Of a stretch of 60,334 nt of DNA, positions 1-60,334 are shown one piece after another. A program made the translations under genes and the position numbers. The notes under the pieces were generated by a model. That model made no database searches. It saw only the letters and a program-made list of their open reading frames with translations, and was not told where the DNA came from. The stretch lies in the NCBI GenBank assembly GCA_012523975.1, contig JAAYSF010000042.1:1-60334 (forward strand), given 5' to 3'. The DNA comes from Veillonellaceae bacterium. GTDB lineage: Bacteria > Bacillota > Negativicutes > JAAYSF01. Position 1 is the stretch's first letter; each line of letters starts with the position of its first letter.

Positions 1-110
1 CAATGTTTCCCACGGTTCTGTTTCCCTAGACAATGTTATCCTCGTACCTGCTATCCTCGTTAAACTGTAGTTGTTAGTTGTTCCAATAATCAATCTTAGG
101 CTTAATGAAA

Positions 111-141
111 AAAGGGTGCAGGGAATGAACCTGCACCCTTT
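111..141 (-). terminator. Rho-independent terminator of the MFS gene
   Basis: A 12-bp perfect inverted repeat (arms 111-122 and 130-141, loop of 7) is followed on the minus strand by a run of T residues. It lies just beyond the stop of the leftward MFS gene. The first 110 bases of the window hold no gene that I can support. Confidence 0.9.
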
Positions 142-185
142 ATCTAACAAAGTAGCGATATACAAGCTGTTGTACACTGCGAAAT

Positions 186-1499
186 TTAATATTTCTGAAC
201 TGAAAGAATCAGCATGCAAACTGCGGCAACTAAGCCCAGTCCCACTAAGAACATTAGACCGCCGACATAGCTTCCGGTAACGCTGATAAAGAAACCGATC
301 AAGACAGGAGAGAAGGCTGATCCGCCGTTTGATATACCGTTCATCATTCCGGCTCCGGCACCGATGGCTTTGCCGGGAACAATCTGCTGCAGCAGGGTCC
401 ACACTGACGGAAGGCCAATGCCGATTGAAGCAATGCCTAGGGATATTAGAATAGCCGCAGTAGTATTATCCGGGGCATGAGCGCCAAAGTATATTCCGGC
501 AGCGGCGCCCAACATAGAGATGGCGCATAAGGGGGCGCGGCGGCCAATTTTATCTGAAAGATAGCCAAAGATTACAACGCTGGCGACACCTAACACGTAT
601 GGAAGTGATGACCAGGCTCCCATCGCAACCCAGGAGAAGCCTCGGGCGACTTTGAGATAAGAGGGAAGCCAAGCCATTGTTCCCCAGAATATCGAGGCGA
701 GACAGAAATAGAAGATAGTTATCAGCCAGAAACGATAGTTAAAAATAAAGACCTTCATGTTTTCCCAGAGTGTAGTGTTTTTAGTCTGGGCTTCGGCTTC
801 TTTTTCAGCCCGCTGACCTTCCTCAATAAGATTGAGTTCGGCTAGGTTAACCCGCTTGTGCTGTCGGGGATAATCCGTTGTCCAGAACCATAACAAGATG
901 AGCGGTAGCAATCCTAGGACAACTAATATAAAGAAACTCGCCCGCCAGCCAAAATCCTGAACAATCCAGGTAAAGAAGGGCATTGCAATAGCAGGGCCTA
1001 CCATTAGGCCGATTATCCAAACTGCATTAGCCTTGCCTCGTTCATGCGGAGGAAACCAATTTTTAACATAACTGCTTTGCATCGGCCAATGCATACCTTC
1101 ACCCAGGCCAAGAATTACCCGTGCTACAAGCATTGTCGAGAAAGACATTGCAAATCCGCCGATTAATAGTGATACTCCCCACAAAACTATGGATAAAGAC
1201 ATGGCTTTTCGCGGTCCTAATATATCACCTAACGGACTTAATAAAACATTAGAAAAGCCGTAAGCAATCAAAAACAATGTCATTAGCATTCCCATTTGAA
1301 CCGGTTGCCCTTTAATGCCCATTTCAGTCAGAAAGGCATTGTCGGCGGCTAGGACTGACACGTTTACCCGATCAAGATAAGCTACGAGAAGGGTAATTAA
1401 TAGTATAAAGACAAGAATATACCTTTGATTAGTGGGTTTCGTTTCAGTATCCAGCATTGGCCCGCCTGTTTTAGCTACCCCGGCATTAGCATTCTCCAT
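186..1499 (-). CDS. MFS transporter, anion:cation symporter (ACS)-like
   Basis: A 437-residue inner-membrane carrier of the major facilitator superfamily with about 12 hydrophobic helices. The first helix carries the family's D-R-V-N-V motif (AYLDRVNVS), and the loop after helix 2 has the G-D-x-L-G-x-R-K pattern (LGDILGPRKA). Both are typical of the ACS/NarK-like group that takes up organic anions such as hexuronates, glucarate or phthalate. A long charged central loop around residues 215-245 separates the two six-helix halves. The ATG is preceded by AAGGGGG at good spacing, so the full N-terminal extension is kept; Met15 is a weaker alternative. It stands alone between two terminators. The substrate cannot be read from sequence. 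Confidence 0.85.
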   Translation of the reverse strand: MENANAGVAKTGGPMLDTETKPTNQRYILVFILLITLLVAYLDRVNVSVLAADNAFLTEMGIKGQPVQMGMLMTLFLIAYGFSNVLLSPLGDILGPRKAMSLSIVLWGVSLLIGGFAMSFSTMLVARVILGLGEGMHWPMQSSYVKNWFPPHERGKANAVWIIGLMVGPAIAMPFFTWIVQDFGWRASFFILVVLGLLPLILLWFWTTDYPRQHKRVNLAELNLIEEGQRAEKEAEAQTKNTTLWENMKVFIFNYRFWLITIFYFCLASIFWGTMAWLPSYLKVARGFSWVAMGAWSSLPYVLGVASVVIFGYLSDKIGRRAPLCAISMLGAAAGIYFGAHAPDNTTAAILISLGIASIGIGLPSVWTLLQQIVPGKAIGAGAGMMNGISNGGSAFSPVLIGFFISVTGSYVGGLMFLVGLGLVAAVCMLILSVQKY

Positions 1500-1707
1500 C
1501 GTGATCCCCCTTTACAATAATACCTGTATGGTTAAAGATTATTTCGTTACAATTGCAGAATCACCTCCTTGGGTATAAATATTTTAATACAAAAGTTTAT
1601 TAAGAGAGGATAAAAATAATTACAAGGAAATAAGTACACGAATTAGTGCGGTTATGTACGCAGTACGAATACAAACGATGAAATAATAATGTTAAAATGT
1701 TAGAAAG

Positions 1708-1746
1708 CAAAAGGCTGCAATATCTTATAGATATTGCAGCCTTTTG
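1708..1746 (-). terminator. Terminator downstream of RNase J
   Basis: An 18-bp inverted repeat (1708-1725 / 1729-1746) with a 3-nt loop. On the minus strand it is followed by TTTTGCTTTC, directly after the RNase J stop. The gap to the MFS start (1500-1707) must hold the MFS promoter. It also contains a strong SD-like AAGGAGGTGATT around 1560-1575 on the minus strand that is not followed by a convincing gene. Confidence 0.85.
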
Positions 1747-1807
1747 TTAAGGGGTTTAAACATGTTTAGTATTATTGCTGAGTCATTTCTAAAATGCTGT
1801 TTGGATG

Positions 1808-3469
1808 TTAAACTTCCATGATTATTGGCAGAATCATTGGCCGGCGACCGGTTTTTTCGTAAAGATACTTGCCCAAGGCTTCGCGGATTTGAGTCTTTAT
1901 GGTAGCCCAATCAGTAATTTTACCGTTCTCGAATTTCTCTAAGGCCTGTTTTACTCGACCCTGAGCTTCATTCATTAGAGTCTCGGATTCTCTAATATAG
2001 ACAAAGCCTCTTGATACCAAATCAGGCCCGGCAAGGACATGGCCGCGTTGCTTGTCAAGTGTAACCACGACAATTAAAACGCCTTCTTTAGAGAGCTGTT
2101 GCCGGTCTCTAATAACAATGTTGCCGACATCGCCGACGCCAAGACCGTCAACAAAGACGCGTCCGGCAGTCACCTTGCCGGCAACCCGGCCAGTCTCAGC
2201 TGTGAATTCAAAGACGTTGCCGTTTTCACCGATGAAGATATTCTCGCGCGGGATACCCAATGTTTCGGCAATTCTCCCATGCTGCTTAAGCATCCGGTAT
2301 TCGCCATGGACGGGGATAAAGAATTTAGGACGTACCAGATTGAGAATGAGCTTGACCTCCTCCTTGCTGGCATGACCTGATACATGGATACCTGAGGATT
2401 TTTCATACACGACATGGGCGCCTAGTCTAAGCAGACTGTCAATAGTCCTTCCGACCGACTTTTCATTGCCGGGAATAGGGGTGGCTGAAATTACCACTGT
2501 ATCTTCAGGGTAGATAGCTACAGTTCGATGGTTGCTTGTTGCCATCCGGCTGAGGCCCGACATGGGCTCACCTTGGCTGCCGGTTGTGAGAATCAGTAGT
2601 CTATTACTAGGATAACGATTGATTTCCTCAGCATCAATGAGCGTCCCTTCCGGAACATCCAGGTAGCCTAAGTCCATTGCAATGGAAACGACATTTATCA
2701 TACTGCGGCCAAAGATGGCGACTTTGCGGCCATATTTAACGGCTGAATTAATAGCTTGCTGGACGCGCAGCACATTTGAGGCAAAAGTCGCCATTATAAT
2801 CCGGCCTTTAGCAGCCCGGAATGCATCATCTAAGGCGACTCCGACCGTTCTTTCCGACTCGGTAAATCCCGGACGTTCCGCGTTGGTGCTGTCAGAAAGC
2901 AGTACTAGTACGCCTTGGTCGCCAAGCTCGGCAAACTTATGAATATCAATCATTTTGCCGTCTACCGGGGTCTGATCAATTTTAAAATCGCCGGTGTGAA
3001 TAACGGTTCCTACCGGGGTTTTAAAATAAATAGCCATTGCGTCAGGGATGGAGTGGCTCACCCTAATGAACCCGACCTTCAGATTCCCAATATCAATTTG
3101 GTCGCCAGGATTTACCGGTATCAGTTCGTAGTTAGCGACATTGTTTTCTTTAAGCCGGCTTTCGACTAAGCCTAATGACAGTCGAGCTCCGTAGACCGGG
3201 ACATTAATTTTCTTTAACAGATATGACAAGGAGCCGATATGATCCTCGTGGCCGTGGGTCAATACTACGGCGCGTACTTTGTCCATATTTTCGAGAAGAT
3301 ATGTAATGTCGGGAATAACTAGGTCAATGCCTAGCAGGTCGTCTTCAGGGAAGGCAAGACCTGCGTCGAGGACGATAATGTCGTCGCCGTAACGAAACAC
3401 AGTCATGTTCTTGCCGATTTCTCCTAAACCGCCGAGCGGAATAATTTGCAGTTTGTCTTTTTGGTCCAT
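1808..3469 (-). CDS. rnj: Ribonuclease J
   Basis: A 553-residue RNase J of the metallo-beta-lactamase/beta-CASP family. This enzyme does 5'-3' exo- and endonucleolytic mRNA decay and rRNA maturation in Bacillota. The zinc motif HGHEDHIG is near residue 75, followed by the beta-CASP domain and the C-terminal domain ending in GRRPMILPIIMEV. The usual family length is about 555 residues. I place the start at the ATG at 3469 (MDQKDKLQIIPLGG), which has AAAGGAG seven bases upstream. A longer open frame reaches to 3583, but its extra residues look non-coding. It is monocistronic, with a terminator on each side. B. subtilis has two paralogues (J1/J2); which one this corresponds to cannot be told here. 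Confidence 0.96.
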   Translation of the reverse strand: MDQKDKLQIIPLGGLGEIGKNMTVFRYGDDIIVLDAGLAFPEDDLLGIDLVIPDITYLLENMDKVRAVVLTHGHEDHIGSLSYLLKKINVPVYGARLSLGLVESRLKENNVANYELIPVNPGDQIDIGNLKVGFIRVSHSIPDAMAIYFKTPVGTVIHTGDFKIDQTPVDGKMIDIHKFAELGDQGVLVLLSDSTNAERPGFTESERTVGVALDDAFRAAKGRIIMATFASNVLRVQQAINSAVKYGRKVAIFGRSMINVVSIAMDLGYLDVPEGTLIDAEEINRYPSNRLLILTTGSQGEPMSGLSRMATSNHRTVAIYPEDTVVISATPIPGNEKSVGRTIDSLLRLGAHVVYEKSSGIHVSGHASKEEVKLILNLVRPKFFIPVHGEYRMLKQHGRIAETLGIPRENIFIGENGNVFEFTAETGRVAGKVTAGRVFVDGLGVGDVGNIVIRDRQQLSKEGVLIVVVTLDKQRGHVLAGPDLVSRGFVYIRESETLMNEAQGRVKQALEKFENGKITDWATIKTQIREALGKYLYEKTGRRPMILPIIMEV

Positions 3470-3615
3470 AAATGATCTCCTTTGGTTGGGTACTTTTATA
3501 TATACCTCTATTATGCCAGAAAAAGCCTTGATAAAACACGTTTTTCTGGCAAACAGGCCGTATTTCCGGGAAATATTTTGCAAATCTATCCAATTTACCG
3601 CTTAAAAGCAAAATT

Positions 3616-3681
3616 GCCGCCTTGCTATCGTTCGCATGACAATAGGAGGGAGTTGTCATGCGAACGATGGAAGCAGGCGGC
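3616..3681. repeat. Long imperfect inverted repeat between opuC operon and RNase J
   Basis: Arms of about 26-29 bases (GCCGCC... at 3616 pairing with ...GGCGGC at 3681) enclose a perfect 16-bp core (3627-3642 / 3653-3668) and a 10-nt loop. On the minus strand the stem is followed by AATTTTGCTTTT, so it can serve as the opuC operon terminator. Its length and near-symmetry are more than termination needs, and it resembles a small dispersed palindromic element. Confidence 0.75.
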
Positions 3682-3699
3682 TATCTCAGCTATTAAATT

Positions 3700-4593
3700 C
3701 TAAATAAGACCTTGAGATTTAAGCCATTCGCGGGCTACTTGTTGGGGATCCTGTTTTTCAAGGTCAACCTTTGCATTTAGGGTAGACATCTGTTTGTCAT
3801 CCAGTTTGCCGGCCAGCAGGTTGAGGACCTCGGCCAGTTCAGGATGTTTCTTGAGGGTATCCTCGCGGACGATTGGAGCAGCATAATATGGCGGGAAAAA
3901 GTTCTTGTCATCTTTCAGCACTTTAAGATTAAAGGCTGGTATGCGGCCGTCGGTTGCGAAAGCATCAATTACGTCTACTTTGCCATCGCGACAGGCGGCA
4001 TAAGTCAGACCAGGGTCCATGCCTTTGGCTGTACCGAAGTTTAAGCCATAGACCTTTTTGACACCTCTATAGCCGTCATCGCGCTCTAAAAATTCGTGGG
4101 TAACGCCGAGGGTAAGGCTAGATTGATGTTCAAGCAAGTCGCTGATTTTTTCCAGACCCAATTGCTTGGCTTGGTCGGCTCTGACTGAAAGCGTATATGT
4201 GTTGTTAAAACCCAAAGGCTTTAGCCAGACAATCTGCTTTTTGTCTTTGTACATTTGCTTTACTTTTTGATAGGCGGCTTCAGGATCGTTAATTACCTTC
4301 TCACCTAGGATATGCATGAGCCCTGTCCCGGTGTATTCAGCATAGAGATCAAGATCGCCGCGCTCGAGCGCCTGGGCTACAACGTTGGTTCCACCAAGAT
4401 ATGGCTTCACTTCGACTTTAAGATTTGTTTTAGCCTCGATTAAATCCCGCATTATATAGACGAGAATATCTTGTTCAGTGAAGTTCTTACCGCCGATTAC
4501 GATTTTATCAGAGTTTACTGAGGCGGTACTTGAGCAGCCTACTAACGACAAACTCAGGACAAGTATCATTACCAACAAAATAATTTTTTTCAA
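3700..4593 (-). CDS. opuCC: Quaternary-amine/glycine-betaine ABC transporter substrate-binding lipoprotein
   Basis: A periplasmic or extracellular binding lipoprotein of the OpuAC/OsmF family, feeding compatible solutes (betaine, choline, carnitine) to the transporter encoded upstream. It has a signal peptide with lipobox LVGC near residue 20. The mature part starts with the family pattern IVIGGKNFTEQ and contains DLYAEYTGTG, which is characteristic of the type II binding fold. About 298 residues is normal length. Two in-frame TTG codons compete as start. The one at 4593 is better spaced from AAAGGGTG than the one at 4599, which would sit almost on the SD. It is the last gene of the three-gene operon. 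Confidence 0.9.
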   Translation of the reverse strand: MKKIILLVMILVLSLSLVGCSSTASVNSDKIVIGGKNFTEQDILVYIMRDLIEAKTNLKVEVKPYLGGTNVVAQALERGDLDLYAEYTGTGLMHILGEKVINDPEAAYQKVKQMYKDKKQIVWLKPLGFNNTYTLSVRADQAKQLGLEKISDLLEHQSSLTLGVTHEFLERDDGYRGVKKVYGLNFGTAKGMDPGLTYAACRDGKVDVIDAFATDGRIPAFNLKVLKDDKNFFPPYYAAPIVREDTLKKHPELAEVLNLLAGKLDDKQMSTLNAKVDLEKQDPQQVAREWLKSQGLI

Positions 4594-4599
4594 ATACAA

Positions 4600-5250
4600 T
4601 CACCCTTTCATAGTACTTAAGCCTTTCGGCTGAGCGCTGGTTTCCATTCTCTTGAGGGCAAAATCAAAAGCTAAGGCCAAAACTGCCGCCGGGATGGCAC
4701 CAGCTAAAATCAATTCTTGATTTGCCATTGAAATACCGCGGAATATCAAATCGCCCAACCCGCCAGCACCAATGAGCGCAGCCAAGGTAGCAACGCCAAC
4801 AAGCAGAACGGTAGCGGTACGAATCCCCGCCATTATTACCGACAGGGCTAATGGCAGTTCGACCATAAACAAGACCTGAAATGAAGTCATTCCCATACCG
4901 ACCCCGGCTTCGGTAGCGGCCGGGTTAACCCCGAGAATACCGGTATAGGTGTTGCGCAAAATGGGAAGCAAGCCATAGATTGTCAGAGCAATGACGGCCG
5001 GAGTAAAGCCGATGCCAAAGAGCGGTATCATTAATCCCAGCAGTGCAAGACTTGGGATCGTTTGGAAAACTGCGGCAATGCCGATAATAGGCTCAGCCCA
5101 TTTTTGCTTGCGGGTGAGAATAACCCCGACCGGAATAGCAATCAAGATTGCGAGAGCAAGTGAAATAGCTGTTAGTTCAATATGTTGGATTGATGCAGCA
5201 AGGATATCATCAGAACGGTCCTGCCAAATTTCAACTATTGTTTTTAACAT
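4600..5250 (-). CDS. opuCB: Glycine-betaine/quaternary-amine ABC transporter permease
   Basis: A 216-residue inner-membrane permease with five or six hydrophobic helices and the binding-protein-dependent transport signature (EAGVGMGMTSFQVLFMVELP), which contacts the ATPase. Its start overlaps the ATPase stop by seven bases (ATGTTAA), so the two are probably translationally coupled. Classical opuC operons carry two permease genes (CB and CD) flanking the binding-protein gene. Only one is present here, so the transporter probably uses a permease homodimer. Confidence 0.92.
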   Translation of the reverse strand: MLKTIVEIWQDRSDDILAASIQHIELTAISLALAILIAIPVGVILTRKQKWAEPIIGIAAVFQTIPSLALLGLMIPLFGIGFTPAVIALTIYGLLPILRNTYTGILGVNPAATEAGVGMGMTSFQVLFMVELPLALSVIMAGIRTATVLLVGVATLAALIGAGGLGDLIFRGISMANQELILAGAIPAAVLALAFDFALKRMETSAQPKGLSTMKG

Positions 5251-6392
5251 GCTGCATTAACACCTCCGGCTCGTCGCTGTTTGGTGCTAAAGTTTTTGGC
5301 CATAACGTCTACTAAGCTGGCTCTTGTTATTACCCCGAGGAGTTCTCTGTCGCGATTAACTACCGGCAAGTAAGCTACCCGATGTTTGCTGATAAGATAA
5401 ATGGCGTCATTTAATGTTTGGGTATTAAGTAGCGTGGGGAAATCGCGACGCATAATATCTTCAAGAATCAAATGCTCTTCATTAAAGGAACTTTGAATTT
5501 CCCATACGCCAACAATACCTAGCAGCTTTTCGTCCTGATTAACGACTAACAAAGTATCAACCTTCTGCTTCCGCATCGTATTGATGCTTTCTGCCAGGCC
5601 CCGGTTAGGTCTTGCCGTTACCGGTTTAATCATCAAATCTTCAATTGTAGGAAGTGTTTCCACCTGACCAATGCGGTTGGCGCCGATAAAACTGCGGACA
5701 AAATCGTTGGCAGGATGGCGCAGTATTTGTTCAGGGGTATCGAATTGAATAACTTGACCGCTCTTCATTATGCAGATGCGATCAGCAATTTTAATGGCCT
5801 CGTCAATATCATGGGTAACAAAAACAACTGTTTTTTGAAGCTTTTGTTGTAAGTTGAGTAGTTCATCCTGCAATTGTTCCCGGCTAATCGGGTCTAAGGC
5901 GCTGAACGGTTCGTCCATTAAAATGATGGGTGGATCAGCAGCTAATGCTCTTATGACCCCAACCCGCTGTTGCTGACCGCCGCTCAGTTCAAGCGGGTAA
6001 CGGTCGCGATAGACATCCGGGTCGAGGCCGACCATTGCCAGCAATTCATCGACGCGCTGGAGATAAACTTGTTTATCCCATTTTTTTAGTTTTGGGACAA
6101 TAGCGATGTTATCGGCAATAGTCATGTGCGGTAGCAGGCCTACATGTTGAATAACATAACCGATATTGCGGCGTAGCTCAATCGGGTCCTGTTCGAGAAC
6201 GTTTTTCCCGTTGATGTAGATGGCGCCGTGCGTTGGTTCGATTAAGCGATTAATCATTTTGAGCGTTGTCGTCTTGCCCGACCCGCTCGGGCCAATCAAA
6301 GCCACAATTTCACCTTGTTTAATATCAAGATTGATGTTATCTACGGCACGAAAATCACCATATATCTTTGACAAATTATCGAAAGAAATCAT
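5244..6392 (-). CDS. opuCA: Glycine-betaine/quaternary-amine ABC transporter ATPase with CBS pair
   Basis: A 382-residue cytoplasmic ATPase energising compatible-solute uptake. It has Walker A GPSGSGKTT (about residue 35), signature LSGGQQQR, Walker B IILMDEPFSALD and the switch His in VTHD. The C-terminal third (from about residue 255) is a tandem CBS domain, as in OpuCA. Such domains sense ionic strength or, in several Bacillota, bind c-di-AMP and shut the transporter. The start is the ATG at 6392 behind AGGAGGAG; an upstream in-frame TTG would overlap the SD. It is the first gene of the operon, driven from a promoter around 6483-6512 that carries an operator-like inverted repeat. Confidence 0.95.
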   Translation of the reverse strand: MISFDNLSKIYGDFRAVDNINLDIKQGEIVALIGPSGSGKTTTLKMINRLIEPTHGAIYINGKNVLEQDPIELRRNIGYVIQHVGLLPHMTIADNIAIVPKLKKWDKQVYLQRVDELLAMVGLDPDVYRDRYPLELSGGQQQRVGVIRALAADPPIILMDEPFSALDPISREQLQDELLNLQQKLQKTVVFVTHDIDEAIKIADRICIMKSGQVIQFDTPEQILRHPANDFVRSFIGANRIGQVETLPTIEDLMIKPVTARPNRGLAESINTMRKQKVDTLLVVNQDEKLLGIVGVWEIQSSFNEEHLILEDIMRRDFPTLLNTQTLNDAIYLISKHRVAYLPVVNRDRELLGVITRASLVDVMAKNFSTKQRRAGGVNAAC

Positions 6393-6465
6393 CAAACTCC
6401 TCCTTCTTATATAGCTAAATCCCTTAATAGGACAGGAATCAAATGGGATGTAATGAAAATGTTAA

Positions 6466-6512
6466 CTAACAACCCTAGGTATATTATAAGGTTGTTAGGA
6501 TATAATTGTAAA
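6466..6512 (-). promoter_or_regulatory. opuC operon promoter with operator-like inverted repeat
   Basis: On the minus strand a TTTACA -35 (6507-6512), an 18-nt spacer and a perfect TATAAT -10 (6483-6488) precede opuCA. The -10 box lies between the arms of a perfect 9-bp inverted repeat, CTAACAACC (6466-6474) and GGTTGTTAG (6490-6498). A protein bound there would block RNA polymerase. The obvious candidate is the GntR-RCK_C regulator encoded just upstream; that link is inference. Confidence 0.7.
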
Positions 6513-6550
6513 TGTAAATTTTTGGTAATGCCTCTTGACAAGTACAAAAA

Positions 6551-6593
6551 AAGATGCCCTGAGAGTAGGAATTTACTACTCTCAGGGCATCTT
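6551..6593 (-). terminator. Terminator of the BusR-like regulator gene
   Basis: A perfect 18-bp stem (6551-6568 / 6576-6593) is followed by seven T residues on the minus strand. It insulates the regulator gene from the opuC operon, so the two are separate transcription units. Confidence 0.92.
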
Positions 6594-6603
6594 GAAATTT
6601 TTT

Positions 6604-7254
6604 TTAGCCGAAGCTTAAATCTTTCTCTGCAGTTTCATTGGATTTGTTCAAAAAACTGGTCATTTGCTGAAGGACATCATCTTTGCCGACGACAACAATA
6701 CGATCATTAGCTTGAATAGCTGCCAGCGGCCCCGGCGATATAATTATTTCCGTCCCGCGGCGTATAGCCACCACTGTCGCGCCGGTATGCTGCCACAGCT
6801 TGAGCTGAGCAATTGTTTTACCTACAACATGCGAATTCTCGGGGGCTTTAACTTCAATCGGATTATAGGGGGTAAGGTTTTTAAGTCGATCGGAATAACC
6901 AATAATATCATTTATAATCTGCTCAAACCGTCGGTCGGTTGCCTGCTTTTCAGCTAGCAGGACCTCAAGTTCTTGTTTCAAAGAGTATACTGATTGCATG
7001 CTTTTATGATGCTCAATAAAGTGATAAGCTTCGGCAACTGATATTACTACTACTTCTTTTCCCTGCGAAACTGAAACCACATTAGCATCCTTTAGTAGGC
7101 TGACAGCCTTACGAATGGTTTCAGATGAGACATTATAATGACTGGCTAATAGTGTTCGCCCAGAAACCTTGGTGCCGACAGGAAACTCATCATTAATTAT
7201 TCTTTGTGCAATATCTAAGGCGATAGAATGGTACATGGACATATTGACGCTCAT
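6604..7254 (-). CDS. busR: GntR-type regulator with RCK_C domain, BusR-like
   Basis: A 216-residue regulator. The N-terminal winged helix-turn-helix of the GntR class (about residues 8-75, with ASHYNVSSETIRKAVSLL as recognition region) is followed by a helical linker of about 50 residues. A C-terminal RCK_C/TrkA-C domain (about residues 125-205, VVGKTIAQLKLWQHTGATVV... to NDRIVVVGK) completes it. This architecture is that of BusR, the c-di-AMP-dependent repressor of the betaine transporter busAB in lactococci and streptococci. Here it sits directly upstream of an opuC-type transporter, which supports the same role. The start is the ATG at 7254 with GGAGG at seven bases. Ligand binding is inferred, not shown. 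Confidence 0.85.
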   Translation of the reverse strand: MSVNMSMYHSIALDIAQRIINDEFPVGTKVSGRTLLASHYNVSSETIRKAVSLLKDANVVSVSQGKEVVVISVAEAYHFIEHHKSMQSVYSLKQELEVLLAEKQATDRRFEQIINDIIGYSDRLKNLTPYNPIEVKAPENSHVVGKTIAQLKLWQHTGATVVAIRRGTEIIISPGPLAAIQANDRIVVVGKDDVLQQMTSFLNKSNETAEKDLSFG

Positions 7255-7391
7255 CAATCTCCCTCCGCAGACTTTATTTCGAGGTGCGTAACTTTTCTCC
7301 TGCTTAACAAAGGATTAGGACAAAATTTAGCTGATTTAAGCCATTTCTATCGCTCAGTTCAAGTCATTATTGAGTAGGCGTATAACTCAAG

Positions 7392-7865
7392 CTAGACGGC
7401 AAAACCAATCGGGTTGGAAGTTGATTTGATAAAACCGTCTCTTTGATAGTAGTTTTTGATACTGTCATAAATATAGTCAAAGGCGGGGATAAAATCTTCT
7501 TTAGCGCTTATCTCAAATTCTTTTCGGCTTAACCCAACTTTCACAAGGAAGTAATCAGAAGCTTTTTTAATTCGTAGAGCTGCTAAGACAACATCCTGCT
7601 CACCTGAATTTTTAAGCGTAAGTGAAAAACACAAAGAATAATAGCCGTCAGGGCTGTGGAGCAGAGCTTTTTTGAGGTCGCAGCCTTGTTTGATATCGAG
7701 CATATCCTGAGGGGCATAAAATTTTATTGTATCATCAGGGCAGTCTAAATACTCTTTCAAACCGGTAAAAAATTCATCGGTAAATGTGTAACAGTAATCG
7801 GCATATTGGTTAAAACGAGCCGATGCCTGTTGATATTCGGCGCATAAATCATCATACTTAGACAT
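7392..7865 (-). CDS. Conserved protein of unknown function
   Basis: A 157-residue soluble protein that I do not recognise. It has no signal peptide or membrane helix, is rich in Tyr, Phe and Asp, and has a predicted helical N-terminus followed by a mixed alpha/beta part (residues 75-125 contain alternating strands such as YYSLCFSLTLKN). The start at 7865 (MSKYDD) has a perfect AAGGAGG upstream; a longer frame to 7895 would run through that SD. It follows the phosphoribosyltransferase gene by 51 bases in the same direction and is probably co-transcribed. Its SD lies in the 3' arm of a stable hairpin. Confidence 0.75.
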   Translation of the reverse strand: MSKYDDLCAEYQQASARFNQYADYCYTFTDEFFTGLKEYLDCPDDTIKFYAPQDMLDIKQGCDLKKALLHSPDGYYSLCFSLTLKNSGEQDVVLAALRIKKASDYFLVKVGLSRKEFEISAKEDFIPAFDYIYDSIKNYYQRDGFIKSTSNPIGFAV

Positions 7866-7871
7866 TTTGGT

Positions 7872-7913
7872 CCCTCCTTGGCTGTTATACTTCACTCTAT
7901 GCAGCCAAGGGGG
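7872..7913 (-). promoter_or_regulatory. Intercistronic hairpin sequestering an SD
   Basis: On the minus strand CCCCCTTGGCTG (7902-7913) pairs with CAGCCAAGGAGGG (7872-7884), with one mismatch, across a 17-nt loop. The AAGGAGG of the 3' arm is the ribosome binding site of the 157-residue protein gene, so folding should limit its translation. There is no T-tract, so it is not an ordinary terminator. Confidence 0.6.
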
Positions 7914-7916
7914 TGT

Positions 7917-8549
7917 TTAGTTACCTACTTCAGTTAAAATATCAACAACTTCTTGGTCGGAAGTTTGCGAAAAATCCTGATAATATTGGCCGACTGCCAT
8001 AAAGTCATAAGGTTGGATAGGACAGATTACGGTATCAACTTGTTTACTTAAATTAGCTGCTACATCAGGCGGGGCAACCGGGACGGCAATGATAATTTTT
8101 CCGGGTGTCAGGGTTTTAAGCCATTGGACAGCGGCGTAGATGGTGTAACCGGTAGCGATACCGTCGTCGACGAGCACTATGGTTTTACCGCTTACGTTAG
8201 CAATGCGTTCTGTCCCGGTATAGGCAATCAGACGCCGCTTAATTTCCTGGTATTGCTCGCTGACTAGCTCGCTTAGCCTATTATCATCGAGTCCCAGGCG
8301 TTCTGCAGCAGCTTCATCAAGTACGGCGGTGCCATCAGGCATTACTGCCCCGATTGCAACTTCGGGATTAAGGGGATGGCCGATTTTGCGGGTAATTAAA
8401 ACGCCGACACTGAGGCCGAGTTTTTCGGCTATCGGTTGGGCAACGACTATGCCGCCCCGAGGTATTGCCAAAAGATAAGGCTTCTCCAGATTAAGCGCTG
8501 CCAGTTTTTCAGCAAGATTTTCGCCGGCTTCGATCCGGTTTTTAAACAT
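7917..8549 (-). CDS. Phosphoribosyltransferase family protein
   Basis: A 210-residue type I phosphoribosyltransferase-fold protein. The PRPP-binding signature is IVLVDDGIATGYT (about residues 125-137), and the N-terminal AIPRGGIVVAQPIA loop is typical of stand-alone enzymes of this group, often found with dienelactone hydrolase or erythromycin esterase domains in other species. The length suits a single-domain protein. The true substrate is unknown, and several members of this branch have no demonstrated transferase activity. The SD is AGAGGA, about ten bases before the ATG. Confidence 0.85.
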   Translation of the reverse strand: MFKNRIEAGENLAEKLAALNLEKPYLLAIPRGGIVVAQPIAEKLGLSVGVLITRKIGHPLNPEVAIGAVMPDGTAVLDEAAAERLGLDDNRLSELVSEQYQEIKRRLIAYTGTERIANVSGKTIVLVDDGIATGYTIYAAVQWLKTLTPGKIIIAVPVAPPDVAANLSKQVDTVICPIQPYDFMAVGQYYQDFSQTSDQEVVDILTEVGN

Positions 8550-8637
8550 AGCTGTCAGTCCTCTCGCATGGATATGTGAGGCGGTAATTTTCTTAGCCTT
8601 AATTATTAGTGTGCTATGACGGCTAAGCCGCTATACT

Positions 8638-8672
8638 AAAAATCTCTCGTCAACTACTGACGAGAGATTTTT
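8638..8672 (-). terminator. Terminator of the chemoreceptor gene
   Basis: A perfect 15-bp stem (8638-8652 / 8658-8672) with A/T-rich ends, immediately downstream of the leftward chemoreceptor reading frame. Confidence 0.88.
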
Positions 8673-8685
8673 CGCACTATTATGG

Positions 8686-10382
8686 TTAAATTTTAAATTT
8701 GCGTACAATATCATGGAGAGCAACAGCTGATTTGGCGAGCGTATCAGCATTGGCATTGATTTCATGCATGCTGGCCGTCTGCTCTTCGGACGAAGCGGCA
8801 ACTGTTTGGGCATTTGCTGTCGACTGCTGAGCAACAGCACTGATGTTTTCAATCCCAGCTACCATGGATTGTGTTCCCTTAGCGGTTTGGTTTATTGCGG
8901 CGGCAATTTGGCTGATGCCGGCTTTGACGGAATCCAATTTTTCAATTATTGCTTTAAAGCCTTGCTGGGTATGTAGCGTGGTGTCCTTGCCTTTTGCCAC
9001 TTCAAGGCGGGCTTTATCAGCTGAAGCTACTGCGATGGTAATTTCACTACCCATATTGCTGATAATATTAGCAATATCCCGTGTTGCATGGCTGCTTTGC
9101 TCGGCCAGTTTGCGGACTTCTTCGGCTACAACGGCAAAACCGCGTCCGGCTTCGCCGGCTCGAGCAGCCTCAATAGCGGCGTTTAGGGCCAGAAGGTTAG
9201 TCTGACCAGCAATATTACTGATAACATCAATAATACCTTTAATATCCTCGGAGGCTTTGGCAAGCTTAGCTGTAACCTCGGTAATATCGCTCATGGCGTG
9301 GTCAATTGACTCGTTTTGGGCAACAACCTGTCCGAGCATTGCCATGCCTTGATGGGCCTCAGATACAGCCTCTTCACTCCCGGCATTTACCTGGCTAGCG
9401 CTGGCGCTCATTTCTTGGGCTCCCGCGGCTACTTCCTCTAAGGTAGCCGAGATGTTTGTTATATTTGTGGAATTGTGATGAGCAGAGGAGGCAATTTCTT
9501 CAACACTTTTGGCTACTACCTCGACGGCGTTAAGATTTTCGCTTACAGTCGCGCTAAGCTGCTGGCTGCCGCTACCGTTTCACCGCTGTTTTGAAGCTCG
9601 TTGACCATCGCCTTTAATTTATGACGCATGTCAACAATAACCTTTGCCATATCGCCGACTTCGTCATTTAGTGAAGCGTGGATATCGGGGCGGGAAAGAT
9701 CAAGCGCACCTATCGCAGCCAGTTCTTGATAGATAGCAGTAAACCGCTTATTCATCCAGCGACTGAACAGGACGACCAGGACGACAACTAAGGCAATCAT
9801 TAGAAAACTTGCGACAAAAACGGTAGTCTTGATTGAAGCAATGGTATTCTCCAGGCTAAGGACGGTATTTGACATAACCTTACTCTGGTGTTCCGAAAGA
9901 CTGTTAAACTGAGCGTCAGTGTCGGCTACAATCTGGCGGCCTTCGCCAGTATATTTATTGAGATTTGGGTCGTTGGCTTTTTTGGCGGCAATTACTTTAT
10001 CGCCAACGGCAAGATAACTGGTAATTAGCCTTTCCAGTTTAGCGCCTTCCTCCTTAGTTTCCGGAGTATTGCTTTCGTCTTTATACTTCTTAGCAATCTC
10101 GATGCTCTTCTGCATGTCGGCTCGATAGCCCTGTTCATATGCCGAGCCGTCCGGGTAGAGCAAGAACCCCCGCATATTGAGAAGGGCTCTGGTAAAATAC
10201 ATATGCCCGTCTTTTAGGGATACCGAGCGAGCTGCAGTATAGTTGGCCATTGTTTGGGCTTGCTCGCCAACTTTGATTAGATCAAATACGGTGTAACCTA
10301 GTAGTGCGAGTAGGAGAATGGTAACTAGTCCAAACATACTAAATAGTTGGGCAATTAAGGGTATCCGTCGTTTGCTGTCCAT
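8686..10382 (-). pseudogene. Methyl-accepting chemotaxis protein, frame broken (possible one-base read error)
   Basis: Together the two frames encode a receptor of about 565 residues. It has an N-terminal membrane helix (residues 10-30), a periplasmic four-helix-bundle type sensor, a second membrane helix near residue 190, HAMP, and a methyl-accepting signalling domain with the conserved hairpin tip ([20 protein letters not shown]). The upstream frame runs 10382-9543 and ends in SLARL-stop. The downstream frame continues as [12 protein letters not shown]... with no gap in homology. Around 9565-9570 the minus strand reads GCAGCCAGCAG; adding one C (CCC instead of CC) restores a single frame. 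It is either a recent pseudogene or an assembly error. It is followed by a good terminator. Confidence 0.85.
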
Positions 10383-10558
10383 AGGCTAAAACTCCTTTTA
10401 TGTAAAGTGTCTTTAAGATTCGTTATTAGATCGTAAAATCCTGTATAATTAAGCCAGTTCTTACAAAATGAGGACATAGGTCCTAAGGCTCTAGTTTAGA
10501 TCCTTAAAAGCAGGGAATTAGCCACATGATAGAGAAAACATAAGTTCGGGTGAAGAAT

Positions 10559-11716
10559 ATGCAACGCTGGATTATTCATATCGATATGGATGCCTTCTTT
10601 GCGGCAGTTGAGCAGCGCGACAATCCTGAATTCAGAGGTAAACCGGTAATTATCGGCGGTTTAAGCGGCCGCGGGGTAGTCGCAACAGCATCGTACGAGG
10701 CCAGAAAATTTGGCGTGCGGTCGGCTATGCCAATGGTTGAAGCTCGGCGGCGCTGTCCGCAGGGGATGTTTCTGAATTGTAATCATAATAAATATAGCGC
10801 TGTTTCCCAAGAGATTATGGCAATTCTGAGTGACTTTTCGCCGCTTATCGAGCCGTTGTCGCTAGATGAAGCCTTCTTGGATATGACGGGAACCGAGTGG
10901 TTGTTTCCTGATATAGTAGATGCGGCGAAGCAAATAAAAGCCCGCATAAAAGCCGAGGTCGGTCTGGTAGCCTCGGCCGGAATAGCGCCTAATAAATTTT
11001 TGGCTAAATTAGCGTCAGATTTAAAAAAGCCAGACGGATTATATATTATAAGGCCGGGTGAAGAACAAACCGCTATCGCTCACTTGCCGGTTGGCAGGCT
11101 GTGGGGCGTTGGCGAGGCGACGGCCAGCATTCTCACCAAACTGGGGATAGCTACCATCGGCCAATTAGCCCAAACCGACTTGAGCGTACTCAGGAAACAT
11201 TGCGGCAATTTTGCCGCTGACCTTCAAAGGCTGGCGCACGGTATCGATAACCGGCCGGTTATTGCCGAACAAGAGCCTAAATCAATCGGCAAGGAAACAA
11301 CCTATGATACCGATTTGGTAAGTCCCAAGCAAGTTGAAGCGGAACTTCTCCGTTTAGCCGAAAAGGTGGGGTGGCGGCTGAGGCGTTACGGCTATGCGGC
11401 GCGGACTATTACGGTAAAGATTCGCTTTGCATCGTTTCGCACGATTACGCGCAGTAAAACATTGGCTGATCCAACTAATTTCGATGACGTGATATTTTCG
11501 GTTGCCCAGGAAATTTGGCATAATACGACCATGACCGAAGGAGTACGATTAATAGGAATAACCGCAGCCAACCTTCAGGCCGGCTGCGGTCAAATGTCAT
11601 TATTCAGCGAGGAAAATGATAAGCGTCAAGCCATCTATCAAACGGTAGATAAGCTTAAAGCCAAGTTCGGTGAAACTATTATTACTAAAGGCCGGATAAA
11701 TCGGGACGAAGGTTAG
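10559..11716 (+). CDS. dinB: DNA polymerase IV (Y family)
   Basis: A translesion DNA polymerase of 385 residues. The catalytic palm motif IHIDMDAFFAAVEQR is at the N-terminus, the second acidic motif LSLDEAFLDMT is near residue 105, then helix-hairpin-helix and little-finger domains. It lacks the beta-clamp motif variants that I could identify with certainty. Two starts are possible: GTG at 10550, or ATG at 10559 with GGTGA about seven bases upstream. The family's usual beginning (MxRWIIHIDMD) favours 10559. It is divergent from the chemoreceptor gene and overlaps the stop of the convergent DUF1450 gene by 4 bases. I saw no LexA-type CGAAC-N4-GTTCG box upstream. Confidence 0.95.
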   Translation: MQRWIIHIDMDAFFAAVEQRDNPEFRGKPVIIGGLSGRGVVATASYEARKFGVRSAMPMVEARRRCPQGMFLNCNHNKYSAVSQEIMAILSDFSPLIEPLSLDEAFLDMTGTEWLFPDIVDAAKQIKARIKAEVGLVASAGIAPNKFLAKLASDLKKPDGLYIIRPGEEQTAIAHLPVGRLWGVGEATASILTKLGIATIGQLAQTDLSVLRKHCGNFAADLQRLAHGIDNRPVIAEQEPKSIGKETTYDTDLVSPKQVEAELLRLAEKVGWRLRRYGYAARTITVKIRFASFRTITRSKTLADPTNFDDVIFSVAQEIWHNTTMTEGVRLIGITAANLQAGCGQMSLFSEENDKRQAIYQTVDKLKAKFGETIITKGRINRDEG

Positions 11717-11958
11717 CGGTCTATGGCAGATTTCTTTTCGCCAATGATGTTTTTGATTCTTTCAAACAAAGCGTGGGTGGTATCCGCCGTTACTAAAGTA
11801 TCGTTAGCTACCGCGATAAAGCTTTCGGCACAGTCGCCGCACTCGCCGAGGCACGGTTCGACGGCAATATCAACATTGGTAAATTCAGTTTTTGTCTTTT
11901 CAACCAGCTGCGGCATATCGTCGCGCATGTTGTTCTCACAAAAGCGAAGTGTGTTCAT
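11713..11958 (-). CDS. DUF1450 family small protein
   Basis: An 81-residue cytoplasmic protein with two closely spaced cysteines in CLGECGDCAESF, which matches the YuzB-like DUF1450 family of Bacillota. The function is unknown; the Cys motif suggests metal or Fe-S binding, which is inference. The ATG has AGGAGGT upstream (minus strand, about 11966-11972). Its stop overlaps the dinB stop tail-to-tail, so there is no room for a terminator between them. It is probably co-transcribed with the YkuS-like gene 26 bases upstream. Confidence 0.82.
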   Translation of the reverse strand: MNTLRFCENNMRDDMPQLVEKTKTEFTNVDIAVEPCLGECGDCAESFIAVANDTLVTADTTHALFERIKNIIGEKKSAIDR

Positions 11959-11984
11959 TAAAAGACCTCCTAGTTTGGTTTTAG

Positions 11985-12311
11985 TCAGCTATGACTGTGG
12001 TGATGTCGCCGCAAGTGACGGTCAAGGGAATCGCGGACTTGATCGGGGCCCATGCCGGTAATGTTAATTCTTACGGGTGAGGATAGTTCATCACAAAAGT
12101 CGTGGCGAATGTTGCCAAGGCTAATATCGACTCTTTCGGTAAAACTAGAGTATGTGGCTAGAATATCAGGATGGTAGCCTGTACATAAAACGGCGTCGAC
12201 CTTAGTACCGGGACGTTCTGCGGTAGAATAATCGACTACTTTGTAGCCTTGTTCAGTTAAATATTTAGCAAGTGCTCCCGAGGCAGAATGTAAGGCAATT
12301 ACTTTCGGCAT
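11985..12311 (-). CDS. YkuS/UPF0180-like small protein
   Basis: A 108-residue protein. The N-terminal half (ALAKYLTEQGYKVVDY followed by VDAVLCTGYHPDIL) follows the UPF0180/YkuS pattern of a small Rossmann-like fold. The C-terminal part, about 40 residues, is additional to typical YkuS proteins (about 80 residues) and ends in a His-rich tail (RHHHSHS), a possible metal-binding tail. It pairs with the DUF1450 gene downstream in a two-gene unit of unknown function. Confidence 0.7.
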   Translation of the reverse strand: MPKVIALHSASGALAKYLTEQGYKVVDYSTAERPGTKVDAVLCTGYHPDILATYSSFTERVDISLGNIRHDFCDELSSPVRINITGMGPDQVRDSLDRHLRRHHHSHS

Positions 12312-12415
12312 AGTGTTCCTTTCCAGCGTATAGCTTTACTCATTAGTAGTAATAGTATGCCCGTTCTGGGAAAAGTTTAGCGGTATTATGCTGAATTTTA
12401 TCCGACGACCAAGAC

Positions 12416-12454
12416 GCTGTAAAACTCCTATCTTATTAAGTAGGAGTTAACAGC
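12416..12454 (+). promoter_or_regulatory. Inverted repeat in the leader of the M20 peptidase gene
   Basis: GCTGT + AACTCCTA (12416-12430) pairs with TAGGAGTT + ACAGC (12441-12454) across a 10-nt loop. No T-tract follows on the plus strand, so it is more likely an operator or leader hairpin than a terminator. It lies about 100 bases before the peptidase start. Confidence 0.45.
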
Positions 12455-12549
12455 ATTAAGTCCCCGGATAATTTCGACTAGAATTCAGTGGTGTTAAAGC
12501 GCCATCTAGATTAAGTTTCTATTTATCAATTTAATAGCGGAGGTGTGTT

Positions 12550-13680
12550 ATGATCAACCGTAAACGAATGTTGGACGAATTTTTTGAGCTGGTTCAAATA
12601 ACCTGCACCAGCGGCAAAGAGCGGGAGGTAGCAGACTTAGTCAAGCAGCGGTTGGAGGATTTAGGACTTGAGGTAACTGAAGATAAGGCCGGTGAAAAAA
12701 TAGGGGGGAATACCGGCAATATTCTAGGATACCTAAAAGGGACTGCCGCCGGCGCGCCGGTGATAATGCTAAGCGCTCATTTAGATAGTGTTGAGCCATG
12801 CAGCGGCGTTAAACCGCAGCTGAAAGACGGGGTAATTACTTCGGCCGGTGATACAATTTTAGGTTCAGATGATAAGGCCGGAGTGGCATCAATATTGGAG
12901 GCTTTACGGATTGTTACCGAAAAGCAAATACCGCATGGTGATGTGCAAGTTGTTTTTACTGTTCAGGAAGAAAGCGGACTATGCGGGTCTAAAAATATTG
13001 ACCGCGAATGGATTAAGGCTGATTTTGCTTATGCGCTTGATTCAAGCGGCGAGCCCGGCAAGATTATTATTAAGGCTCCGGGGGAAAACACAATTAAGGT
13101 TACCGTCAAAGGTAAAACTGCCCACGCCGGTATCGCTCCTGAAGAAGGCATAAATGCCATAGTAGTCGCCGGCAAGGCTTTGGCTCAACTCAAACAGGGG
13201 CGGCTTGATGAGGAAACAACGGCTAATGTCGGCATAATAAAAGGCGGCCAGGCAACCAATGTTGTACCTGACCGGGTGGAGATTGTCTGCGAGGCTCGCA
13301 GTCATAATATGGACAAATTACAAAAGGTCACTCAGGATATGAAAGCGACTTTTGAGCGAGTAGCCCAAGAAAATGGCGCCAAAGCAGAAGTTGAAATCAT
13401 TGAGGACTTCGTGGCCTACGCCTTGAAGGAAGATTCGCAGCCGGTAGCCTTGGCGGTCAAAGCGGCTGCAAGCATCAACCTTAAGCCCCAGCTTGAAGCG
13501 ACAGGTGGCGGCAGTGATGCCAATGTGTTTAACAGTTTTGGAATACCAACAGCCGTAATGGGCATGGGCATGAGCAAGGTGCATACAACTGAGGAATATA
13601 TTAAGGAAGAAGAATTATACCAAGGGGCCGAACTTGCAGTAGCCTTAATTAAGGCGGCCGCCGAAACTAATAAGGCATAA
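12550..13680 (+). CDS. M20 family peptidase, PepT-like
   Basis: A 376-residue cytoplasmic di-zinc aminopeptidase, close to the tripeptidase T-like/YqjE group. Metal ligands are visible in order: His in LSAHLDSVEP (about residue 78), bridging Asp in ILGSDDKAG, the catalytic Glu pair in VQEESGLCGS, Asp in FAYALDSSGEPG and His near the C-terminus in MSKVHTTEEYI. The dimerisation domain lies between residues about 180 and 295 (KTAHAGIAPEEGINA). The ATG is preceded by GGAGGTG. Monocistronic; it likely recycles short peptides. Confidence 0.93.
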   Translation: MINRKRMLDEFFELVQITCTSGKEREVADLVKQRLEDLGLEVTEDKAGEKIGGNTGNILGYLKGTAAGAPVIMLSAHLDSVEPCSGVKPQLKDGVITSAGDTILGSDDKAGVASILEALRIVTEKQIPHGDVQVVFTVQEESGLCGSKNIDREWIKADFAYALDSSGEPGKIIIKAPGENTIKVTVKGKTAHAGIAPEEGINAIVVAGKALAQLKQGRLDEETTANVGIIKGGQATNVVPDRVEIVCEARSHNMDKLQKVTQDMKATFERVAQENGAKAEVEIIEDFVAYALKEDSQPVALAVKAAASINLKPQLEATGGGSDANVFNSFGIPTAVMGMGMSKVHTTEEYIKEEELYQGAELAVALIKAAAETNKA

Positions 13681-13718
13681 ATAGTAATCTTCCCCAAGAT
13701 GCCAACAATGAGCATAGC

Positions 13719-14789
13719 TTACAAGATGGATTTTTTCCTAAGTAAGCGGCACAATTGATATACCAAACCAGTATAAATCCCGCCGGTTTCCAAAAGCGCA
13801 GCACGGATGGCCTGTTCAGCGGGGCGTTCGGTTTTCGGATCGGAAAGATACATTGCCAATAGTCCGTGAATGATAGTTGTTGTGAATATTGGTTCGGGGA
13901 TATACTCAGCCTGCGCCAAAGCCTGCTTGGTAAAAAGTTCTAGGCGGGTTAGCGTTTCTTGGTGGTCTTTATAGTAAGCAACAAAATTAAGATCGCCGTT
14001 CGCCAGGTCTTCGGCAGCATCAATAAAATAGTCGAGCAGAATGTGGAGCCCGTTAATCCAAGGGAAATAGGCGCTGGCAAACTTGGCAGCATCGGAAGGT
14101 TTAAGATTGGGATCGCTGGCGGCGGCGCACAACATAAACATCCCTAAAGTAGAGCCAGTGGCTGCCGCAAACTCCCAATTGCTGATTTCAGGATAGTTTC
14201 TAAGGTAAGGGTCTATCCAGGTCTTCATCTTGTCCTCCCGGATAGCAAGGTCAAGGTGTTTATAGGTCTGTAATTCACTATATAAAGAAGCAAATTTTAA
14301 CGCGTCAGCCTTTACTAGGTGATAGGAAGGCAGCTTAGCTACTTCTTGACGGCAAGTTTTTATAAGTTCTTTAAGATAACCGCCATCATCTTTAAAGGGG
14401 TAAAACCGGTAGTAGTCATTATCACGACTGCCCGGGTCGAGTGCATCGGTCATGGCCAGATGAAGCTGGCGAAATGCCAGTTCATCGGCAACGCCGGCCC
14501 GGTCACATAGATTGTCAAGATAGTCGCTGATGGTCTGAAGGGCAACGACTAGCCGTACGAAATCCGGAGTTGATACTCCGCGGTATAAACTATAGACGCT
14601 GCCGCCCTGACAATGAAACTTTTTATCCCTGATGCTGGCAAGAGCCTGTTCGCGCAGTTCATGACAGCCATTTTGTTCGGCGTAATGGCGCCAATGGGCA
14701 AGCTCGGCGTTCACCAAGGGGAATACTTGACGGACAAACTTTGTTATCAAGCTCAAACTAGCAGCAGAGTTTTTAAGTGAAGCAAACAT
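13719..14789 (-). CDS. ytpB: DUF2600 family, YtpB-like large terpene synthase
   Basis: A 356-residue, mostly helical protein of the DUF2600 family. The characterised member, B. subtilis YtpB, converts a heptaprenyl diphosphate into tetraprenyl-beta-curcumene (class IB terpene cyclase). The diagnostic Asp-rich motifs are present: DYLDNLCDR (about residue 90) and DYFIDAAED (about residue 250). Length and conserved SLYRGVSTPDFVRLVVALQ segment match. The ATG has AGGAGG upstream. No squalene-hopene-type cyclase or prenyl synthase gene lies nearby, so the final product is unknown. It stands alone as a single transcription unit. Confidence 0.85.
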   Translation of the reverse strand: MFASLKNSAASLSLITKFVRQVFPLVNAELAHWRHYAEQNGCHELREQALASIRDKKFHCQGGSVYSLYRGVSTPDFVRLVVALQTISDYLDNLCDRAGVADELAFRQLHLAMTDALDPGSRDNDYYRFYPFKDDGGYLKELIKTCRQEVAKLPSYHLVKADALKFASLYSELQTYKHLDLAIREDKMKTWIDPYLRNYPEISNWEFAAATGSTLGMFMLCAAASDPNLKPSDAAKFASAYFPWINGLHILLDYFIDAAEDLANGDLNFVAYYKDHQETLTRLELFTKQALAQAEYIPEPIFTTTIIHGLLAMYLSDPKTERPAEQAIRAALLETGGIYTGLVYQLCRLLRKKSIL

Positions 14790-14909
14790 GGCGGCCTCCT
14801 AATTTTTCTATATACCTTTATTTTACCCCGTTACCAGTATAATGCAAACATACTACCAATTGTTCCTGTTCCTAAACAACCTCATATTACCATAAAAACC
14901 AACTCGTAC

Positions 14910-14939
14910 TTGCGTTGGAACTGTTCTGCTTGTTATAAT
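14910..14939 (+). promoter_or_regulatory. Promoter of the 95-residue protein gene
   Basis: TTGCGT (14910-14915), an 18-nt spacer and a perfect TATAAT (14934-14939), about 50 bases before the start codon. Confidence 0.6.
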
Positions 14940-14991
14940 GAGTTCATATGAGAATTTTTAGCCGTTCTATTTTGTAAAGGTGGGTGTACTT

Positions 14992-15279
14992 ATGGCAGAT
15001 GTATATCGCGTAGCTGTTCATTATGGCAATGACAATGGTTTTGTTGAATACAACCTTGAAACTAAGACGATTAAAGTTAAACTAGCTAATGATGCTAAAC
15101 GTCGCGAGGCTGAGGAGTATCTGGCCAAGGAACATACTATCGCCGTTGCGGGCGCGGATATTCGTGATTTTGAAGCTCGACAGGTTATAGCGTCGCAAGA
15201 TGTTGAAAGCTTTAAGCTAGCGCTTACCCGGATGTGGGAAGCCACTGACGTTCATGTTGACTGGAGCCGTCCGGCTTAG
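14992..15279 (+). CDS. Small conserved protein of unknown function
   Basis: A 95-residue soluble protein, charged, with predicted strand-strand-helix order (YRVAVHYG, VEYNLETKTIKVKL, then a Lys/Glu-rich helix) and a C-terminal helix ending in VDWSRPA. I do not recognise the family. The start is the ATG at 14992 with AAAGGTGG eight bases upstream; an in-frame GTG at 14980 is part of that SD. It has its own promoter and strong terminator, so it is a monocistronic gene next to the DnaA-box cluster. Confidence 0.75.
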   Translation: MADVYRVAVHYGNDNGFVEYNLETKTIKVKLANDAKRREAEEYLAKEHTIAVAGADIRDFEARQVIASQDVESFKLALTRMWEATDVHVDWSRPA

Positions 15280-15291
15280 CTGGCGATTTAT

Positions 15292-15325
15292 AAAGATACC
15301 TAGTCCAAAAGGACTAGGTATCTTT
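15292..15325 (+). terminator. Terminator of the 95-residue protein gene
   Basis: A perfect 15-bp stem with AAAA loop (15292-15306 / 15311-15325) followed by ATTTCC. Confidence 0.88.
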
Positions 15326-15377
15326 ATTTCCATGGCACACACCTCACGAAAGGCTTATTAGTATTCCGCACAACCGT

Positions 15378-15621
15378 TGTGGATAAGTTTACGCGGTAAA
15401 CTGCCGCAATAGGGGCTTCCTATCAGCCAGAAGGCCTAGGACAGGAGTCTTATCCACAAAAGTATCCACAAAAACCACTTATCTGTGGATAAGTTAACAA
15501 TTCCATCGTGGATATTGTGGAAAAATCCTGTGAAAACCGATAAAAGTTAGTCACTGGCTGTGGATAAAATTGTGGAAATGTCGGTAAATCATTTTCGTTG
15601 CGGTATTTTCGTTGTGGATAG
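15378..15621. other. DnaA-box cluster
   Basis: Four perfect DnaA boxes (TTATCCACA or its complement TGTGGATAA) lie at 15378-15386, 15450-15458, 15484-15492 and 15559-15567. Near-matches with one difference are at 15462-15470, 15516-15524 and 15613-15621, and weaker ones at 15507-15515 and 15571-15579. Boxes occur on both strands. The 245-bp block has no gene and is followed by an AT-rich stretch (15622-15720). Such density is typical of replication origins or of DnaA-titrating/regulatory clusters. No dnaA, dnaN, rpmH or gyrase gene is present in the window. Confidence 0.85.
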
Positions 15622-15662
15622 GCTGTTGATTATAACCAAGTTACATTAGAACAAGTTAATGC

Positions 15663-15691
15663 TTGACTTTAAATAGTGGGTGTGATAAAAT
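15663..15691 (+). promoter_or_regulatory. Promoter of tRNA-Arg(ACG)
   Basis: TTGACT (15663-15668), 17-nt spacer, TAAAAT (15686-15691), about 30 bases before the mature tRNA. Confidence 0.75.
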
Positions 15692-15719
15692 GCTTTTTGT
15701 TCACCAAATAAATATATAT

Positions 15720-15796
15720 GACTCCGTAGCTCAGCTGGATAGAGCGTTTGACTACGAATCAAAAGGTCGCAGGTTCGAATCCTGCCGGGGTCGCCA
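15720..15796 (+). tRNA. tRNA-Arg (anticodon ACG), CCA encoded
   Basis: A 77-nt cloverleaf. Acceptor stem GACTCCG/CGGGGTC (one G-U pair), D-arm GTAGCTCAGCTGGATAGAGC, anticodon loop CTACGAA giving ACG, T-arm with GGTTCGAATCC, discriminator G and an encoded CCA end. Confidence 0.97.
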
Positions 15797-15805
15797 TTGA
15801 TATTT

Positions 15806-15840
15806 AAGAGCTTTACGAGGTTTTCGTAAAGCTCTTTTTT
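15806..15840 (+). terminator. tRNA-Arg terminator
   Basis: A 13-bp stem (15806-15818 / 15824-15836) followed by T residues, ten bases after the tRNA CCA end. The stretch from here to 16027 holds only a candidate promoter (TTCACC, 18-nt spacer, TATAAT around 15950-15980) for the glycan cluster. Confidence 0.9.
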
Positions 15841-16027
15841 CGTTTTCATAGCAGTTTTATAAAAAAAGAAATAACCGTCCTCCGGCGGCCCTTATAAGTC
15901 TTTATGGTAAAAGTTACACGCTAGCGGTTTTTTTAGTCTCCATAAGTATATTCACCGATAAAATTAAGGGTACATATAATAGCATAAGAAGATCACTTCA
16001 CTATTTCCGGCCAAAGGAGTTAGTATT

Positions 16028-17176
16028 ATGCTGCGTATAGGGATATTCTGGGTTTGCGGGTTTCGTGCTCAACTGACTGCTGAGGGTATTGGACGACATA
16101 TGATCAGACTGGCTGACGGACTACTAGCGGTTGATAGTCAGCTCGAAATTATTTTAGTCACTGATACGGTTAACTTTGAGGAAGCTGTAACAGCATTCTC
16201 ACATGTAGGGCGTAGATATGGAACCAGAATCAACTTTATTGCAGTCGATGACGTGGGATTAGTTAACGCTAATGCAGCCGTAGACATTTGGATTGTTCCT
16301 AATGCCGGGTTATGGAAGGCCCTTCAATTAAATAAACCGTTTATTCTTTGTCTGCATGATTTAGGTTATATCCATTTTCCTGAGCGGCCACAGGATAATC
16401 ATTCGCAGCTAATCGATACCGTTGTTCCGTATTTAGCGCAAAATGCTGCCGCTGTTGTGTGTAATTCAAATTTTGTAAGAGAAAATGAGGGGCTTCGCTA
16501 TCTTAAACTGCCGCCTGACAAGGTTAAAACTGTAAGATTAGCCTCTCCCCTGGAGGAATATCAGTCTTTCGGCATAATGGAAGAGGCCGCCTTCCGCAAA
16601 AAGTATGGCTTTACTACGCCATACTTTGTCTATCCTTCGGCAATGCGCTATTACAAAAATCATTACCGCCTTATCGAAGCTTTTATCAATTTCAGAAATA
16701 GCTCCAAAGGATATGATACTAATCTCCTGCTGATAATGACTGATAACTTTTTACATTACCCAGACATGCACGAAATCAAAGAGTTAGCCCCTAAGTGCTT
16801 GGATGAAACAGTTCGTAACAGCATTGTGTTTACCGGCCGCTTTCCTGCAAACGAGATGCCGTCTTTATATTCGTATGCTGCAGGGACGATTGTTCCAACC
16901 TTATTTGAAGGAAGCTGTCCATTTCCCATCCTGGAGTCGTCAATAGTTGGGACGCCGGTAGCTTTCAGTGATATCTCTGTTGTGTGGGAAGTGATACCCA
17001 AAACCAAAGAAGTGATATCCTTTGACCCTTATTCAGTAAAGGATATGGAGAAAGCAATATGCCGGTTATGGCAAAATAGAAAGCTTTGCAGTGACCGGCA
17101 GTTTAGAATTCCGGATCGTACATGGCAAGATGTAGCCCGCGAATATATTAGCATTATTCAGACGGTATTAAATTAA
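16028..17176 (+). CDS. Glycosyltransferase, GT4-like
   Basis: A 382-residue GT-B fold glycosyltransferase that transfers a sugar from an activated donor, probably to a surface glycan. The N-terminal Rossmann domain opens with RIGIFW. The C-terminal nucleotide-sugar domain has FEGSCPFPILESSIVGTPVA, the GT4 E-x7-E type motif, with a KNHYRLIEAF segment at the start of that domain. It is a paralogue of the gene at 19019: both share the PTLFEGSCPFP block and a FDPYS motif near the C-terminus. Start ATG with AAAGGAG. First gene of a four-gene rightward cluster; the acceptor is unknown. Confidence 0.88.
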   Translation: MLRIGIFWVCGFRAQLTAEGIGRHMIRLADGLLAVDSQLEIILVTDTVNFEEAVTAFSHVGRRYGTRINFIAVDDVGLVNANAAVDIWIVPNAGLWKALQLNKPFILCLHDLGYIHFPERPQDNHSQLIDTVVPYLAQNAAAVVCNSNFVRENEGLRYLKLPPDKVKTVRLASPLEEYQSFGIMEEAAFRKKYGFTTPYFVYPSAMRYYKNHYRLIEAFINFRNSSKGYDTNLLLIMTDNFLHYPDMHEIKELAPKCLDETVRNSIVFTGRFPANEMPSLYSYAAGTIVPTLFEGSCPFPILESSIVGTPVAFSDISVVWEVIPKTKEVISFDPYSVKDMEKAICRLWQNRKLCSDRQFRIPDRTWQDVAREYISIIQTVLN

Positions 17177-17194
17177 TAACTAGGTGGAGTGCAT

Positions 17195-17839
17195 ATGTTC
17201 CATAGCAACGATTTGCTTGTTATTGGCGGCGGCGGTCATGCAAAAGTAATAATTGATATATTGGCGCAACAAAAGACCTTTACGCTGGTAGGGATTATTG
17301 ACCGAAGAGACCGCATGGGCCAACATCTTAATGGAATACCAATTATTGGCGATGACAGCCAGTTGGAAAGCTTTTTTCGAAACGGGCTACGCAATGCTGT
17401 TATTGCAATTGGCGATAATCAGCGGCGGGCGGATTTATATGAAATTCTAAAGAAACTAGGATTCAACATTGTCAGCATAGCACACCCCTCGGCTGTCATA
17501 GCAGCCACAGTTCATCTTTCTACGGGCGCGGCAATTATGCCGGGTGCGGTACTCAACGCTGATTGTATGGTAAAAGAAAATGTAATTATCAATACCAAAG
17601 CCTCAATTGATCATGATTGTAGAGTAATGGAGCACTGTCATATCGCTCCGGGATGTACGCTGGCAGGCGGAGTGTCGGTAGGGGCGGGAACTTTGCTTGG
17701 TGCGGGTACAACTGTGTTGCCCGGTATCGATATTGGGGCATGGAGCATAATCGGGGCCGGGTCTGTTGTAGTTTCGGCGATTCCCGACCGGGTAGTCGCT
17801 TATGGCGTTCCGGCTAGAATCATTCGCCACTTAGATTGA
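17195..17839 (+). CDS. NeuD/PglD-type sugar O/N-acyltransferase
   Basis: A 214-residue acetyltransferase of the NeuD/PglD/PerB family. The N-terminal Rossmann-like domain starts LLVIGGGGHAKVIIDIL, and the C-terminal left-handed beta helix is built from hexapeptide repeats (roughly residues 95-205, AAIMPGAVLNA..., GAGTLLGAGTTVLPG). The catalytic His is probably in ASIDHDCRV. These enzymes acetylate an amino-sugar nucleotide, often the product of the neighbouring DegT aminotransferase. The ATG at 17195 is preferred over GTG 17189 because AGGTGGAG is then correctly spaced. It starts 18 bases after the GT stop. Confidence 0.9.
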   Translation: MFHSNDLLVIGGGGHAKVIIDILAQQKTFTLVGIIDRRDRMGQHLNGIPIIGDDSQLESFFRNGLRNAVIAIGDNQRRADLYEILKKLGFNIVSIAHPSAVIAATVHLSTGAAIMPGAVLNADCMVKENVIINTKASIDHDCRVMEHCHIAPGCTLAGGVSVGAGTLLGAGTTVLPGIDIGAWSIIGAGSVVVSAIPDRVVAYGVPARIIRHLD

Positions 17840-17874
17840 GTGGGTTTACATTAAATGGAAAAGGGGTGTAGACT

Positions 17875-18987
17875 GTGGACTTTATACCTGTGGCAGCACC
17901 TGCGTTTGCTGGAAATGAAGTCAAGTATGTAATGGACTGCTTGGAGTCAGTATGGATTTCGTCAAAGGGAAGGTATATCGAGGAGTTCGAGAATAAGTTT
18001 GCCCAATATATCGGCTCTAAGCATGCGATAACGGTCAGTAACGGAACGGTGGCGCTCCATCTCAGCTTATTGGCTTATGATATTAGGTCTGGTGATGAAA
18101 TAATCGTACCGACCTTAACCTATATCGCTACTGTAAACGCTGTTAGCTATTGCGGAGCAACTCCAGTTTTTATTGATTCAGAAATGGCAACCTGGAATAT
18201 TGATGCCGCAGCAATTGAAGCCAAGATTACAGCGCGCACCAAAGGGATAATCGTAACTCATTTGTATGGTCACCCGGTCGATATGGATCAAGTTATGAAG
18301 ATTGCCCGCAAATACAATTTGTTTGTTATTGAAGATGCTGCCGAGGCGCATGGCGCTCAATATAATGGGAATAAAGTCGGTTCAATCGGCGATATCGGAG
18401 TATTTAGCCTGTATGGGAATAAAGTGATTACCACCGGGGAAGGCGGGATAATTACAACCAATAATGATCAAGCGGCAAAAAAAATTAACTTACTGAAAAG
18501 TCAAGGAATGGACACCAAGAAACGGTTTTGGCATACCTGTATCGGCTATAACTATCGAATGACCAATATTCAGGCCGCTATTGGACTGGGGCAGCTGGAA
18601 CAAATCGACTGGCATATTGAGCGGCGCTTGCAAGTTGCCGCCTTTTATGAGCAGTATTTCGCGGGGAATGAAAAAATCATTTTACCGCCGCGGCAGCCCT
18701 GGGCAAAAAATATTTATTGGCTCTATACAATTTTATTGCCGCCGGAATTAGCCGTTTTCCGGGATGAAGTCATGAAAGACCTTGCCGATGCCAATATTGA
18801 GACTCGGCCGGTGTTTTACCCTATCCATTTATTGCCGCCGTATAGCAGACTTGCGGAAGGGCAATCTTACCCGGTCGCTGAGTTGATTGCACGCAGCGGA
18901 ATAAACTTACCAACGCATGCTAATATTTCGGAACGTGAAGTTGAGTATGTATGCAACTGTCTTATCAGGGCTGTTGAACGCTTGTAA
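17875..18987 (+). CDS. DegT/DnrJ/EryC1/StrS aminotransferase (sugar nucleotide)
   Basis: A 370-residue PLP-dependent aminotransferase acting on a keto-sugar nucleotide, nearest in pattern to PglE/GDP-perosamine synthase. The PLP lysine is in LYGNKVITTGEGG (about residue 183). The Asp of IEDAAEAHGA and the NGTVALHLSL phosphate-binding segment are present. The GTG start has AGGGGTG upstream. With the adjacent NeuD/PglD-type transferase it could make an acetamido sugar such as an N-acetyl-perosamine or bacillosamine-type residue. No 4,6-dehydratase is in the window. Confidence 0.9.
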   Translation: MDFIPVAAPAFAGNEVKYVMDCLESVWISSKGRYIEEFENKFAQYIGSKHAITVSNGTVALHLSLLAYDIRSGDEIIVPTLTYIATVNAVSYCGATPVFIDSEMATWNIDAAAIEAKITARTKGIIVTHLYGHPVDMDQVMKIARKYNLFVIEDAAEAHGAQYNGNKVGSIGDIGVFSLYGNKVITTGEGGIITTNNDQAAKKINLLKSQGMDTKKRFWHTCIGYNYRMTNIQAAIGLGQLEQIDWHIERRLQVAAFYEQYFAGNEKIILPPRQPWAKNIYWLYTILLPPELAVFRDEVMKDLADANIETRPVFYPIHLLPPYSRLAEGQSYPVAELIARSGINLPTHANISEREVEYVCNCLIRAVERL

Positions 18988-19018
18988 GCAGAAACTGAAT
19001 TATGGTTCGGTGATTACC

Positions 19019-20173
19019 ATGAATATTGGAATTTTTCTTGGCTATGAGGGAAAAGTAGCTTTATCAGGCGAAGGCATTATGCGCTACGCAGTTCGCCTCG
19101 CTGAAGGCTTGCTGGGCGTTGATGCTAATCTAAAAATAAGCGTAAGCACGAATCAAGAGAATGCTGCTGAAGTGCGAGAAATCTTTTCGCAAGTAGCAGC
19201 TTCTTTTGAAGATAGTATCCAAATAAACGATTTCCAGGATATAAAATTGATTGAGGAACGCGATATTGATGTGTGGGTGGTACCCTACGTCGGAATGGAA
19301 CTTGCGCTTAAACTACGGAAGCCAATAATCGTATGTTTACACGACCTTGTATATATTCATTTCAGAGAAGGATATTATAATATCTACCCCGATTTTTGCC
19401 GCCGCATCGACTATCTGGCCAGAGCCATAACTGAGAAAGCTGAGATGGTAGTATTTAGTTCTGAGTACGTTAGAGATAATGAAGGTTTATCATACTTAAA
19501 GCTTCCAGCAGATAAAGTCCGGCTTATAAGGCCGGCCCCAATCCTCAGGGAAGCTGACCTTGCAAAAGTAACGCCTGAAAGCGAGTTTAAAGTAAAATAT
19601 CAGTTGGCTAATCGGTATATCGTTTATCCGTCAGTTATTCGGCTGCATAAAAATCATGCCAGGCTAATTGATGCCTTTTTACAATTTCGTCGGAGCGCGG
19701 AAGGCCAGGGTTCTGAAATTGAGTTGGCCATAACCGACAATTATCAGACCAGTCCAAACTGTCAAGAGATAGCGTCGGTTTTAAAACGGTATCCTAGTGA
19801 AATCAGTGCGCTAGTACGGTTCTTAGGCCGACTGCCGTCTAACGATATACCGGCCCTTTACCGCTATGCGTCAGGCACGATAATACCGACGCTTTTTGAA
19901 GGCAGCTGCCCGTTTCCCATATTTGAATCGCTTGCGATGGATACCCCTGTGGCTTTTGGCAGAATACCGGTTGTTACTGAGGTGATCGAAAGTACGGCAC
20001 ATTTAATCACTTTCGATCCCTATTCGACCGCGAGTATAAAAGAAGCGATAGCAGCCTTGCAGCTAGGCAGCGGCCATATTTCACAACAAAAAGCCGCATT
20101 TAGCGGCTTTTTAAAAAGAAGCTGGCAGGAGGTTGCCAAAGAATATTTGCAGGCTATTTATTCTCGGAGTTGA
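19019..20173 (+). CDS. Glycosyltransferase, GT4-like (paralogue of the gene at 16028)
   Basis: A 384-residue GT-B glycosyltransferase. It begins MNIGIFLGYEGKVAL and carries the same C-terminal FEGSCPFPIFESLAMDTPVA donor motif as its paralogue three genes upstream. An N-terminally longer frame exists (from 18917), but it overlaps the aminotransferase gene. The ATG at 19019 has GGTGA and matches the paralogue's start. Its 3' end overlaps the convergent glycosyltransferase gene by 20 bases. Probably last of the rightward glycan operon. Confidence 0.88.
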   Translation: MNIGIFLGYEGKVALSGEGIMRYAVRLAEGLLGVDANLKISVSTNQENAAEVREIFSQVAASFEDSIQINDFQDIKLIEERDIDVWVVPYVGMELALKLRKPIIVCLHDLVYIHFREGYYNIYPDFCRRIDYLARAITEKAEMVVFSSEYVRDNEGLSYLKLPADKVRLIRPAPILREADLAKVTPESEFKVKYQLANRYIVYPSVIRLHKNHARLIDAFLQFRRSAEGQGSEIELAITDNYQTSPNCQEIASVLKRYPSEISALVRFLGRLPSNDIPALYRYASGTIIPTLFEGSCPFPIFESLAMDTPVAFGRIPVVTEVIESTAHLITFDPYSTASIKEAIAALQLGSGHISQQKAAFSGFLKRSWQEVAKEYLQAIYSRS

Positions 20174-21305
20174 AATCATTGATGGCTGAGCGGAAAACAT
20201 CCAGGTATTGCCGGGCGACGTCATCCCAATTATAGGTGATATCTGAGGAGCCTTTAACGGCTGATTTTTTGTACTTGTCGTATTTGGTAACTAACCGGTC
20301 AAGGGCGGCTAGAATCGATTCATATGATTCAGGATCGAACCAAATCACTTTAGCGCTGCGTTTGGCTAATTGTTCCCTCATAACGGGGATATCAGAACAT
20401 AGTACCGGGATGCCCAGATTAAGGGCTTCTTCTACCGGATAACTGCCGCCACCTTCAGAAAGGCTGGGCATAATTAATGCCTTGGCCTTTTTTATTAATG
20501 GCGTAACTAGGCTGTCGCCTATATAGCCGAGAGGATATAAATCTTTATCAACTTCGAGTCCAACCCGCTTAATCAGTGATGTCAAAGTAGGTAGGTAAGC
20601 TATTTCCGGCCACTCCGGAGGCTGCTTACGCAACTGATCGGTAAGGTAACCGAACAAAACAAGCGGGAGCTTTTTGCGCTGGGCAAATTTAGAATAGGCA
20701 AGTAAAAGGTTGTAGTGGTTTTTGTGCGGGGAGGTATTAGCCGGATAAATGATATATTCTGCGGGTAAGTTTAGTCCTGTTTCCGTAGGGACGTCAGCGA
20801 AGGCTTTGGCAGGCGATATAGCATGGGGAACTACAGCCGCTTCACGGCACTTTTCACCAAAATGCGCAATTAGCCGACTTTTTACATGTTCGGAAGAAAC
20901 AACAATTTTAGTGACCGTATCTAGCCAGTCTTTTGAGGTTTCCCAATATTGTCGGGTAAAGGAGCCGGTAACAAAGGGGGGCACATGGTCGAGGATGGTA
21001 GTATCATGGTAGGTTATTACATAAGGTTTATTAATTTTTGGGCAGGCCTGGCCATGCGGCCAAAAACAGTAGACCACGTCGGCTTCATTTATATAATTAT
21101 TGAAGGCGGGCGAATCTTCCCAATATACGATATTAATTTTTGAACTATCGATATTTGCTGTCCGCTCCTTGAATTGTGTTTCTGAGGATATTACCAACGA
21201 TATAGAGGCTACCTCAGGATTGCTGGCGAAGGCTTTAAGCAGATTAGTTAATAATCGGGAGCCGCCCCCAATAGAAATTACCGTACACCAAATAAGGATT
21301 CGCAT
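20154..21305 (-). CDS. Glycosyltransferase, GT4-like
   Basis: A 383-residue GT-B glycosyltransferase, more distant from the two neighbours. The Gly-rich start loop SIGGGSRLLTNLLKAF marks the acceptor domain, and PSLSEGGGSYPVEEALNLG is the donor E-x7-E region. PANTSPHKNHYNLLLAY begins the C-terminal domain. Start ATG with AAGGAGA. It is transcribed after the GSCFA gene (33-base gap) and towards the rightward glycan operon, sharing 20 bases of 3' coding sequence with it. Confidence 0.88.
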   Translation of the reverse strand: MRILIWCTVISIGGGSRLLTNLLKAFASNPEVASISLVISSETQFKERTANIDSSKINIVYWEDSPAFNNYINEADVVYCFWPHGQACPKINKPYVITYHDTTILDHVPPFVTGSFTRQYWETSKDWLDTVTKIVVSSEHVKSRLIAHFGEKCREAAVVPHAISPAKAFADVPTETGLNLPAEYIIYPANTSPHKNHYNLLLAYSKFAQRKKLPLVLFGYLTDQLRKQPPEWPEIAYLPTLTSLIKRVGLEVDKDLYPLGYIGDSLVTPLIKKAKALIMPSLSEGGGSYPVEEALNLGIPVLCSDIPVMREQLAKRSAKVIWFDPESYESILAALDRLVTKYDKYKKSAVKGSSDITYNWDDVARQYLDVFRSAINDFNSENK

Positions 21306-21338
21306 AGTTTTCTCCTTCCCTTAGTGTAGACTATAAGC

Positions 21339-22328
21339 TCAAGCATCATATACGCTTAATAGATGGTCAATAATCGCCAGAGTAAAGCTTGGCTGTAAAT
21401 GGATGGCATCATCGCGCCATACCGTTTCCCGGCGAGAATTCATCGCCATTTCAAAACTGGGGAAGTATTCGATTTCTTCATGGGCTTGAGCCCAACAGTC
21501 AGCCGCGGTACGCAGCATAGCTTTTGAATAAGTGTTAGCAGTTAGAATATCCCTGTTCGTAAAAGTAGCATATAGCGGACTAGGGCCCATCATTACGATT
21601 ATACGGAAGCCGGGCCGGCAATGCTGCTTTAAAAGCGTATAAATTTCCTCAAGGGCAGCCATATTTTGATTAAAGGTCGATACTTCAAATGAAAAACGGT
21701 TCGGGTAGTTTTCACTTATGCTGCTGGTAGGGGAAATATTAATATATAATTTTGTTTTATTATCAAACCAGACCTCAGCTACGCCGAGTGTAATCAGAAT
21801 AACATCACATTCGGTAATTTTCTTAAAAACATTGGTCATCAGGGCTTGGCGATACTGCAGAGCATCTAATTTGTCCGGTACCCCATTAAAAATACGGGTT
21901 CCGCCGCCGCCATGCAAATCTACGAAAAGGCCATTACGAGGGTCTTGAACAATAGCCTCTTCAGGAAACCGAAACTTCTTATCCAAGGCCCATCTTAATT
22001 CATTCAAGACAGAAAAGCAGTTGTACTTGCTAATGCCGTATTCCTCAATAGAGCAGCCGCGATTTCGCAAGGTTGTTTCTGCCTGGTGCTTATATTCTAA
22101 AGTGTGGAGGCAGAGCCTGCCCCGCTTAGCCAGCGCGAAATCTAGCTCACGGGCAAAGCAAGAGCCTATTACGAATAACTTGCTGTCTTTACCAATTATC
22201 GGTTTAGGCTGAACGTAAGGAATAACAATATCCGTGCTGTCGAGTCTTGCTTTTACGGAACTTGGGCCATAGTTCCAGAAACCGAATTTATTTTTTGTGA
22301 GATTCTGATATGCTTCGACGCCGTCCAC
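21339..22328 (-). CDS. GSCFA family protein
   Basis: A 329-residue protein named by its GSCFA motif (FVIGSCFARELDFAL, about residue 50). The fold is SGNH-hydrolase-like: the Ser of GSCFA, a Gly/Asn-type block (VILITLGVAEVWF) and a C-terminal Asp-x-x-His (DDAIHLQP) are all visible. Members are found in polysaccharide clusters and may act as carbohydrate esterases or acyltransferases, but no reaction is firmly established. The GTG start at 22328 has AAAGGAG upstream at a rather long spacing. It leads the two-gene leftward unit with the glycosyltransferase. Confidence 0.85.
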   Translation of the reverse strand: MDGVEAYQNLTKNKFGFWNYGPSSVKARLDSTDIVIPYVQPKPIIGKDSKLFVIGSCFARELDFALAKRGRLCLHTLEYKHQAETTLRNRGCSIEEYGISKYNCFSVLNELRWALDKKFRFPEEAIVQDPRNGLFVDLHGGGGTRIFNGVPDKLDALQYRQALMTNVFKKITECDVILITLGVAEVWFDNKTKLYINISPTSSISENYPNRFSFEVSTFNQNMAALEEIYTLLKQHCRPGFRIIVMMGPSPLYATFTNRDILTANTYSKAMLRTAADCWAQAHEEIEYFPSFEMAMNSRRETVWRDDAIHLQPSFTLAIIDHLLSVYDA

Positions 22329-22416
22329 TTATTTATGTCTCCTTTCTATGTCTTTGTTTCATTTTATGCTGCAAGCTAGATGATGGTGTTTAGAAGTCGA
22401 TTGAAATTGTCTTCCA

Positions 22417-22445
22417 ATTGGTTCACAGTAATTAAGGTGTTATAC
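22417..22445 (+). promoter_or_regulatory. Promoter in front of the truncated tRNA
   Basis: TTGGTT (22417-22422), exactly 17 nt, TATACT (22440-22445). It is placed relative to the tRNA-like 5' half much as the promoter of the intact tRNA-Arg(CCT) is. Confidence 0.55.
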
Positions 22446-22460
22446 TAATTAACGTTAATT

Positions 22461-22496
22461 TGCGCCAATGGCTCAGGTGGATAGAGCAGCGGTTTC
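22461..22496 (+). pseudogene. Truncated tRNA-Arg-like 5' half
   Basis: Thirty-six bases (GCGCCAATGGCTCAGG...GTTTCC) match the acceptor 5' strand, D-arm and first half of the anticodon arm of tRNA-Arg(CCT) at 24201, with about four differences. The sequence then breaks off in the anticodon loop and runs straight into a terminator hairpin. The 3' half of a tRNA is absent. It could be a decayed duplicate, a site where an element was inserted, or a small RNA with a tRNA-like head. Confidence 0.8.
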
Positions 22497-22540
22497 CAAA
22501 AACAATGGTTCCAAGGTTTTTTCCTTGGAACCATTGTTTT
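22497..22540 (+). terminator. Terminator fused to the truncated tRNA
   Basis: A perfect 19-bp stem (22497-22515 / 22522-22540) with T6 loop and T-rich tail. With the upstream promoter it would define an RNA of roughly 90 nt. Nothing else is apparent from 22541 to 22680. Confidence 0.88.
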
Positions 22541-22689
22541 TATTGCCCAAATTACTGCCAAAGTGCCGATTTGGGCCATCTGCCGTTATGCTAAACTCTA
22601 ATTCGGCTTAATTTATTAACTCCCAAATAGGCTTAAATACAATATTTATGTGGATTAATTTGTAAAAAAGAGTTAAAATTATCTTAAGT

Positions 22690-22776
22690 AAATATTGGCA
22701 AACTTACTGAAAAGTAAGGACGCAAAGCCATGAGTCTAAGATACCATTGGGTATTATGACGGTCAGGTTGCCGTTT
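22690..22776 (+). ncRNA. c-di-GMP-I (GEMM-I) riboswitch upstream of a GGDEF gene
   Basis: The aptamer shows the class-I pattern GGCAAACT...GAAA...AGTAAGGACGCAAAGCC, then GAGTCTAAG and the closing GTCAGGTTGCC. GGCAA (22697-22701) pairs with TTGCC (22768-22772) to close P1. It is followed by a small hairpin (TTTTGG/CCAAAA) and an intrinsic terminator, so it probably controls transcription elongation into the diguanylate cyclase gene. Confidence 0.92.
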
Positions 22777-22799
22777 TGGTCGAGCCAAAATGATTTTTG

Positions 22800-22822
22800 C
22801 CAGACTAAACGTCTGGTTTTTT
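22800..22822 (+). terminator. Riboswitch expression-platform terminator
   Basis: CCAGAC (22800-22805) pairs with GTCTGG (22811-22816), followed by six T residues. It lies between the aptamer and the GGDEF gene. Confidence 0.85.
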
Positions 22823-22864
22823 CATTTATTGAGATGTTCATAGCTGTAGCTATTGAAGGAAGTG

Positions 22865-24025
22865 ATGTCGATTAATACAATCCTTGCAATTCAGTTGAAT
22901 ATTTTTATGGTAATATTATTATTTAGCATTGTTGTGCATGGTTGTTTTAGGCTAAATAGAAAAGAAAAAGCTCATAGGCTGTTTTGGATATTAATATGCT
23001 TAACGACATTTATATTGATATTGGAAATTTTAAGTGTGGTATTAAATTCTAGTGAGTATATTAATTACATTGTTGTACATAAATTGGTTGATACATTAGG
23101 ATTCACATTAACGCCAGTAGTGCCAATTGTTGCAATGCTATACGCTTATAAAAAAATAAATAAGTTCAAAAAAATATCTATAAAGACGTTTGGTTGGCTT
23201 GCAGTTCCGTTTATTATTAATGGTATTTTATCGTTAGGTAGTTATCATTTTAATTTAATTTTTAGCATAACTGATGAAAACCTATATGTGCGGGGGCCTT
23301 TATTCTTTGTTTCACCAATGACAAGCTTTTTTTATTACATAATACACTTACTGTTTTTATATGATAATCATGAGAAAGTGAGCAAAGAAGAACTAATCAT
23401 ACTGGGCTCGCTCACGCTTTTTCCTGCTGTGCTGTCAATTTTTCAATTGTATTATTTCATTTATTTAACGATTTGGAATAGTATAGGGCTTGCAGTCGTT
23501 ATTAACTATATTTACATTATGCACGAACAGGCGAAACGTGACCCACTAACAGGGTTAGGTAATCGAATGGCTTATGAGGAATACATTTCAATTTGGAACA
23601 GAAAAAGCGATATTACTTTGTCAGTGGTCAATATTGACTTAGATGGCTTTAAAAAAATTAATGATGTTTATGGTCATCAGGAGGGTGATAAAGTATTAAA
23701 GTTCTTTGCCAGAAAACTGGAAGAAGTTTTTGGCGAAATAGGTTTTGCCATCCGTTGGGGCGGTGACGAATTTATTCTATTGCTGAATGAGAAAAGAAGA
23801 GAAAGATTAGAGCAGTATGTTAAAATACTACATGATAAAATTGATGAATATAATGATAGCAATGACAGAGCTTACCGTATCCAATTTAGTTGCGGTATAG
23901 CAATATATGATGATTCATTTGGAAATGTATATGAGTTTATTCAGCATAGCGATAAGCTCATGTACGAAGAGAAGCAAAAGAAGAAGCTATCTGAAAAGTT
24001 TGTAGCAATCCCAGTTTCCGATTAA
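22865..24025 (+). CDS. Membrane diguanylate cyclase (GGDEF)
   Basis: A 386-residue c-di-GMP synthase. The N-terminal half (residues about 8-215) has six or seven hydrophobic helices forming a membrane sensor. The C-terminal GGDEF domain starts at RDPLTGLGNRMAYEE (about residue 225) and has an intact active-site motif RWGGDEF. No RxxD inhibitory site precedes it, so product inhibition is unlikely. The gene is clearly more AT-rich than its neighbours and uses A/T-ending codons heavily, a possible sign of acquisition. The ATG at 22865 has AAGGA at short spacing; TTG 22853 is an alternative. Control by the c-di-GMP riboswitch upstream implies feedback on its own product. Confidence 0.93.
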   Translation: MSINTILAIQLNIFMVILLFSIVVHGCFRLNRKEKAHRLFWILICLTTFILILEILSVVLNSSEYINYIVVHKLVDTLGFTLTPVVPIVAMLYAYKKINKFKKISIKTFGWLAVPFIINGILSLGSYHFNLIFSITDENLYVRGPLFFVSPMTSFFYYIIHLLFLYDNHEKVSKEELIILGSLTLFPAVLSIFQLYYFIYLTIWNSIGLAVVINYIYIMHEQAKRDPLTGLGNRMAYEEYISIWNRKSDITLSVVNIDLDGFKKINDVYGHQEGDKVLKFFARKLEEVFGEIGFAIRWGGDEFILLLNEKRRERLEQYVKILHDKIDEYNDSNDRAYRIQFSCGIAIYDDSFGNVYEFIQHSDKLMYEEKQKKKLSEKFVAIPVSD

Positions 24026-24138
24026 ATGCGTTAATAAAGATATCCATTTGCGCCGAATTAGGTAGAGCCTGTCATCATGTAGGAAGAACGCTTAACCGAT
24101 TAGGTGCTGAACAATTGCCTGTACCATTAAACCCAATG

Positions 24139-24180
24139 AAATCAATGGTCTTTGACAACATACCATTGATTTGTTATAAT
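24139..24180 (+). promoter_or_regulatory. Consensus promoter of tRNA-Arg(CCT) within an inverted repeat
   Basis: A perfect TTGACA (24152-24157), 17-nt spacer, TATAAT (24175-24180). The -35 box lies in the loop of an 11-bp inverted repeat (24139-24149 / 24162-24172), which could be the GGDEF gene's terminator or an operator. The rest of the gap 24026-24138 shows no gene; it contains ATTTGCGCC at about 24046, echoing the start of the truncated tRNA. Confidence 0.75.
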
Positions 24181-24200
24181 GTCTTTTGTATTAAATACGT

Positions 24201-24277
24201 GCGCCCGTAGCTCAGGTGGATAGAGCAGCAGTTTCCTAAACTGCGTGCCGGTGGTTCGAGTCCTCCCGGGCGCACCA
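24201..24277 (+). tRNA. tRNA-Arg (anticodon CCT), CCA encoded
   Basis: A 77-nt cloverleaf. Acceptor GCGCCCG/CGGGCGC, D-arm GTAGCTCAGGTGGATAGAGC, anticodon stem GCAGT/ACTGC with loop TTCCTAA giving CCT, T-arm GGTTCGAGTCC, discriminator A, CCA encoded. Confidence 0.97.
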
Positions 24278-24287
24278 TAAAAAAGAC

Positions 24288-24333
24288 AAGGTCTGGAACG
24301 CATTTTTAAAAATGTGCTCCAGACCTTATTTTT
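24288..24333 (+). terminator. tRNA-Arg(CCT) terminator
   Basis: AAGGTCTGGA (24288-24297) pairs with TCCAGACCTT (24318-24327), with further inner pairing, followed by ATTTTTT. Confidence 0.88.
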
Positions 24334-24411
24334 TATTACATTTCGCTTTTCTCACAGAACAGTTTCATAACACATATTATATACTAGTGGAGTGTATAAG
24401 GAGGTATGTTA

Positions 24412-25569
24412 ATGGATAATACTCGCGAGGACGAGCGTAAAAAGTTTTCGCCGTGCTGTGATCCAAAAGAGGTCGCTGATATAATCACCTGTTTAAGTGA
24501 ACTTAAGGATACCATAGACTGTGTTTTAGAGTGTACCAACGACCATTCCAGTGGTATCAAAGACCGCATCATTCTCTGTAAACTGCTCGATGAAATTCGT
24601 AAAATTGAGGCCAAATTGGATAACCCTAAATTCGGTTTGAAAGAAATAAAAGAAGAAATCATCGAAATTAATGATATTGTCAGCAATTCGGTTTTTGGGC
24701 TTAAAGAAATCAAAAACGAAGTACGAGATATTGAGGAATTGCTTAGCAACGAGGTTTTCGGTTTAAATGAAATTAAAAATGAAATCATCGAAATCAACGA
24801 TCTGCTAAACAATGCGACTTTTGGTATCCCTGAGTTGAAGAATGAGATCCGAATTATCGAAAACAATACTGGACTGACTAATAACCTGCTTACTAATGAA
24901 ATATTTGGCCTAAATGAGATAAAAACTGAGGTCCGCAGTATCGAAAATATGGTTGCTGAAATAGGCAATCGCTCGCTAACCTGTGCTAATGACAGTATCC
25001 GGGTCTGTGGCGAGGGTGTTGACAACCGGATTCGGACACTTAGGACAGATATGCATAATGTAACAGCAGCACTGCCAAGCGCCAGTACACAGTCGCAAAT
25101 CGGCCGATTATTTTCCGTAGCAGGCGGTTTTGATCTTACTGAATCCAACCGCGGGTTTATTCTCCGCAATCCGGCAAACTCCGGACGGCTCATGTATCTG
25201 CATAAAATAATTGGCGGCAATGTGCTTGATCAGGATGTTCCAACTAACAATCCAGGTATTCGAGTTGCCATACGAAAAAACCCAACCGCTACTGTAGAAG
25301 TGGCCGCTGAGGAACGAGTGCTGAATCTTGCTTTTGCCGACGGTACGAGTGTAGTTCAAACTGAAAGAGCCAATAACATCTTAGGAACAGATCTTGTCCT
25401 CTTCATAAACGATGAAGGGCGATTCTCGGAAAGGTTTGATGGGGAAATTATAGTACCACCCGGGCAATTTATAGGAGTTTCTATGTTTTTGTTGAATCCA
25501 GCAGCCGATGTACAGCTTTTTGCTGATTTAACTGTAATCTGGTATGAGCTTGATCTCCCTACCCCATAA
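24412..25569 (+). CDS. Repeat-stalk protein with beta-rich C-terminal domain, function unknown
   Basis: A 385-residue protein without signal peptide. After a Cys-containing N-terminus (SPCCDPKEVADIITC, DCVLEC), residues about 70-185 hold five copies of a roughly 20-residue unit of the form FGLKEIKxEIxEIxxL, predicted to form an amphipathic helical/coiled-coil stalk. The C-terminal 190 residues look beta-rich and Cys-poor (GFDLTESNRGFILRNP..., IVPPGQFIGVSMFLL), like a globular head. A fibre-like or spore/cell-surface structural role is a guess from architecture. The ATG at 24412 is correctly spaced from AAGGAGGT; the ATG at 24406 is not. It faces a DUF6385-like gene across a shared terminator. 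Confidence 0.8.
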   Translation: MDNTREDERKKFSPCCDPKEVADIITCLSELKDTIDCVLECTNDHSSGIKDRIILCKLLDEIRKIEAKLDNPKFGLKEIKEEIIEINDIVSNSVFGLKEIKNEVRDIEELLSNEVFGLNEIKNEIIEINDLLNNATFGIPELKNEIRIIENNTGLTNNLLTNEIFGLNEIKTEVRSIENMVAEIGNRSLTCANDSIRVCGEGVDNRIRTLRTDMHNVTAALPSASTQSQIGRLFSVAGGFDLTESNRGFILRNPANSGRLMYLHKIIGGNVLDQDVPTNNPGIRVAIRKNPTATVEVAAEERVLNLAFADGTSVVQTERANNILGTDLVLFINDEGRFSERFDGEIIVPPGQFIGVSMFLLNPAADVQLFADLTVIWYELDLPTP

Positions 25570-25571
25570 GT

Positions 25572-25608
25572 AAGACTCCGCAAGCCAGAAAGCTTGCGGA
25601 GTCTTTTT
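25572..25608 (+). terminator. Terminator between convergent genes
   Basis: A perfect 14-bp stem (25572-25585 / 25592-25605) with T5 on the plus strand. It ends the repeat-stalk gene and may serve weakly for the convergent gene at 25618. Confidence 0.9.
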
Positions 25609-25617
25609 GTGCAGGCT

Positions 25618-26406
25618 TTAAGCCTGAGCCTGAAAGGTTATGTTTAAATTCGCAGATTGCCCGGGGGCTTGGGATTTGTAGGCAACACGTGCGTAGCGAA
25701 GATAATGTGAAGTTGATGCAATATTAAATGCTCCCTGATCTAAGGTTACTTCGGCGCTGTCGTCTACCCATTTAGTATTATCCGGGCTGATTTGTAGTTT
25801 AAAAACTGCCGAATTTGCTTCTGCTGAAGTGTTTTCTACAAAGAAGGTAAAGGTGCGCCAAACGCTGACGTCTTGACCGGGCGTGCCGGTGTAGGTATCC
25901 GTTGTGGCGAAGGCCCCCAAGTCAGTTTCTGTGTGGGCAATACTCATGACAGCGGTAATGGTATCATCGCTTGTCAGCGGTCTGATATCAAGCTGGCCGG
26001 TGTCAGTAGTTTTAATGATGTGGTTTTGAGTGCCGTCATTACCGTATACTGCGACGCTGTCGGTTGTATTAGCCAGATCACGGATGTCGAGGTCGGTGGC
26101 AGTAACTGTAACATTATCGCTGCTCGTCAGCGGCCTGATATCAAGCTGACCAGTTTCGGTAGTTTTAATGATGCGGTTTTGGGTGCCGTCATTACCGTAT
26201 ACAGAGACGCTATCAGTTGTATTGGCCAGATCACGTATATCTAGGTCGTTTGCTACAGCAGTCACGGTGTCGGCATTAGTAAGAAGACGGATGTTAGTTC
26301 TGCCAGTTTCATCTGCCAGTAATGGCACTACATTTGTGCCGTCGAAACCATAAAGTTGGCTTTTTAACTTTTCAGGTTGATCTTGTAAAACCTTTAAGTT
26401 AGCCAT
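25618..26406 (-). CDS. DUF6385-like repeat protein
   Basis: A 262-residue protein, no signal peptide or membrane segment, low in Lys and Cys, rich in Thr/Asp/Asn. Residues about 40-145 contain two near-identical 51-residue units (DLDIRDLANTTDSVSVYG ... QLDIRPLTS). The C-terminal 110 residues form a beta-sandwich-like domain with ISPDNTKWVDD and end in NITFQAQA, which resembles the DUF6385 domain found in surface or spore-associated proteins of anaerobic Bacillota. The assignment is from memory of the pattern. Start ATG with AAAGGAG. It sits tail-to-tail with the stalk protein and head-to-head with a second gene of the same domain type. Confidence 0.75.
   Translation of the reverse strand: MANLKVLQDQPEKLKSQLYGFDGTNVVPLLADETGRTNIRLLTNADTVTAVANDLDIRDLANTTDSVSVYGNDGTQNRIIKTTETGQLDIRPLTSSDNVTVTATDLDIRDLANTTDSVAVYGNDGTQNHIIKTTDTGQLDIRPLTSDDTITAVMSIAHTETDLGAFATTDTYTGTPGQDVSVWRTFTFFVENTSAEANSAVFKLQISPDNTKWVDDSAEVTLDQGAFNIASTSHYLRYARVAYKSQAPGQSANLNITFQAQA
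25961..26287 (-). repeat. Tandem 153-bp repeat inside the DUF6385-like gene
   Basis: Matching segments such as CTGATATCAAGCTG start at 25982 and again at 26135, exactly 153 bp (51 codons) apart, with about 85-90% identity along the unit. This indicates a recent in-frame duplication and gives an array whose copy number could vary between strains. Confidence 0.85.
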
Positions 26407-26558
26407 AATTACAACTCCTTTACTTTATTCGAAGGATAATAAGTCATCCTGTATTCATTATATGGAGAGGTCATTGTAAACGTTACATATTAGGTTAGCA
26501 TAAGTATGCTATTCACCTATTTTCATTGCCGGAATATGATATTGATAGGGGTGATAGC

Positions 26559-27415
26559 ATGGGGTAATATATATAAAACCGCCAATTGTCGATACATATA
26601 TCGTTAGCAGTGGCCCAACCAGCCCGAAGCGCTGTTATTATGATGAACAACTCTTAATCGGGGCGCATAAAGGAAAATATTATCGTACCCTGCTAATATT
26701 TGATATGTCTTCGTTACCGCAGTGTTTGCCGATTGTTAATGTACAAATGAAGTTATATTTATCGCTGTGCGAACTGGCCGCAGATACTAAAATCGAAGTG
26801 TATCAGGTGATTTCTAAATATAATCCTAAGAAGATATCCTGGCGGCGTCACCCGCTGATTGCTGAATGCCCTGTAGATGTCATTGAACTTAAGGGGAAGC
26901 CGGGCATGGCTGTAGCCTTTCGGCTAACGTCATTAGCTGCTAATTGGTACAGCGGGGCAGAGGCAAACTTCGGGGTACTCATTAGAGTAAGCGATGAAAC
27001 TAGTGGCGGGCGCGCTGGGTTTTGCAGCCGTGAATGGGACGATGCCCGTTGTTGGCCTGTTCTCGAAGTTCATTATGCGCAGCCGGACAAACCTGGCTGT
27101 GAGCCAACTTTAGATGTGAGGGAAGACTTTTTGGCTACCAATGAATATACATATTCTTCGGCGCTCGATGTTTTGATTTTTAACTATACTTATGAGTTGC
27201 ACAATAGCGGCGATTTCCCGGTTGAGGCTTCTTTACAGCTTAGTTTGAATGGCCATGATTGGAGTGACAACGTTCCACCACAAATAATCCCTCCAAACGG
27301 GATTGAAGTGCTAATGCCTGACACAATTACTCGTTATGCCAGGCTGCAATTTCGTACCTTAGAGCCGGAGCATACTTCTCCAATTCAGGTCTATATTCAG
27401 GGTAGGAAGGGATAG
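26559..27415 (+). pseudogene. DNRLRE/DUF6385-like protein, frame broken at codon 2-3
   Basis: The long frame starts visibly at ATG 26705, but coding-like sequence continues upstream in the same frame to about 26558 (PPIVDTYIVSSGPTSPK..., HKGKYYRTLLIFDMSSLP). This is the expected N-terminus of a DNRLRE-type domain. The only well-placed start, ATG 26559 behind AGGGGTGAT, is out of frame and hits TAA after ATG GGG. One extra G in the GGGG tract (26561-26564) would join it: M-G-V-I-Y-I-K-P-P. The restored protein has about 285 residues: DNRLRE-like N-half, then a C-terminal beta domain (LSLNGHDWSDNVP) like that of the gene at 25618. It is a start-site frameshift, slippage-switched gene, or read error. 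Confidence 0.7.
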
Positions 27416-27504
27416 CGTGAGACTCGCTTAGGCAAGCTTATCAAGCGTTTTGGTCAGCGGGTAAATTGACAATCCTACAAAATATACATTAATATCGGGA
27501 AATA

Positions 27505-27533
27505 TTGACAAAATTTTTAAAAAGCTGTAAAAT
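27505..27533 (+). promoter_or_regulatory. Promoter of the riboswitch-controlled chemoreceptor
   Basis: A perfect TTGACA (27505-27510), 17-nt spacer, TAAAAT (27528-27533), placed about 35 bases before the aptamer. A weak terminator-like repeat at about 27424-27455 could end the preceding gene. Confidence 0.75.
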
Positions 27534-27569
27534 TAAGTCAACTCAGATTTAACTTGTCTAAAAATTTTA

Positions 27570-27655
27570 CACTTGCCAAACTTATCGAAAGATAAGGACG
27601 CAAAACTATGGGTCTAAAGATGAATTGTCGATGACTGCCAGGTTGCGAATATGTT
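27570..27655 (+). ncRNA. c-di-GMP-I (GEMM-I) riboswitch upstream of a chemoreceptor
   Basis: The class-I pattern is TGCCAAACTTATCGAAAGATAAGGACGCAAA (split here: CCAAACTT, GAAA, AAGGACGCAAA), then CTATGGGTCTAAAG and GACTGCCAGGTTGC. It is followed by an intrinsic terminator before the receptor start, so c-di-GMP level probably sets receptor expression. Confidence 0.92.
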
Positions 27656-27680
27656 ATACCACCGTGAAATTCCGCGCTCC

Positions 27681-27705
27681 CAGGCAGAAGCCTGAATTTT
27701 TTTTT
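27681..27705 (+). terminator. Riboswitch expression-platform terminator
   Basis: CAGGC (27681-27685) pairs with GCCTG (27690-27694), followed by AA and nine T residues, 70 bases before the chemoreceptor start. Confidence 0.8.
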
Positions 27706-27772
27706 AGGCATGGGTTTCAAAGAGTAAGGAGGCTGAAACACACTAGTCTTATCAAAACATTAAGGAGGCGAC

Positions 27773-29554
27773 ATGATGCAGATTAACTCGATTAAGCACA
27801 AAATTATATTGGCAATGATATTAACCGGATTGATTGGATCGCTGCTAGTTGGTGTTTACAACATCTACAGGAGTATCGATGACAATGAGAAGACGGTGAA
27901 TCAGTATCGCACCCTTCTTTATGAGCAGTTTGACCGCAGTATTAAGCTCCAGGTAGAAACGGCGGTAAGTTTACTGCAGGACGTCTACAATCAGCAGCAA
28001 CAAGGGCTGCTTTCGGAAGCTGATGCCAAAAAGCGCGGCGCTGACATCGTTAGAAACCTCCGGTTCGATAATGGTAATTACTTCTGGATAGATACTACGG
28101 AAGGCGTAAATGTCGTCTTGCTTGGCCAGGATACGGAAGGAAAATCGCGTATTGATGCTGAAGATGCGAAAGGATATCACTTTATTCAAGGGTTCCTTGA
28201 AAACGGGAAGAAACCGGGCGGCGGCTATACTGACTACGCATTTCCCAAACCTAATGAAACCCAGGAGTCGCCTAAACGTGCATATTCCATGTTGTTCGAG
28301 CCATATGACTGGGTTGTCGGCACAGGTAACTGGACAGACGATATCGATAAATTTGTTGCTGTAAAGACGCAGGAGCTAGCAAGTCAGTTAAAAGCGCAAA
28401 TAATGATGCAGGTATTGTTCTGCGTAATTTCGCTTGTATTATCAGTTCTGCTTGCATTCTATTTGGGGAATCTCTTCACCAAGCCGATTGCCAGCCTTCG
28501 TGAACGGACGATGGAGATGGCTGACGGTGATTATTCAAAGGATATTGATGCGTCACTTATGGAGCGCAAAGATGAGCTTGGTGATATGGCAAAGGCATTT
28601 GATACATTAAATAAAAACATGCGTAAAGTTCTCCGCAACATACAAGAGTCGGCTGAGCATGTCGCAGCATCTTCGGAAGAATTGACGGCCAGCGCTGAGC
28701 AGTCGGCCACAGTTGTTACGCAGGTTGCCGGAGATATCAATGAAGTTGCCTATGGTGCAGAACAGCAATTAAAGGCTGTTGATGAAACAACTGCCGTTGT
28801 TGAAGAAATGTCTGCCGGGATTCAGCAGGCAGCAGCTACTTCTAACCAGGTAGCCGCCCATTCAGCGCAAGCTGCTAATAAAGCCAAAGAAGGCAATACA
28901 TCGGTAGAAAAAGCCATAAATCAGATGGCTAATATTGAAACAACTGTTAACAATTCTGCGCAAGTCGTTGCAAAATTGGGTGAGAGATCGAAGGAAATCG
29001 GGCAGATCGTTGATACGATATCGGGTATAGCCGGGCAAACGAACTTACTGGCCCTTAATGCGGCCATCGAGGCAGCCAGGGCGGGTGAGCAGGGAAGAGG
29101 ATTTGCCGTTGTCGCCGAAGAAGTCCGTAAGTTGGCTGAGCAATCACAAGAGGCAGCCAAAAAAATAGCGGAATTGATTAGTGAAATTCAGGACGATACC
29201 GATAAAGCTGTTGTAGCTATGGATGAAGGTACGCGTGAAGTTAAAGTAGGGACCGAAGTTGTTACTGTAGCCGGAAAGGCCTTTGAAGAAATTGTTGGGT
29301 TGGTAGAAGGTGTATCAGGGCAAGTAAGAGAAATTTCGGCTGTTATGCAGCAAATGGCTAGCGGCAGTCAACAAATAGTCGCCTCGGTAAAAGACATAGA
29401 CAAACTGAGTAAAGCGGCAGTTGGGCAGGCCCAATCGGTATCAGCCGCTACAGAAGAACAATCAGCCTGTATGCAGGAAATTGCTTCTTCCAGTCAAAGT
29501 CTTTCCAAGCTGGCCCAGGACCTTCAGGAGGCCGTCAGCCAATTTAGGGTTTAG
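27773..29554 (+). CDS. Methyl-accepting chemotaxis protein with single Cache domain
   Basis: A 593-residue transmembrane receptor controlling CheA. It has a membrane helix at residues 8-30 and an extracytoplasmic sCache_2-type sensor (about 35-190, with [10 protein letters not shown] and the closing [15 protein letters not shown]). The second membrane helix is at about 205-225, then HAMP (about 227-280). The signalling domain's hairpin tip [20 protein letters not shown] is near residue 425. It ends in AVSQFRV without a CheR-tethering pentapeptide. The two adjacent ATGs are behind GGAGGCGAC. It is controlled by the c-di-GMP-I riboswitch upstream. Confidence 0.96.
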
Positions 29555-29572
29555 AATTCAATTAGGCATAAT

Positions 29573-29609
29573 AAAGGCTCCGCAGACGTTTTTAGTCTGC
29601 GGAGCCTTT
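29573..29609. terminator. Bidirectional terminator
   Basis: A perfect 15-bp stem (29573-29587 / 29595-29609) with T residues on the plus side. It lies between the convergent chemoreceptor and YkvI-family genes. Confidence 0.9.
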
Positions 29610-29619
29610 TATTAGAGTA

Positions 29620-30771
29620 TTAAACTGCTTCGCTTATGCCCTGCTCTTTGCGCATTTTAGCATTCTTTCTGATTTTGATTGTACCGACGACAATTTCCGG
29701 AAGCAGAACAAAGAGTAAGCCAATATAACCAACCGAACCGTAACCTTTAACAACGATATTAGTTAAGCCAAATACCGAGATGCCAGTGCATATTGCGATA
29801 GTAATGAAAGAAATAGCGATTCTCCGAGCACGTAGGCTGTTTAAGATATTCTTTTTAACCAGGACTGGTTCGAAGCGGGCTACTGAGGAGAACACTAAGG
29901 ATATTCCAGTACCAAGCAAAGCCACAAACAGTATAACACTGTATAAAATTTTCAGCCACGGTATGCCAAGCTCAGTTGTAACATAGTAGACTGGAAGGGT
30001 CTGCTTAAGCACTTCAGGACTGAACCCTAGCAACATAATACAGATAACTGCCAAGAAGACGCCGTTTAACAGGGTGCCAAACAGCATAAACATATTGCAT
30101 TCTTTCGTAGTTTTGATGTTATGCGATACCGAAATGATGGGCAGAACAGTAAAGGCTTGAAAGCCGATATAGATTAGACTGTACCAAACTGCATCGCCAA
30201 AATTGGTGCCAAAGGCTTCTCGGGTTGTCATAATGTGCTGGAAGTTAAAAGCGCCCATTTGAATACCCAGAACGCAGAGCATCAGCAAAGTAACGATCAG
30301 GAAATACGTTTTGTATTTTAAGACTTTAATAATCAGATTGCTCCCAAAGATGGTCAATAACAGCAAGGTAATTCCGACAGCGACAATGCCAATTCCGTAA
30401 GGAATACCCAATGAACTTTTCAACAGAGCGCCTGCTCCGGCGATGGAAGTACTTACCCCGCAAGCAATTAACATAATAAAGCCAAATTCAAATACGCCGG
30501 AAAAATATTTTTCGTAGGGGTGAAAAAGCGCATCACCAAAACTCTTATAATCATAGGTTTTAAAGTCTTTAGCTAAGACAAGCGCGTTACGGTGTCCCCA
30601 GCCTAAAATTAGCATAGCAATGATTGGCAGAAAGACTGAAACCCAGCCATACTTTACAAAGAAGTTAACCTCTTGGTTGCCGGTGGCAAACCCCCCGCCG
30701 CTATGCGTTGCAAACCAGACAGCAGCCATCGCAAAGGCCGTGCCGATTGGACCTGTTTTTTGACTTCCCAT
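29620..30771 (-). CDS. YkvI family transporter (LeuT/APC-like fold)
   Basis: A 383-residue inner-membrane protein with about ten hydrophobic helices. The helix-1 region WFATHSGGGFATGNQEV matches the YkvI family, which is related to the LeuT/APC amino-acid transporters with an unwound, Gly-rich helix 1. The C-terminus is charged and cytoplasmic (IRKNAKMRKEQG). Start ATG behind AGAGGAAG. A T-box leader with a probable UUC (Phe) specifier precedes it, so uptake of phenylalanine or another aromatic compound is the most economical inference. It is divergent from the Trp T-box/UbiD/TrpB unit. Confidence 0.85.
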   Translation of the reverse strand: MGSQKTGPIGTAFAMAAVWFATHSGGGFATGNQEVNFFVKYGWVSVFLPIIAMLILGWGHRNALVLAKDFKTYDYKSFGDALFHPYEKYFSGVFEFGFIMLIACGVSTSIAGAGALLKSSLGIPYGIGIVAVGITLLLLTIFGSNLIIKVLKYKTYFLIVTLLMLCVLGIQMGAFNFQHIMTTREAFGTNFGDAVWYSLIYIGFQAFTVLPIISVSHNIKTTKECNMFMLFGTLLNGVFLAVICIMLLGFSPEVLKQTLPVYYVTTELGIPWLKILYSVILFVALLGTGISLVFSSVARFEPVLVKKNILNSLRARRIAISFITIAICTGISVFGLTNIVVKGYGSVGYIGLLFVLLPEIVVGTIKIRKNAKMRKEQGISEAV

Positions 30772-30821
30772 ACTTATCTTCCTCTCGCCATAGTTTTTGA
30801 TTGATCCCGATTATCGAGAAT

Positions 30822-31075
30822 AAAAAAACCCCTATTGACACATTGTCAATAGGGGCGATATTATCGCGGTACCACCCTATATTAGGCTCATTACTCAGTA
30901 AGTTATAAAAACTGACTGATAACCTTAACGCGGCTGCACGCTTTTGCCTAAAATAGGATTACTCTCAGCAAAAGAATTCATGGGTGAGCTTCGCAAAAAT
31001 ATCTGTACCGGTTTTCACCAACCACCGGCTCTCTGCAACAAAAAATAGATTTGCTTTTTCCCAATCATCATTTTT
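30822..31075 (-). ncRNA. T-box leader, probable Phe specifier (UUC)
   Basis: On the minus strand the leader shows the conserved stem-I elements AGAGAGCC and GGTGGTTGGTGAAAACC, and the T-box core AGGGTGGTACCGCG (30865-30878). It ends in a terminator with a 12-bp stem (30829-30840 / 30844-30855) followed by T7. The specifier, read as the triplet after the loop-E GAA, is UUC (30974-30976, minus), i.e. phenylalanine. The triplet choice is less certain than in the neighbouring Trp T-box. Uncharged tRNA-Phe should allow read-through into the YkvI-family gene. Confidence 0.9.
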
Positions 31076-31131
31076 TACAAATTAAAGTTTTCACGTTATA
31101 TACGCCTGCAGGACGAAGTAACTTTAATACA

Positions 31132-31159
31132 TTTTTACACTTATCGACGACTTTGTCAA
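31132..31159 (-). promoter_or_regulatory. Promoter of the YkvI T-box unit
   Basis: On the minus strand a perfect TTGACA (31154-31159), 16-nt spacer and TAAAAA (31132-31137), upstream of the T-box leader. Confidence 0.6.
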
Positions 31160-31223
31160 TGGAAAAGTGTAACAATGTAAACTTTTTAGAAAATAATCCG
31201 GAAATATTTAATTTTTGAGGGGA

Positions 31224-31253
31224 TTGACAATTCTGTGTAACTATTGTTATACT
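31224..31253 (+). promoter_or_regulatory. Promoter of the Trp T-box unit
   Basis: A perfect TTGACA (31224-31229), 18-nt spacer, TATACT (31248-31253). It is divergent from the YkvI promoter about 65 bases away. Confidence 0.8.
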
Positions 31254-31279
31254 CTGGTTAAACAGATAGCTTTAATATT

Positions 31280-31552
31280 GATGAATAGGAAGAGTACACA
31301 TGAAAAGAGAGTTACAGCGAGCCAATGGCAGTGGGAGATTGGCACTGATCGTCATGTCGAATGGACCTAGGAGATGCAGCCCGAGCTGATTTTGGTGTAG
31401 GCGCTGTCGGAATCTTCCGCCGTTATCAGGAAGCGGGTATCGGACTATTGGTCCTGTACTTAGTCAAGCCGGGCTGTTTTGCATAGCCAATTAGGGTGGC
31501 ACCGCGGGTTAACCCCTCGTCCCTTGAACTTATTCTTGGGATGAGGGGTTTT
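31280..31552 (+). ncRNA. T-box leader, Trp specifier (UGG)
   Basis: Stem I has AGTA on the 5' side of the loop-E motif and GAA-TGG on the 3' side, giving specifier UGG (31362-31364), tryptophan. The AGAGAG element is at about 31306. The T-box core AGGGTGGCACCGCGGGT is at 31493-31509, followed by a terminator stem (AACCCCTCGTCCC pairing with GGGATGAGGGGTT) and T6 ending near 31552. Low Trp charging should switch on the downstream UbiD and TrpB genes. Confidence 0.94.
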
Positions 31553-31580
31553 TTGATTTTCTTGCTTAGGGGGGGTATAG

Positions 31581-32963
31581 GTGAACAAATCAATTCCAAT
31601 CAAACAGGAAGGTTTTGACTTACAAGCTTGTATTAAGTTCTTGCAGCAGTCGAAAAGTCTGGTGACTGTGGAAGACATGGTCAGCGCAAAGCATGAGCTG
31701 GCAGGGGTGGCGCGGAAGTTTGAAGGGAAACAGGCTGTCCTTTTCAACAACGTTGATGGTTATGAATATCCCGTATTTACAGGCTTATATTGGAATCGGC
31801 ATGCTTTAGCCAAAATCTTTGGCTGCCCAGTTGAAAAGCTTTCATTGCTATTTTCTGAGGCAGTAGCCGCCTGGCAGAAAGATCCGGTTGCTCCTGTTGT
31901 GCTGGAACATGGTCCGGCCACTGAGGTGGTAATGGAAACCCCTAATTTGGAGAAACTCCCGATTCCGACTCACGCGCTTGGGGACGGCGGGCCTTATATC
32001 GACTGCAGTGTGGTAATTGCTAAGGACCCGGATACGGGGGTGCGTAACTTATCTATTCATCGGATGATGGTCACGGGCGCGAGACGTATGACGATGTTGA
32101 TGGATGTGGGGCGGCACTTGCGGGATTACTATGAACGGGCTGAACGCCGCGGTAAACCGCTTGAGATAACTATTTCGAATGGTATTGATCCTTCGGTTTA
32201 TATAGCTGCTGTTGTCCCTGGTTCGGCGGCGCCGATAAATACTGATGAGCTGGGGATTGCCAGCGCTCTGCTCGGACGGCCGGTCGAACTTGTCAAAGCT
32301 CGGACAGTCGATGTCGAAGGCGTTGCCAACGCGCAATTTATTATCGAAGCCGAAATCCTTCCGAACATAAGGGAGGATGAGGGACCTTTCGGCGAAGTTG
32401 CCGGTTATTATGCTAAGCGCGATAAACGTTGGGTTGTAAACATCAAGTCTATCAGTCATCGCAAGTCGCCGATTTATCATACGCTATTGCCTGGCAAGGA
32501 GGTGTTTAATTCGGTAGGCTTGATGGGTGAAGCTAATATTTACAATTTGGTTTCCCGGCAGGTTCCGGGAATTAAGGGGGTATACCTTAGTCATGGCGGT
32601 GGCGGCTTTTACCATGCCGTTGTTCAAATCAAGAAGGTATACGAGGGAACACAGCGCAATGCTATCTTGGCAACACTGGCAGCTTTTCCCCCGCTGAAGC
32701 AGGTAATTGTAGTAGATGATGATGTTGATATCTATGATGCAGAAGATGTTGAATGGGCCATGTGCACCCGGTTTAATCCTGCAAGCGATATCGTTTTAAT
32801 AAATAATGCTTTTGGGCATGAATTAAACCCAGTTACCAAAAACGGCCTGACGGCAAAAGTCGGTTTTGATGCCACAGCGCATTACCCTATGCCTAAAGAG
32901 TATGAACGGGTCAAGTTTCAGGCTGTCGATATTGCTAAATACCAATTACATGGTCATGCTTGA
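31581..32963 (+). CDS. UbiD-family prenyl-FMN-dependent decarboxylase
   Basis: A 460-residue cytoplasmic (de)carboxylase of the UbiD family, which uses prenylated FMN and Mn/K. The catalytic Arg lies in LSIHRMMVTG (about residue 160). The Glu pair is in IREDEGPFGEVAGYY (about residues 255-268), matching the E-R-E triad of characterised members. GTG start behind a G-rich SD. It is the first gene after the Trp T-box and 35 bases ahead of trpB, so its product is tied to tryptophan supply. The attractive substrate is indole-3-carboxylate, since a UbiD enzyme with that activity is known. The sequence alone does not prove it, and other aryl or heteroaryl acids are possible. Confidence 0.93.
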   Translation: MNKSIPIKQEGFDLQACIKFLQQSKSLVTVEDMVSAKHELAGVARKFEGKQAVLFNNVDGYEYPVFTGLYWNRHALAKIFGCPVEKLSLLFSEAVAAWQKDPVAPVVLEHGPATEVVMETPNLEKLPIPTHALGDGGPYIDCSVVIAKDPDTGVRNLSIHRMMVTGARRMTMLMDVGRHLRDYYERAERRGKPLEITISNGIDPSVYIAAVVPGSAAPINTDELGIASALLGRPVELVKARTVDVEGVANAQFIIEAEILPNIREDEGPFGEVAGYYAKRDKRWVVNIKSISHRKSPIYHTLLPGKEVFNSVGLMGEANIYNLVSRQVPGIKGVYLSHGGGGFYHAVVQIKKVYEGTQRNAILATLAAFPPLKQVIVVDDDVDIYDAEDVEWAMCTRFNPASDIVLINNAFGHELNPVTKNGLTAKVGFDATAHYPMPKEYERVKFQAVDIAKYQLHGHA

Positions 32964-32998
32964 GTCTTAAATGCAAATAAATATTGGAGGTAGAAAAG

Positions 32999-34177
32999 AT
33001 GTACGATGAGAAGAGAGGGTTATTTGGGGAGTTTGGCGGTCAATATGTACCTAATGAATTGGTACCTGCGTTGGATGAGCTTACCGCAGCCTATGAGGAA
33101 TGCCGGAACAACGCTGATTTTCAGCAGGAGCTCGCGCATTATTTGAAAGCCTATGTGGGCCGACCATCGCTGATGTATTATGCCGAGCGTTTTACTGAGA
33201 AATTAGGCGGCGCCAAAATATATCTGAAACGAGAAGATTTGAACCATACCGGGTCGCATAAAATCAATAATGCAATCGGTCAAGCCCTGCTAGCCAAAAA
33301 GATGGGCAAAAAGCGTGTAATAGCTGAAACCGGCGCCGGTCAGCATGGCGTTGCCACCGCCACTGCCGCGGCTTTATTCGGCATGGAATGCAAAATTTTT
33401 ATGGGAGCAGAAGATGTTGAGCGGCAAGCGCTTAATGTGTTCCGGATGCAAATGCTGGGGGCCGAGGTCGTCGCAGTTAAGAGCGGAACGCAGACGCTAA
33501 AGGAAGCTGTCGATGAAGCGATTAACTATTGGGTTGAAAACTGCAATGATACTTTTTATGTTTTGGGGTCAGCAGTTGGTCCGCATCCATATCCAAGTAT
33601 TGTTAAATATTTTCAAAGCTGTATTGGCCTCGAAGCGCGCCAGCAAATTCTGGAACTTGAGGGCAGACTGCCGGATAGTGTAGTTGCCTGTGTGGGCGGC
33701 GGCAGTAATGCGATTGGAATATTCAGCGGTTTTATCGGTGATGAGAGTGTAAAAATCTATGGTGTTGAAGCCGCCGGCAAAGGTGTTGATACTGATCAGC
33801 ACGCTGCTACCATGACATTGGGGAGAGTAGGGGTTCTGCATGGTTTTAAAAGCTACGTTCTGCAGGATGATAATAATGAGGTTATTCCGGTCTACTCGAT
33901 TTCGGCCGGGCTTGATTACCCCGGTGTCGGGCCTGAGCATGCATATCTCCGCGATAGCGGTCGGGTTGAGTATGCGGCCGTTACCGATAAGCAGGCTGTA
34001 GATGCTTTTTACCTATTGTCGCGGACCGAAGGGATTATCCCAGCGTTGGAAAGCTCGCATGCGCTTGCCTATGCCATCGAGCTGGCGCCTAAGCTGCCAA
34101 AAGACCATATCATGATTGTGAATTTATCAGGCCGGGGCGATAAGGATGTTCAGCAGATTGCCTCCCTTAACCGCTAA
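32999..34177 (+). CDS. trpB: Tryptophan synthase beta chain (stand-alone)
   Basis: A 392-residue PLP enzyme condensing indole with serine to tryptophan. The PLP lysine is in [14 protein letters not shown] (about residue 85), the catalytic Glu in [12 protein letters not shown], and the phosphate-binding loop in [12 protein letters not shown]. Length and sequence are of the TrpB1 type. The ATG at 32999 has GGAGGT seven bases upstream; an in-frame TTG at 32984 overlaps that SD. No trpA, trpC or other trp gene is adjacent. Indole must therefore come from elsewhere, plausibly from the UbiD enzyme encoded just upstream under the same Trp T-box. Confidence 0.97.
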
Positions 34178-34212
34178 ATCATATTAAAAACGTAATACCA
34201 TTTAAAAAATAG

Positions 34213-34245
34213 AACGGATGCGCTGAGTTAACGCATCCGTTTTCT
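34213..34245 (+). terminator. trpB terminator
   Basis: AACGGATGCG (34213-34222) pairs with CGCATCCGTT (34232-34241), followed by T-rich sequence. It lies between trpB and the convergent secreted protein gene. Confidence 0.88.
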
Positions 34246-34249
34246 TTAT

Positions 34250-34648
34250 TTAGTGATATTGATAATTTACATTCCACTTGACATTCCAATAGTCGAAATA
34301 GGCGTAATCTACATTAGTTATCCGAAAGGTCCAACGCCTAGACTCGCCGGGGTACAAAGTAAGATTTAAATCATTGAATATGCCGCTGGCTTGCAGCCAC
34401 CAGTTTGTATTTTGCTGCCGGAAATAAACGTCCATCTTTTGCCAATTGACCCAAGTGATTGTTCGTGTACCATTGTTATAAAAATAGCCTGCGATAATCA
34501 AGCGGCCTTGATTATCATAATAAACTTGCTCTGTCTCCCAGTGAAGGTTGGGAGCGGCAAAAGCTGTTGATGCAAACCCCGCCATTAAGCCGCACAGAAT
34601 CAATAGGCAGATCAGCATGCGAAACCGGGTAATCTTCACAATATTCAT
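34250..34648 (-). CDS. Secreted SLAP-domain-like protein
   Basis: A protein of about 130 residues with a clear signal peptide (MLICLLILCGLMAGFASTAFA, cut after AFA) and a mature part of about 100 residues rich in Trp, Tyr and Asn. The mature part resembles the SLAP (S-layer-associated) domain: DNQGRLIIAGYFYNNG, LTLYPGESRRWTF. A cell-envelope role is inferred. The start is uncertain: TTG 34654, ATG 34648 or GTG 34639. GTG 34639 would have GGGGATGA at better spacing and gives a more typical signal peptide. It is monocistronic, facing trpB. Confidence 0.8.
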   Translation of the reverse strand: MNIVKITRFRMLICLLILCGLMAGFASTAFAAPNLHWETEQVYYDNQGRLIIAGYFYNNGTRTITWVNWQKMDVYFRQQNTNWWLQASGIFNDLNLTLYPGESRRWTFRITNVDYAYFDYWNVKWNVNYQYH

Positions 34649-34765
34649 CCCCAATTTTATATTTATTATATAGTATTAGTAGGCTGGACTATTGGTGACG
34701 ATTCTGCCAGGATTTTTGCAGGACATGTGTCAAGAGAAACGAACTATAAAATTAGTTAAAATAAC

Positions 34766-36826
34766 GTGAAGACCTCAGACATAGGTGTGGTTGGTCTTAG
34801 CTCTATAAGGGGGAAAGTACTTCGCTTGAAGTCGAATAAAATTATTCTGGCAGTTTTATTTTGCAGTGTGCTTGGTCTTATCCTTTATTCGCGAAGTTTC
34901 TTTATCGATGAGTTAGTAAAAGTGGAAACCGGCGTATTAGAGGTGCGAAACCACGATGTACGGCAGTTAAGCCGGGTAATCGAATGCCAGGCCAAGATTG
35001 GTAAAGTTCCGTGGTTAGTTTCGAGGCTAAGAGCCACGACAAATATCGAAAAGAAGGCGTATATCGAAAATCAGATTTTAAGTGAAATTAAGGAAATTGA
35101 TCAAGCCTATTTCTACGATTTTAATTATTCTGACGAAGATTTGCCGTTATACGATTATTTAAGACAAAACTGGGAGGGGTATAAGAAGTTAGTTTTTCAA
35201 GTTATCGCCGCCGATAAAAATAATAATTATGGCGAAGCCCAGCGGCAAATGGAAAACAGCCTGCTCTATGTGGAACGCGTAAATGAAGGCATGAAACACA
35301 TTGTGTTATTTCACGAACGAGACGTTGCCGCAAAGACAGACAGCATTGTGCAGATCGTTCAACATTCCAAGTATAATGGCTTGTTATTTACCATTGGTTC
35401 AATAACTATCTTCTTGATGATCGGCCTTTTAGCGTTTAGAAAAGTTGTTTCAGCCGAAATCAGGCTTCAGCAACAAGTTATCGAAATGGCTGAAAAAAAT
35501 ATGAAGCTAATCGAGCAAGCTGAAGCGATCAATAAATTAGCTTTCCATGATACGCTTACCGGTTTGCCCAACCGTCACTCTTTTCAAAAAGCGCTGCAGG
35601 AGGAATTAGCGGCGCCGGAAACTGGTGCCGGGCATGGCGCGGTGGTTTTTCTTGATATAGATAATTTTAAGCTGGTAAATGATACATATGGTCATGATGT
35701 TGGTGATGAATTTCTTATAATTATCGCTGAACGGATTAAATCGTTGCTGGACAAAGAAGTGTTTGGCGCTCGTTTTGGCGGTGATGAGTTTGTGTTTTTT
35801 CTACGGGGGTATAACGAACAGCTGACGCGGGACTTTCTTGATTATTTACTCGAACTTATTGCGATGCCGGTAAACATAGGCGAGATAGCGTTTTCGTCAA
35901 CCTCCAGTATTGGCGTTGCCTTTTATCCAGAACAGGGAAATAGTGTGGTCGACTTACTAAAAAAGGCCGATATCGCTCTCTATCAGGCTAAGTCTAGGAA
36001 GAATTCATGTGTTGTTTATGACAACAAGGCGTTAGAGGAAGTCAAAGCCCGGCAGTGTATGGAGCAAAATTTAAAAAGCGCTATCGAAAACAACGAATTG
36101 TCCTTAGTTTATCAGCCGATTATTGATGTGTACTCGCACGAATTAGTAGGTGTTGAAGCATTTATGCGCTGGAACTCTAAAGAGCATGGTCAAGTACCGC
36201 CTAATGTCTTCATTCCATTAGCAGAGTCCACTGGCTTCATTCATCCGATGGGGAAATGGGCTTTTAGCGAAGCGGCTAAAATGGTTAGACGGCTGCAGGA
36301 TTTGGAATTTAAAAACATCTACATTGCTGTAAACGTTTCGGTAATGCAGTTTGCCCAAGAGGATTTTATTGATATTATTGAACAAGCAATACAGGAAAAT
36401 TGTATTTCTGCCGGCAGTATTAAAATTGAACTAACCGAGACAGTTTTAATAGAATCGTTTGAACAAATTAAGGCTAAAATTGATAAGATTAGGTCACTGG
36501 GTATAAAAATCTGCTTAGATGACTTTGGAACAGGTTATAGTTCAATTAACTACTTAACGCGGCTGCCGCTCGATGTTCTAAAACTAGATAAATCTTTTAT
36601 TGCCGGTCTTGCCCATGATCAAAAATCGCAGAAGGTTTTGGAAAACCTGGTCTGTATGGCTCATGGGATTGGAATTCAGGTGATAGCCGAGGGAGTGGAA
36701 ACCGTCCAGCAAATGGAACTAGTCCAAAATTTGGGCTGTAATTATGTGCAGGGATATTATATCAGCAGGCCGATAACCAAAGACATGCTTATCGAAAAGC
36801 TGGTCAGCAATAGCTTACCTTTATAA
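34766..36826 (+). CDS. GGDEF-EAL dual-domain c-di-GMP enzyme
   Basis: An inner-membrane protein of 686 residues. There is a membrane helix at about residues 28-46, an extracytoplasmic helical sensor of about 150 residues and a second helix at about 205-225. GGDEF follows (HDTLTGLPNRHSF to RFGGDEF, intact), then EAL. The EAL motif reads EAF (GVEAFMRW), but the downstream metal and catalytic residues are kept: ELTETVLIE, DDFGTGYSSINYL, KLDKSFI, AEGVET. Both activities are possible and cannot be ranked from sequence. GTG 34766 gives the full frame. TTG 34826 has a stronger SD (AAGGGGGAAAG) and would drop only 20 residues. Monocistronic, with its own terminator. Confidence 0.92.
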   Translation: MKTSDIGVVGLSSIRGKVLRLKSNKIILAVLFCSVLGLILYSRSFFIDELVKVETGVLEVRNHDVRQLSRVIECQAKIGKVPWLVSRLRATTNIEKKAYIENQILSEIKEIDQAYFYDFNYSDEDLPLYDYLRQNWEGYKKLVFQVIAADKNNNYGEAQRQMENSLLYVERVNEGMKHIVLFHERDVAAKTDSIVQIVQHSKYNGLLFTIGSITIFLMIGLLAFRKVVSAEIRLQQQVIEMAEKNMKLIEQAEAINKLAFHDTLTGLPNRHSFQKALQEELAAPETGAGHGAVVFLDIDNFKLVNDTYGHDVGDEFLIIIAERIKSLLDKEVFGARFGGDEFVFFLRGYNEQLTRDFLDYLLELIAMPVNIGEIAFSSTSSIGVAFYPEQGNSVVDLLKKADIALYQAKSRKNSCVVYDNKALEEVKARQCMEQNLKSAIENNELSLVYQPIIDVYSHELVGVEAFMRWNSKEHGQVPPNVFIPLAESTGFIHPMGKWAFSEAAKMVRRLQDLEFKNIYIAVNVSVMQFAQEDFIDIIEQAIQENCISAGSIKIELTETVLIESFEQIKAKIDKIRSLGIKICLDDFGTGYSSINYLTRLPLDVLKLDKSFIAGLAHDQKSQKVLENLVCMAHGIGIQVIAEGVETVQQMELVQNLGCNYVQGYYISRPITKDMLIEKLVSNSLPL

Positions 36827-36830
36827 ATGT

Positions 36831-36870
36831 AAACTCCGCAGTAATAAAAATGCGGAGTTTACTGCTTTTT
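36831..36870 (+). terminator. GGDEF-EAL gene terminator
   Basis: A perfect 10-bp stem (36831-36840 / 36851-36860) followed by TACTGCTTTTTT. Confidence 0.85.
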
Positions 36871-36989
36871 TAGGTTAGGTAAATTAGACGTGAAAACCAG
36901 TTCTAACAAAAATCAAAAAATTTCCGAGCATAATTATTAGAAGTATAGGATAATAATAGACTGTTACTTTAGAGGGAGGTTATATCTAA

Positions 36990-37073
36990 GTGCAATATTT
37001 TTTATATTTTATAATTGCCGTTAGTGTCATGGCTCTGTTGTGTTTGATCAAGTATATTCCTAAACGACAGTAA
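36990..37073 (+). CDS. 27-residue single-helix membrane microprotein
   Basis: A small frame starting GTG at 36990, about ten bases after GGAGG (36975-36979). It encodes a 27-residue peptide with one continuous hydrophobic helix (FLYFIIAVSVMALLCLI) followed by a positive tail KYIPKRQ. That pattern is typical of real membrane microproteins (N-out or N-in with positive C-terminus). It is followed within seven bases by a terminator, so it forms an independent unit between the GGDEF-EAL gene and ubiX. No known family is recognised; KdpF-like peptides are similar only in size. Apart from this frame, 36871-37241 holds nothing that I can support. Confidence 0.55.
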   Translation: MQYFLYFIIAVSVMALLCLIKYIPKRQ

Positions 37074-37079
37074 ATTGGA

Positions 37080-37117
37080 AAGCCGTCTACCGTCGAGGTG
37101 TAGGCGGTTTGTCTTTT
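37080..37117 (+). terminator. Microprotein terminator
   Basis: An 11-bp stem with two G-U pairs (37080-37090 / 37100-37110) followed by GTCTTTT. Confidence 0.75.
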
Positions 37118-37241
37118 ATACGTTCCTTTTTTAAAAGTTTGGCAAGGATAACTAATGGGATTGGTCGAATTGTAAATAATCTTGCTTCGCTAGGCGGGCG
37201 GTAAAGTTAGAAATTTATTAGATGTATAGAAAGGTTTCACC

Positions 37242-37850
37242 ATGGACAATAATTCAATCAGCAATAATAAAAAAAGAATAGTAATTGGGATGAGTGGCGC
37301 AAGCGGCGCAATATTGGGTATCGAAATCTTAAAAATCCTCGGTCAGCAATCGGAATGGGAAACTCATTTAGTTATCTCGCGGGGCGCTGAACTAACGGTT
37401 GCGGAAGAGACAGAGTACACGCTGGACCAAGTGAAAAACTTAGCTGATAAAGTTCATGATATACAGAATATCGGCGCCAGTATAGCTAGCGGGACTTTTA
37501 AAACAGAAGGCATGATAATCGTCCCTTGCAGCATGAAAACGGTTGCCGGAGTCGTCAGCGGTTATTCTGATAATCTGTTGCTGAGAGCTGCCGATGTTAC
37601 AATTAAGGAGCGAAGAACTTTGGTAGTCGTACCCAGAGAAAGTCCGCTGAGCACCATTCACTTAAGAAACATGCTCGCGTTGGCTGAAACCGGGGCTATC
37701 CTTGTTCCGCCGATGGTAACTTATTATAATAAGCCTCTTAGCCTGGAGGATATGAATAGGCATATCGTTGGCAAGGTTCTCGATAAATTTGGAATTGAAG
37801 TAACCGGCTTTAATAGATGGGGCGAAAATGCCGCGTTGCGTCAAGTGTAG
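37242..37850 (+). CDS. ubiX: UbiX-type flavin prenyltransferase
   Basis: A 202-residue enzyme that builds prenyl-FMN, the cofactor of UbiD decarboxylases. It has the flavoprotein start VIGMSGASGAILGIE (FMN phosphate loop), the conserved MIIVPCSMKTVAGV block (dimethylallyl-phosphate/FMN site) and PRESPLSTIHLRNM. The length is typical. SD AAAGG before the ATG. It is followed after 11 bases by the LpdD-like gene; together they supply active cofactor for UbiD enzymes such as the one encoded at 31581. Confidence 0.95.
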   Translation: MDNNSISNNKKRIVIGMSGASGAILGIEILKILGQQSEWETHLVISRGAELTVAEETEYTLDQVKNLADKVHDIQNIGASIASGTFKTEGMIIVPCSMKTVAGVVSGYSDNLLLRAADVTIKERRTLVVVPRESPLSTIHLRNMLALAETGAILVPPMVTYYNKPLSLEDMNRHIVGKVLDKFGIEVTGFNRWGENAALRQV

Positions 37851-37861
37851 AGGGTGATGTT

Positions 37862-38230
37862 GTGCATGAGTTAACTGGAGAAATCGGTCGGATTAAAATA
37901 AATATCAAGGCTATTACTGTAGGGCAGGATTTATGTATAATCATTTCAGGGGGCGACAGTCCTCATATTGGCTGCGTCACATTAAGTATTCCAAGGCTGA
38001 GTTTAGCAGATACAGGGAGGACCAGTGCCACAACATCGGTGCTTAATTTAGTGGGGCATAAGGATGACCACGCGGCAAGCTATGTATCAAATGTCCTCGC
38101 CGCCAAACTAAATAAGAATGTTGTTGTAACCGGCGGAATTCATGTTGACAAGATAACGCCTGAAGAAATCAGGCTTACAATGGAGCTATTAAAAAGGTTA
38201 ACGGATAATCTAATCGAGAAACTCAGTTAA
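37862..38230 (+). CDS. lpdD: LpdD-like prenylated-flavin chaperone
   Basis: A 122-residue protein matching the small LpdD/YclD-type family that accompanies UbiX (LpdB) and UbiD (LpdC) in gallate-decarboxylase-type systems. It is described as a prenyl-FMN chaperone. Recognisable parts are ISGGDSPHIGCVTLS and VVVTGGIHVDKITPEEI. The GTG start at 37862 (MHELTGEIGRIKI) has AGAGGGTG upstream. Frames reaching further upstream overlap ubiX. It is immediately downstream of ubiX and followed by a terminator. Confidence 0.8.
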   Translation: MHELTGEIGRIKINIKAITVGQDLCIIISGGDSPHIGCVTLSIPRLSLADTGRTSATTSVLNLVGHKDDHAASYVSNVLAAKLNKNVVVTGGIHVDKITPEEIRLTMELLKRLTDNLIEKLS

Positions 38231-38234
38231 TGAT

Positions 38235-38265
38235 AAAGGGGTGCAATTGCTTGCATCCCTTTTGT
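38235..38265 (+). terminator. ubiX-lpdD terminator
   Basis: A 12-bp stem with one G-U pair (38235-38246 / 38251-38262), loop TTGC, followed by TTG. Confidence 0.75.
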
Positions 38266-38346
38266 CGATCTGTCAGACTTTGCTAGCATAATAGGATTTT
38301 TAATAATGGAGATAATGATAGTAGCAATCATGAGGGAGTTGGTATA

Positions 38347-39030
38347 ATGTTTCGTCACGAAAAGCAATTCTTACAGGAAGTCAAGGTAGAACGGCCTAAC
38401 CCAACATATGCAGCGATGCTTACCGAACAGCTTGGCGGACCGCAGGGAGAGCTGAAAGCGGCTATGCAGTATATGTCCCAAAGCTTCCGCATTAAGGACC
38501 CTGAGATAAAGGACCTTTTTATGGATATTGCCTCAGAAGAGCTAAGCCATATGGAAATGGTTGCAGCAACCATTAATCTTCTCAACGGCCACGATGTTGA
38601 TGCTCAGGCCGCAGACGCTGGACATATTGAAAGTCAGGTGCTGACCGGTCTCAATCCGGCTCTCGCGACTGCTTCCGGTTATTATTGGACGGCTGCCTTT
38701 GTAAATGTAACCGGCGATCTGCCTGCAGATTTGCTTTCTAATATTGCCGCCGAACAGCGGGCAAAAGTCGTTTACGAATATTTGCATCGGCAGATTAATG
38801 ACAAATATGTTCGGGAAACAATTGATTTTCTGCTCAATCGTGAAGAAGCTCATAATACTTTATTCAGGCAAGCCTTCAACCGTATCCAAGGAACAAGTTC
38901 AAATCTTGACTGGGGCGTTGATGAAAATGCCCGTCTCTACTTCAATCTCTCCACTCCCGGCAAATATTTTGATTTAAAGGACCCCTATCCGCCGGCATTC
39001 CAAAACCCTGACCCCGGAGTAAAACATTAA
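38347..39030 (+). CDS. Manganese catalase (CotJC-like)
   Basis: A 227-residue ferritin-like di-manganese catalase removing hydrogen peroxide. The metal ligands are visible: Glu in GGPQGELKAAMQYMSQ (about residue 36), Glu and His in ASEELSHMEMV (about 65-70), Glu in ANIAAEQRAKVVYEYL-type helix (about 140) and Glu-His in NREEAHNTLF (about 175). The short C-terminus ending near residue 227 is like CotJC of spore-formers. SD GAGGGAG before the ATG. Monocistronic, with a shared terminator downstream. The role is oxidative-stress defence in an anaerobe, possibly spore-associated. Confidence 0.94.
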   Translation: MFRHEKQFLQEVKVERPNPTYAAMLTEQLGGPQGELKAAMQYMSQSFRIKDPEIKDLFMDIASEELSHMEMVAATINLLNGHDVDAQAADAGHIESQVLTGLNPALATASGYYWTAAFVNVTGDLPADLLSNIAAEQRAKVVYEYLHRQINDKYVRETIDFLLNREEAHNTLFRQAFNRIQGTSSNLDWGVDENARLYFNLSTPGKYFDLKDPYPPAFQNPDPGVKH

Positions 39031-39153
39031 ACAGAAGCGCAAACGGCAACCATGAAAGAAATAGCCTCTTGAAGTCCAAGCCTTGCTAAAGGCCCAAGAA
39101 TTACAAGAATGGTAAGCAGGTTTAAGGTTCAAATATATAACAAAGCAGATAAG

Positions 39154-39178
39154 GGAACATGTCACGCCGACATGTTCC
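39154..39178. terminator. Bidirectional terminator
   Basis: GGAACATGTC (39154-39163) pairs with GACATGTTCC (39169-39178). T-rich on the plus side; lies between the Mn catalase and the convergent XRE-cupin gene. Confidence 0.82.
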
Positions 39179-39198
39179 TTATATTTTAGGTACGGCGT

Positions 39199-39747
39199 CT
39201 ATTTATTAAAAACCAAATAGTACTTGCATTCTTCGTCTGTTTGATTTTGTATTTCATGATAAACATCAGCCTTGAAAAAGATTGAATCGCCAGCATGTAA
39301 ATTGTAAGAATCAGTCTGATTTAAAATTACAGTTAGCTGTCCTTCGGCCACAATGCAATATTCCTCGGAGCCACGGGCGTGGGGAGGTATTAGACGAGAA
39401 CTTGAATGCGGTGGGAGGGTTGCATAAGTCAAGTCTAACCCGCTGTATGGAATACCGGGCGATAATAATTGGGCCTCAAGTCCTGTTAATGGATTAAAGA
39501 CTCTTTTGCGAGCCTCTTTTCTTATTACTACGCACTGCTTCGGTTGCACGTTGTCTCCGACCAAGTCCGAGATTGATAAGGACAAGGAAGCGGATATTTG
39601 CCCGGCGACGCGAATCGTTGGTATCTTTTCACCTGTCTCTATTTTGGAGAGCATAGCAACGCTGACTCCTGACAATTCAGAAAGCTGCTTAAGCGTCCAA
39701 CCGCGTTTAAGCCGAGCCTCTTTAAGGTTAGAACCAAATGTACTCAT
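39199..39747 (-). CDS. XRE-family regulator with cupin domain
   Basis: A 182-residue transcription factor. It has an N-terminal lambda-repressor-type helix-turn-helix (residues about 5-60, LKQLSELSGVSVAMLSKIE) and a C-terminal cupin_2 sensor (residues about 105-180, SEEYCIVAEGQLTVILN and AGDSIFFKADVYHEIQ). Proteins of this design often respond to small metabolites such as polyamines or amino-acid derivatives; the ligand is unknown here. The start is the ATG at 39747 with AGGGG upstream, rather than the longer frame from 39804. It is divergent from the HD-GYP gene and may control it or itself. Confidence 0.9.
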   Translation of the reverse strand: MSTFGSNLKEARLKRGWTLKQLSELSGVSVAMLSKIETGEKIPTIRVAGQISASLSLSISDLVGDNVQPKQCVVIRKEARKRVFNPLTGLEAQLLSPGIPYSGLDLTYATLPPHSSSRLIPPHARGSEEYCIVAEGQLTVILNQTDSYNLHAGDSIFFKADVYHEIQNQTDEECKYYLVFNK

Positions 39748-39896
39748 ATCAAAATCCCCTCTTTTTTGTAAAAAAATGATGGAATTAGTTGAAATTATTC
39801 CCAAAGTAGTTGAAAGGCAATTTTCTTAGTAGTATACTACAGCATGTTATCCTATAGTAGAATAATTATTCCATGGTGAAACGGTGGGGCGATACT

Positions 39897-40529
39897 GTGA
39901 ATGAGCAATTACAGCAGCATGCAGACTGGGCTTCGACGCGAGCATTCCTCAATGTTCTATGCCTCAGAAATAAGGAAACTGCTATACACTCTATCCTAGT
40001 TAGTGACATTGCGGTCAAGATAGGAACTGCACTGAAAATTAGTTGTAACCAACTAGTAGACCTCTATACGGGGGCGCTGTTACATGACATTGGCAAGCTG
40101 GCGGTTCCAGATGCGATTCTATTTAAGCCAACTAAGCTAGATGAAGCTGAGCAAGATGTAATGATGCAACATCCGATTATCGGTTATAACTTACTAGGGA
40201 GAACCGCTCATTTAAATGCAATGCCTTACATAGTTTTAGGTCATCATGAACGGTACGATGGTATGGGATATCCGTTAGGGCTTAAGGGCGATGATATTCA
40301 TCTGTTGGCCCGAATATGTGCGGTTGCCGATACATTAGCTGCTATGATAACTGATCGTCCCTATCAGCAAAAGGTTTCAATCTCCGCTGCTTTGAAAGAA
40401 GTAGAACGGTGCAGAAGTACACAGTTTGACCCAAAGATAGTTGATGCTTTGTCTCTGATTGATATGGAAAAGATTGTTGTTTTAGATTCGTTTTGCGCAA
40501 ATGATTTGCGAGACATAATTTCTCTTTGA
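39897..40529 (+). CDS. HD-GYP domain protein (putative c-di-GMP phosphodiesterase)
   Basis: A single-domain HD-GYP protein of 210 residues, predicted to hydrolyse c-di-GMP. It has the metal-binding HD pair in LLHDIGKLAVPD, the downstream HHERYDGMGYP (HHExxDGxGYP), and a conserved third His in IGYNLLG-type context. No sensor domain is attached. GTG 39897 with GGTGGGG upstream fits better than ATG 39873, which has no SD. It stands immediately upstream of the chemotaxis genes cheW and mcp, in the same direction. Confidence 0.9.
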   Translation: MNEQLQQHADWASTRAFLNVLCLRNKETAIHSILVSDIAVKIGTALKISCNQLVDLYTGALLHDIGKLAVPDAILFKPTKLDEAEQDVMMQHPIIGYNLLGRTAHLNAMPYIVLGHHERYDGMGYPLGLKGDDIHLLARICAVADTLAAMITDRPYQQKVSISAALKEVERCRSTQFDPKIVDALSLIDMEKIVVLDSFCANDLRDIISL

Positions 40530-40653
40530 ACACTGAACTATCCTGAGGAGACTAGGGCCTAGGATTCTCTGATTAATGCCTCATCAAGGTCACTCAAGAC
40601 CTATATCTTAAGTAAACTTAAGGTTTAAGGATATAACGAAGGAGTGGATGCGA

Positions 40654-41093
40654 ATGGGTGAAGAACAATTGGTTGTGTTTAGGTTAGGTAACGAGGAGTA
40701 CGGGGTTTCCATATCCCAAGTTCGGGAGATCATTCAGTACAGGACTGCAACGAGGCTGCCTAATACGCCCGACTTTATGGAAGGCATTATAAGTCTGCGC
40801 AGTAAAGTTATTCCGGCTCTTGATCTCGCTAAAAAATTTGGGCTAAGTATGAACGTTGGAATGACAGGCACGCTATTATAGTTGATATTGCAGGTCGTGA
40901 GGTCGGGGTGATTGTAACCGAGGTTACCGAAGTATTACTGCTATCGGGCGAGCAGATTGAAGATGCGCCTTTGCTCGCTGGCTCAAATGAATGTATTAGA
41001 GGAGTAGGCAAGACGGCTAATCGATTGCTAATAATCCTTGACTTGAGCCAGTTACTTAGTGTAGACGAGTTAGAGGCTATAGTAGTAGCGTAA
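40654..41093 (+). pseudogene. cheW: CheW coupling protein, frame broken (possible one-base read error)
   Basis: CheW links chemoreceptors to CheA. The first frame (ATG 40654, behind AAGGAG) gives LVVFRLGNEEYGVSISQVRE up to KKFGLS, then runs into TAG at 40879. The second frame continues exactly where CheW should: ERWNDRHAIIVDIAGREVGV, then ILDLSQLLS near the C-terminus. Around 40849-40853 the sequence reads AGTATGAACGT; AGTAATGAACGT (one more A) would restore S-N-E-R, a common CheW sequence. The restored protein has about 147 residues. Whether this is a real mutation or an assembly error cannot be told from sequence. Confidence 0.87.
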
Positions 41094-41206
41094 CATATTT
41101 GGAAGAACCTGTCATTGGGAAGTTGATGCAACAGATAGATGAATCTTTGTACTACAAGACCTTGTTCTTGACAGTGAGAAGTTAGACATTGAGAGGAGCT
41201 AAAGAT

Positions 41207-42898
41207 ATGAAGTTGACAGTCGGCCAAAAGATTATGGGAGGCTTCTTGATTGTAATCGCTATTATTACAATTTTAAGCGGTTACACCTATGTGAAAATCG
41301 GGGCTATAAATGATGAGTATCAGGCAGTGCTGGATTCAAATGTTGAAAAAATCTTACTGGCTGAGGGACTGCGGACTGACGTGGCCGAAGAGGCCGGTAC
41401 CGTTAGGCGGTTTAATCTCACTGGCGATCCGGCAGCTCGCGCTAAATTCAATAATATACGCATGAGTTCGGATGAAAAAATAAGCAAGATGGAAAAAATC
41501 TTCCTTACTGAAAATGCTCAGAAACTAATTAAAACCCTTAAGCAGGAAAAAGCCGCTTATGAGGTCTTTTCGGAAAAAGCAATGCAAGCTAAGCAAGCAG
41601 GTAATCAGAAAGAACTTTTGCTGTGTATACAGCAAGGAGCTCAGCCTTACGCCAATGCCCAAGAAGGTGCTAATCAACTGGTAGAAATGATTAAAACCTT
41701 TGTTGAAGGCGAACAGACTAAAATACGGGAAGACGTAAGTAGCATTCAACAGATAATGTTGATTTTAAATATCTTAGCTATCTTAGTTGCTATTGCAATT
41801 AGTTTCGTTGTCAGCCGAGGCATTTCCAGCGTAGCCCAGCAGTTAGTTGCGGCAGCCAGTGAGATAGCTGACGGGAAAATAACAAAGACTGATTTGCAAA
41901 CAAAGTCGTCAGATGAGATGGGGCAAATTGCCGCTGCCTTTAATAAAATGAAAAACAACTTAAGAGAACTCCTCCAAGCAGTGTCGCAGTCAGCCGAGCA
42001 AGTCAGCGCTTCTTCGCAGCAATTAACTGCCAGTGCTAATCAATCGGCACAGGCGGCTAATCAAGTTACTGAATCAATTACCGGTATTGCCCAAGGTGCT
42101 GAAAATCAGATGAACGCCGTGGAAGAAACGTCCGCAGTAGTACAGCAAATGTCGGCCAGTGTTCAACAAGTTGCAGCAAATGCCAATAAGGTTGCCGAAG
42201 TATCTGGCCAAGCTGCTGAGTCGGCTAGGACAGGCGGTCTGGCAGTGACGAATGCTATTAACCAAATGCTACAAATTGAGCAGACAGTGAGCACATCCGC
42301 TTCATTAGTTGAGACGCTAGGCGAGCGATCCAAGGAAATTGGTCAAATCGTAGACACCATTTCAGGAATTGCCGGACAGACTAATCTACTGGCCCTTAAT
42401 GCTGCGATTGAAGCAGCTCGCGCTGGCGAGCAGGGGAGAGGCTTCGCGGTTGTAGCTGAGGAAGTGCGAAAACTCGCCGAGCAGTCCCAGGAAGCAGCTA
42501 AGCAAATCGCAAAGCTTATCGGTGAAATTCAAGGAGATACCGATAAAGCTGTTGCTGCGATGGGAGACGGAACGCGAGAAGTCAAACATGGCTCTGAAGT
42601 GGTCAATGCAGCCGGGGCAGCATTCCAAGAAATTGCAGATGAGATAACACTGGTCTCCGGCCAGGTGCGGGAAATTTCGGCGGCAATGCAGCAGATGGCT
42701 AGCGGCAGTCAGCAAATCGTGGCATCCACTAAAGATATAGATAATTTAAGCAGACAAGCAGCTAGCGAGGCTCAGACGGTATCGGCTGCTACCCAAGAAC
42801 AATCGGCGTCGGTGGAGGAGATTGCCGCGTCTAGTCAGGCGTTAGCTAAAATGGCAGAAGAATTACAAACGGCTGTCAGCAGGTTTAGTGTTTCGTAA
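41207..42898 (+). CDS. Methyl-accepting chemotaxis protein (four-helix-bundle sensor)
   Basis: A 563-residue chemoreceptor. It has a membrane helix at residues 8-28, a helical extracytoplasmic sensor (about 30-180), a second membrane helix at about 185-205, HAMP (about 207-260) and a signalling domain with hairpin tip [20 protein letters not shown]. It is highly similar in its C-terminal half to the receptor at 27773. The start is the ATG at 41207 with GAGGAG upstream; a longer frame from 41189 passes through the SD. It is probably in one unit with cheW. It ends at a strong terminator and lacks a CheR-binding pentapeptide. Confidence 0.95.
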
Positions 42899-42928
42899 GC
42901 CTTACTTTAGTCATACGGCAATAGATAG

Positions 42929-42964
42929 AACGAGGTAGAATTATTCAAACAATTCTACCTCGTT
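42929..42964 (+). terminator. Chemoreceptor terminator
   Basis: A perfect 14-bp stem (42929-42942 / 42951-42964), downstream of the chemoreceptor and near the convergent deacetylase gene. Confidence 0.85.
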
Positions 42965-43020
42965 TCGATATATTATGCCGTAAGAAGCTCAGCGAATTTA
43001 CGCGAACGATTGTAATAGTA

Positions 43021-43665
43021 TTACCTATAAGCTTGCAGACCCAGCAGCTCCGGAATGGTAACGAGCTGCAGCCCCTTGGCCCTTAACTGGTCAATTATTT
43101 TAGGCAGTCCTTGAACAGTTCCCGTTAAATTCGGACCTTCGCCGCTGTGAAGGAGGATAATGCTGCCTTGCCTGGTATTAGCTATTACCCGATTTACAAC
43201 AGCAGTGGCATTTATTCCTTTCCAGTCCTGGGGATCGACTGACCAAAGAATAACTGAATAACCATTTTGAGCCGCTGTGTTCAGTACTGTTTGGTTGAAG
43301 GCACCGCCTACCGGCCGCAGTAAACGCGGTTGAACCCCAGTTGCCGCTGAAATGGCATTGTTCGCGCGCGCAAGTTCTAACGAGATTTGGCTTGAAGACA
43401 GTCTCGTCAGTACGGTATGGGAATAGCCATGGTTACCGATAACATGACCTTCCTGAACAATACGGGCGGCGATTTGCGGATTTTTTTCAACTTCGCGTCC
43501 CAGGACAAAAAAGGTAGCTTTAGCGCCTTTTTGATCAAGGACATCCAGTATCTGCGGTGTCCACTGGACATCAGGACCATCGTCAAAGGTTAAGGCCACC
43601 TGCGGTTTAGAAGGATCGCCCATGCGATAAAAAGCCTGTTGGCGTACTGAGTTGGCGCTATCCAA
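43021..43665 (-). CDS. Polysaccharide deacetylase (NodB domain)
   Basis: A 214-residue carbohydrate esterase family 4 enzyme. The motifs are intact: TFDDGPD (catalytic base Asp and metal Asp), HGYSH (metal His pair), RPVGGAFN and the C-terminal LLHSGEG. It should deacetylate N-acetyl-hexosamine units of peptidoglycan or another glycan. No signal peptide or membrane anchor is visible, unlike most surface deacetylases. Either the N-terminus is truncated or it acts inside the cell or leaves by another route. TTG start with AAGGGG eight bases upstream. Confidence 0.88.
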   Translation of the reverse strand: MDSANSVRQQAFYRMGDPSKPQVALTFDDGPDVQWTPQILDVLDQKGAKATFFVLGREVEKNPQIAARIVQEGHVIGNHGYSHTVLTRLSSSQISLELARANNAISAATGVQPRLLRPVGGAFNQTVLNTAAQNGYSVILWSVDPQDWKGINATAVVNRVIANTRQGSIILLHSGEGPNLTGTVQGLPKIIDQLRAKGLQLVTIPELLGLQAYR

Positions 43666-43729
43666 ATTAAATCGCCCCTTATATAATTTCTCTTAATATA
43701 AATATGCTATCAGGATTTGAAACGACAAA

Positions 43730-43755
43730 AAATCCTAGGCGATTGCCTAAGATTT
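43730..43755 (-). terminator. Terminator of the D-threonine-aldolase-like gene
   Basis: An 11-bp stem with one mismatch (43730-43740 / 43745-43755) and loop GATT, followed on the minus strand by TTTTTTGTCG. Confidence 0.8.
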
Positions 43756-43782
43756 AGACTGGAAAACAAGAGGATCACACGA

Positions 43783-44895
43783 TTATTGCGACTTGCCCTT
43801 ACATAGAATTGGAACTTCTTTAATAATAGAACATTTTGATACTAAATAGGCTTTCTCATATAGGTTGCAGGTCGGACAGATATGATTCGGAATAACTTCA
43901 ATTTTGTCGCCGACCTGAATATATTCACTAAACGCTTTACTGTAAATCAGTCCGTGTTCGTCAAATACGCCGCTTAGCCTGATGTTATCTGAGTTTTTGA
44001 CAAGGCCGTAGCCCTGGGTTGAGCAGATACCTTCACTGCGGTTTTGGGACGTCAGCGATTTAGCACCGGCGTCCAGTACGATTCTTTCCTCGGTTGGTTT
44101 GCTGATAACAGTAGTTAAAACAGTTGCGGCGCATTTAGTGAAATCATTAATCGCGCTGCCTTGACCGACATCCATAAAGATATATGTTCCCGGCCGTATT
44201 TCCGTTATCCCCTCAACTATTTCAGCGTGCATCATCGACGGAGTTGCGCCGATGCTTATTGTATCAATAGCTATTCCTAACTCTTTAAGGAGATTACCGG
44301 CGTGTAGCGTTCTTTGTTGGCTCTCGATTGACGCTTTGATACATGTTTCGGGATCTTTAGCTTTATATGAATGACCTTCATGCGAGAAAACGCCTTTAAG
44401 AATGACTTTCTTTTTACGTTTAATGTGGTTTGCAAGATTAATCAGCTGGTCAACGGTGATTACCCCCGAACGGTTTTCGCCGACCTCAATTTCTATTAGC
44501 ACTTCTATGCCTTTTTCTTCATTTTCAAAGACTTCTTCCAGTTGGTTGACTTGGTATTCATTGTCGACACCGATTCTGATGGTGATTTTTCTGTTTAAAG
44601 CTTTAATTCTTTCTAACTTTGTTTTGCCGACGATTTCATTGGCAATGAAAATATTGGTCAGACCGTTATTGGCCATTACTTCAGCCTCGCCAACTTTTGC
44701 AACTGTTATGCCGCATGCGCCTAATTTCATCTGCAGTTTGGCGAGCTCAGGCATTCGATGGGTTTTAGTATGAGGTCTTAAGTTTACCCCATATTTATCG
44801 GCTTTCTTTTGCATAGAATACAAATTGTTTTCCATGAGGTCTTTATCAATTAACAACGCCGGTGTATCAATAAAGCTATACGGTGATTTTGCCAC
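43783..44895 (-). CDS. PLP-dependent D-threonine aldolase/D-serine dehydratase-like protein
   Basis: A 370-residue fold-III PLP enzyme. The N-terminal TIM barrel carries the PLP lysine in LRPHTKTHRMPE (about residue 44). The C-terminal D-serine-dehydratase-like domain has the metal-binding His-x-Cys in PNHICPTCN (about residue 345). This combination is that of DSD1/D-threonine aldolases, which cleave D-beta-hydroxy amino acids. The exact substrate is unknown. GTG start behind AAAGGAGG. The MFS exporter gene lies upstream in the same direction, separated by 165 bases with two tiny overlapping frames. Confidence 0.88.
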   Translation of the reverse strand: MAKSPYSFIDTPALLIDKDLMENNLYSMQKKADKYGVNLRPHTKTHRMPELAKLQMKLGACGITVAKVGEAEVMANNGLTNIFIANEIVGKTKLERIKALNRKITIRIGVDNEYQVNQLEEVFENEEKGIEVLIEIEVGENRSGVITVDQLINLANHIKRKKKVILKGVFSHEGHSYKAKDPETCIKASIESQQRTLHAGNLLKELGIAIDTISIGATPSMMHAEIVEGITEIRPGTYIFMDVGQGSAINDFTKCAATVLTTVISKPTEERIVLDAGAKSLTSQNRSEGICSTQGYGLVKNSDNIRLSGVFDEHGLIYSKAFSEYIQVGDKIEVIPNHICPTCNLYEKAYLVSKCSIIKEVPILCKGKSQ

Positions 44896-44952
44896 GACCG
44901 GAGGCCTCCTTTGCTATATCTGTTTCGTTGGTGATATTTTTAAGTTGAGCTG

Positions 44953-45044
44953 TTAACCTCCCTGCATATCCACTGCTTGTGACCATGCGACGATATCAGA
45001 GATAAGTGTATCATTAGTCGTCATGCCAACTGGTATACCTCCAT
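44953..45044 (-). other. Two tiny overlapping frames with strong SD
   Basis: On the minus strand GGAGGAGAGAGA precedes ATG 45044, which opens a 7-codon frame (MEVYQLA) ending in TGA. An overlapping ATGA starts a second frame of 23 codons (45024-44953, MTTNDTLISDIVAWSQAV...). This could be a coupled leader arrangement, the remnant of a lost gene, or chance. The SD is convincing; the peptides match nothing that I know. Confidence 0.3.
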
Positions 45045-45060
45045 TCTCTCTCCTCCCTCA

Positions 45061-46437
45061 TTAATTCATTTTGCCTCTTGCCAGCGACGCTAAGACTCCG
45101 CCGGCACAAAGAACAGTAAAGACAAGGAAGGTTGCGCGAAAACCTACGAGCAGTAAATCAGCGTGGTTTTGCGTAAGATCGGCGCCGCCGACATAGACGG
45201 ACAGTAAAAGCGTAACGATTGCCATGCTCATTGCCTGCCCGGTGAGCCGGGCCGTACCAAGTGTAGAGGAAGCGACACCATAAAACTGCTTCTCAACTGA
45301 ACCCATGATAGCGTTATTATTAGGGGATGAAAATAAAGCAAACCCGAGGCCAATAATGGCTAAATTAACCATTAACAACCATAATGGGGTACTGGAGGTT
45401 ACAAAACTAAACACAAAAAGGCCGAGCGTGTTAAGCCCCATCCCTATTGAAGCAACGATGCGCGGTTCGATTCGATCAGAGATTGAACCGGCATAGGGCG
45501 AGAATAAGGCCATTATTAGTGGCTGCGACAGTAAAATTAATCCTGCTACATCGGAGTCTATTCTCATAACAACCTGCAGTAGCAGCGAGACCATAAAGCC
45601 GACAGCAAAGGTGGCGCTATAATTTATCATAGCCGCAAGGTTTGAAAAGGCAAAAATAGTGTTGTGGCGAAAAAGACCAATGTGAAGAATAGGATAGGGG
45701 TGTTTAGATTCGTAAAAAAGGAATAGACCAAGCAAAATGATACCTAGCCCTAAGGCGTATTTTCCCCAGCTGTCTGTAGATACTGAAGATAGTCCATACA
45801 AGATTGTCGTGATGGCCAGCATATAGCAAAGGCTGCCTAGCAAATCAAACTTCTCACCTTTAGCGCCCGCCCATTCGCCTTTAAGGCGCCATAAAGCTAA
45901 TACTGCTGCTATAATACCGGCTAGAGACGAGAAGTAAAAAATGCTTCGCCAGCCAAGGTAGTGAACCATTAAGCCGCCGATAACCGGTCCCAGTGATAAA
46001 CCTACATAGGTTGCCGAAGCTATTACGCCGATTGCGAACCCGCGTTTCTGCGGCGGATAGACCGACGTAATAATAGCCATACCCGTTCCAAAGATCATGG
46101 AAGTTGCAATCCCGTGCCCCACCCGAAAAATAATAATCGACTCTGCGGACCAAGCCAATCCCGACAACAGGGCGAAAAGTGAAAATAGAATCAGTCCGGT
46201 AATCAGCACCTTTTTGCGGCCAATAATATCGGCCAGCCGGCCAAACGGAAGCAGAAATGCGGCCGATGCAAGCAAATAACCTGACACTACCCAACTGAGA
46301 AAAACGGTACTGCCGCTGAACTCGGCACCGATAGCCGGAATAGCAAGATTTATTGAACTGCCCATAAATGGGGCGAGGAAGGATGTCATCATAACGACTA
46401 TCAGGACGGACGTTTCTAGTGAAAGATTAAAATTCAT
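45061..46437 (-). CDS. MFS drug/metabolite exporter, DHA2-like
   Basis: A 458-residue membrane transporter with about 14 hydrophobic helices, as in the DHA2 (EmrB/QacA) group. Motif A appears as GRLADIIGRKKVL after helix 2. The helix-5 antiporter motif C appears as GLSLGPVIGGLM, which marks proton-driven exporters. ATG behind GGAGCG. The substrate cannot be deduced. It is divergent from the DMT gene at 46570; the shared 130-bp gap must carry both promoters. Confidence 0.9.
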   Translation of the reverse strand: MNFNLSLETSVLIVVMMTSFLAPFMGSSINLAIPAIGAEFSGSTVFLSWVVSGYLLASAAFLLPFGRLADIIGRKKVLITGLILFSLFALLSGLAWSAESIIIFRVGHGIATSMIFGTGMAIITSVYPPQKRGFAIGVIASATYVGLSLGPVIGGLMVHYLGWRSIFYFSSLAGIIAAVLALWRLKGEWAGAKGEKFDLLGSLCYMLAITTILYGLSSVSTDSWGKYALGLGIILLGLFLFYESKHPYPILHIGLFRHNTIFAFSNLAAMINYSATFAVGFMVSLLLQVVMRIDSDVAGLILLSQPLIMALFSPYAGSISDRIEPRIVASIGMGLNTLGLFVFSFVTSSTPLWLLMVNLAIIGLGFALFSSPNNNAIMGSVEKQFYGVASSTLGTARLTGQAMSMAIVTLLLSVYVGGADLTQNHADLLLVGFRATFLVFTVLCAGGVLASLARGKMN

Positions 46438-46569
46438 ACGTGACGCTCCATCTTTGTTTATCTCACCTTATTTTATGGTACAATGTATAAAAATGACAAG
46501 CATATTATGAGGATGCATGGCCTTTATACGGCGAAAGCTAGTGTATTGATATTCTACGGAGGAATTTAA

Positions 46570-47445
46570 TTGACGACTTGGTCTTATGCTTTAATTGTGG
46601 CTGCAGCCGTTTTATGGGGCATTATTTCGCTCTTTGTAAAAGGATTGGCAGCATATGGGTTCACTATATTGCAGATTGTTGCCATCCGGGTTGCACTCAG
46701 CGCAATTATCCTGGCGCTTTATATTGCCGTTAAGGACAGGAGCCAATTAAGAATAAAGTTGACTGACGCTAAATACTTTATTGGAACAGGAATATTCAGC
46801 ATTGCGTTTTTTAACTGGTGCTATTTTAGCGCCATTCAGGAAATCTCAGTGGCAGTGGCTGCCATTCTTCTTTATACTGCCCCTGCGTTTGTTTTGTTAT
46901 TATCGCGGCTGTTATTCGGCGAAAGACTGACAACTCAAAAAATAGTAGCCTTAGTCGTAACTTTCAGCGGCTGTACGCTTGTAGTGGGCGCTTTTCCAAA
47001 CTTCCAAGCGACGATATCATTTTACGGGTTGGCTGCCGGGCTTGGGGCGGGATTTGGTTATGCACTATACAGTATATTCGGCAAATTTGCGCTTCGTCAT
47101 TGCAGTGCGATGACAGTTACAGTATATACCTTTATATTTGCAGCTGCGGCAATGCTGCCGATCAGCGGACTATGGCAAGTAAAGACACTGCTTTTACAAT
47201 GGCCAGCGGCCCTCTACGCAATCGGCTTCAGCCTTTTTTCCACCGTCATTGCTTACTTGTGCTATACTGTTGCGTTAAATCATATCGAAGCCGGACGGGC
47301 CGCCATCATTGCTACTCTTGAGCCGATCGTAGCAGCGCTAGTAGGCACAATGTTTTTCGGCGAGGTTCTTAGTTACTGGCAAGTGAGCGGCATTGTTCTC
47401 GTAATTGCTGCGGTTGCGTCTGTCCAATTGAACAATGAGTGCTAA
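46570..47445 (+). CDS. EamA/DMT family transporter
   Basis: A 291-residue inner-membrane protein with ten hydrophobic helices arranged as two EamA repeats (residues about 5-135 and 150-285). The second repeat holds YTVALNHIEAGRAAIIATLEP, typical of RhaT/YdcZ-like metabolite exporters. TTG start with GGAGGA. It is followed after 35 bases by the methyltransferase gene in the same direction, so the two may be co-transcribed and the transporter might export a methylated product; that is a guess. Confidence 0.9.
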   Translation: MTTWSYALIVAAAVLWGIISLFVKGLAAYGFTILQIVAIRVALSAIILALYIAVKDRSQLRIKLTDAKYFIGTGIFSIAFFNWCYFSAIQEISVAVAAILLYTAPAFVLLLSRLLFGERLTTQKIVALVVTFSGCTLVVGAFPNFQATISFYGLAAGLGAGFGYALYSIFGKFALRHCSAMTVTVYTFIFAAAAMLPISGLWQVKTLLLQWPAALYAIGFSLFSTVIAYLCYTVALNHIEAGRAAIIATLEPIVAALVGTMFFGEVLSYWQVSGIVLVIAAVASVQLNNEC

Positions 47446-47480
47446 TACTATTGTTAAAAAATTAACTTGGAGGGAAGGAT

Positions 47481-48416
47481 ATGCCAAATCTAAACAACCT
47501 TACGGTTCCGCAGGAATTGTTAGTAGTTGGCGCAGCCTTGAAGGGAGGAGTTTTCGAAAGCTTGTACGAAAAACCGGCCACGTTAGAGGCGTTAGTTAAG
47601 GATTTAGCGATGGATTCGAGGGCAGCTTGGACGGTAGTAGAGGCGCTTATTTCCCTTGGCTATATAAAAAGAAAGGACGAAGTGCTAGAGTTAACTCCGG
47701 AAGCAGTACAATTATTTTTCGACGAAACCAGTGAACATTATATTGGCTACTCGCTTATACATACCTTCAATGTTATTAGATCCTGGACTAACCTGCCGGA
47801 AATACTCAAGACAGGGCAGCCCCCGGAGCGGGTGCGGGATGAACAGGATGCCCGGGGTTTTATGGCTGCTATGAAAAAGAGTGCGAAGCAAGTTGCCGAC
47901 TGGCTTGTGGATATTTGTCTGGCCGGTCTGCCGGCAAATCCCCGTATTCTTGATATTGGCGGAGGGCCGCTGAATTATGCCCGTCCTTTTGCAACTGCCG
48001 GAGCATCAGTCACTGTTCAGGACTTACCGGAAATTTGTAAGCTTATGGGACCAACTATCTTACCCGGCGAAGATATTAAATTTTCAGTTGGCGATTTTAC
48101 TGAAACTATTACGCCCGGTCAATTCGATCTGGCTTTTCTGGGCAATATCTGTCATATCTACGGTGCAAATGAGAATATCCGGTTATTTAAGCGAGTAAAT
48201 GGCTCGTTGATGGACGGCGGACGTATCGCGATTTTGGATTTTGTCAGAGGTGAAAGCTCAATGGCTGAACTTTTTGCCGTTAATATGCTGGCAAATACCA
48301 AAACCGGCGGTACATGGACGTTGCAACAGTATACTGACTGGCTTAAATCAGCCGGCTTTAGTCAAGTTGAGATGCATAGTAAAAATGATCGGCAGATTAT
48401 TACCGCGCATAAATAA
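47481..48416 (+). CDS. SAM-dependent O-methyltransferase-like protein
   Basis: A 311-residue class I methyltransferase. It has an N-terminal winged-helix dimerisation domain (residues about 10-80), as in plant-type and ASMT-like O-methyltransferases, and a Rossmann domain with SAM motif ILDIGGGPLNYARPF (about residue 160). The acidic ribose-binding residue is in TVQDLPE. There is an Asp-containing IAILDFVRG after strand 5. Compared with carminomycin- or hydroxyneurosporene-type O-methyltransferases the usual catalytic His region is less clear (LGNICHIYGANE). The substrate is unknown. SD GGAGGGAAGG. Confidence 0.85.
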   Translation: MPNLNNLTVPQELLVVGAALKGGVFESLYEKPATLEALVKDLAMDSRAAWTVVEALISLGYIKRKDEVLELTPEAVQLFFDETSEHYIGYSLIHTFNVIRSWTNLPEILKTGQPPERVRDEQDARGFMAAMKKSAKQVADWLVDICLAGLPANPRILDIGGGPLNYARPFATAGASVTVQDLPEICKLMGPTILPGEDIKFSVGDFTETITPGQFDLAFLGNICHIYGANENIRLFKRVNGSLMDGGRIAILDFVRGESSMAELFAVNMLANTKTGGTWTLQQYTDWLKSAGFSQVEMHSKNDRQIITAHK

Positions 48417-48431
48417 GACTAAAAGGGAGCT

Positions 48432-48470
48432 ATAATCCCCATCAACTTGCAGTTAGTTGATGGGGATTAT
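48432..48470 (+). terminator. Methyltransferase terminator
   Basis: A perfect 16-bp stem (48432-48447 / 48455-48470), followed by ATTTATCG. Confidence 0.85.
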
Positions 48471-48548
48471 ATTTATCGTTATCATCCTTTGTAGTGGAAG
48501 CACTGAATCTTCGCAAAGTAATGAGTATGTATGCGGCATGCTCACCAC

Positions 48549-48815
48549 CTATCGCGGCAACGGCTGGAGATCTTCAGAAGAATCAGGTGTGGGAACTCCC
48601 TGATTAGGTGCTACTGGCGTATTATCATCTACCAACTTCATCTTAATTTTGGAATTAGCCGTTTGGTGATCCGACATGTTTCTTACGAGCGGGGTGCTAC
48701 TTGGTTCCAGGGATTCAGAGGAATATACGATCGCGGCGACGGGGGCAGCCATGAAAAAAAAGGTTGTAATTATACTCATAATACCATGTACTAAACGTTT
48801 AAAATTACTTTTCAT
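48549..48815 (-). CDS. Small secreted protein, acidic and proline-rich
   Basis: An 88-residue protein with a signal peptide (positive MKSNFKR start, hydrophobic IMSIITTFFFMAAPVAA, cleavage after VAA). A short hydrophilic mature chain of about 60 residues follows, rich in Ser, Pro, Asp and Asn and ending PDSSEDLQPLPR. No Cys and no fold motif that I recognise; probably disordered. The start is well supported by AAAGGAG. The stretches 48471-48548 and 48816-49076 contain no other gene. The latter must hold divergent promoters for this gene and the pxp operon. Confidence 0.65.
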   Translation of the reverse strand: MKSNFKRLVHGIMSIITTFFFMAAPVAAIVYSSESLEPSSTPLVRNMSDHQTANSKIKMKLVDDNTPVAPNQGVPTPDSSEDLQPLPR

Positions 48816-49076
48816 GACAAGCTCCTTTCTGGAGTGCAGCGTATTGATGGGTTTATTATAGGGTATAATTTTTAGGTTTCTTTTTGAAAAATACTTTAAT
48901 GCCGTTGGTAAAATCGGGTTTTAAGAATAAAAGCGGCTGGTTGGCGGTTTTAGAACTAATTATAGAAATACTACATAATTGAATTAATAGGAGAATAAAT
49001 CTATTAATAAGATGAGGATCGTGTCAGGTAAGCATTCGCAGCATTGGTGGTAAATACTTCATAGGGAGGTGCAAGT

Positions 49077-49844
49077 TTGAAAAAAAGTGTTGATTTGAAC
49101 TCAGACCTTGGGGAAAGTTTTGGCGCCTATACTCTCGGTCTTGACCAGGACGTGCTCCGGCAGATAAGTTCAGCAAATATTGCTTGCGGTTGTCATGCCG
49201 GAGATCCAATGGTCATGAAAAAAACAGTAGGACTAGCTAAAGAATTAGGGGTTGCAATCGGGGCGCATCCGGGCTTTCCGGACCTTGTAGGCTTTGGCCG
49301 CCGTCAGATGGCCTTATCTCCTGACGAGGTAAAAAACTATGTAATTTATCAGGTGGGAGCGTTAGAGGCTTTTGCAAAAGCCACAAAAGCCAAACTCCAG
49401 CACGTCAAGCCGCATGGAGCTTTATACAATATGGCAGTCAAAGATGAAAAACTAGCCGCAGCAATTGCTGAGGCTATTGCTGCCGTTAATCCGGAACTGA
49501 TTTTTGTCGGTCTTGCCGGTTCCCAGATGATCAAGGCCGGACAGCAGGTTGGTCTGCGGGTGGCCAATGAAGTGTTTGCCGATCGGGGTTATAACAGCGA
49601 TGGTACGTTGATAATGCGGGGTCAGCCCGGGGCCATGATTTATGACCCGGAAGAGGCGGCAGCCCGAGTGATTAAAATGGTAGCCGAGGGCACAATTACA
49701 GCTGCCGATGGCCAAGAGATAGCAATTTGTGCCGATACCGTCTGCCTGCATGGTGACAGCCCTGGCGCAGTGGAAATGGCAAGGACTATTCGTATGAGGC
49801 TGGAAGAAGCCGGAATTCAGATTTCTCCGCTTAGTCAAAAATAG
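49077..49844 (+). CDS. pxpA: 5-oxoprolinase subunit A (LamB/YcsF family)
   Basis: A 255-residue subunit of the PxpABC complex, which hydrolyses 5-oxoproline (pyroglutamate) to glutamate using ATP. The family hallmarks are [15 protein letters not shown] at the N-terminus, [10 protein letters not shown], and the [14 protein letters not shown] stretch. The TTG start has GGGAGGTG upstream. It is first in a five-gene rightward operon whose content (ycsF, ycsI, ycsG, kipI, kipA orthologues) parallels the B. subtilis ycs-kip cluster. Confidence 0.95.
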
Positions 49845-49860
49845 TAAGGAGGGATTGTTG

Positions 49861-50649
49861 TTGGATTATACAGCTCTTTCACCGTCGGAAATACGGGCCT
49901 GCATTCGCCGCGGTGAATGGCGGCGACCAACAGCCGGTTTGGCGCCGGGGGTTGCCCAGGCTAATCTTGTGTTCTTACCTAAAGTACTAGCCTTTGATTT
50001 TCTGCTGTTTTGTCAGCGCAATCCTAAGCCTTGTCCGGTTTTAGATGTAACTGATGCCGGAAACCCGGAACCCAAAATCGCGGCCCCCGGTGCAGACTTA
50101 CGTACTGAAATTCCCAAATACCGGATTTATAAAAAAGGAGCTTTTGTTGACGAAGTCACCGATATAGTAAGCTACTGGCGGGAGGATTTAGTGGCTTTTC
50201 TTTTAGGTTGTAGTTTCAGTTTTGAAAGTTCAATGCTGCGGGCCGATGTGCCGGTGCGACACATCGAAGAAAACTGCAATGTGCCAATGTATATCACTAA
50301 TATTGACTGTCAGCCGGCTGGGATGTTTAAAGGCCCGCTTGTCGTTAGCATGCGGCCGCTGCCGCCGGGTAAGGTGGTAAAAGCCGTTCAGATAACCTCG
50401 CGCTTCCCGGCAGTGCATGGAGCACCGGTCCATATCGGGGACCCGGCCCAGATAGGGATTAAAGATTTAAGCAAACCTGATTTTGGTGATGCCGTAACAA
50501 TAAACCCTGGTGAGACGCCGGTCTTTTGGGCTTGCGGCTGTACGCCGCAGGCGGTAGCGATGGAGGCTAAGCCGGAGTTTATGATTACTCATGCTCCGGG
50601 ACATATGTTTATAACCGATATCAAAGACGAGAGTATTGCAACGTTATAA
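49861..50649 (+). CDS. DUF1445 (YcsI) family putative hydro-lyase
   Basis: A protein of 262 residues matching the DUF1445/YcsI family, relatives of which act as D-glutamate cyclase (D-glutamate to 5-oxo-D-proline). That makes a logical partner for a 5-oxoprolinase. Typical segments are [19 protein letters not shown] and [20 protein letters not shown], then a C-terminal [14 protein letters not shown] and [12 protein letters not shown]. Three successive TTG codons (49855, 49858, 49861) can start it; 49861 is best spaced from AGGAGG. It begins 16 bases after pxpA. Confidence 0.9.
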
Positions 50650-50709
50650 AGTGAAACTTATCTAGGGGTTTGTTTATTGGGGTAAATTTAATGATGTGGA
50701 GGGGTATTA

Positions 50710-51939
50710 ATGAGTGGACCACTTCTTACACCAGAACAAAACGCCCGCAAGGTAAAAAGAAATTGGTCGGTGCTATTGGGAGCTGCTTTTCTAATGGCAA
50801 CTTCGGCAATAGGACCAGGTTTCCTAACCCAGACAGCAGTATTTACCGAAAGGTTTCAGGCTAACTTTGCTTTTGCCATTTTAGCATCAATTATTATCGA
50901 TATCGGCGCTCAAATGAATGTATGGCGGGTTATAACCATGTCCGGCAAACGTGGCCAAGATATTGCCAATATGGTTTTCCCGGGTTTGGGTTATTTTGTG
51001 ATTGCGCTAATTGCTTTAGGCGGCCTAGCTTTCAATATCGGTAATATCGGCGGTTGTGCTATGGGCTTTAATGTTCTGTTCGGGGCAGATTTAAAAACAG
51101 GCGCTTTAATTTCTGCCGGTATTGGCATTGCAATTTTCCTTTATAAGGAAATGGGTGTTGCCATGGATACCTTTGCGAAAGTTCTTGGCGGCATTATGAT
51201 CCTCTTAACAGGTTATGTTGCCATGACTTCCAATCCGCCGGTGGCTGAAGCAGCAGTCAAGAGTGTGCTCCCAGATAATTTTGATTCCTTGTTGCTGCCA
51301 ATGGTAACTCTGGTTGGTGGCACTGTAGGCGGTTATATCACGTTTGCCGGCGGTCATCGACTCTTGGATGCCGGTGTCGTTGGCAAGGAAAATTTAGGTG
51401 AGGTAAACCGGAGCGCAGTGACCGGTATTGTAGTTACCGGCGTAATGCGGGTATTGCTGTTCTTGGCTGTACTAGGCGTTGTCGTTGCCGGCTACAAACT
51501 CAATCCGGCAAATCCGCCTGCTTCGGCATTCCAAATTGCGGCAGGAGATATCGGTTATAAGTTCTTCGGCATGGTCCTCTGGGCGGCTGGGATAACTTCA
51601 GTTGTCGGCTGTGCTTATACAACCGTTTCTTTCCTGCGTTCAGTTCATAAGTGGATTGATATCAATGTTCCTAAGATGATTATCTTCTTTATCATTGCCT
51701 CAACAGCAATATTTGTAACCATTGGCAGACCAGTTAATCTGCTCATTTTAGCCGGTTCACTTAATGGCCTGATTTTGCCGATCACATTAGGTACGATGCT
51801 GCTTGCCGCCCGTAACAAGAGAATCATTGGCGACTACAAGCATCCGACCTGGCTGATGATATTTGGTATCCTGGCCGTTCTTATTACAGCTTGGGCCGGC
51901 TGGCAATCGCTTATGGGGATGCAGGCCCTGCTTAAGTAG
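50710..51939 (+). CDS. NRAMP-family-like transporter (YcsG type)
   Basis: A 409-residue inner-membrane protein with 11 hydrophobic helices of the NRAMP/LeuT fold. Helix 1 reads SAIGPGFLTQ where metal-transporting NRAMPs have the Asp-Pro-Gly-Asn motif, and the helix-6 Met-containing metal motif is absent. It therefore probably does not carry divalent metals. Its place between pxp genes, as with YcsG in B. subtilis, suggests import of 5-oxoproline or a related compound; that is inference. ATG with GGAGGGG upstream. Confidence 0.88.
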   Translation: MSGPLLTPEQNARKVKRNWSVLLGAAFLMATSAIGPGFLTQTAVFTERFQANFAFAILASIIIDIGAQMNVWRVITMSGKRGQDIANMVFPGLGYFVIALIALGGLAFNIGNIGGCAMGFNVLFGADLKTGALISAGIGIAIFLYKEMGVAMDTFAKVLGGIMILLTGYVAMTSNPPVAEAAVKSVLPDNFDSLLLPMVTLVGGTVGGYITFAGGHRLLDAGVVGKENLGEVNRSAVTGIVVTGVMRVLLFLAVLGVVVAGYKLNPANPPASAFQIAAGDIGYKFFGMVLWAAGITSVVGCAYTTVSFLRSVHKWIDINVPKMIIFFIIASTAIFVTIGRPVNLLILAGSLNGLILPITLGTMLLAARNKRIIGDYKHPTWLMIFGILAVLITAWAGWQSLMGMQALLK

Positions 51940-51970
51940 TTAATTTAGTACGGTTGGAAGGAGGGGGGAT

Positions 51971-52708
51971 ATGTACAACAAGGCGCGCTGCCTCCCTGCC
52001 GGAGATAAAAGTTTAGTTGTAGAATTCGGCAATGAAATAAGTGAAGTGATTAACCGTAGAATACGTGGGATGATGATTGTGCTGGCTAATCAGCACATCG
52101 CCGGGATTACCGAATTAGTCCCGACCTATCGATCGCTGACTGTTTATTATGACCCGCTTGTTATTAATTTTGATGAACTATGCGGTATTATCAGCGATGC
52201 CGAGAAAAATCTGAGTACGTTAGAGCTGCCAAGTCCGCAGGTAGTAGAAATTCCGACTGTGTATGGCGGTGAATTCGGGCCCGATCTTGAATTTGTTGCT
52301 CAGTATCATAATCTTTCGGTTGACGAGGTAATTGCTATCCATACCTCGACGGACTACCTGATCTATATGCTGGGCTTCACACCAGGATTTACCTATCTAG
52401 GAGGAATGTCGGAGAAGATTGCGACACCGCGGCTCAAGACGCCGCGTACTAAGATTCCCAAAGGCAGTGTGGGAATTGCGGGTAATCAGACTGGGATGTA
52501 TCCGATTGACAGTCCCGGCGGCTGGCAGCTCATCGGGCGTACGCCATTGCCGCTTTACGATCCTTCCCGGGAAATCCCGGTAATGTTGCGGGCTGGCGAC
52601 TATGTGCGCTTTATCCCGATTGACGCCGACCAATATAAATTGCTGGAAAGTCAAATTAGCTCAGGGGATTATCATCCTGTGACCTATCAGCTGAATCGGA
52701 GGGAGTAA
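51971..52708 (+). CDS. pxpB: 5-oxoprolinase subunit B (KipI family)
   Basis: A 245-residue subunit of 5-oxoprolinase, originally known as KipI (inhibitor of sporulation kinase A in B. subtilis). Characteristic blocks are MLGFTPGFTYLGG and TPRTKIPKGSVGIAGNQTG, the carboxyltransferase-domain subdomain A/B pattern. It ends with RAGDYVRFIPID. AAGGAGG precedes the ATG. It ends one base before the pxpC start, so the two are coupled. Confidence 0.95.
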   Translation: MYNKARCLPAGDKSLVVEFGNEISEVINRRIRGMMIVLANQHIAGITELVPTYRSLTVYYDPLVINFDELCGIISDAEKNLSTLELPSPQVVEIPTVYGGEFGPDLEFVAQYHNLSVDEVIAIHTSTDYLIYMLGFTPGFTYLGGMSEKIATPRLKTPRTKIPKGSVGIAGNQTGMYPIDSPGGWQLIGRTPLPLYDPSREIPVMLRAGDYVRFIPIDADQYKLLESQISSGDYHPVTYQLNRRE

Positions 52709-52709
52709 T

Positions 52710-53735
52710 ATGCGGGTACTGGAAGTAATAGAACCCGGTCTGCTGACAACGGTTCAAGATTTAGGTCGTTGGGGTTACCAGCAGTATGGGGTGCCGGTGG
52801 CAGGTGCAATGGATGGATACGCGCTGCGTCTTGCCAACCGCTTAGTCGGAAATGCGGAGAATGCGGCCGGTTTAGAAGTGACAATGCTAGGGCCGGTACT
52901 AAGGTTTTGTCAGTCGACCCTCATCGTGATAACCGGCGGTGATTTAATGCCGCAGATTAATGGATGCAGTGCCGCAATGTGGCAAACATTGGCTGTGGAG
53001 TCCGGTGATGTCCTGGACTTTGGGGGCTTGCAGAGCGGCTGCCGGGCTTATATTGCGATAGCCGGAGGCATTGATGTCCCGGTCATAATGGGGAGCCGCG
53101 CGACCTATATCCGCGGGCAGCTTGGCGGTTACCAAGGACGGCAGCTTAAAAAAGGTGATTACTTAGAAAGTGGCAATAAGACTAAGGACGTAGCAGTTGG
53201 TACCAGAATTCCTGCTGAGTTGATTCCGATGTACGGCGATGAATATAAAGTGAGAGTGGTTTTAGGCCCTCAAGATGACTACTTTCCTCCTGAAAGCATA
53301 GCCGCTTTTTTGTCCGAAACCTATACCGTAACAACCGAAGCTGATCGTATGGGGTATCGGCTTGATGGCGCTAAGATTGCCCACAAAGCTGCTGCCGATA
53401 TAATCTCGGACGGAATAAGCCTGGGCTCTATTCAAGTTCCCGGTCATGGTATGCCGATTGTGATGCTTGCTGACCGGCAGACTACCGGGGGTTATACAAA
53501 AATTGCCACCGTGATTTCAAGCGACATTCCCATTCTTGCCCAAGCCAAGCCCGGTGATAAGCTGCGCTTTTCGGAAATAACAGTCGGCGAAGCGCACAAG
53601 ATACTTCGTGAAACAGAAATAAAACTGGCGGCCTGGAATCCATCTCGATCAGTCGAAGTTCTAACGTCCCCCTGCAGAAGATTTCGGATAAAAGTCGATG
53701 GTTGCTTCTATGAGGTGGATGTCAGAGAAGGTTAA
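52710..53735 (+). CDS. pxpC: 5-oxoprolinase subunit C (KipA family)
   Basis: A 341-residue biotin-dependent-carboxyltransferase-like subunit of PxpABC. Typical features are the start VLEVIEPGLLTTVQDLGR, then GVPVAGAMDGYALRLAN, AIAGGIDVPVIMGSRATY and PGHGMPIVMLADRQTTGGY. The length fits the family. SD GGAGGGAG overlaps the end of pxpB. Last gene of the operon, followed by a strong terminator at 53776. Confidence 0.95.
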   Translation: MRVLEVIEPGLLTTVQDLGRWGYQQYGVPVAGAMDGYALRLANRLVGNAENAAGLEVTMLGPVLRFCQSTLIVITGGDLMPQINGCSAAMWQTLAVESGDVLDFGGLQSGCRAYIAIAGGIDVPVIMGSRATYIRGQLGGYQGRQLKKGDYLESGNKTKDVAVGTRIPAELIPMYGDEYKVRVVLGPQDDYFPPESIAAFLSETYTVTTEADRMGYRLDGAKIAHKAAADIISDGISLGSIQVPGHGMPIVMLADRQTTGGYTKIATVISSDIPILAQAKPGDKLRFSEITVGEAHKILRETEIKLAAWNPSRSVEVLTSPCRRFRIKVDGCFYEVDVREG

Positions 53736-53775
53736 AGAAATTTACCAGTCAGAATAATTTCATAATCGTACAGTA

Positions 53776-53815
53776 CAGAAAAAGGTCTCAACCTACGGGA
53801 AGAGACCTTTTTCTG
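53776..53815 (+). terminator. pxp operon terminator
   Basis: A perfect 14-bp stem (53776-53789 / 53802-53815) with five T residues in the 3' arm. Confidence 0.87.
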
Positions 53816-53947
53816 TAAAAGTGGATAATTTTGTTTATAATTAATGGGGTTTTGCAGGAGTTCCGCTATTTATATGGTAATAAGTGGATAAAGTCGTTGG
53901 TAAATGGTTAGGGGAAAAGGGAAGCTTTGTTGCGGAGGATGATTAAT

Positions 53948-55357
53948 ATGCATGTCACTGATTTATTTATCCGGTCGTTAGACCGGTCCCCAAACAAAAC
54001 GGCCTTAATATGGGAGTCAGGTAGTCTGACATATTATCAGCTTTATCGAATAATTCTCAGCAATATAAAGATCTTCTCTCAGAATTCTATCCAAGCAAAT
54101 GATAGGGTAGTGATTCATGCATCTAATGGCCCGGAATTTTTAGCGGCTTATTTTGCGCTTTCTTTTATTGGTGCAATCCCAGTAACTATTGGACCCAAGA
54201 GTACTATCTGCGAACTTAAAAAGATGTGTGATACTGTAAAAGCCTATAAGATTGCAGCCGAAAGCAGTGTCTACGCTAAACTAAAAAAGCATTTGCCAAA
54301 CTGCTCAATAGCATTAATTACAACAGAGCCAGACCGGAGGGGACCAGGAAGATTTAAACAACTAGGCAGTACTGAGTATGGTCAAATAAGGTTTACTTCA
54401 GGCACTACAGGCAAAGTTAAGGCCGTGTTGCTATCCCAAACTAATTTGACATGGCGGCTCGAACAACCGGGAACACATTGTTTGTCTGACGATGTATTTA
54501 TTTGCTGTATTCCATTTACCTACCGGATTATTAAAGTTCTGTTAGCAATAGGCATGGGAGCTACAATTATTTCCATGAAAAGTTTCACGATAAAAACGCT
54601 TGCCTCATATCTTGAAAAGTATCCTGCAACATGGATATGGGGCACTCCGGGCATATACAATGTACTGACAGACGGTCTTGCTAAAGAGGCATTAAAAAGC
54701 ATTCGGGGCGTGTCCAGCCTAGGTTCTTATTTGCCTCCTAAGATACAGGAATTATTCCAAAATAAATTTGGCTGCAATATTTATCAAAATTATGGGCTTG
54801 CCGAGGCTATGGACTCAACAGAGATGTCTGCTAATGAGGTTCCGTTATTCGGATCGGTCGGTAAATTACGGGCAGGTGTTGAGGTCAAGTTCTTAAATAT
54901 AGATAATGACCAAGGTGAAATTTTGCTTAGAGGGCCAAATGTAATGTTGGGCTACATTAATGGGGCTCAGCTGACATCTGAGGGTATCGAGGATGGCTGG
55001 CTTAGAACCGGAGATTTAGGCTACATGGATAAGGCGGGATACCTTTATATAACCGGTCGAAAAAAGCAAATTATAAATGTTGACGGTTTAAAAGTTGTAC
55101 CGCAAGAGATTGAGGAAGTTCTATATCAACTGAGTGGGGTAAACTTCGTGAAGGTTATTGGTAAGCAGGATAGTTTAAGGGGCGAAATTCCTGCTGCTTA
55201 TATTAAGTTGGATAGTAGCGCAAGGCTTAGCAAAGCTGAGGTTAAGAGACATTGTTTAGAGAGATTATCCCCTCATAAAGTGCCGAGACAGATAGAATTT
55301 GTTGAAGCAATAGCACTGAGGGAAAATGGCAAGTTTGATCAGAGGAGTTGTATATGA
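53948..55357 (+). CDS. Acyl/aryl-CoA synthetase-like adenylate-forming ligase (ANL superfamily)
   Basis: A 469-residue adenylating enzyme. The P-loop is FTSGTTGKVKAVLLS (about residue 152) and the A5 motif NYGLAEAMDSTE. A7 reads GWLRTGDLGYMDKAGYL, A8 GRKKQIINVDGLKV, and A10 lysine is in RENGKFDQRS. All catalytic parts are present although the protein is shorter than typical CoA ligases (500-550), as in stand-alone loading ligases. Codons are more AT-rich than in the pxp and thi operons. The ATG at 53948 has GGAGG at nine bases. Its stop overlaps the next start (ATGA), so it is coupled to an SGNH hydrolase; an acyl-activation/acyl-transfer pair is likely. Confidence 0.88.
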   Translation: MHVTDLFIRSLDRSPNKTALIWESGSLTYYQLYRIILSNIKIFSQNSIQANDRVVIHASNGPEFLAAYFALSFIGAIPVTIGPKSTICELKKMCDTVKAYKIAAESSVYAKLKKHLPNCSIALITTEPDRRGPGRFKQLGSTEYGQIRFTSGTTGKVKAVLLSQTNLTWRLEQPGTHCLSDDVFICCIPFTYRIIKVLLAIGMGATIISMKSFTIKTLASYLEKYPATWIWGTPGIYNVLTDGLAKEALKSIRGVSSLGSYLPPKIQELFQNKFGCNIYQNYGLAEAMDSTEMSANEVPLFGSVGKLRAGVEVKFLNIDNDQGEILLRGPNVMLGYINGAQLTSEGIEDGWLRTGDLGYMDKAGYLYITGRKKQIINVDGLKVVPQEIEEVLYQLSGVNFVKVIGKQDSLRGEIPAAYIKLDSSARLSKAEVKRHCLERLSPHKVPRQIEFVEAIALRENGKFDQRSCI

Positions 55358-56066
55358 ATAATTCTTCAATACTAATAGTAGGGGCTTGTACTATAACCGG
55401 TTATCATACACCCCCCACATTGGCTTTGCCAATTCAGATTAAGCGAGCATTTAAAAATAATCCGGATGTTGATGTGTCGATAACCAGCAATACCAGTTGT
55501 GTTCATAATCAGACTCTAGAACAGATGTATGCCGTATTAGAAAGTGAACTGGAACTGAGAAAGTTTGATATTGTTATCCTGCAATTCTTTAATCATTACT
55601 TAAGCAGGTTAAGCGCAAAAAAAACCAGTAAATGGGATCGGCGAAAATTTAAGTACTTAAAAAGTATACAAAAAGATTGCCGCCGCAGTTAGGGCAGGAA
55701 TTATACAGTCGGTATGCAAGCAGCTTTATAGATTCCGAATATAAAACTAAGCTAAGCAAGTGCGTTGAGTTGGTGCAAAATTATAATCAGGATTGCCATG
55801 TCTTTTTGATGACGCCAATTGCGCCCACTCACAAAAAGATCTGCTATATGACAGAGGTTTTTTATAAGCACTACCAGCTTGTCCATCAAGTAGCTGACTG
55901 CTATAGCGGCGTTAAAGTTGCTGATATCTATACTCCCCTTAAAGTATGTTCTAGTGGCGAGGTTTATCAAGCTGATGGAACTCATCTTACAGACAAGGGA
56001 CAGAAAGTAGTCGCTGAAGCTATAATCAAAAACCTTGAAACGGTGATAAAGAAAGGACTAAAGTAG
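55354..56066 (+). pseudogene. SGNH/GDSL-type hydrolase, frame broken (possible one-base read error)
   Basis: The first frame (ATG 55354, behind AGAGGAG, overlapping the ligase stop) begins SSILIVGACTITGYHTPP, where GAC replaces the usual GDS. It stops at TAG 55690. The second frame continues KRLPPQLGQELYSRYASS... to the SGNH block V motif GTHLTDKGQKVV (Asp-x-x-His type), ending at 56066. At 55670-55674 the sequence has five A residues; six would join the frames (S-I-Q-K-R-L-P-P). The restored protein has about 237 residues. A catalytic Ser in the first block is not obvious. It is translationally coupled to the adenylate-forming ligase. Confidence 0.78.
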
Positions 56067-56116
56067 TCTTGACATAGAAAACTCAGAGCAGTAGAATAAA
56101 GGCAATTGAAAATGCA

Positions 56117-56211
56117 CGTTACCGAGGGAGCTCATGTTATGGGCTGAGAGTGTGCTATAAGCACTTACCTCTGAACCTGATCGGGATAATGCCCGCGTAG
56201 GAAAGGTAGTG
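56117..56211 (+). ncRNA. TPP riboswitch (THI element)
   Basis: It contains the conserved GGGCTGAGAG (56150-56159), ACCTGATCGGGATAATGCC and GCGTAGGAAAGG segments that bind thiamine pyrophosphate. It is followed by a terminator and the thiS-thiE genes, so TPP should repress the operon by premature termination. Confidence 0.97.
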
Positions 56212-56224
56212 AAAGCGTATTTTT

Positions 56225-56256
56225 GCGCACCCTTTTTTTGGCGGGGTGCGCTTTTA
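56225..56256 (+). terminator. TPP riboswitch terminator
   Basis: GCGCACCC (56225-56232) pairs with GGGTGCGC (56244-56251), followed by TTTTATTTA. Confidence 0.85.
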
Positions 56257-56331
56257 TTTATTTTTATAGCTTTTCTGCAAATCAGGAAATAGTAGCGACG
56301 TGTATTTATCTATTGGAGAGGAGGCGATTTT

Positions 56332-56532
56332 ATTTCTATTGTAGTAAACGGGGAAGAAATTCAGCTTACAAAGGGCAGTACAGTTGAACAACTGCTCGAA
56401 CAAATGGGGCTGAAGGGCAGGCATCTGGTTATAGAACTGAATGAACAAATACTAACCCGGCAAGACTGGGAGACTGTGGCTTTACAGGACGGCGACCGGT
56501 TGGAAATTGTAACATTTGTAGGAGGAGGCTGA
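56332..56532 (+). CDS. thiS: Thiamine sulfur carrier protein ThiS (apparent ATT start)
   Basis: A ubiquitin-like sulfur carrier of about 66 residues for thiazole synthesis: IVVNGEEIQL at the start, GSTVEQLLEQMGL, and a C-terminal VTFVGGG tail whose Gly-Gly end is adenylated by ThiF and thiocarboxylated. No ATG, GTG or TTG exists in frame upstream. The codon at the right distance (seven bases) from GAGGAGG is ATT at 56332. Either a rare ATT start is used (as in infC) or the base is misread from ATG. It is first gene of the thi operon, three bases before thiG. Confidence 0.85.
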   Translation: MSIVVNGEEIQLTKGSTVEQLLEQMGLKGRHLVIELNEQILTRQDWETVALQDGDRLEIVTFVGGG

Positions 56533-56535
56533 ACT

Positions 56536-57315
56536 ATGGATATTAATAATTGGGAGATTGGCGGCAAGAAACTAAGAAGCAGACTGATTGTTGGTACAGG
56601 AAAATATGCCGATCAGAGTATCTTACCGCAGGTGATGGAAGCGGCGCAGACTGATGCGGTGACCGTTGCCGTTAGAAGAATTAGTGCCGAAAACTTGCAG
56701 GAGAATATTATGGACTGTATTCCTAAGGACGCAGTTTTAATGCCGAACACTTCAGGGGCACGAAACGCCGACGAGGCTGTGCGGATTGCTAAGCTGGCCA
56801 GAGCCGCCGGCTACGGTGACTGGGTTAAAATTGAAGTTATTGCTGACGCGCGATACTTAATGCCTGATAACCAGGAAACGATTAAAGCAACCCGAGTTCT
56901 CGCCGCTCAAGGGTTTAAAGTATTTCCCTATATGAACCCGGATATCTATGCCGCACGGGAACTTGTCGAAGCCGGAGCAGTGGCAGTTATGCCGCTTGGC
57001 GCGCCGATTGGCAGCAACCGCGGTCTGCAAACCCGAGAAATGATTCGCATCTTGCTGGCAGAGCTGCCTGATACCCCGATTATCGTTGATGCCGGCATCG
57101 GGCGTCCGTCTGAAGCAGCTGAAGCCATGGAGATGGGCGCTGCAGCAGTTATGGTCAATACTGCCATTGCCTCCGCCGGTGACCCGGTCAAGATGGCTGC
57201 CGCCTTTGCTCATGCGGTGTCAGCCGGAAGGCTTGCTTATCTTGCGGGACTAGGAAGGCAGCTGGACGCTGCGGTGGCTTCCTCGCCGCTCACCGGTTTT
57301 CTGGGGAGGAGTTGA
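56536..57315 (+). CDS. thiG: Thiazole synthase ThiG
   Basis: A 259-residue TIM-barrel enzyme that assembles the thiazole phosphate from deoxyxylulose phosphate, dehydroglycine and ThiS thiocarboxylate. Typical blocks are [31 protein letters not shown], the Schiff-base Lys in [24 protein letters not shown] and [29 protein letters not shown] overlaps the end of thiS. Full length. Confidence 0.97.
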
Positions 57316-57320
57316 AGCTT

Positions 57321-58421
57321 ATGTCCGTTAACGAGTTAATAAAGGAATATAAGGATTTTGATTTTGATTCATTCTTTGAGAAGCTTACGCTGCGGGATGT
57401 TGACAGGGTGTTGGATAAAGACAGGCTATCGCCGCAAGATTACCTTACTTTGCTGTCGCCGGCTGCGGTCGGACGGTTGGAGGAGATGGCCAGACGTGCT
57501 CAGACTGAGACAATAAAGCATTTTGGGCGGACAGTCCAGCTTTTTGCACCTATTTATGTATCAAATTACTGCATAAATACCTGTGTTTACTGCGGCTTCA
57601 ATCATGAAAACCAATTTGCCAGACGGCACTTATCGCTGGACGAGGTGGATAGAGAAGCTCAAGTAATCAGCCGGATGGGGCTTAAGCACATTCTGTTGCT
57701 GACAGGCGAGCACCCGACAAAGTCTACCGTTAATTACATGGCCGATTGTGTGCAGGTCTTAAAGCGGCATTTTAGCTGCATAAGTGTCGAAGTATACTCG
57801 CTGACCGAGGAAGAATACCGGCAGTTGGTTAATGCCGGTGTTGACGGAATGACAATGTATCAGGAGGTTTATCAGCAAGAGTGCTACGAACCGTTGCATC
57901 CATCGGGGCCTAAGAAAGATTATCTATTCCGGCTAGACGCGCCGGAACGGGCTTGCAAGGCCGGTATGCGAACTGTTACTGTAGGAGCGCTGCTTGGTTT
58001 GGCTCCCTGGCGCCAGGAAAGTTTCTTCACCGGTCTTCACGCTGCTTACTTGCAAAACAGATATCCGGCAGTCGATATTCAGATTGCTCCACCCCGGTTG
58101 CGGCCCTGTCACGGCGGATTCCAGGCGATTGCGCCTGTAAGCGACGTAGATCTTGTGCAATACATAATGGCATACCGTATCTTTATGCCGCATAGCGGTA
58201 TCGGTCTATCAACAAGGGAACGGCCAGAGTTACGCGACCAATTGATTAAGCTTGGCGTAACAAGGATGTCGGCTGGAGTATCGACCGCAGTCGGCGGGTA
58301 TAGCGATAAAAAAGAAGAAGGCCAGTTTGAGCTTGCCGACGAGCGCGGGGTTGAGGAAATTCGCTTAATGTTAAAAAAGAACGGCTATCAACCGATTTTC
58401 CAAGATTGGCACTATCTATAA
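57321..58421 (+). CDS. thiH: 2-iminoacetate synthase ThiH (radical SAM)
   Basis: A 366-residue radical SAM enzyme cleaving tyrosine to dehydroglycine (2-iminoacetate) and p-cresol; this is the anaerobic route, versus ThiO in aerobes. The cluster motif is CINTCVYCGF (Cys-x3-Cys-x2-Cys) near residue 88, with LLTGEHP downstream. The ATG at 57321 lies after GGAGGAG at a somewhat long spacing; TTG 57312 is the alternative and overlaps the thiG stop. Its use of tyrosine links the operon to aromatic amino acids. Confidence 0.96.
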   Translation: MSVNELIKEYKDFDFDSFFEKLTLRDVDRVLDKDRLSPQDYLTLLSPAAVGRLEEMARRAQTETIKHFGRTVQLFAPIYVSNYCINTCVYCGFNHENQFARRHLSLDEVDREAQVISRMGLKHILLLTGEHPTKSTVNYMADCVQVLKRHFSCISVEVYSLTEEEYRQLVNAGVDGMTMYQEVYQQECYEPLHPSGPKKDYLFRLDAPERACKAGMRTVTVGALLGLAPWRQESFFTGLHAAYLQNRYPAVDIQIAPPRLRPCHGGFQAIAPVSDVDLVQYIMAYRIFMPHSGIGLSTRERPELRDQLIKLGVTRMSAGVSTAVGGYSDKKEEGQFELADERGVEEIRLMLKKNGYQPIFQDWHYL

Positions 58422-58442
58422 CTTGGCCGGAAAGAGGGAGTC

Positions 58443-59063
58443 ATGGATTTTAAGACAGCCTTAACACGCTATTTAACACAGCAACAACTGGACGCTATTG
58501 AAAAAGTCCAAATCGGAATTGCCGGTGCAGGGGGCCTGGGTTCTAACTGCGCTGCTGCTTTAGTTAGATGCGGCTTTAAAAAGTTGCGGATAATCGACTA
58601 TGATTGCATCGAGCCCAGCAATCTTAATCGGCAGTTCTTTTTTGCCGACCAAATAGGGATGGCCAAGGTTGAAGCATTAGGCCAAAACTTATGCCGTATA
58701 AATCCTGATCTGGAACTCGAACTTATTCAGCAGAAAATTACGGCTCAAAATGTCGGCGATTGGTTTGAAGACCGCCAGGTCGTGCTCGAATGTTTAGACG
58801 TTCCTGCTATTAAGAGTCTGCTGGTACAGCATTATGCATCTGCCGGCAAGTTAGTTGTTGCCGTATCAGGAATTGCGGGTTGGGGAAATAGCGATGATAT
58901 TGTGGTGCGGAAGGTCGGCAGTAAATTATTTGTAATCGGGGATGAAAAAAGCGGCATTGACAATATGCCGCCACTTGCTCCCCGGGTTGCCATTGCAGCT
59001 GCCAAACAGGCGGATATTGTACTGGCCTATATTCTTGGCAATATGCCGCAGGAGGGAAGATAG
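58443..59063 (+). CDS. thiF: ThiS adenylyltransferase ThiF (short form)
   Basis: A 206-residue E1-like enzyme that adenylates the ThiS C-terminus. It has the nucleotide loop IGIAGAGGLGSNCA, the catalytic Arg region NLNRQFFFADQIGMAKVEAL and VLECLDVPAIKSLL. It lacks the Cys-x-x-Cys zinc pairs of the E. coli protein, like the short ThiF of clostridia and relatives. SD GAGGGAG. Ends directly at the thiE start. Confidence 0.93.
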   Translation: MDFKTALTRYLTQQQLDAIEKVQIGIAGAGGLGSNCAAALVRCGFKKLRIIDYDCIEPSNLNRQFFFADQIGMAKVEALGQNLCRINPDLELELIQQKITAQNVGDWFEDRQVVLECLDVPAIKSLLVQHYASAGKLVVAVSGIAGWGNSDDIVVRKVGSKLFVIGDEKSGIDNMPPLAPRVAIAAAKQADIVLAYILGNMPQEGR

Positions 59064-59741
59064 ATGATATTACGCCGCGAAAGGATACGGCAATTTTTAA
59101 GGGCTGATCTATATGGGATTACCGACTCGCCACACTCGCGGGGAAGAGCGACAATCGAAGTAGTCAAGGCCATGCTTGAGGCCGGTGTTACAATTATTCA
59201 GTACCGCGAGAAAGATAAAAACTCCGGTGAAAAGCTTAGGGAATGCCGCGTTATCAGAGAACTGACAAGACAAGCAGGCGCGCTGTTTATTGTTAATGAC
59301 CGTCCTGATTTGGCCCTGATGACTGAAGCCGACGGAGTGCACATTGGCCAAAATGATTATCCGCCCAGTGAAGTTCGGCGATTAATAGGTCCTGAGATGA
59401 TATTGGGTCTGTCGACTCATGCTCCGCTTGAAGCTGAACGGGCGGAAAGGGATGAAGCCGTTGATTACATCGGTGTCGGCCCGCTGTTTCCAACTAGGAC
59501 CAAGCGGGATGTCTGTCAGCCGGTAGGCTTGGAATATCTAGATTTTGTTGTACAAAATATTAATATTCCCTTTGTAGCCATTGGCGGCATAAAAACTCAT
59601 AATATTAAAGAGGTAGCTAATCGCGGTGCTAAGGTTATTGCGGTAGTGACTGAGATTACCGCTGCGGAAGATATTAAGGCAACCATCGCACAGCTTAGAA
59701 TGCAACTAAAGGATGCTGCTGCAAGGTGTACCAGCGAATAA
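59064..59741 (+). CDS. thiE: Thiamine-phosphate synthase ThiE
   Basis: A 225-residue TIM-barrel enzyme joining HMP-diphosphate and thiazole phosphate. Key blocks are GVTIIQYREKD, FIVNDRPDLALMTEADGVHIGQ, LGLSTHAPLEAERA, DYIGVGPLFPTRTK and VAIGGIKTHNI. ATG immediately after the thiF stop; SD GGAGGGAAG inside thiF. Last gene of the operon. No clear terminator before the tadA promoter. Confidence 0.96.
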   Translation: MILRRERIRQFLRADLYGITDSPHSRGRATIEVVKAMLEAGVTIIQYREKDKNSGEKLRECRVIRELTRQAGALFIVNDRPDLALMTEADGVHIGQNDYPPSEVRRLIGPEMILGLSTHAPLEAERAERDEAVDYIGVGPLFPTRTKRDVCQPVGLEYLDFVVQNINIPFVAIGGIKTHNIKEVANRGAKVIAVVTEITAAEDIKATIAQLRMQLKDAAARCTSE

Positions 59742-59759
59742 ATACCAGTTAGTGAGGAC

Positions 59760-59789
59760 TTGCAATTTGGAACGTAGATAAGCTATAAT
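59760..59789 (+). promoter_or_regulatory. tadA promoter
   Basis: TTGCAA (59760-59765), 18-nt spacer, perfect TATAAT (59784-59789), about 45 bases before the start codon. Confidence 0.65.
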
Positions 59790-59834
59790 ATTGTTCATTG
59801 CAAAATACATTGATGCTGCGTGGTGACCGCACTT

Positions 59835-60287
59835 ATGGACGATAACTATTATATGGGGCTAGCGTTCGCTGAGGCCCGCAAAGCTTACGATATCGGCGAA
59901 GTGCCAATCGGCGCTGTATTAGTTATCGGCGCCGAGGTAATTGCATCGGCTCATAATATGCGTGAGACTTGGAATGACGCGACAGCCCATGCCGAGGTCA
60001 TTGCTATCCGGGAGGCTTGCCGCAAACTGAATCGCTGGAGATTGACGGGAGCTACACTTTATGTTACTATAGAACCGTGTCCGATGTGCGCAGGCGCGCT
60101 TGTTATGAGCCGGGTTGACCGGCTGGTGTACGGCAGCAGTGATTACAAAGCGGGCGCTGTTGAGTCGGTATTTAATATCGTTCAACATGATGCTCTTAAT
60201 CACAGGCTTGATGTGACAGCTGGAATAAGAGCTGATGAATGTGCTGCAATCATGAAGAATTTCTTCAAGGAGCGGCGCAAAAAATAA
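59835..60287 (+). CDS. tadA: tRNA adenosine(34) deaminase TadA
   Basis: A 150-residue zinc deaminase converting A34 to inosine in tRNA-Arg(ACG), the tRNA encoded at 15720 in this window. The zinc motifs are HAEVIAIREA (His and catalytic Glu) and EPCPMCAGAL (Pro-Cys-x2-Cys). The helical C-terminal tRNA-contact part ends MKNFFKERRKK. The ATG at 59835 with GGTGA is preferred to GTG 59820. It is followed within six bases by a tRNA-Ser gene, a common arrangement in this group. Confidence 0.96.
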   Translation: MDDNYYMGLAFAEARKAYDIGEVPIGAVLVIGAEVIASAHNMRETWNDATAHAEVIAIREACRKLNRWRLTGATLYVTIEPCPMCAGALVMSRVDRLVYGSSDYKAGAVESVFNIVQHDALNHRLDVTAGIRADECAAIMKNFFKERRKK

Positions 60288-60292
60288 TATAC

Positions 60293-60334
60293 GGAGAGGT
60301 GTCCGAGCTGGCCGAAGGAGCCTGACTCGAAATC
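60293..60334 (+). tRNA. tRNA-Ser (anticodon CGA), truncated by the window end
   Basis: The 5' 42 bases of a serine tRNA: acceptor strand GGAGAGG, D-arm TGTCCGAGCTGGCCGAAGGA, anticodon arm CCTGACTCGAAATC with loop triplet CGA. The remaining part, including the variable arm, lies outside the window. Confidence 0.85.

Follow-up and report, generated by a model that had tools for sequence, protein, structure and literature searches.

A cluster of DnaA boxes at positions 15378-15621 of the window is probably a conserved, origin-proximal DnaA-binding locus of the Negativicutes that lies outside oriC and, judging from its sequence and its distribution among genomes, is a candidate site for the titration or regulation of DnaA. 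The window is the whole stretch of DNA analysed; it is contig C42, 60,334 bases long, one of the 99 contigs that make up a draft genome of 2.47 Mb (G000). The likeliest version of this function would be plain titration, as the DnaA-box clusters of B. subtilis are read. Such a locus is ordinary in its general idea and unusual in its conservation, its fixed geometry and its partner gene, and no description of this Negativicutes locus was found in the literature searched. The earlier note had offered two options, an oriC from which dnaA has moved and a titration or regulatory cluster outside oriC; the first falls on the evidence below, and the second is the best-supported class given the conservation in relatives, with a function that we infer.

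The densest group of perfect DnaA boxes in the draft genome

All seven boxes counted in the earlier note, four perfect and three with one mismatch within 245 bp, were found again. The perfect boxes are located at 15378-15386 (TTATCCACA, minus strand), 15450-15458 (TTATCCACA, plus strand), 15484-15492 (minus strand, reading TGTGGATAA on the plus strand) and 15559-15567 (minus strand). Those with one mismatch are GTATCCACA at 15462-15470 (plus strand), TTTTCCACA at 15516-15524 (minus strand) and CTATCCACA at 15613-15621 (minus strand). Counted over the entire window, boxes with no more than one mismatch are about as frequent as expected (58 seen, 60 expected). Their density here is another matter: in 300 first-order Markov simulations, no 245-bp stretch had more than three boxes or more than two perfect ones, compared with the seven and four observed. 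The perfect box TTATCCACA occurs 30 times in the draft genome (22 times for the reversed control), and only three sites genome-wide have at least two perfect copies within 400 bp: the window cluster (four), the oriC/dnaA region on contig C62 (three) and a site on contig C75 (two). No other place in the draft genome, the dnaA locus included, has perfect boxes as densely grouped as the window cluster. The AT-rich stretch described beside the boxes is also present (about 70-74% A+T at 15631-15700), and the promoter of a tRNA-Arg gene lies inside it.

Elsewhere in the window, two divergent T-box leaders stand back to back, one per strand, at 30848-31527, and there are two c-di-GMP-I riboswitches (22687 and 27565) and one TPP riboswitch (56114).

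The cluster is not the main origin

The window contains no dnaA gene, as the earlier note stated. We located the gene on contig C62, where direct reading of the sequence reveals a standard rpmH-oriC-dnaA locus, with rpmH and a large group of boxes ahead of dnaA. GC skew, calculated per contig in this genome, goes from about -0.1 to +0.15 at dnaA. In the window the skew is close to 0 over the leftmost 10 kb and about +0.1 beyond roughly that point. The strand switch that had drawn attention to the cluster is a real local change but a weak one, with two plus-strand genes (10550-11716 and 12550-13680) to the left of the boxes, and the change in skew is not centred on the cluster.

The skew was also followed in two closed relatives (G058 and G018). 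The 20-kb pieces used, some contiguous and some sampled, start 300-390 kb before dnaA and end 100 kb after it. All pieces as far as dnaA have a negative skew, among them those that bear the orthologous cluster (167 kb upstream of dnaA in G058 and 304 kb upstream in G018), and the skew is positive from dnaA on. The GC-skew check suggested with the original claim thus places the switch at dnaA in all three genomes, away from the cluster, and the reading of the cluster as the main origin in a genome with a relocated dnaA is already refuted by these data. The cluster lies neither at the skew switch nor beside the dnaA and rpmH genes that accompany the boxes of oriC in this lineage. Widening the idea to a chromosomal, second or relic origin would accommodate the dense consensus boxes beside A+T-rich DNA and the local change in gene direction; we nevertheless consider it extremely unlikely, given that the same genome has a separate rpmH-oriC-dnaA locus, where there are boxes and the skew flips, and that the skew keeps its sign across the orthologous cluster in both closed relatives. 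The lack of a DnaA-trio run in the cluster is a weak point against an origin and does not discriminate, because this simple search for repeats was just as negative at the true oriC.

A separate observation concerns dnaA in a closed genome of family f15 (G060), which has two strong Bac_DnaA matches about 2.5 kb apart at the genome start (C1:172-654 and C1:3123-3608), suggesting two dnaA-like genes side by side.

A three-box core with fixed spacing

Three of the boxes form a core (15450..15492, plus strand) that reads, in order, TTATCCACA, 3 bp, nTATCCACA, 13 bp and TGTGGATAA. The first two boxes are a head-to-tail pair with a 3-bp gap, and the pair faces an opposed third box across 13 bp (box starts at 0 (+), 12 (+) and 34 (-)). 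Four of 60 relatives have a DnaA-box cluster near a DUF2600 gene (G001, G037, G003 and G015), and all four share the exact core of the window, with start-to-start distances of 12 and 22 bp. Boxes outside the core keep their places as well: the perfect box upstream of the core has a counterpart at -70 to -73 in G001 and G037, the TTTTCCACA box, 66 bp past the core start, is conserved in position in G001, G037 and G011, and the perfect box 109 bp past the core start corresponds to a minus-strand box at about +108 to +111 in many relatives.

We scanned 380 Negativicutes genomes for the core, allowing up to two mismatches and using the reversed pattern as a control. The core was matched in 88 genomes, representing 45 of 102 genera, and the control in none. 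Nearly all genomes of the deep-branching families have it, whereas most of those in families f12, f15, f25, f4, f34 and f35 do not. Clusters of f4 and f15 keep many boxes but not the 12/22 core. A wider scan of the phylum matched 15 of 398 genomes, two of them from the Negativicutes and most of the others from a single family; of the 384 sampled genomes that do not belong to the class, 13 have the core. The loci in the spacing comparison were picked by the pattern, so the spacing seen there is partly by construction. The unbiased evidence for the core spacing is provided by the four loci found through their neighbour and by a locus of family f29 (L252) that was found via the small gene described below, lies below the scan threshold and has the same 12/22 triple.

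These comparisons of sequence argue that the cluster is conserved as an architecture, beyond a loose collection of boxes. Lack of conservation in close relatives had been named in advance among the grounds for abandoning the earlier claim, and the cluster proved to be conserved in many families of the Negativicutes. It is missing while the small gene is kept in most f12 genomes, in one sampled f25 genus and in others; its absence from most f12 and other genomes means that it is dispensable in evolution.

Some loci have tandem duplicate cores, about 157-231 bp apart, upstream of tRNA-Arg (L126, L157, L110 and L148; genomes G163, G003 and G018, with a degenerate case in G006). In the phylum scan, most matching genomes of family f46 (L173-L180) have a different, internally conserved core, TTACCCACAGATTTATCCACA...TGTGAATAA. 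A search for a covarying dyad beyond the boxes gave no clear signal, with a flank complementarity of 47% at the first two bases that then declines towards background, and the unit of a relative had no match in plasmid records.

Position of the core relative to dnaA

Distances were calculated in a frame in which dnaA reads on the plus strand. Eleven genomes from the deep families, closed or near-closed, have the core 105-409 kb upstream of dnaA, always on the minus strand (G007 -294, G025 -273, G055 -237, G034 -262, G058 -167, G018 -304, G006 -409, G048 -299, G319 -379, G318 -105 and G315 -348 kb), which corresponds to 2.0 to 11.3% of the chromosome. In one genus, with f11 genomes, the core is on the other arm (+307 and +316 kb). 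In f4 the gene-linked cluster or its gene is found at -148 kb, or in the opposite orientation at +106 to +192 kb, an arrangement that looks like an inversion around the origin. The small gene is also origin-proximal in genomes that lack the cluster, and the position of the cluster may partly reflect shared synteny.

A linked small protein and a tRNA-Arg gene

Just upstream of the cluster is an uncharacterised gene for a protein of about 95 amino acids (14992..15279, plus strand). The gene is present in 313 of the 380 class genomes, single-copy in nearly all of them, and precedes the core in about 35 of 42 cluster loci, usually at 4-114 bp. Among 141 distinct loci of the small gene, a box cluster lies within 400 bp downstream in 48 and upstream in none, counts that come from a set drawn mostly from families without the cluster, with many of the 48 fetched because of the core. 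Searches of named genomes returned the linked protein from Negativicutes throughout (Sporomusa, Anaerospora, Propionispira, Selenomonas and Anaerovibrio), and the class is assigned to the Negativicutes on this basis.

The small protein has no Pfam or NCBIfam match. In an alignment of the family (A2), residues G, L, W, V, W and S are invariant, and the motif VDWSRP marks the C-terminus. The AlphaFold2 model predicts a confident alpha/beta fold (pLDDT 92.9), for which comparison with the PDB returned no usable relative (best E 0.5 with Foldseek, best Z 3.5 with VIA-align). Clear structural matches were limited to predicted proteins of phages, which have no assigned function, the best being from Bacillus phage Shanette (E 3e-8). 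A weaker predicted structural relative is found in phage G. The family phrog_26403, likewise without assigned function, is weakly matched by 22 of 25 members of the small-protein family, and tblastn of the small protein in phage records found nothing.

Downstream of the cluster is a co-directional tRNA-Arg gene with an ACG anticodon (15720..15796, plus strand). Its sigma-70-type promoter (TTGACT-17-TAAAAT, 15663..15691, plus strand) begins 41 bp past the last box and is conserved in the alignment with G001, G037 and G015. In most loci a co-directional tRNA-Arg (ACG or CCT) follows, usually 100-400 bp past the core. Between the small gene and the cluster, a hairpin with a T-rich tail (15290..15327, plus strand) is a probable intrinsic terminator (-25.9 kcal/mol, z -9.7; none of 200 shuffles was as stable).

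This arrangement raises the possibility that the main role of DnaA at the locus is to regulate transcription of tRNA-Arg or of the small gene, tying them to replication status, as the co-directional tRNA after the core and the small gene directly upstream in most loci would suggest. However, the boxes of the window are downstream of the small gene, behind the strong terminator-like hairpin, and they do not overlap the tRNA promoter. With the hairpin before them and the promoter 41 bp beyond, their placement does not suit classical repression of either neighbour. The cluster also persists with the gene and without the tRNA in families f4 and f29 and in part of f15, and with the tRNA and without a detectable small gene in family f6. 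Moreover, the draft genome has two identical tRNA-Arg genes, the second of which (C73) has no cluster. We therefore give little credence to a mainly transcriptional role. As the cluster survives the loss of the tRNA and of the small gene, it is not a passive appendage of either but an entity of its own.

Two simpler associations were rejected. The DUF2600 gene (13719..14789, minus strand) is a looser syntenic neighbour that is several kb away in many relatives, in which the small gene and tRNA-Arg still accompany the cluster, and this excludes a linkage merely to DUF2600. Nor does every tRNA-Arg (ACG) appear to have boxes: when the 800 bp ahead of the match were inspected in 30 tRNA-matched loci (L182-L211), a cluster was seen only in that of the window (L202). 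Several of these loci are on the opposite strand, so that the other flank is the relevant one, and for them the comparison covers total box counts in that flank (0-6).

A proposed role in limiting initiation

As a titration or regulatory locus, the cluster might work as follows. DnaA would bind the core tightly, cooperatively on the tandem pair, and the opposed box would close the complex. The locus would be copied soon after initiation because it lies 2-11% of the chromosome from dnaA. The doubled sites would then withdraw free DnaA, or change its nucleotide state, and in either way make it less likely that oriC fires again too early.

Initiation in Bacillota is thought to be controlled mainly by proteins that act on DnaA at oriC, with the clusters outside oriC regarded as redundant sinks (PMC5295017, PMC13220808). 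A single locus found across many families of a class, with fixed geometry, a near-constant distance from dnaA and an unannotated partner protein, suggests site-based control of DnaA in Bacillota. The locus narrows the targets for mutation to a few bases and points to one small protein, and Sporomusa is among the cultivable genera in which both could be studied.

Comparison with known DnaA-regulating sites

In E. coli, datA and the DARS sites act via the nucleotide of DnaA (PMC8682772, PMC10950094). The Negativicutes core could likewise be a switch of nucleotide state, resetting ADP-DnaA as DARS does or stimulating ATP hydrolysis as datA does, in which case the geometry would matter and not only the number of boxes. 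Fixed gaps of 3 and 13 bp do exceed what titration needs. Like datA, the locus is a box cluster outside oriC and not far from it, with a conserved relative distance and a tRNA gene nearby (PMC4585315, PMC10950094). However, datA lies downstream of a tRNA operon, whose transcription reads through it, and needs IHF, whereas the tRNA gene of the window lies downstream of the boxes and is transcribed away from them.

The DARS2 core, which we located from published primers (PMC4585315) and read from L166, has the same topology as the core of the window. The cores of DARS1 and DARS2 have three boxes, with a 3-bp tandem pair that faces an opposed third, as in the window, and a head-to-head mechanism has been described (PMC8682772). 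The facing gap is 5 bp in DARS2 compared with 13 bp here, and the two do not differ by a whole helical turn; because of this gap we do not file the locus as a DARS. The boxes of the window locus are nearly all consensus, and DARS2 is further equipped with accessory sites for Fis and IHF (PMC8682772). B. subtilis is reported to have no IHF, datA or DARS (PMC13220808), and the f4 and f15 clusters hold many boxes with no 12/22 core. On balance, we regard a nucleotide-state switch as unlikely. Unlikely, too, is the fuller proposal that the core is a dedicated DnaA-regulating nucleoprotein module of the Negativicutes, a Bacillota counterpart of DARS or datA that acts on the state of DnaA as well as on how much of it is free, with the linked protein of about 95 amino acids as a cofactor or a regulator of DnaA.

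Titration, the reading that we prefer, has its model in the DnaA-box clusters of B. subtilis. Deletion of six of these clusters leads to early initiation, as related in two papers that cite Okumura et al. 2012 (PMC13220808, PMC5295017). High-affinity DnaA sites in B. subtilis include those near ywcI/vpr, gcp, ywlC, yqeG/sda and yydA (PMC4447404). In the draft genome, the third group of boxes (C75:48140-48280, equivalent to L286:2140-2290) has two perfect TTATCCACA and near-boxes just 3' of tsaD/gcp (L286:2278-3393, minus strand). B. subtilis likewise has a high-affinity DnaA site after gcp (PMC4447404), and the C75 group may therefore be conserved throughout the Bacillota. The window cluster resembles the B. 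subtilis clusters in that a number of consensus boxes lie between genes and away from oriC, also in a member of the Bacillota. It differs from them in its neighbours, as none of the listed B. subtilis sites is beside tRNA-Arg or the small gene (PMC4447404), and in that the Negativicutes have a single conserved locus, whose three-box core is fixed and whose distance from dnaA is conserved.
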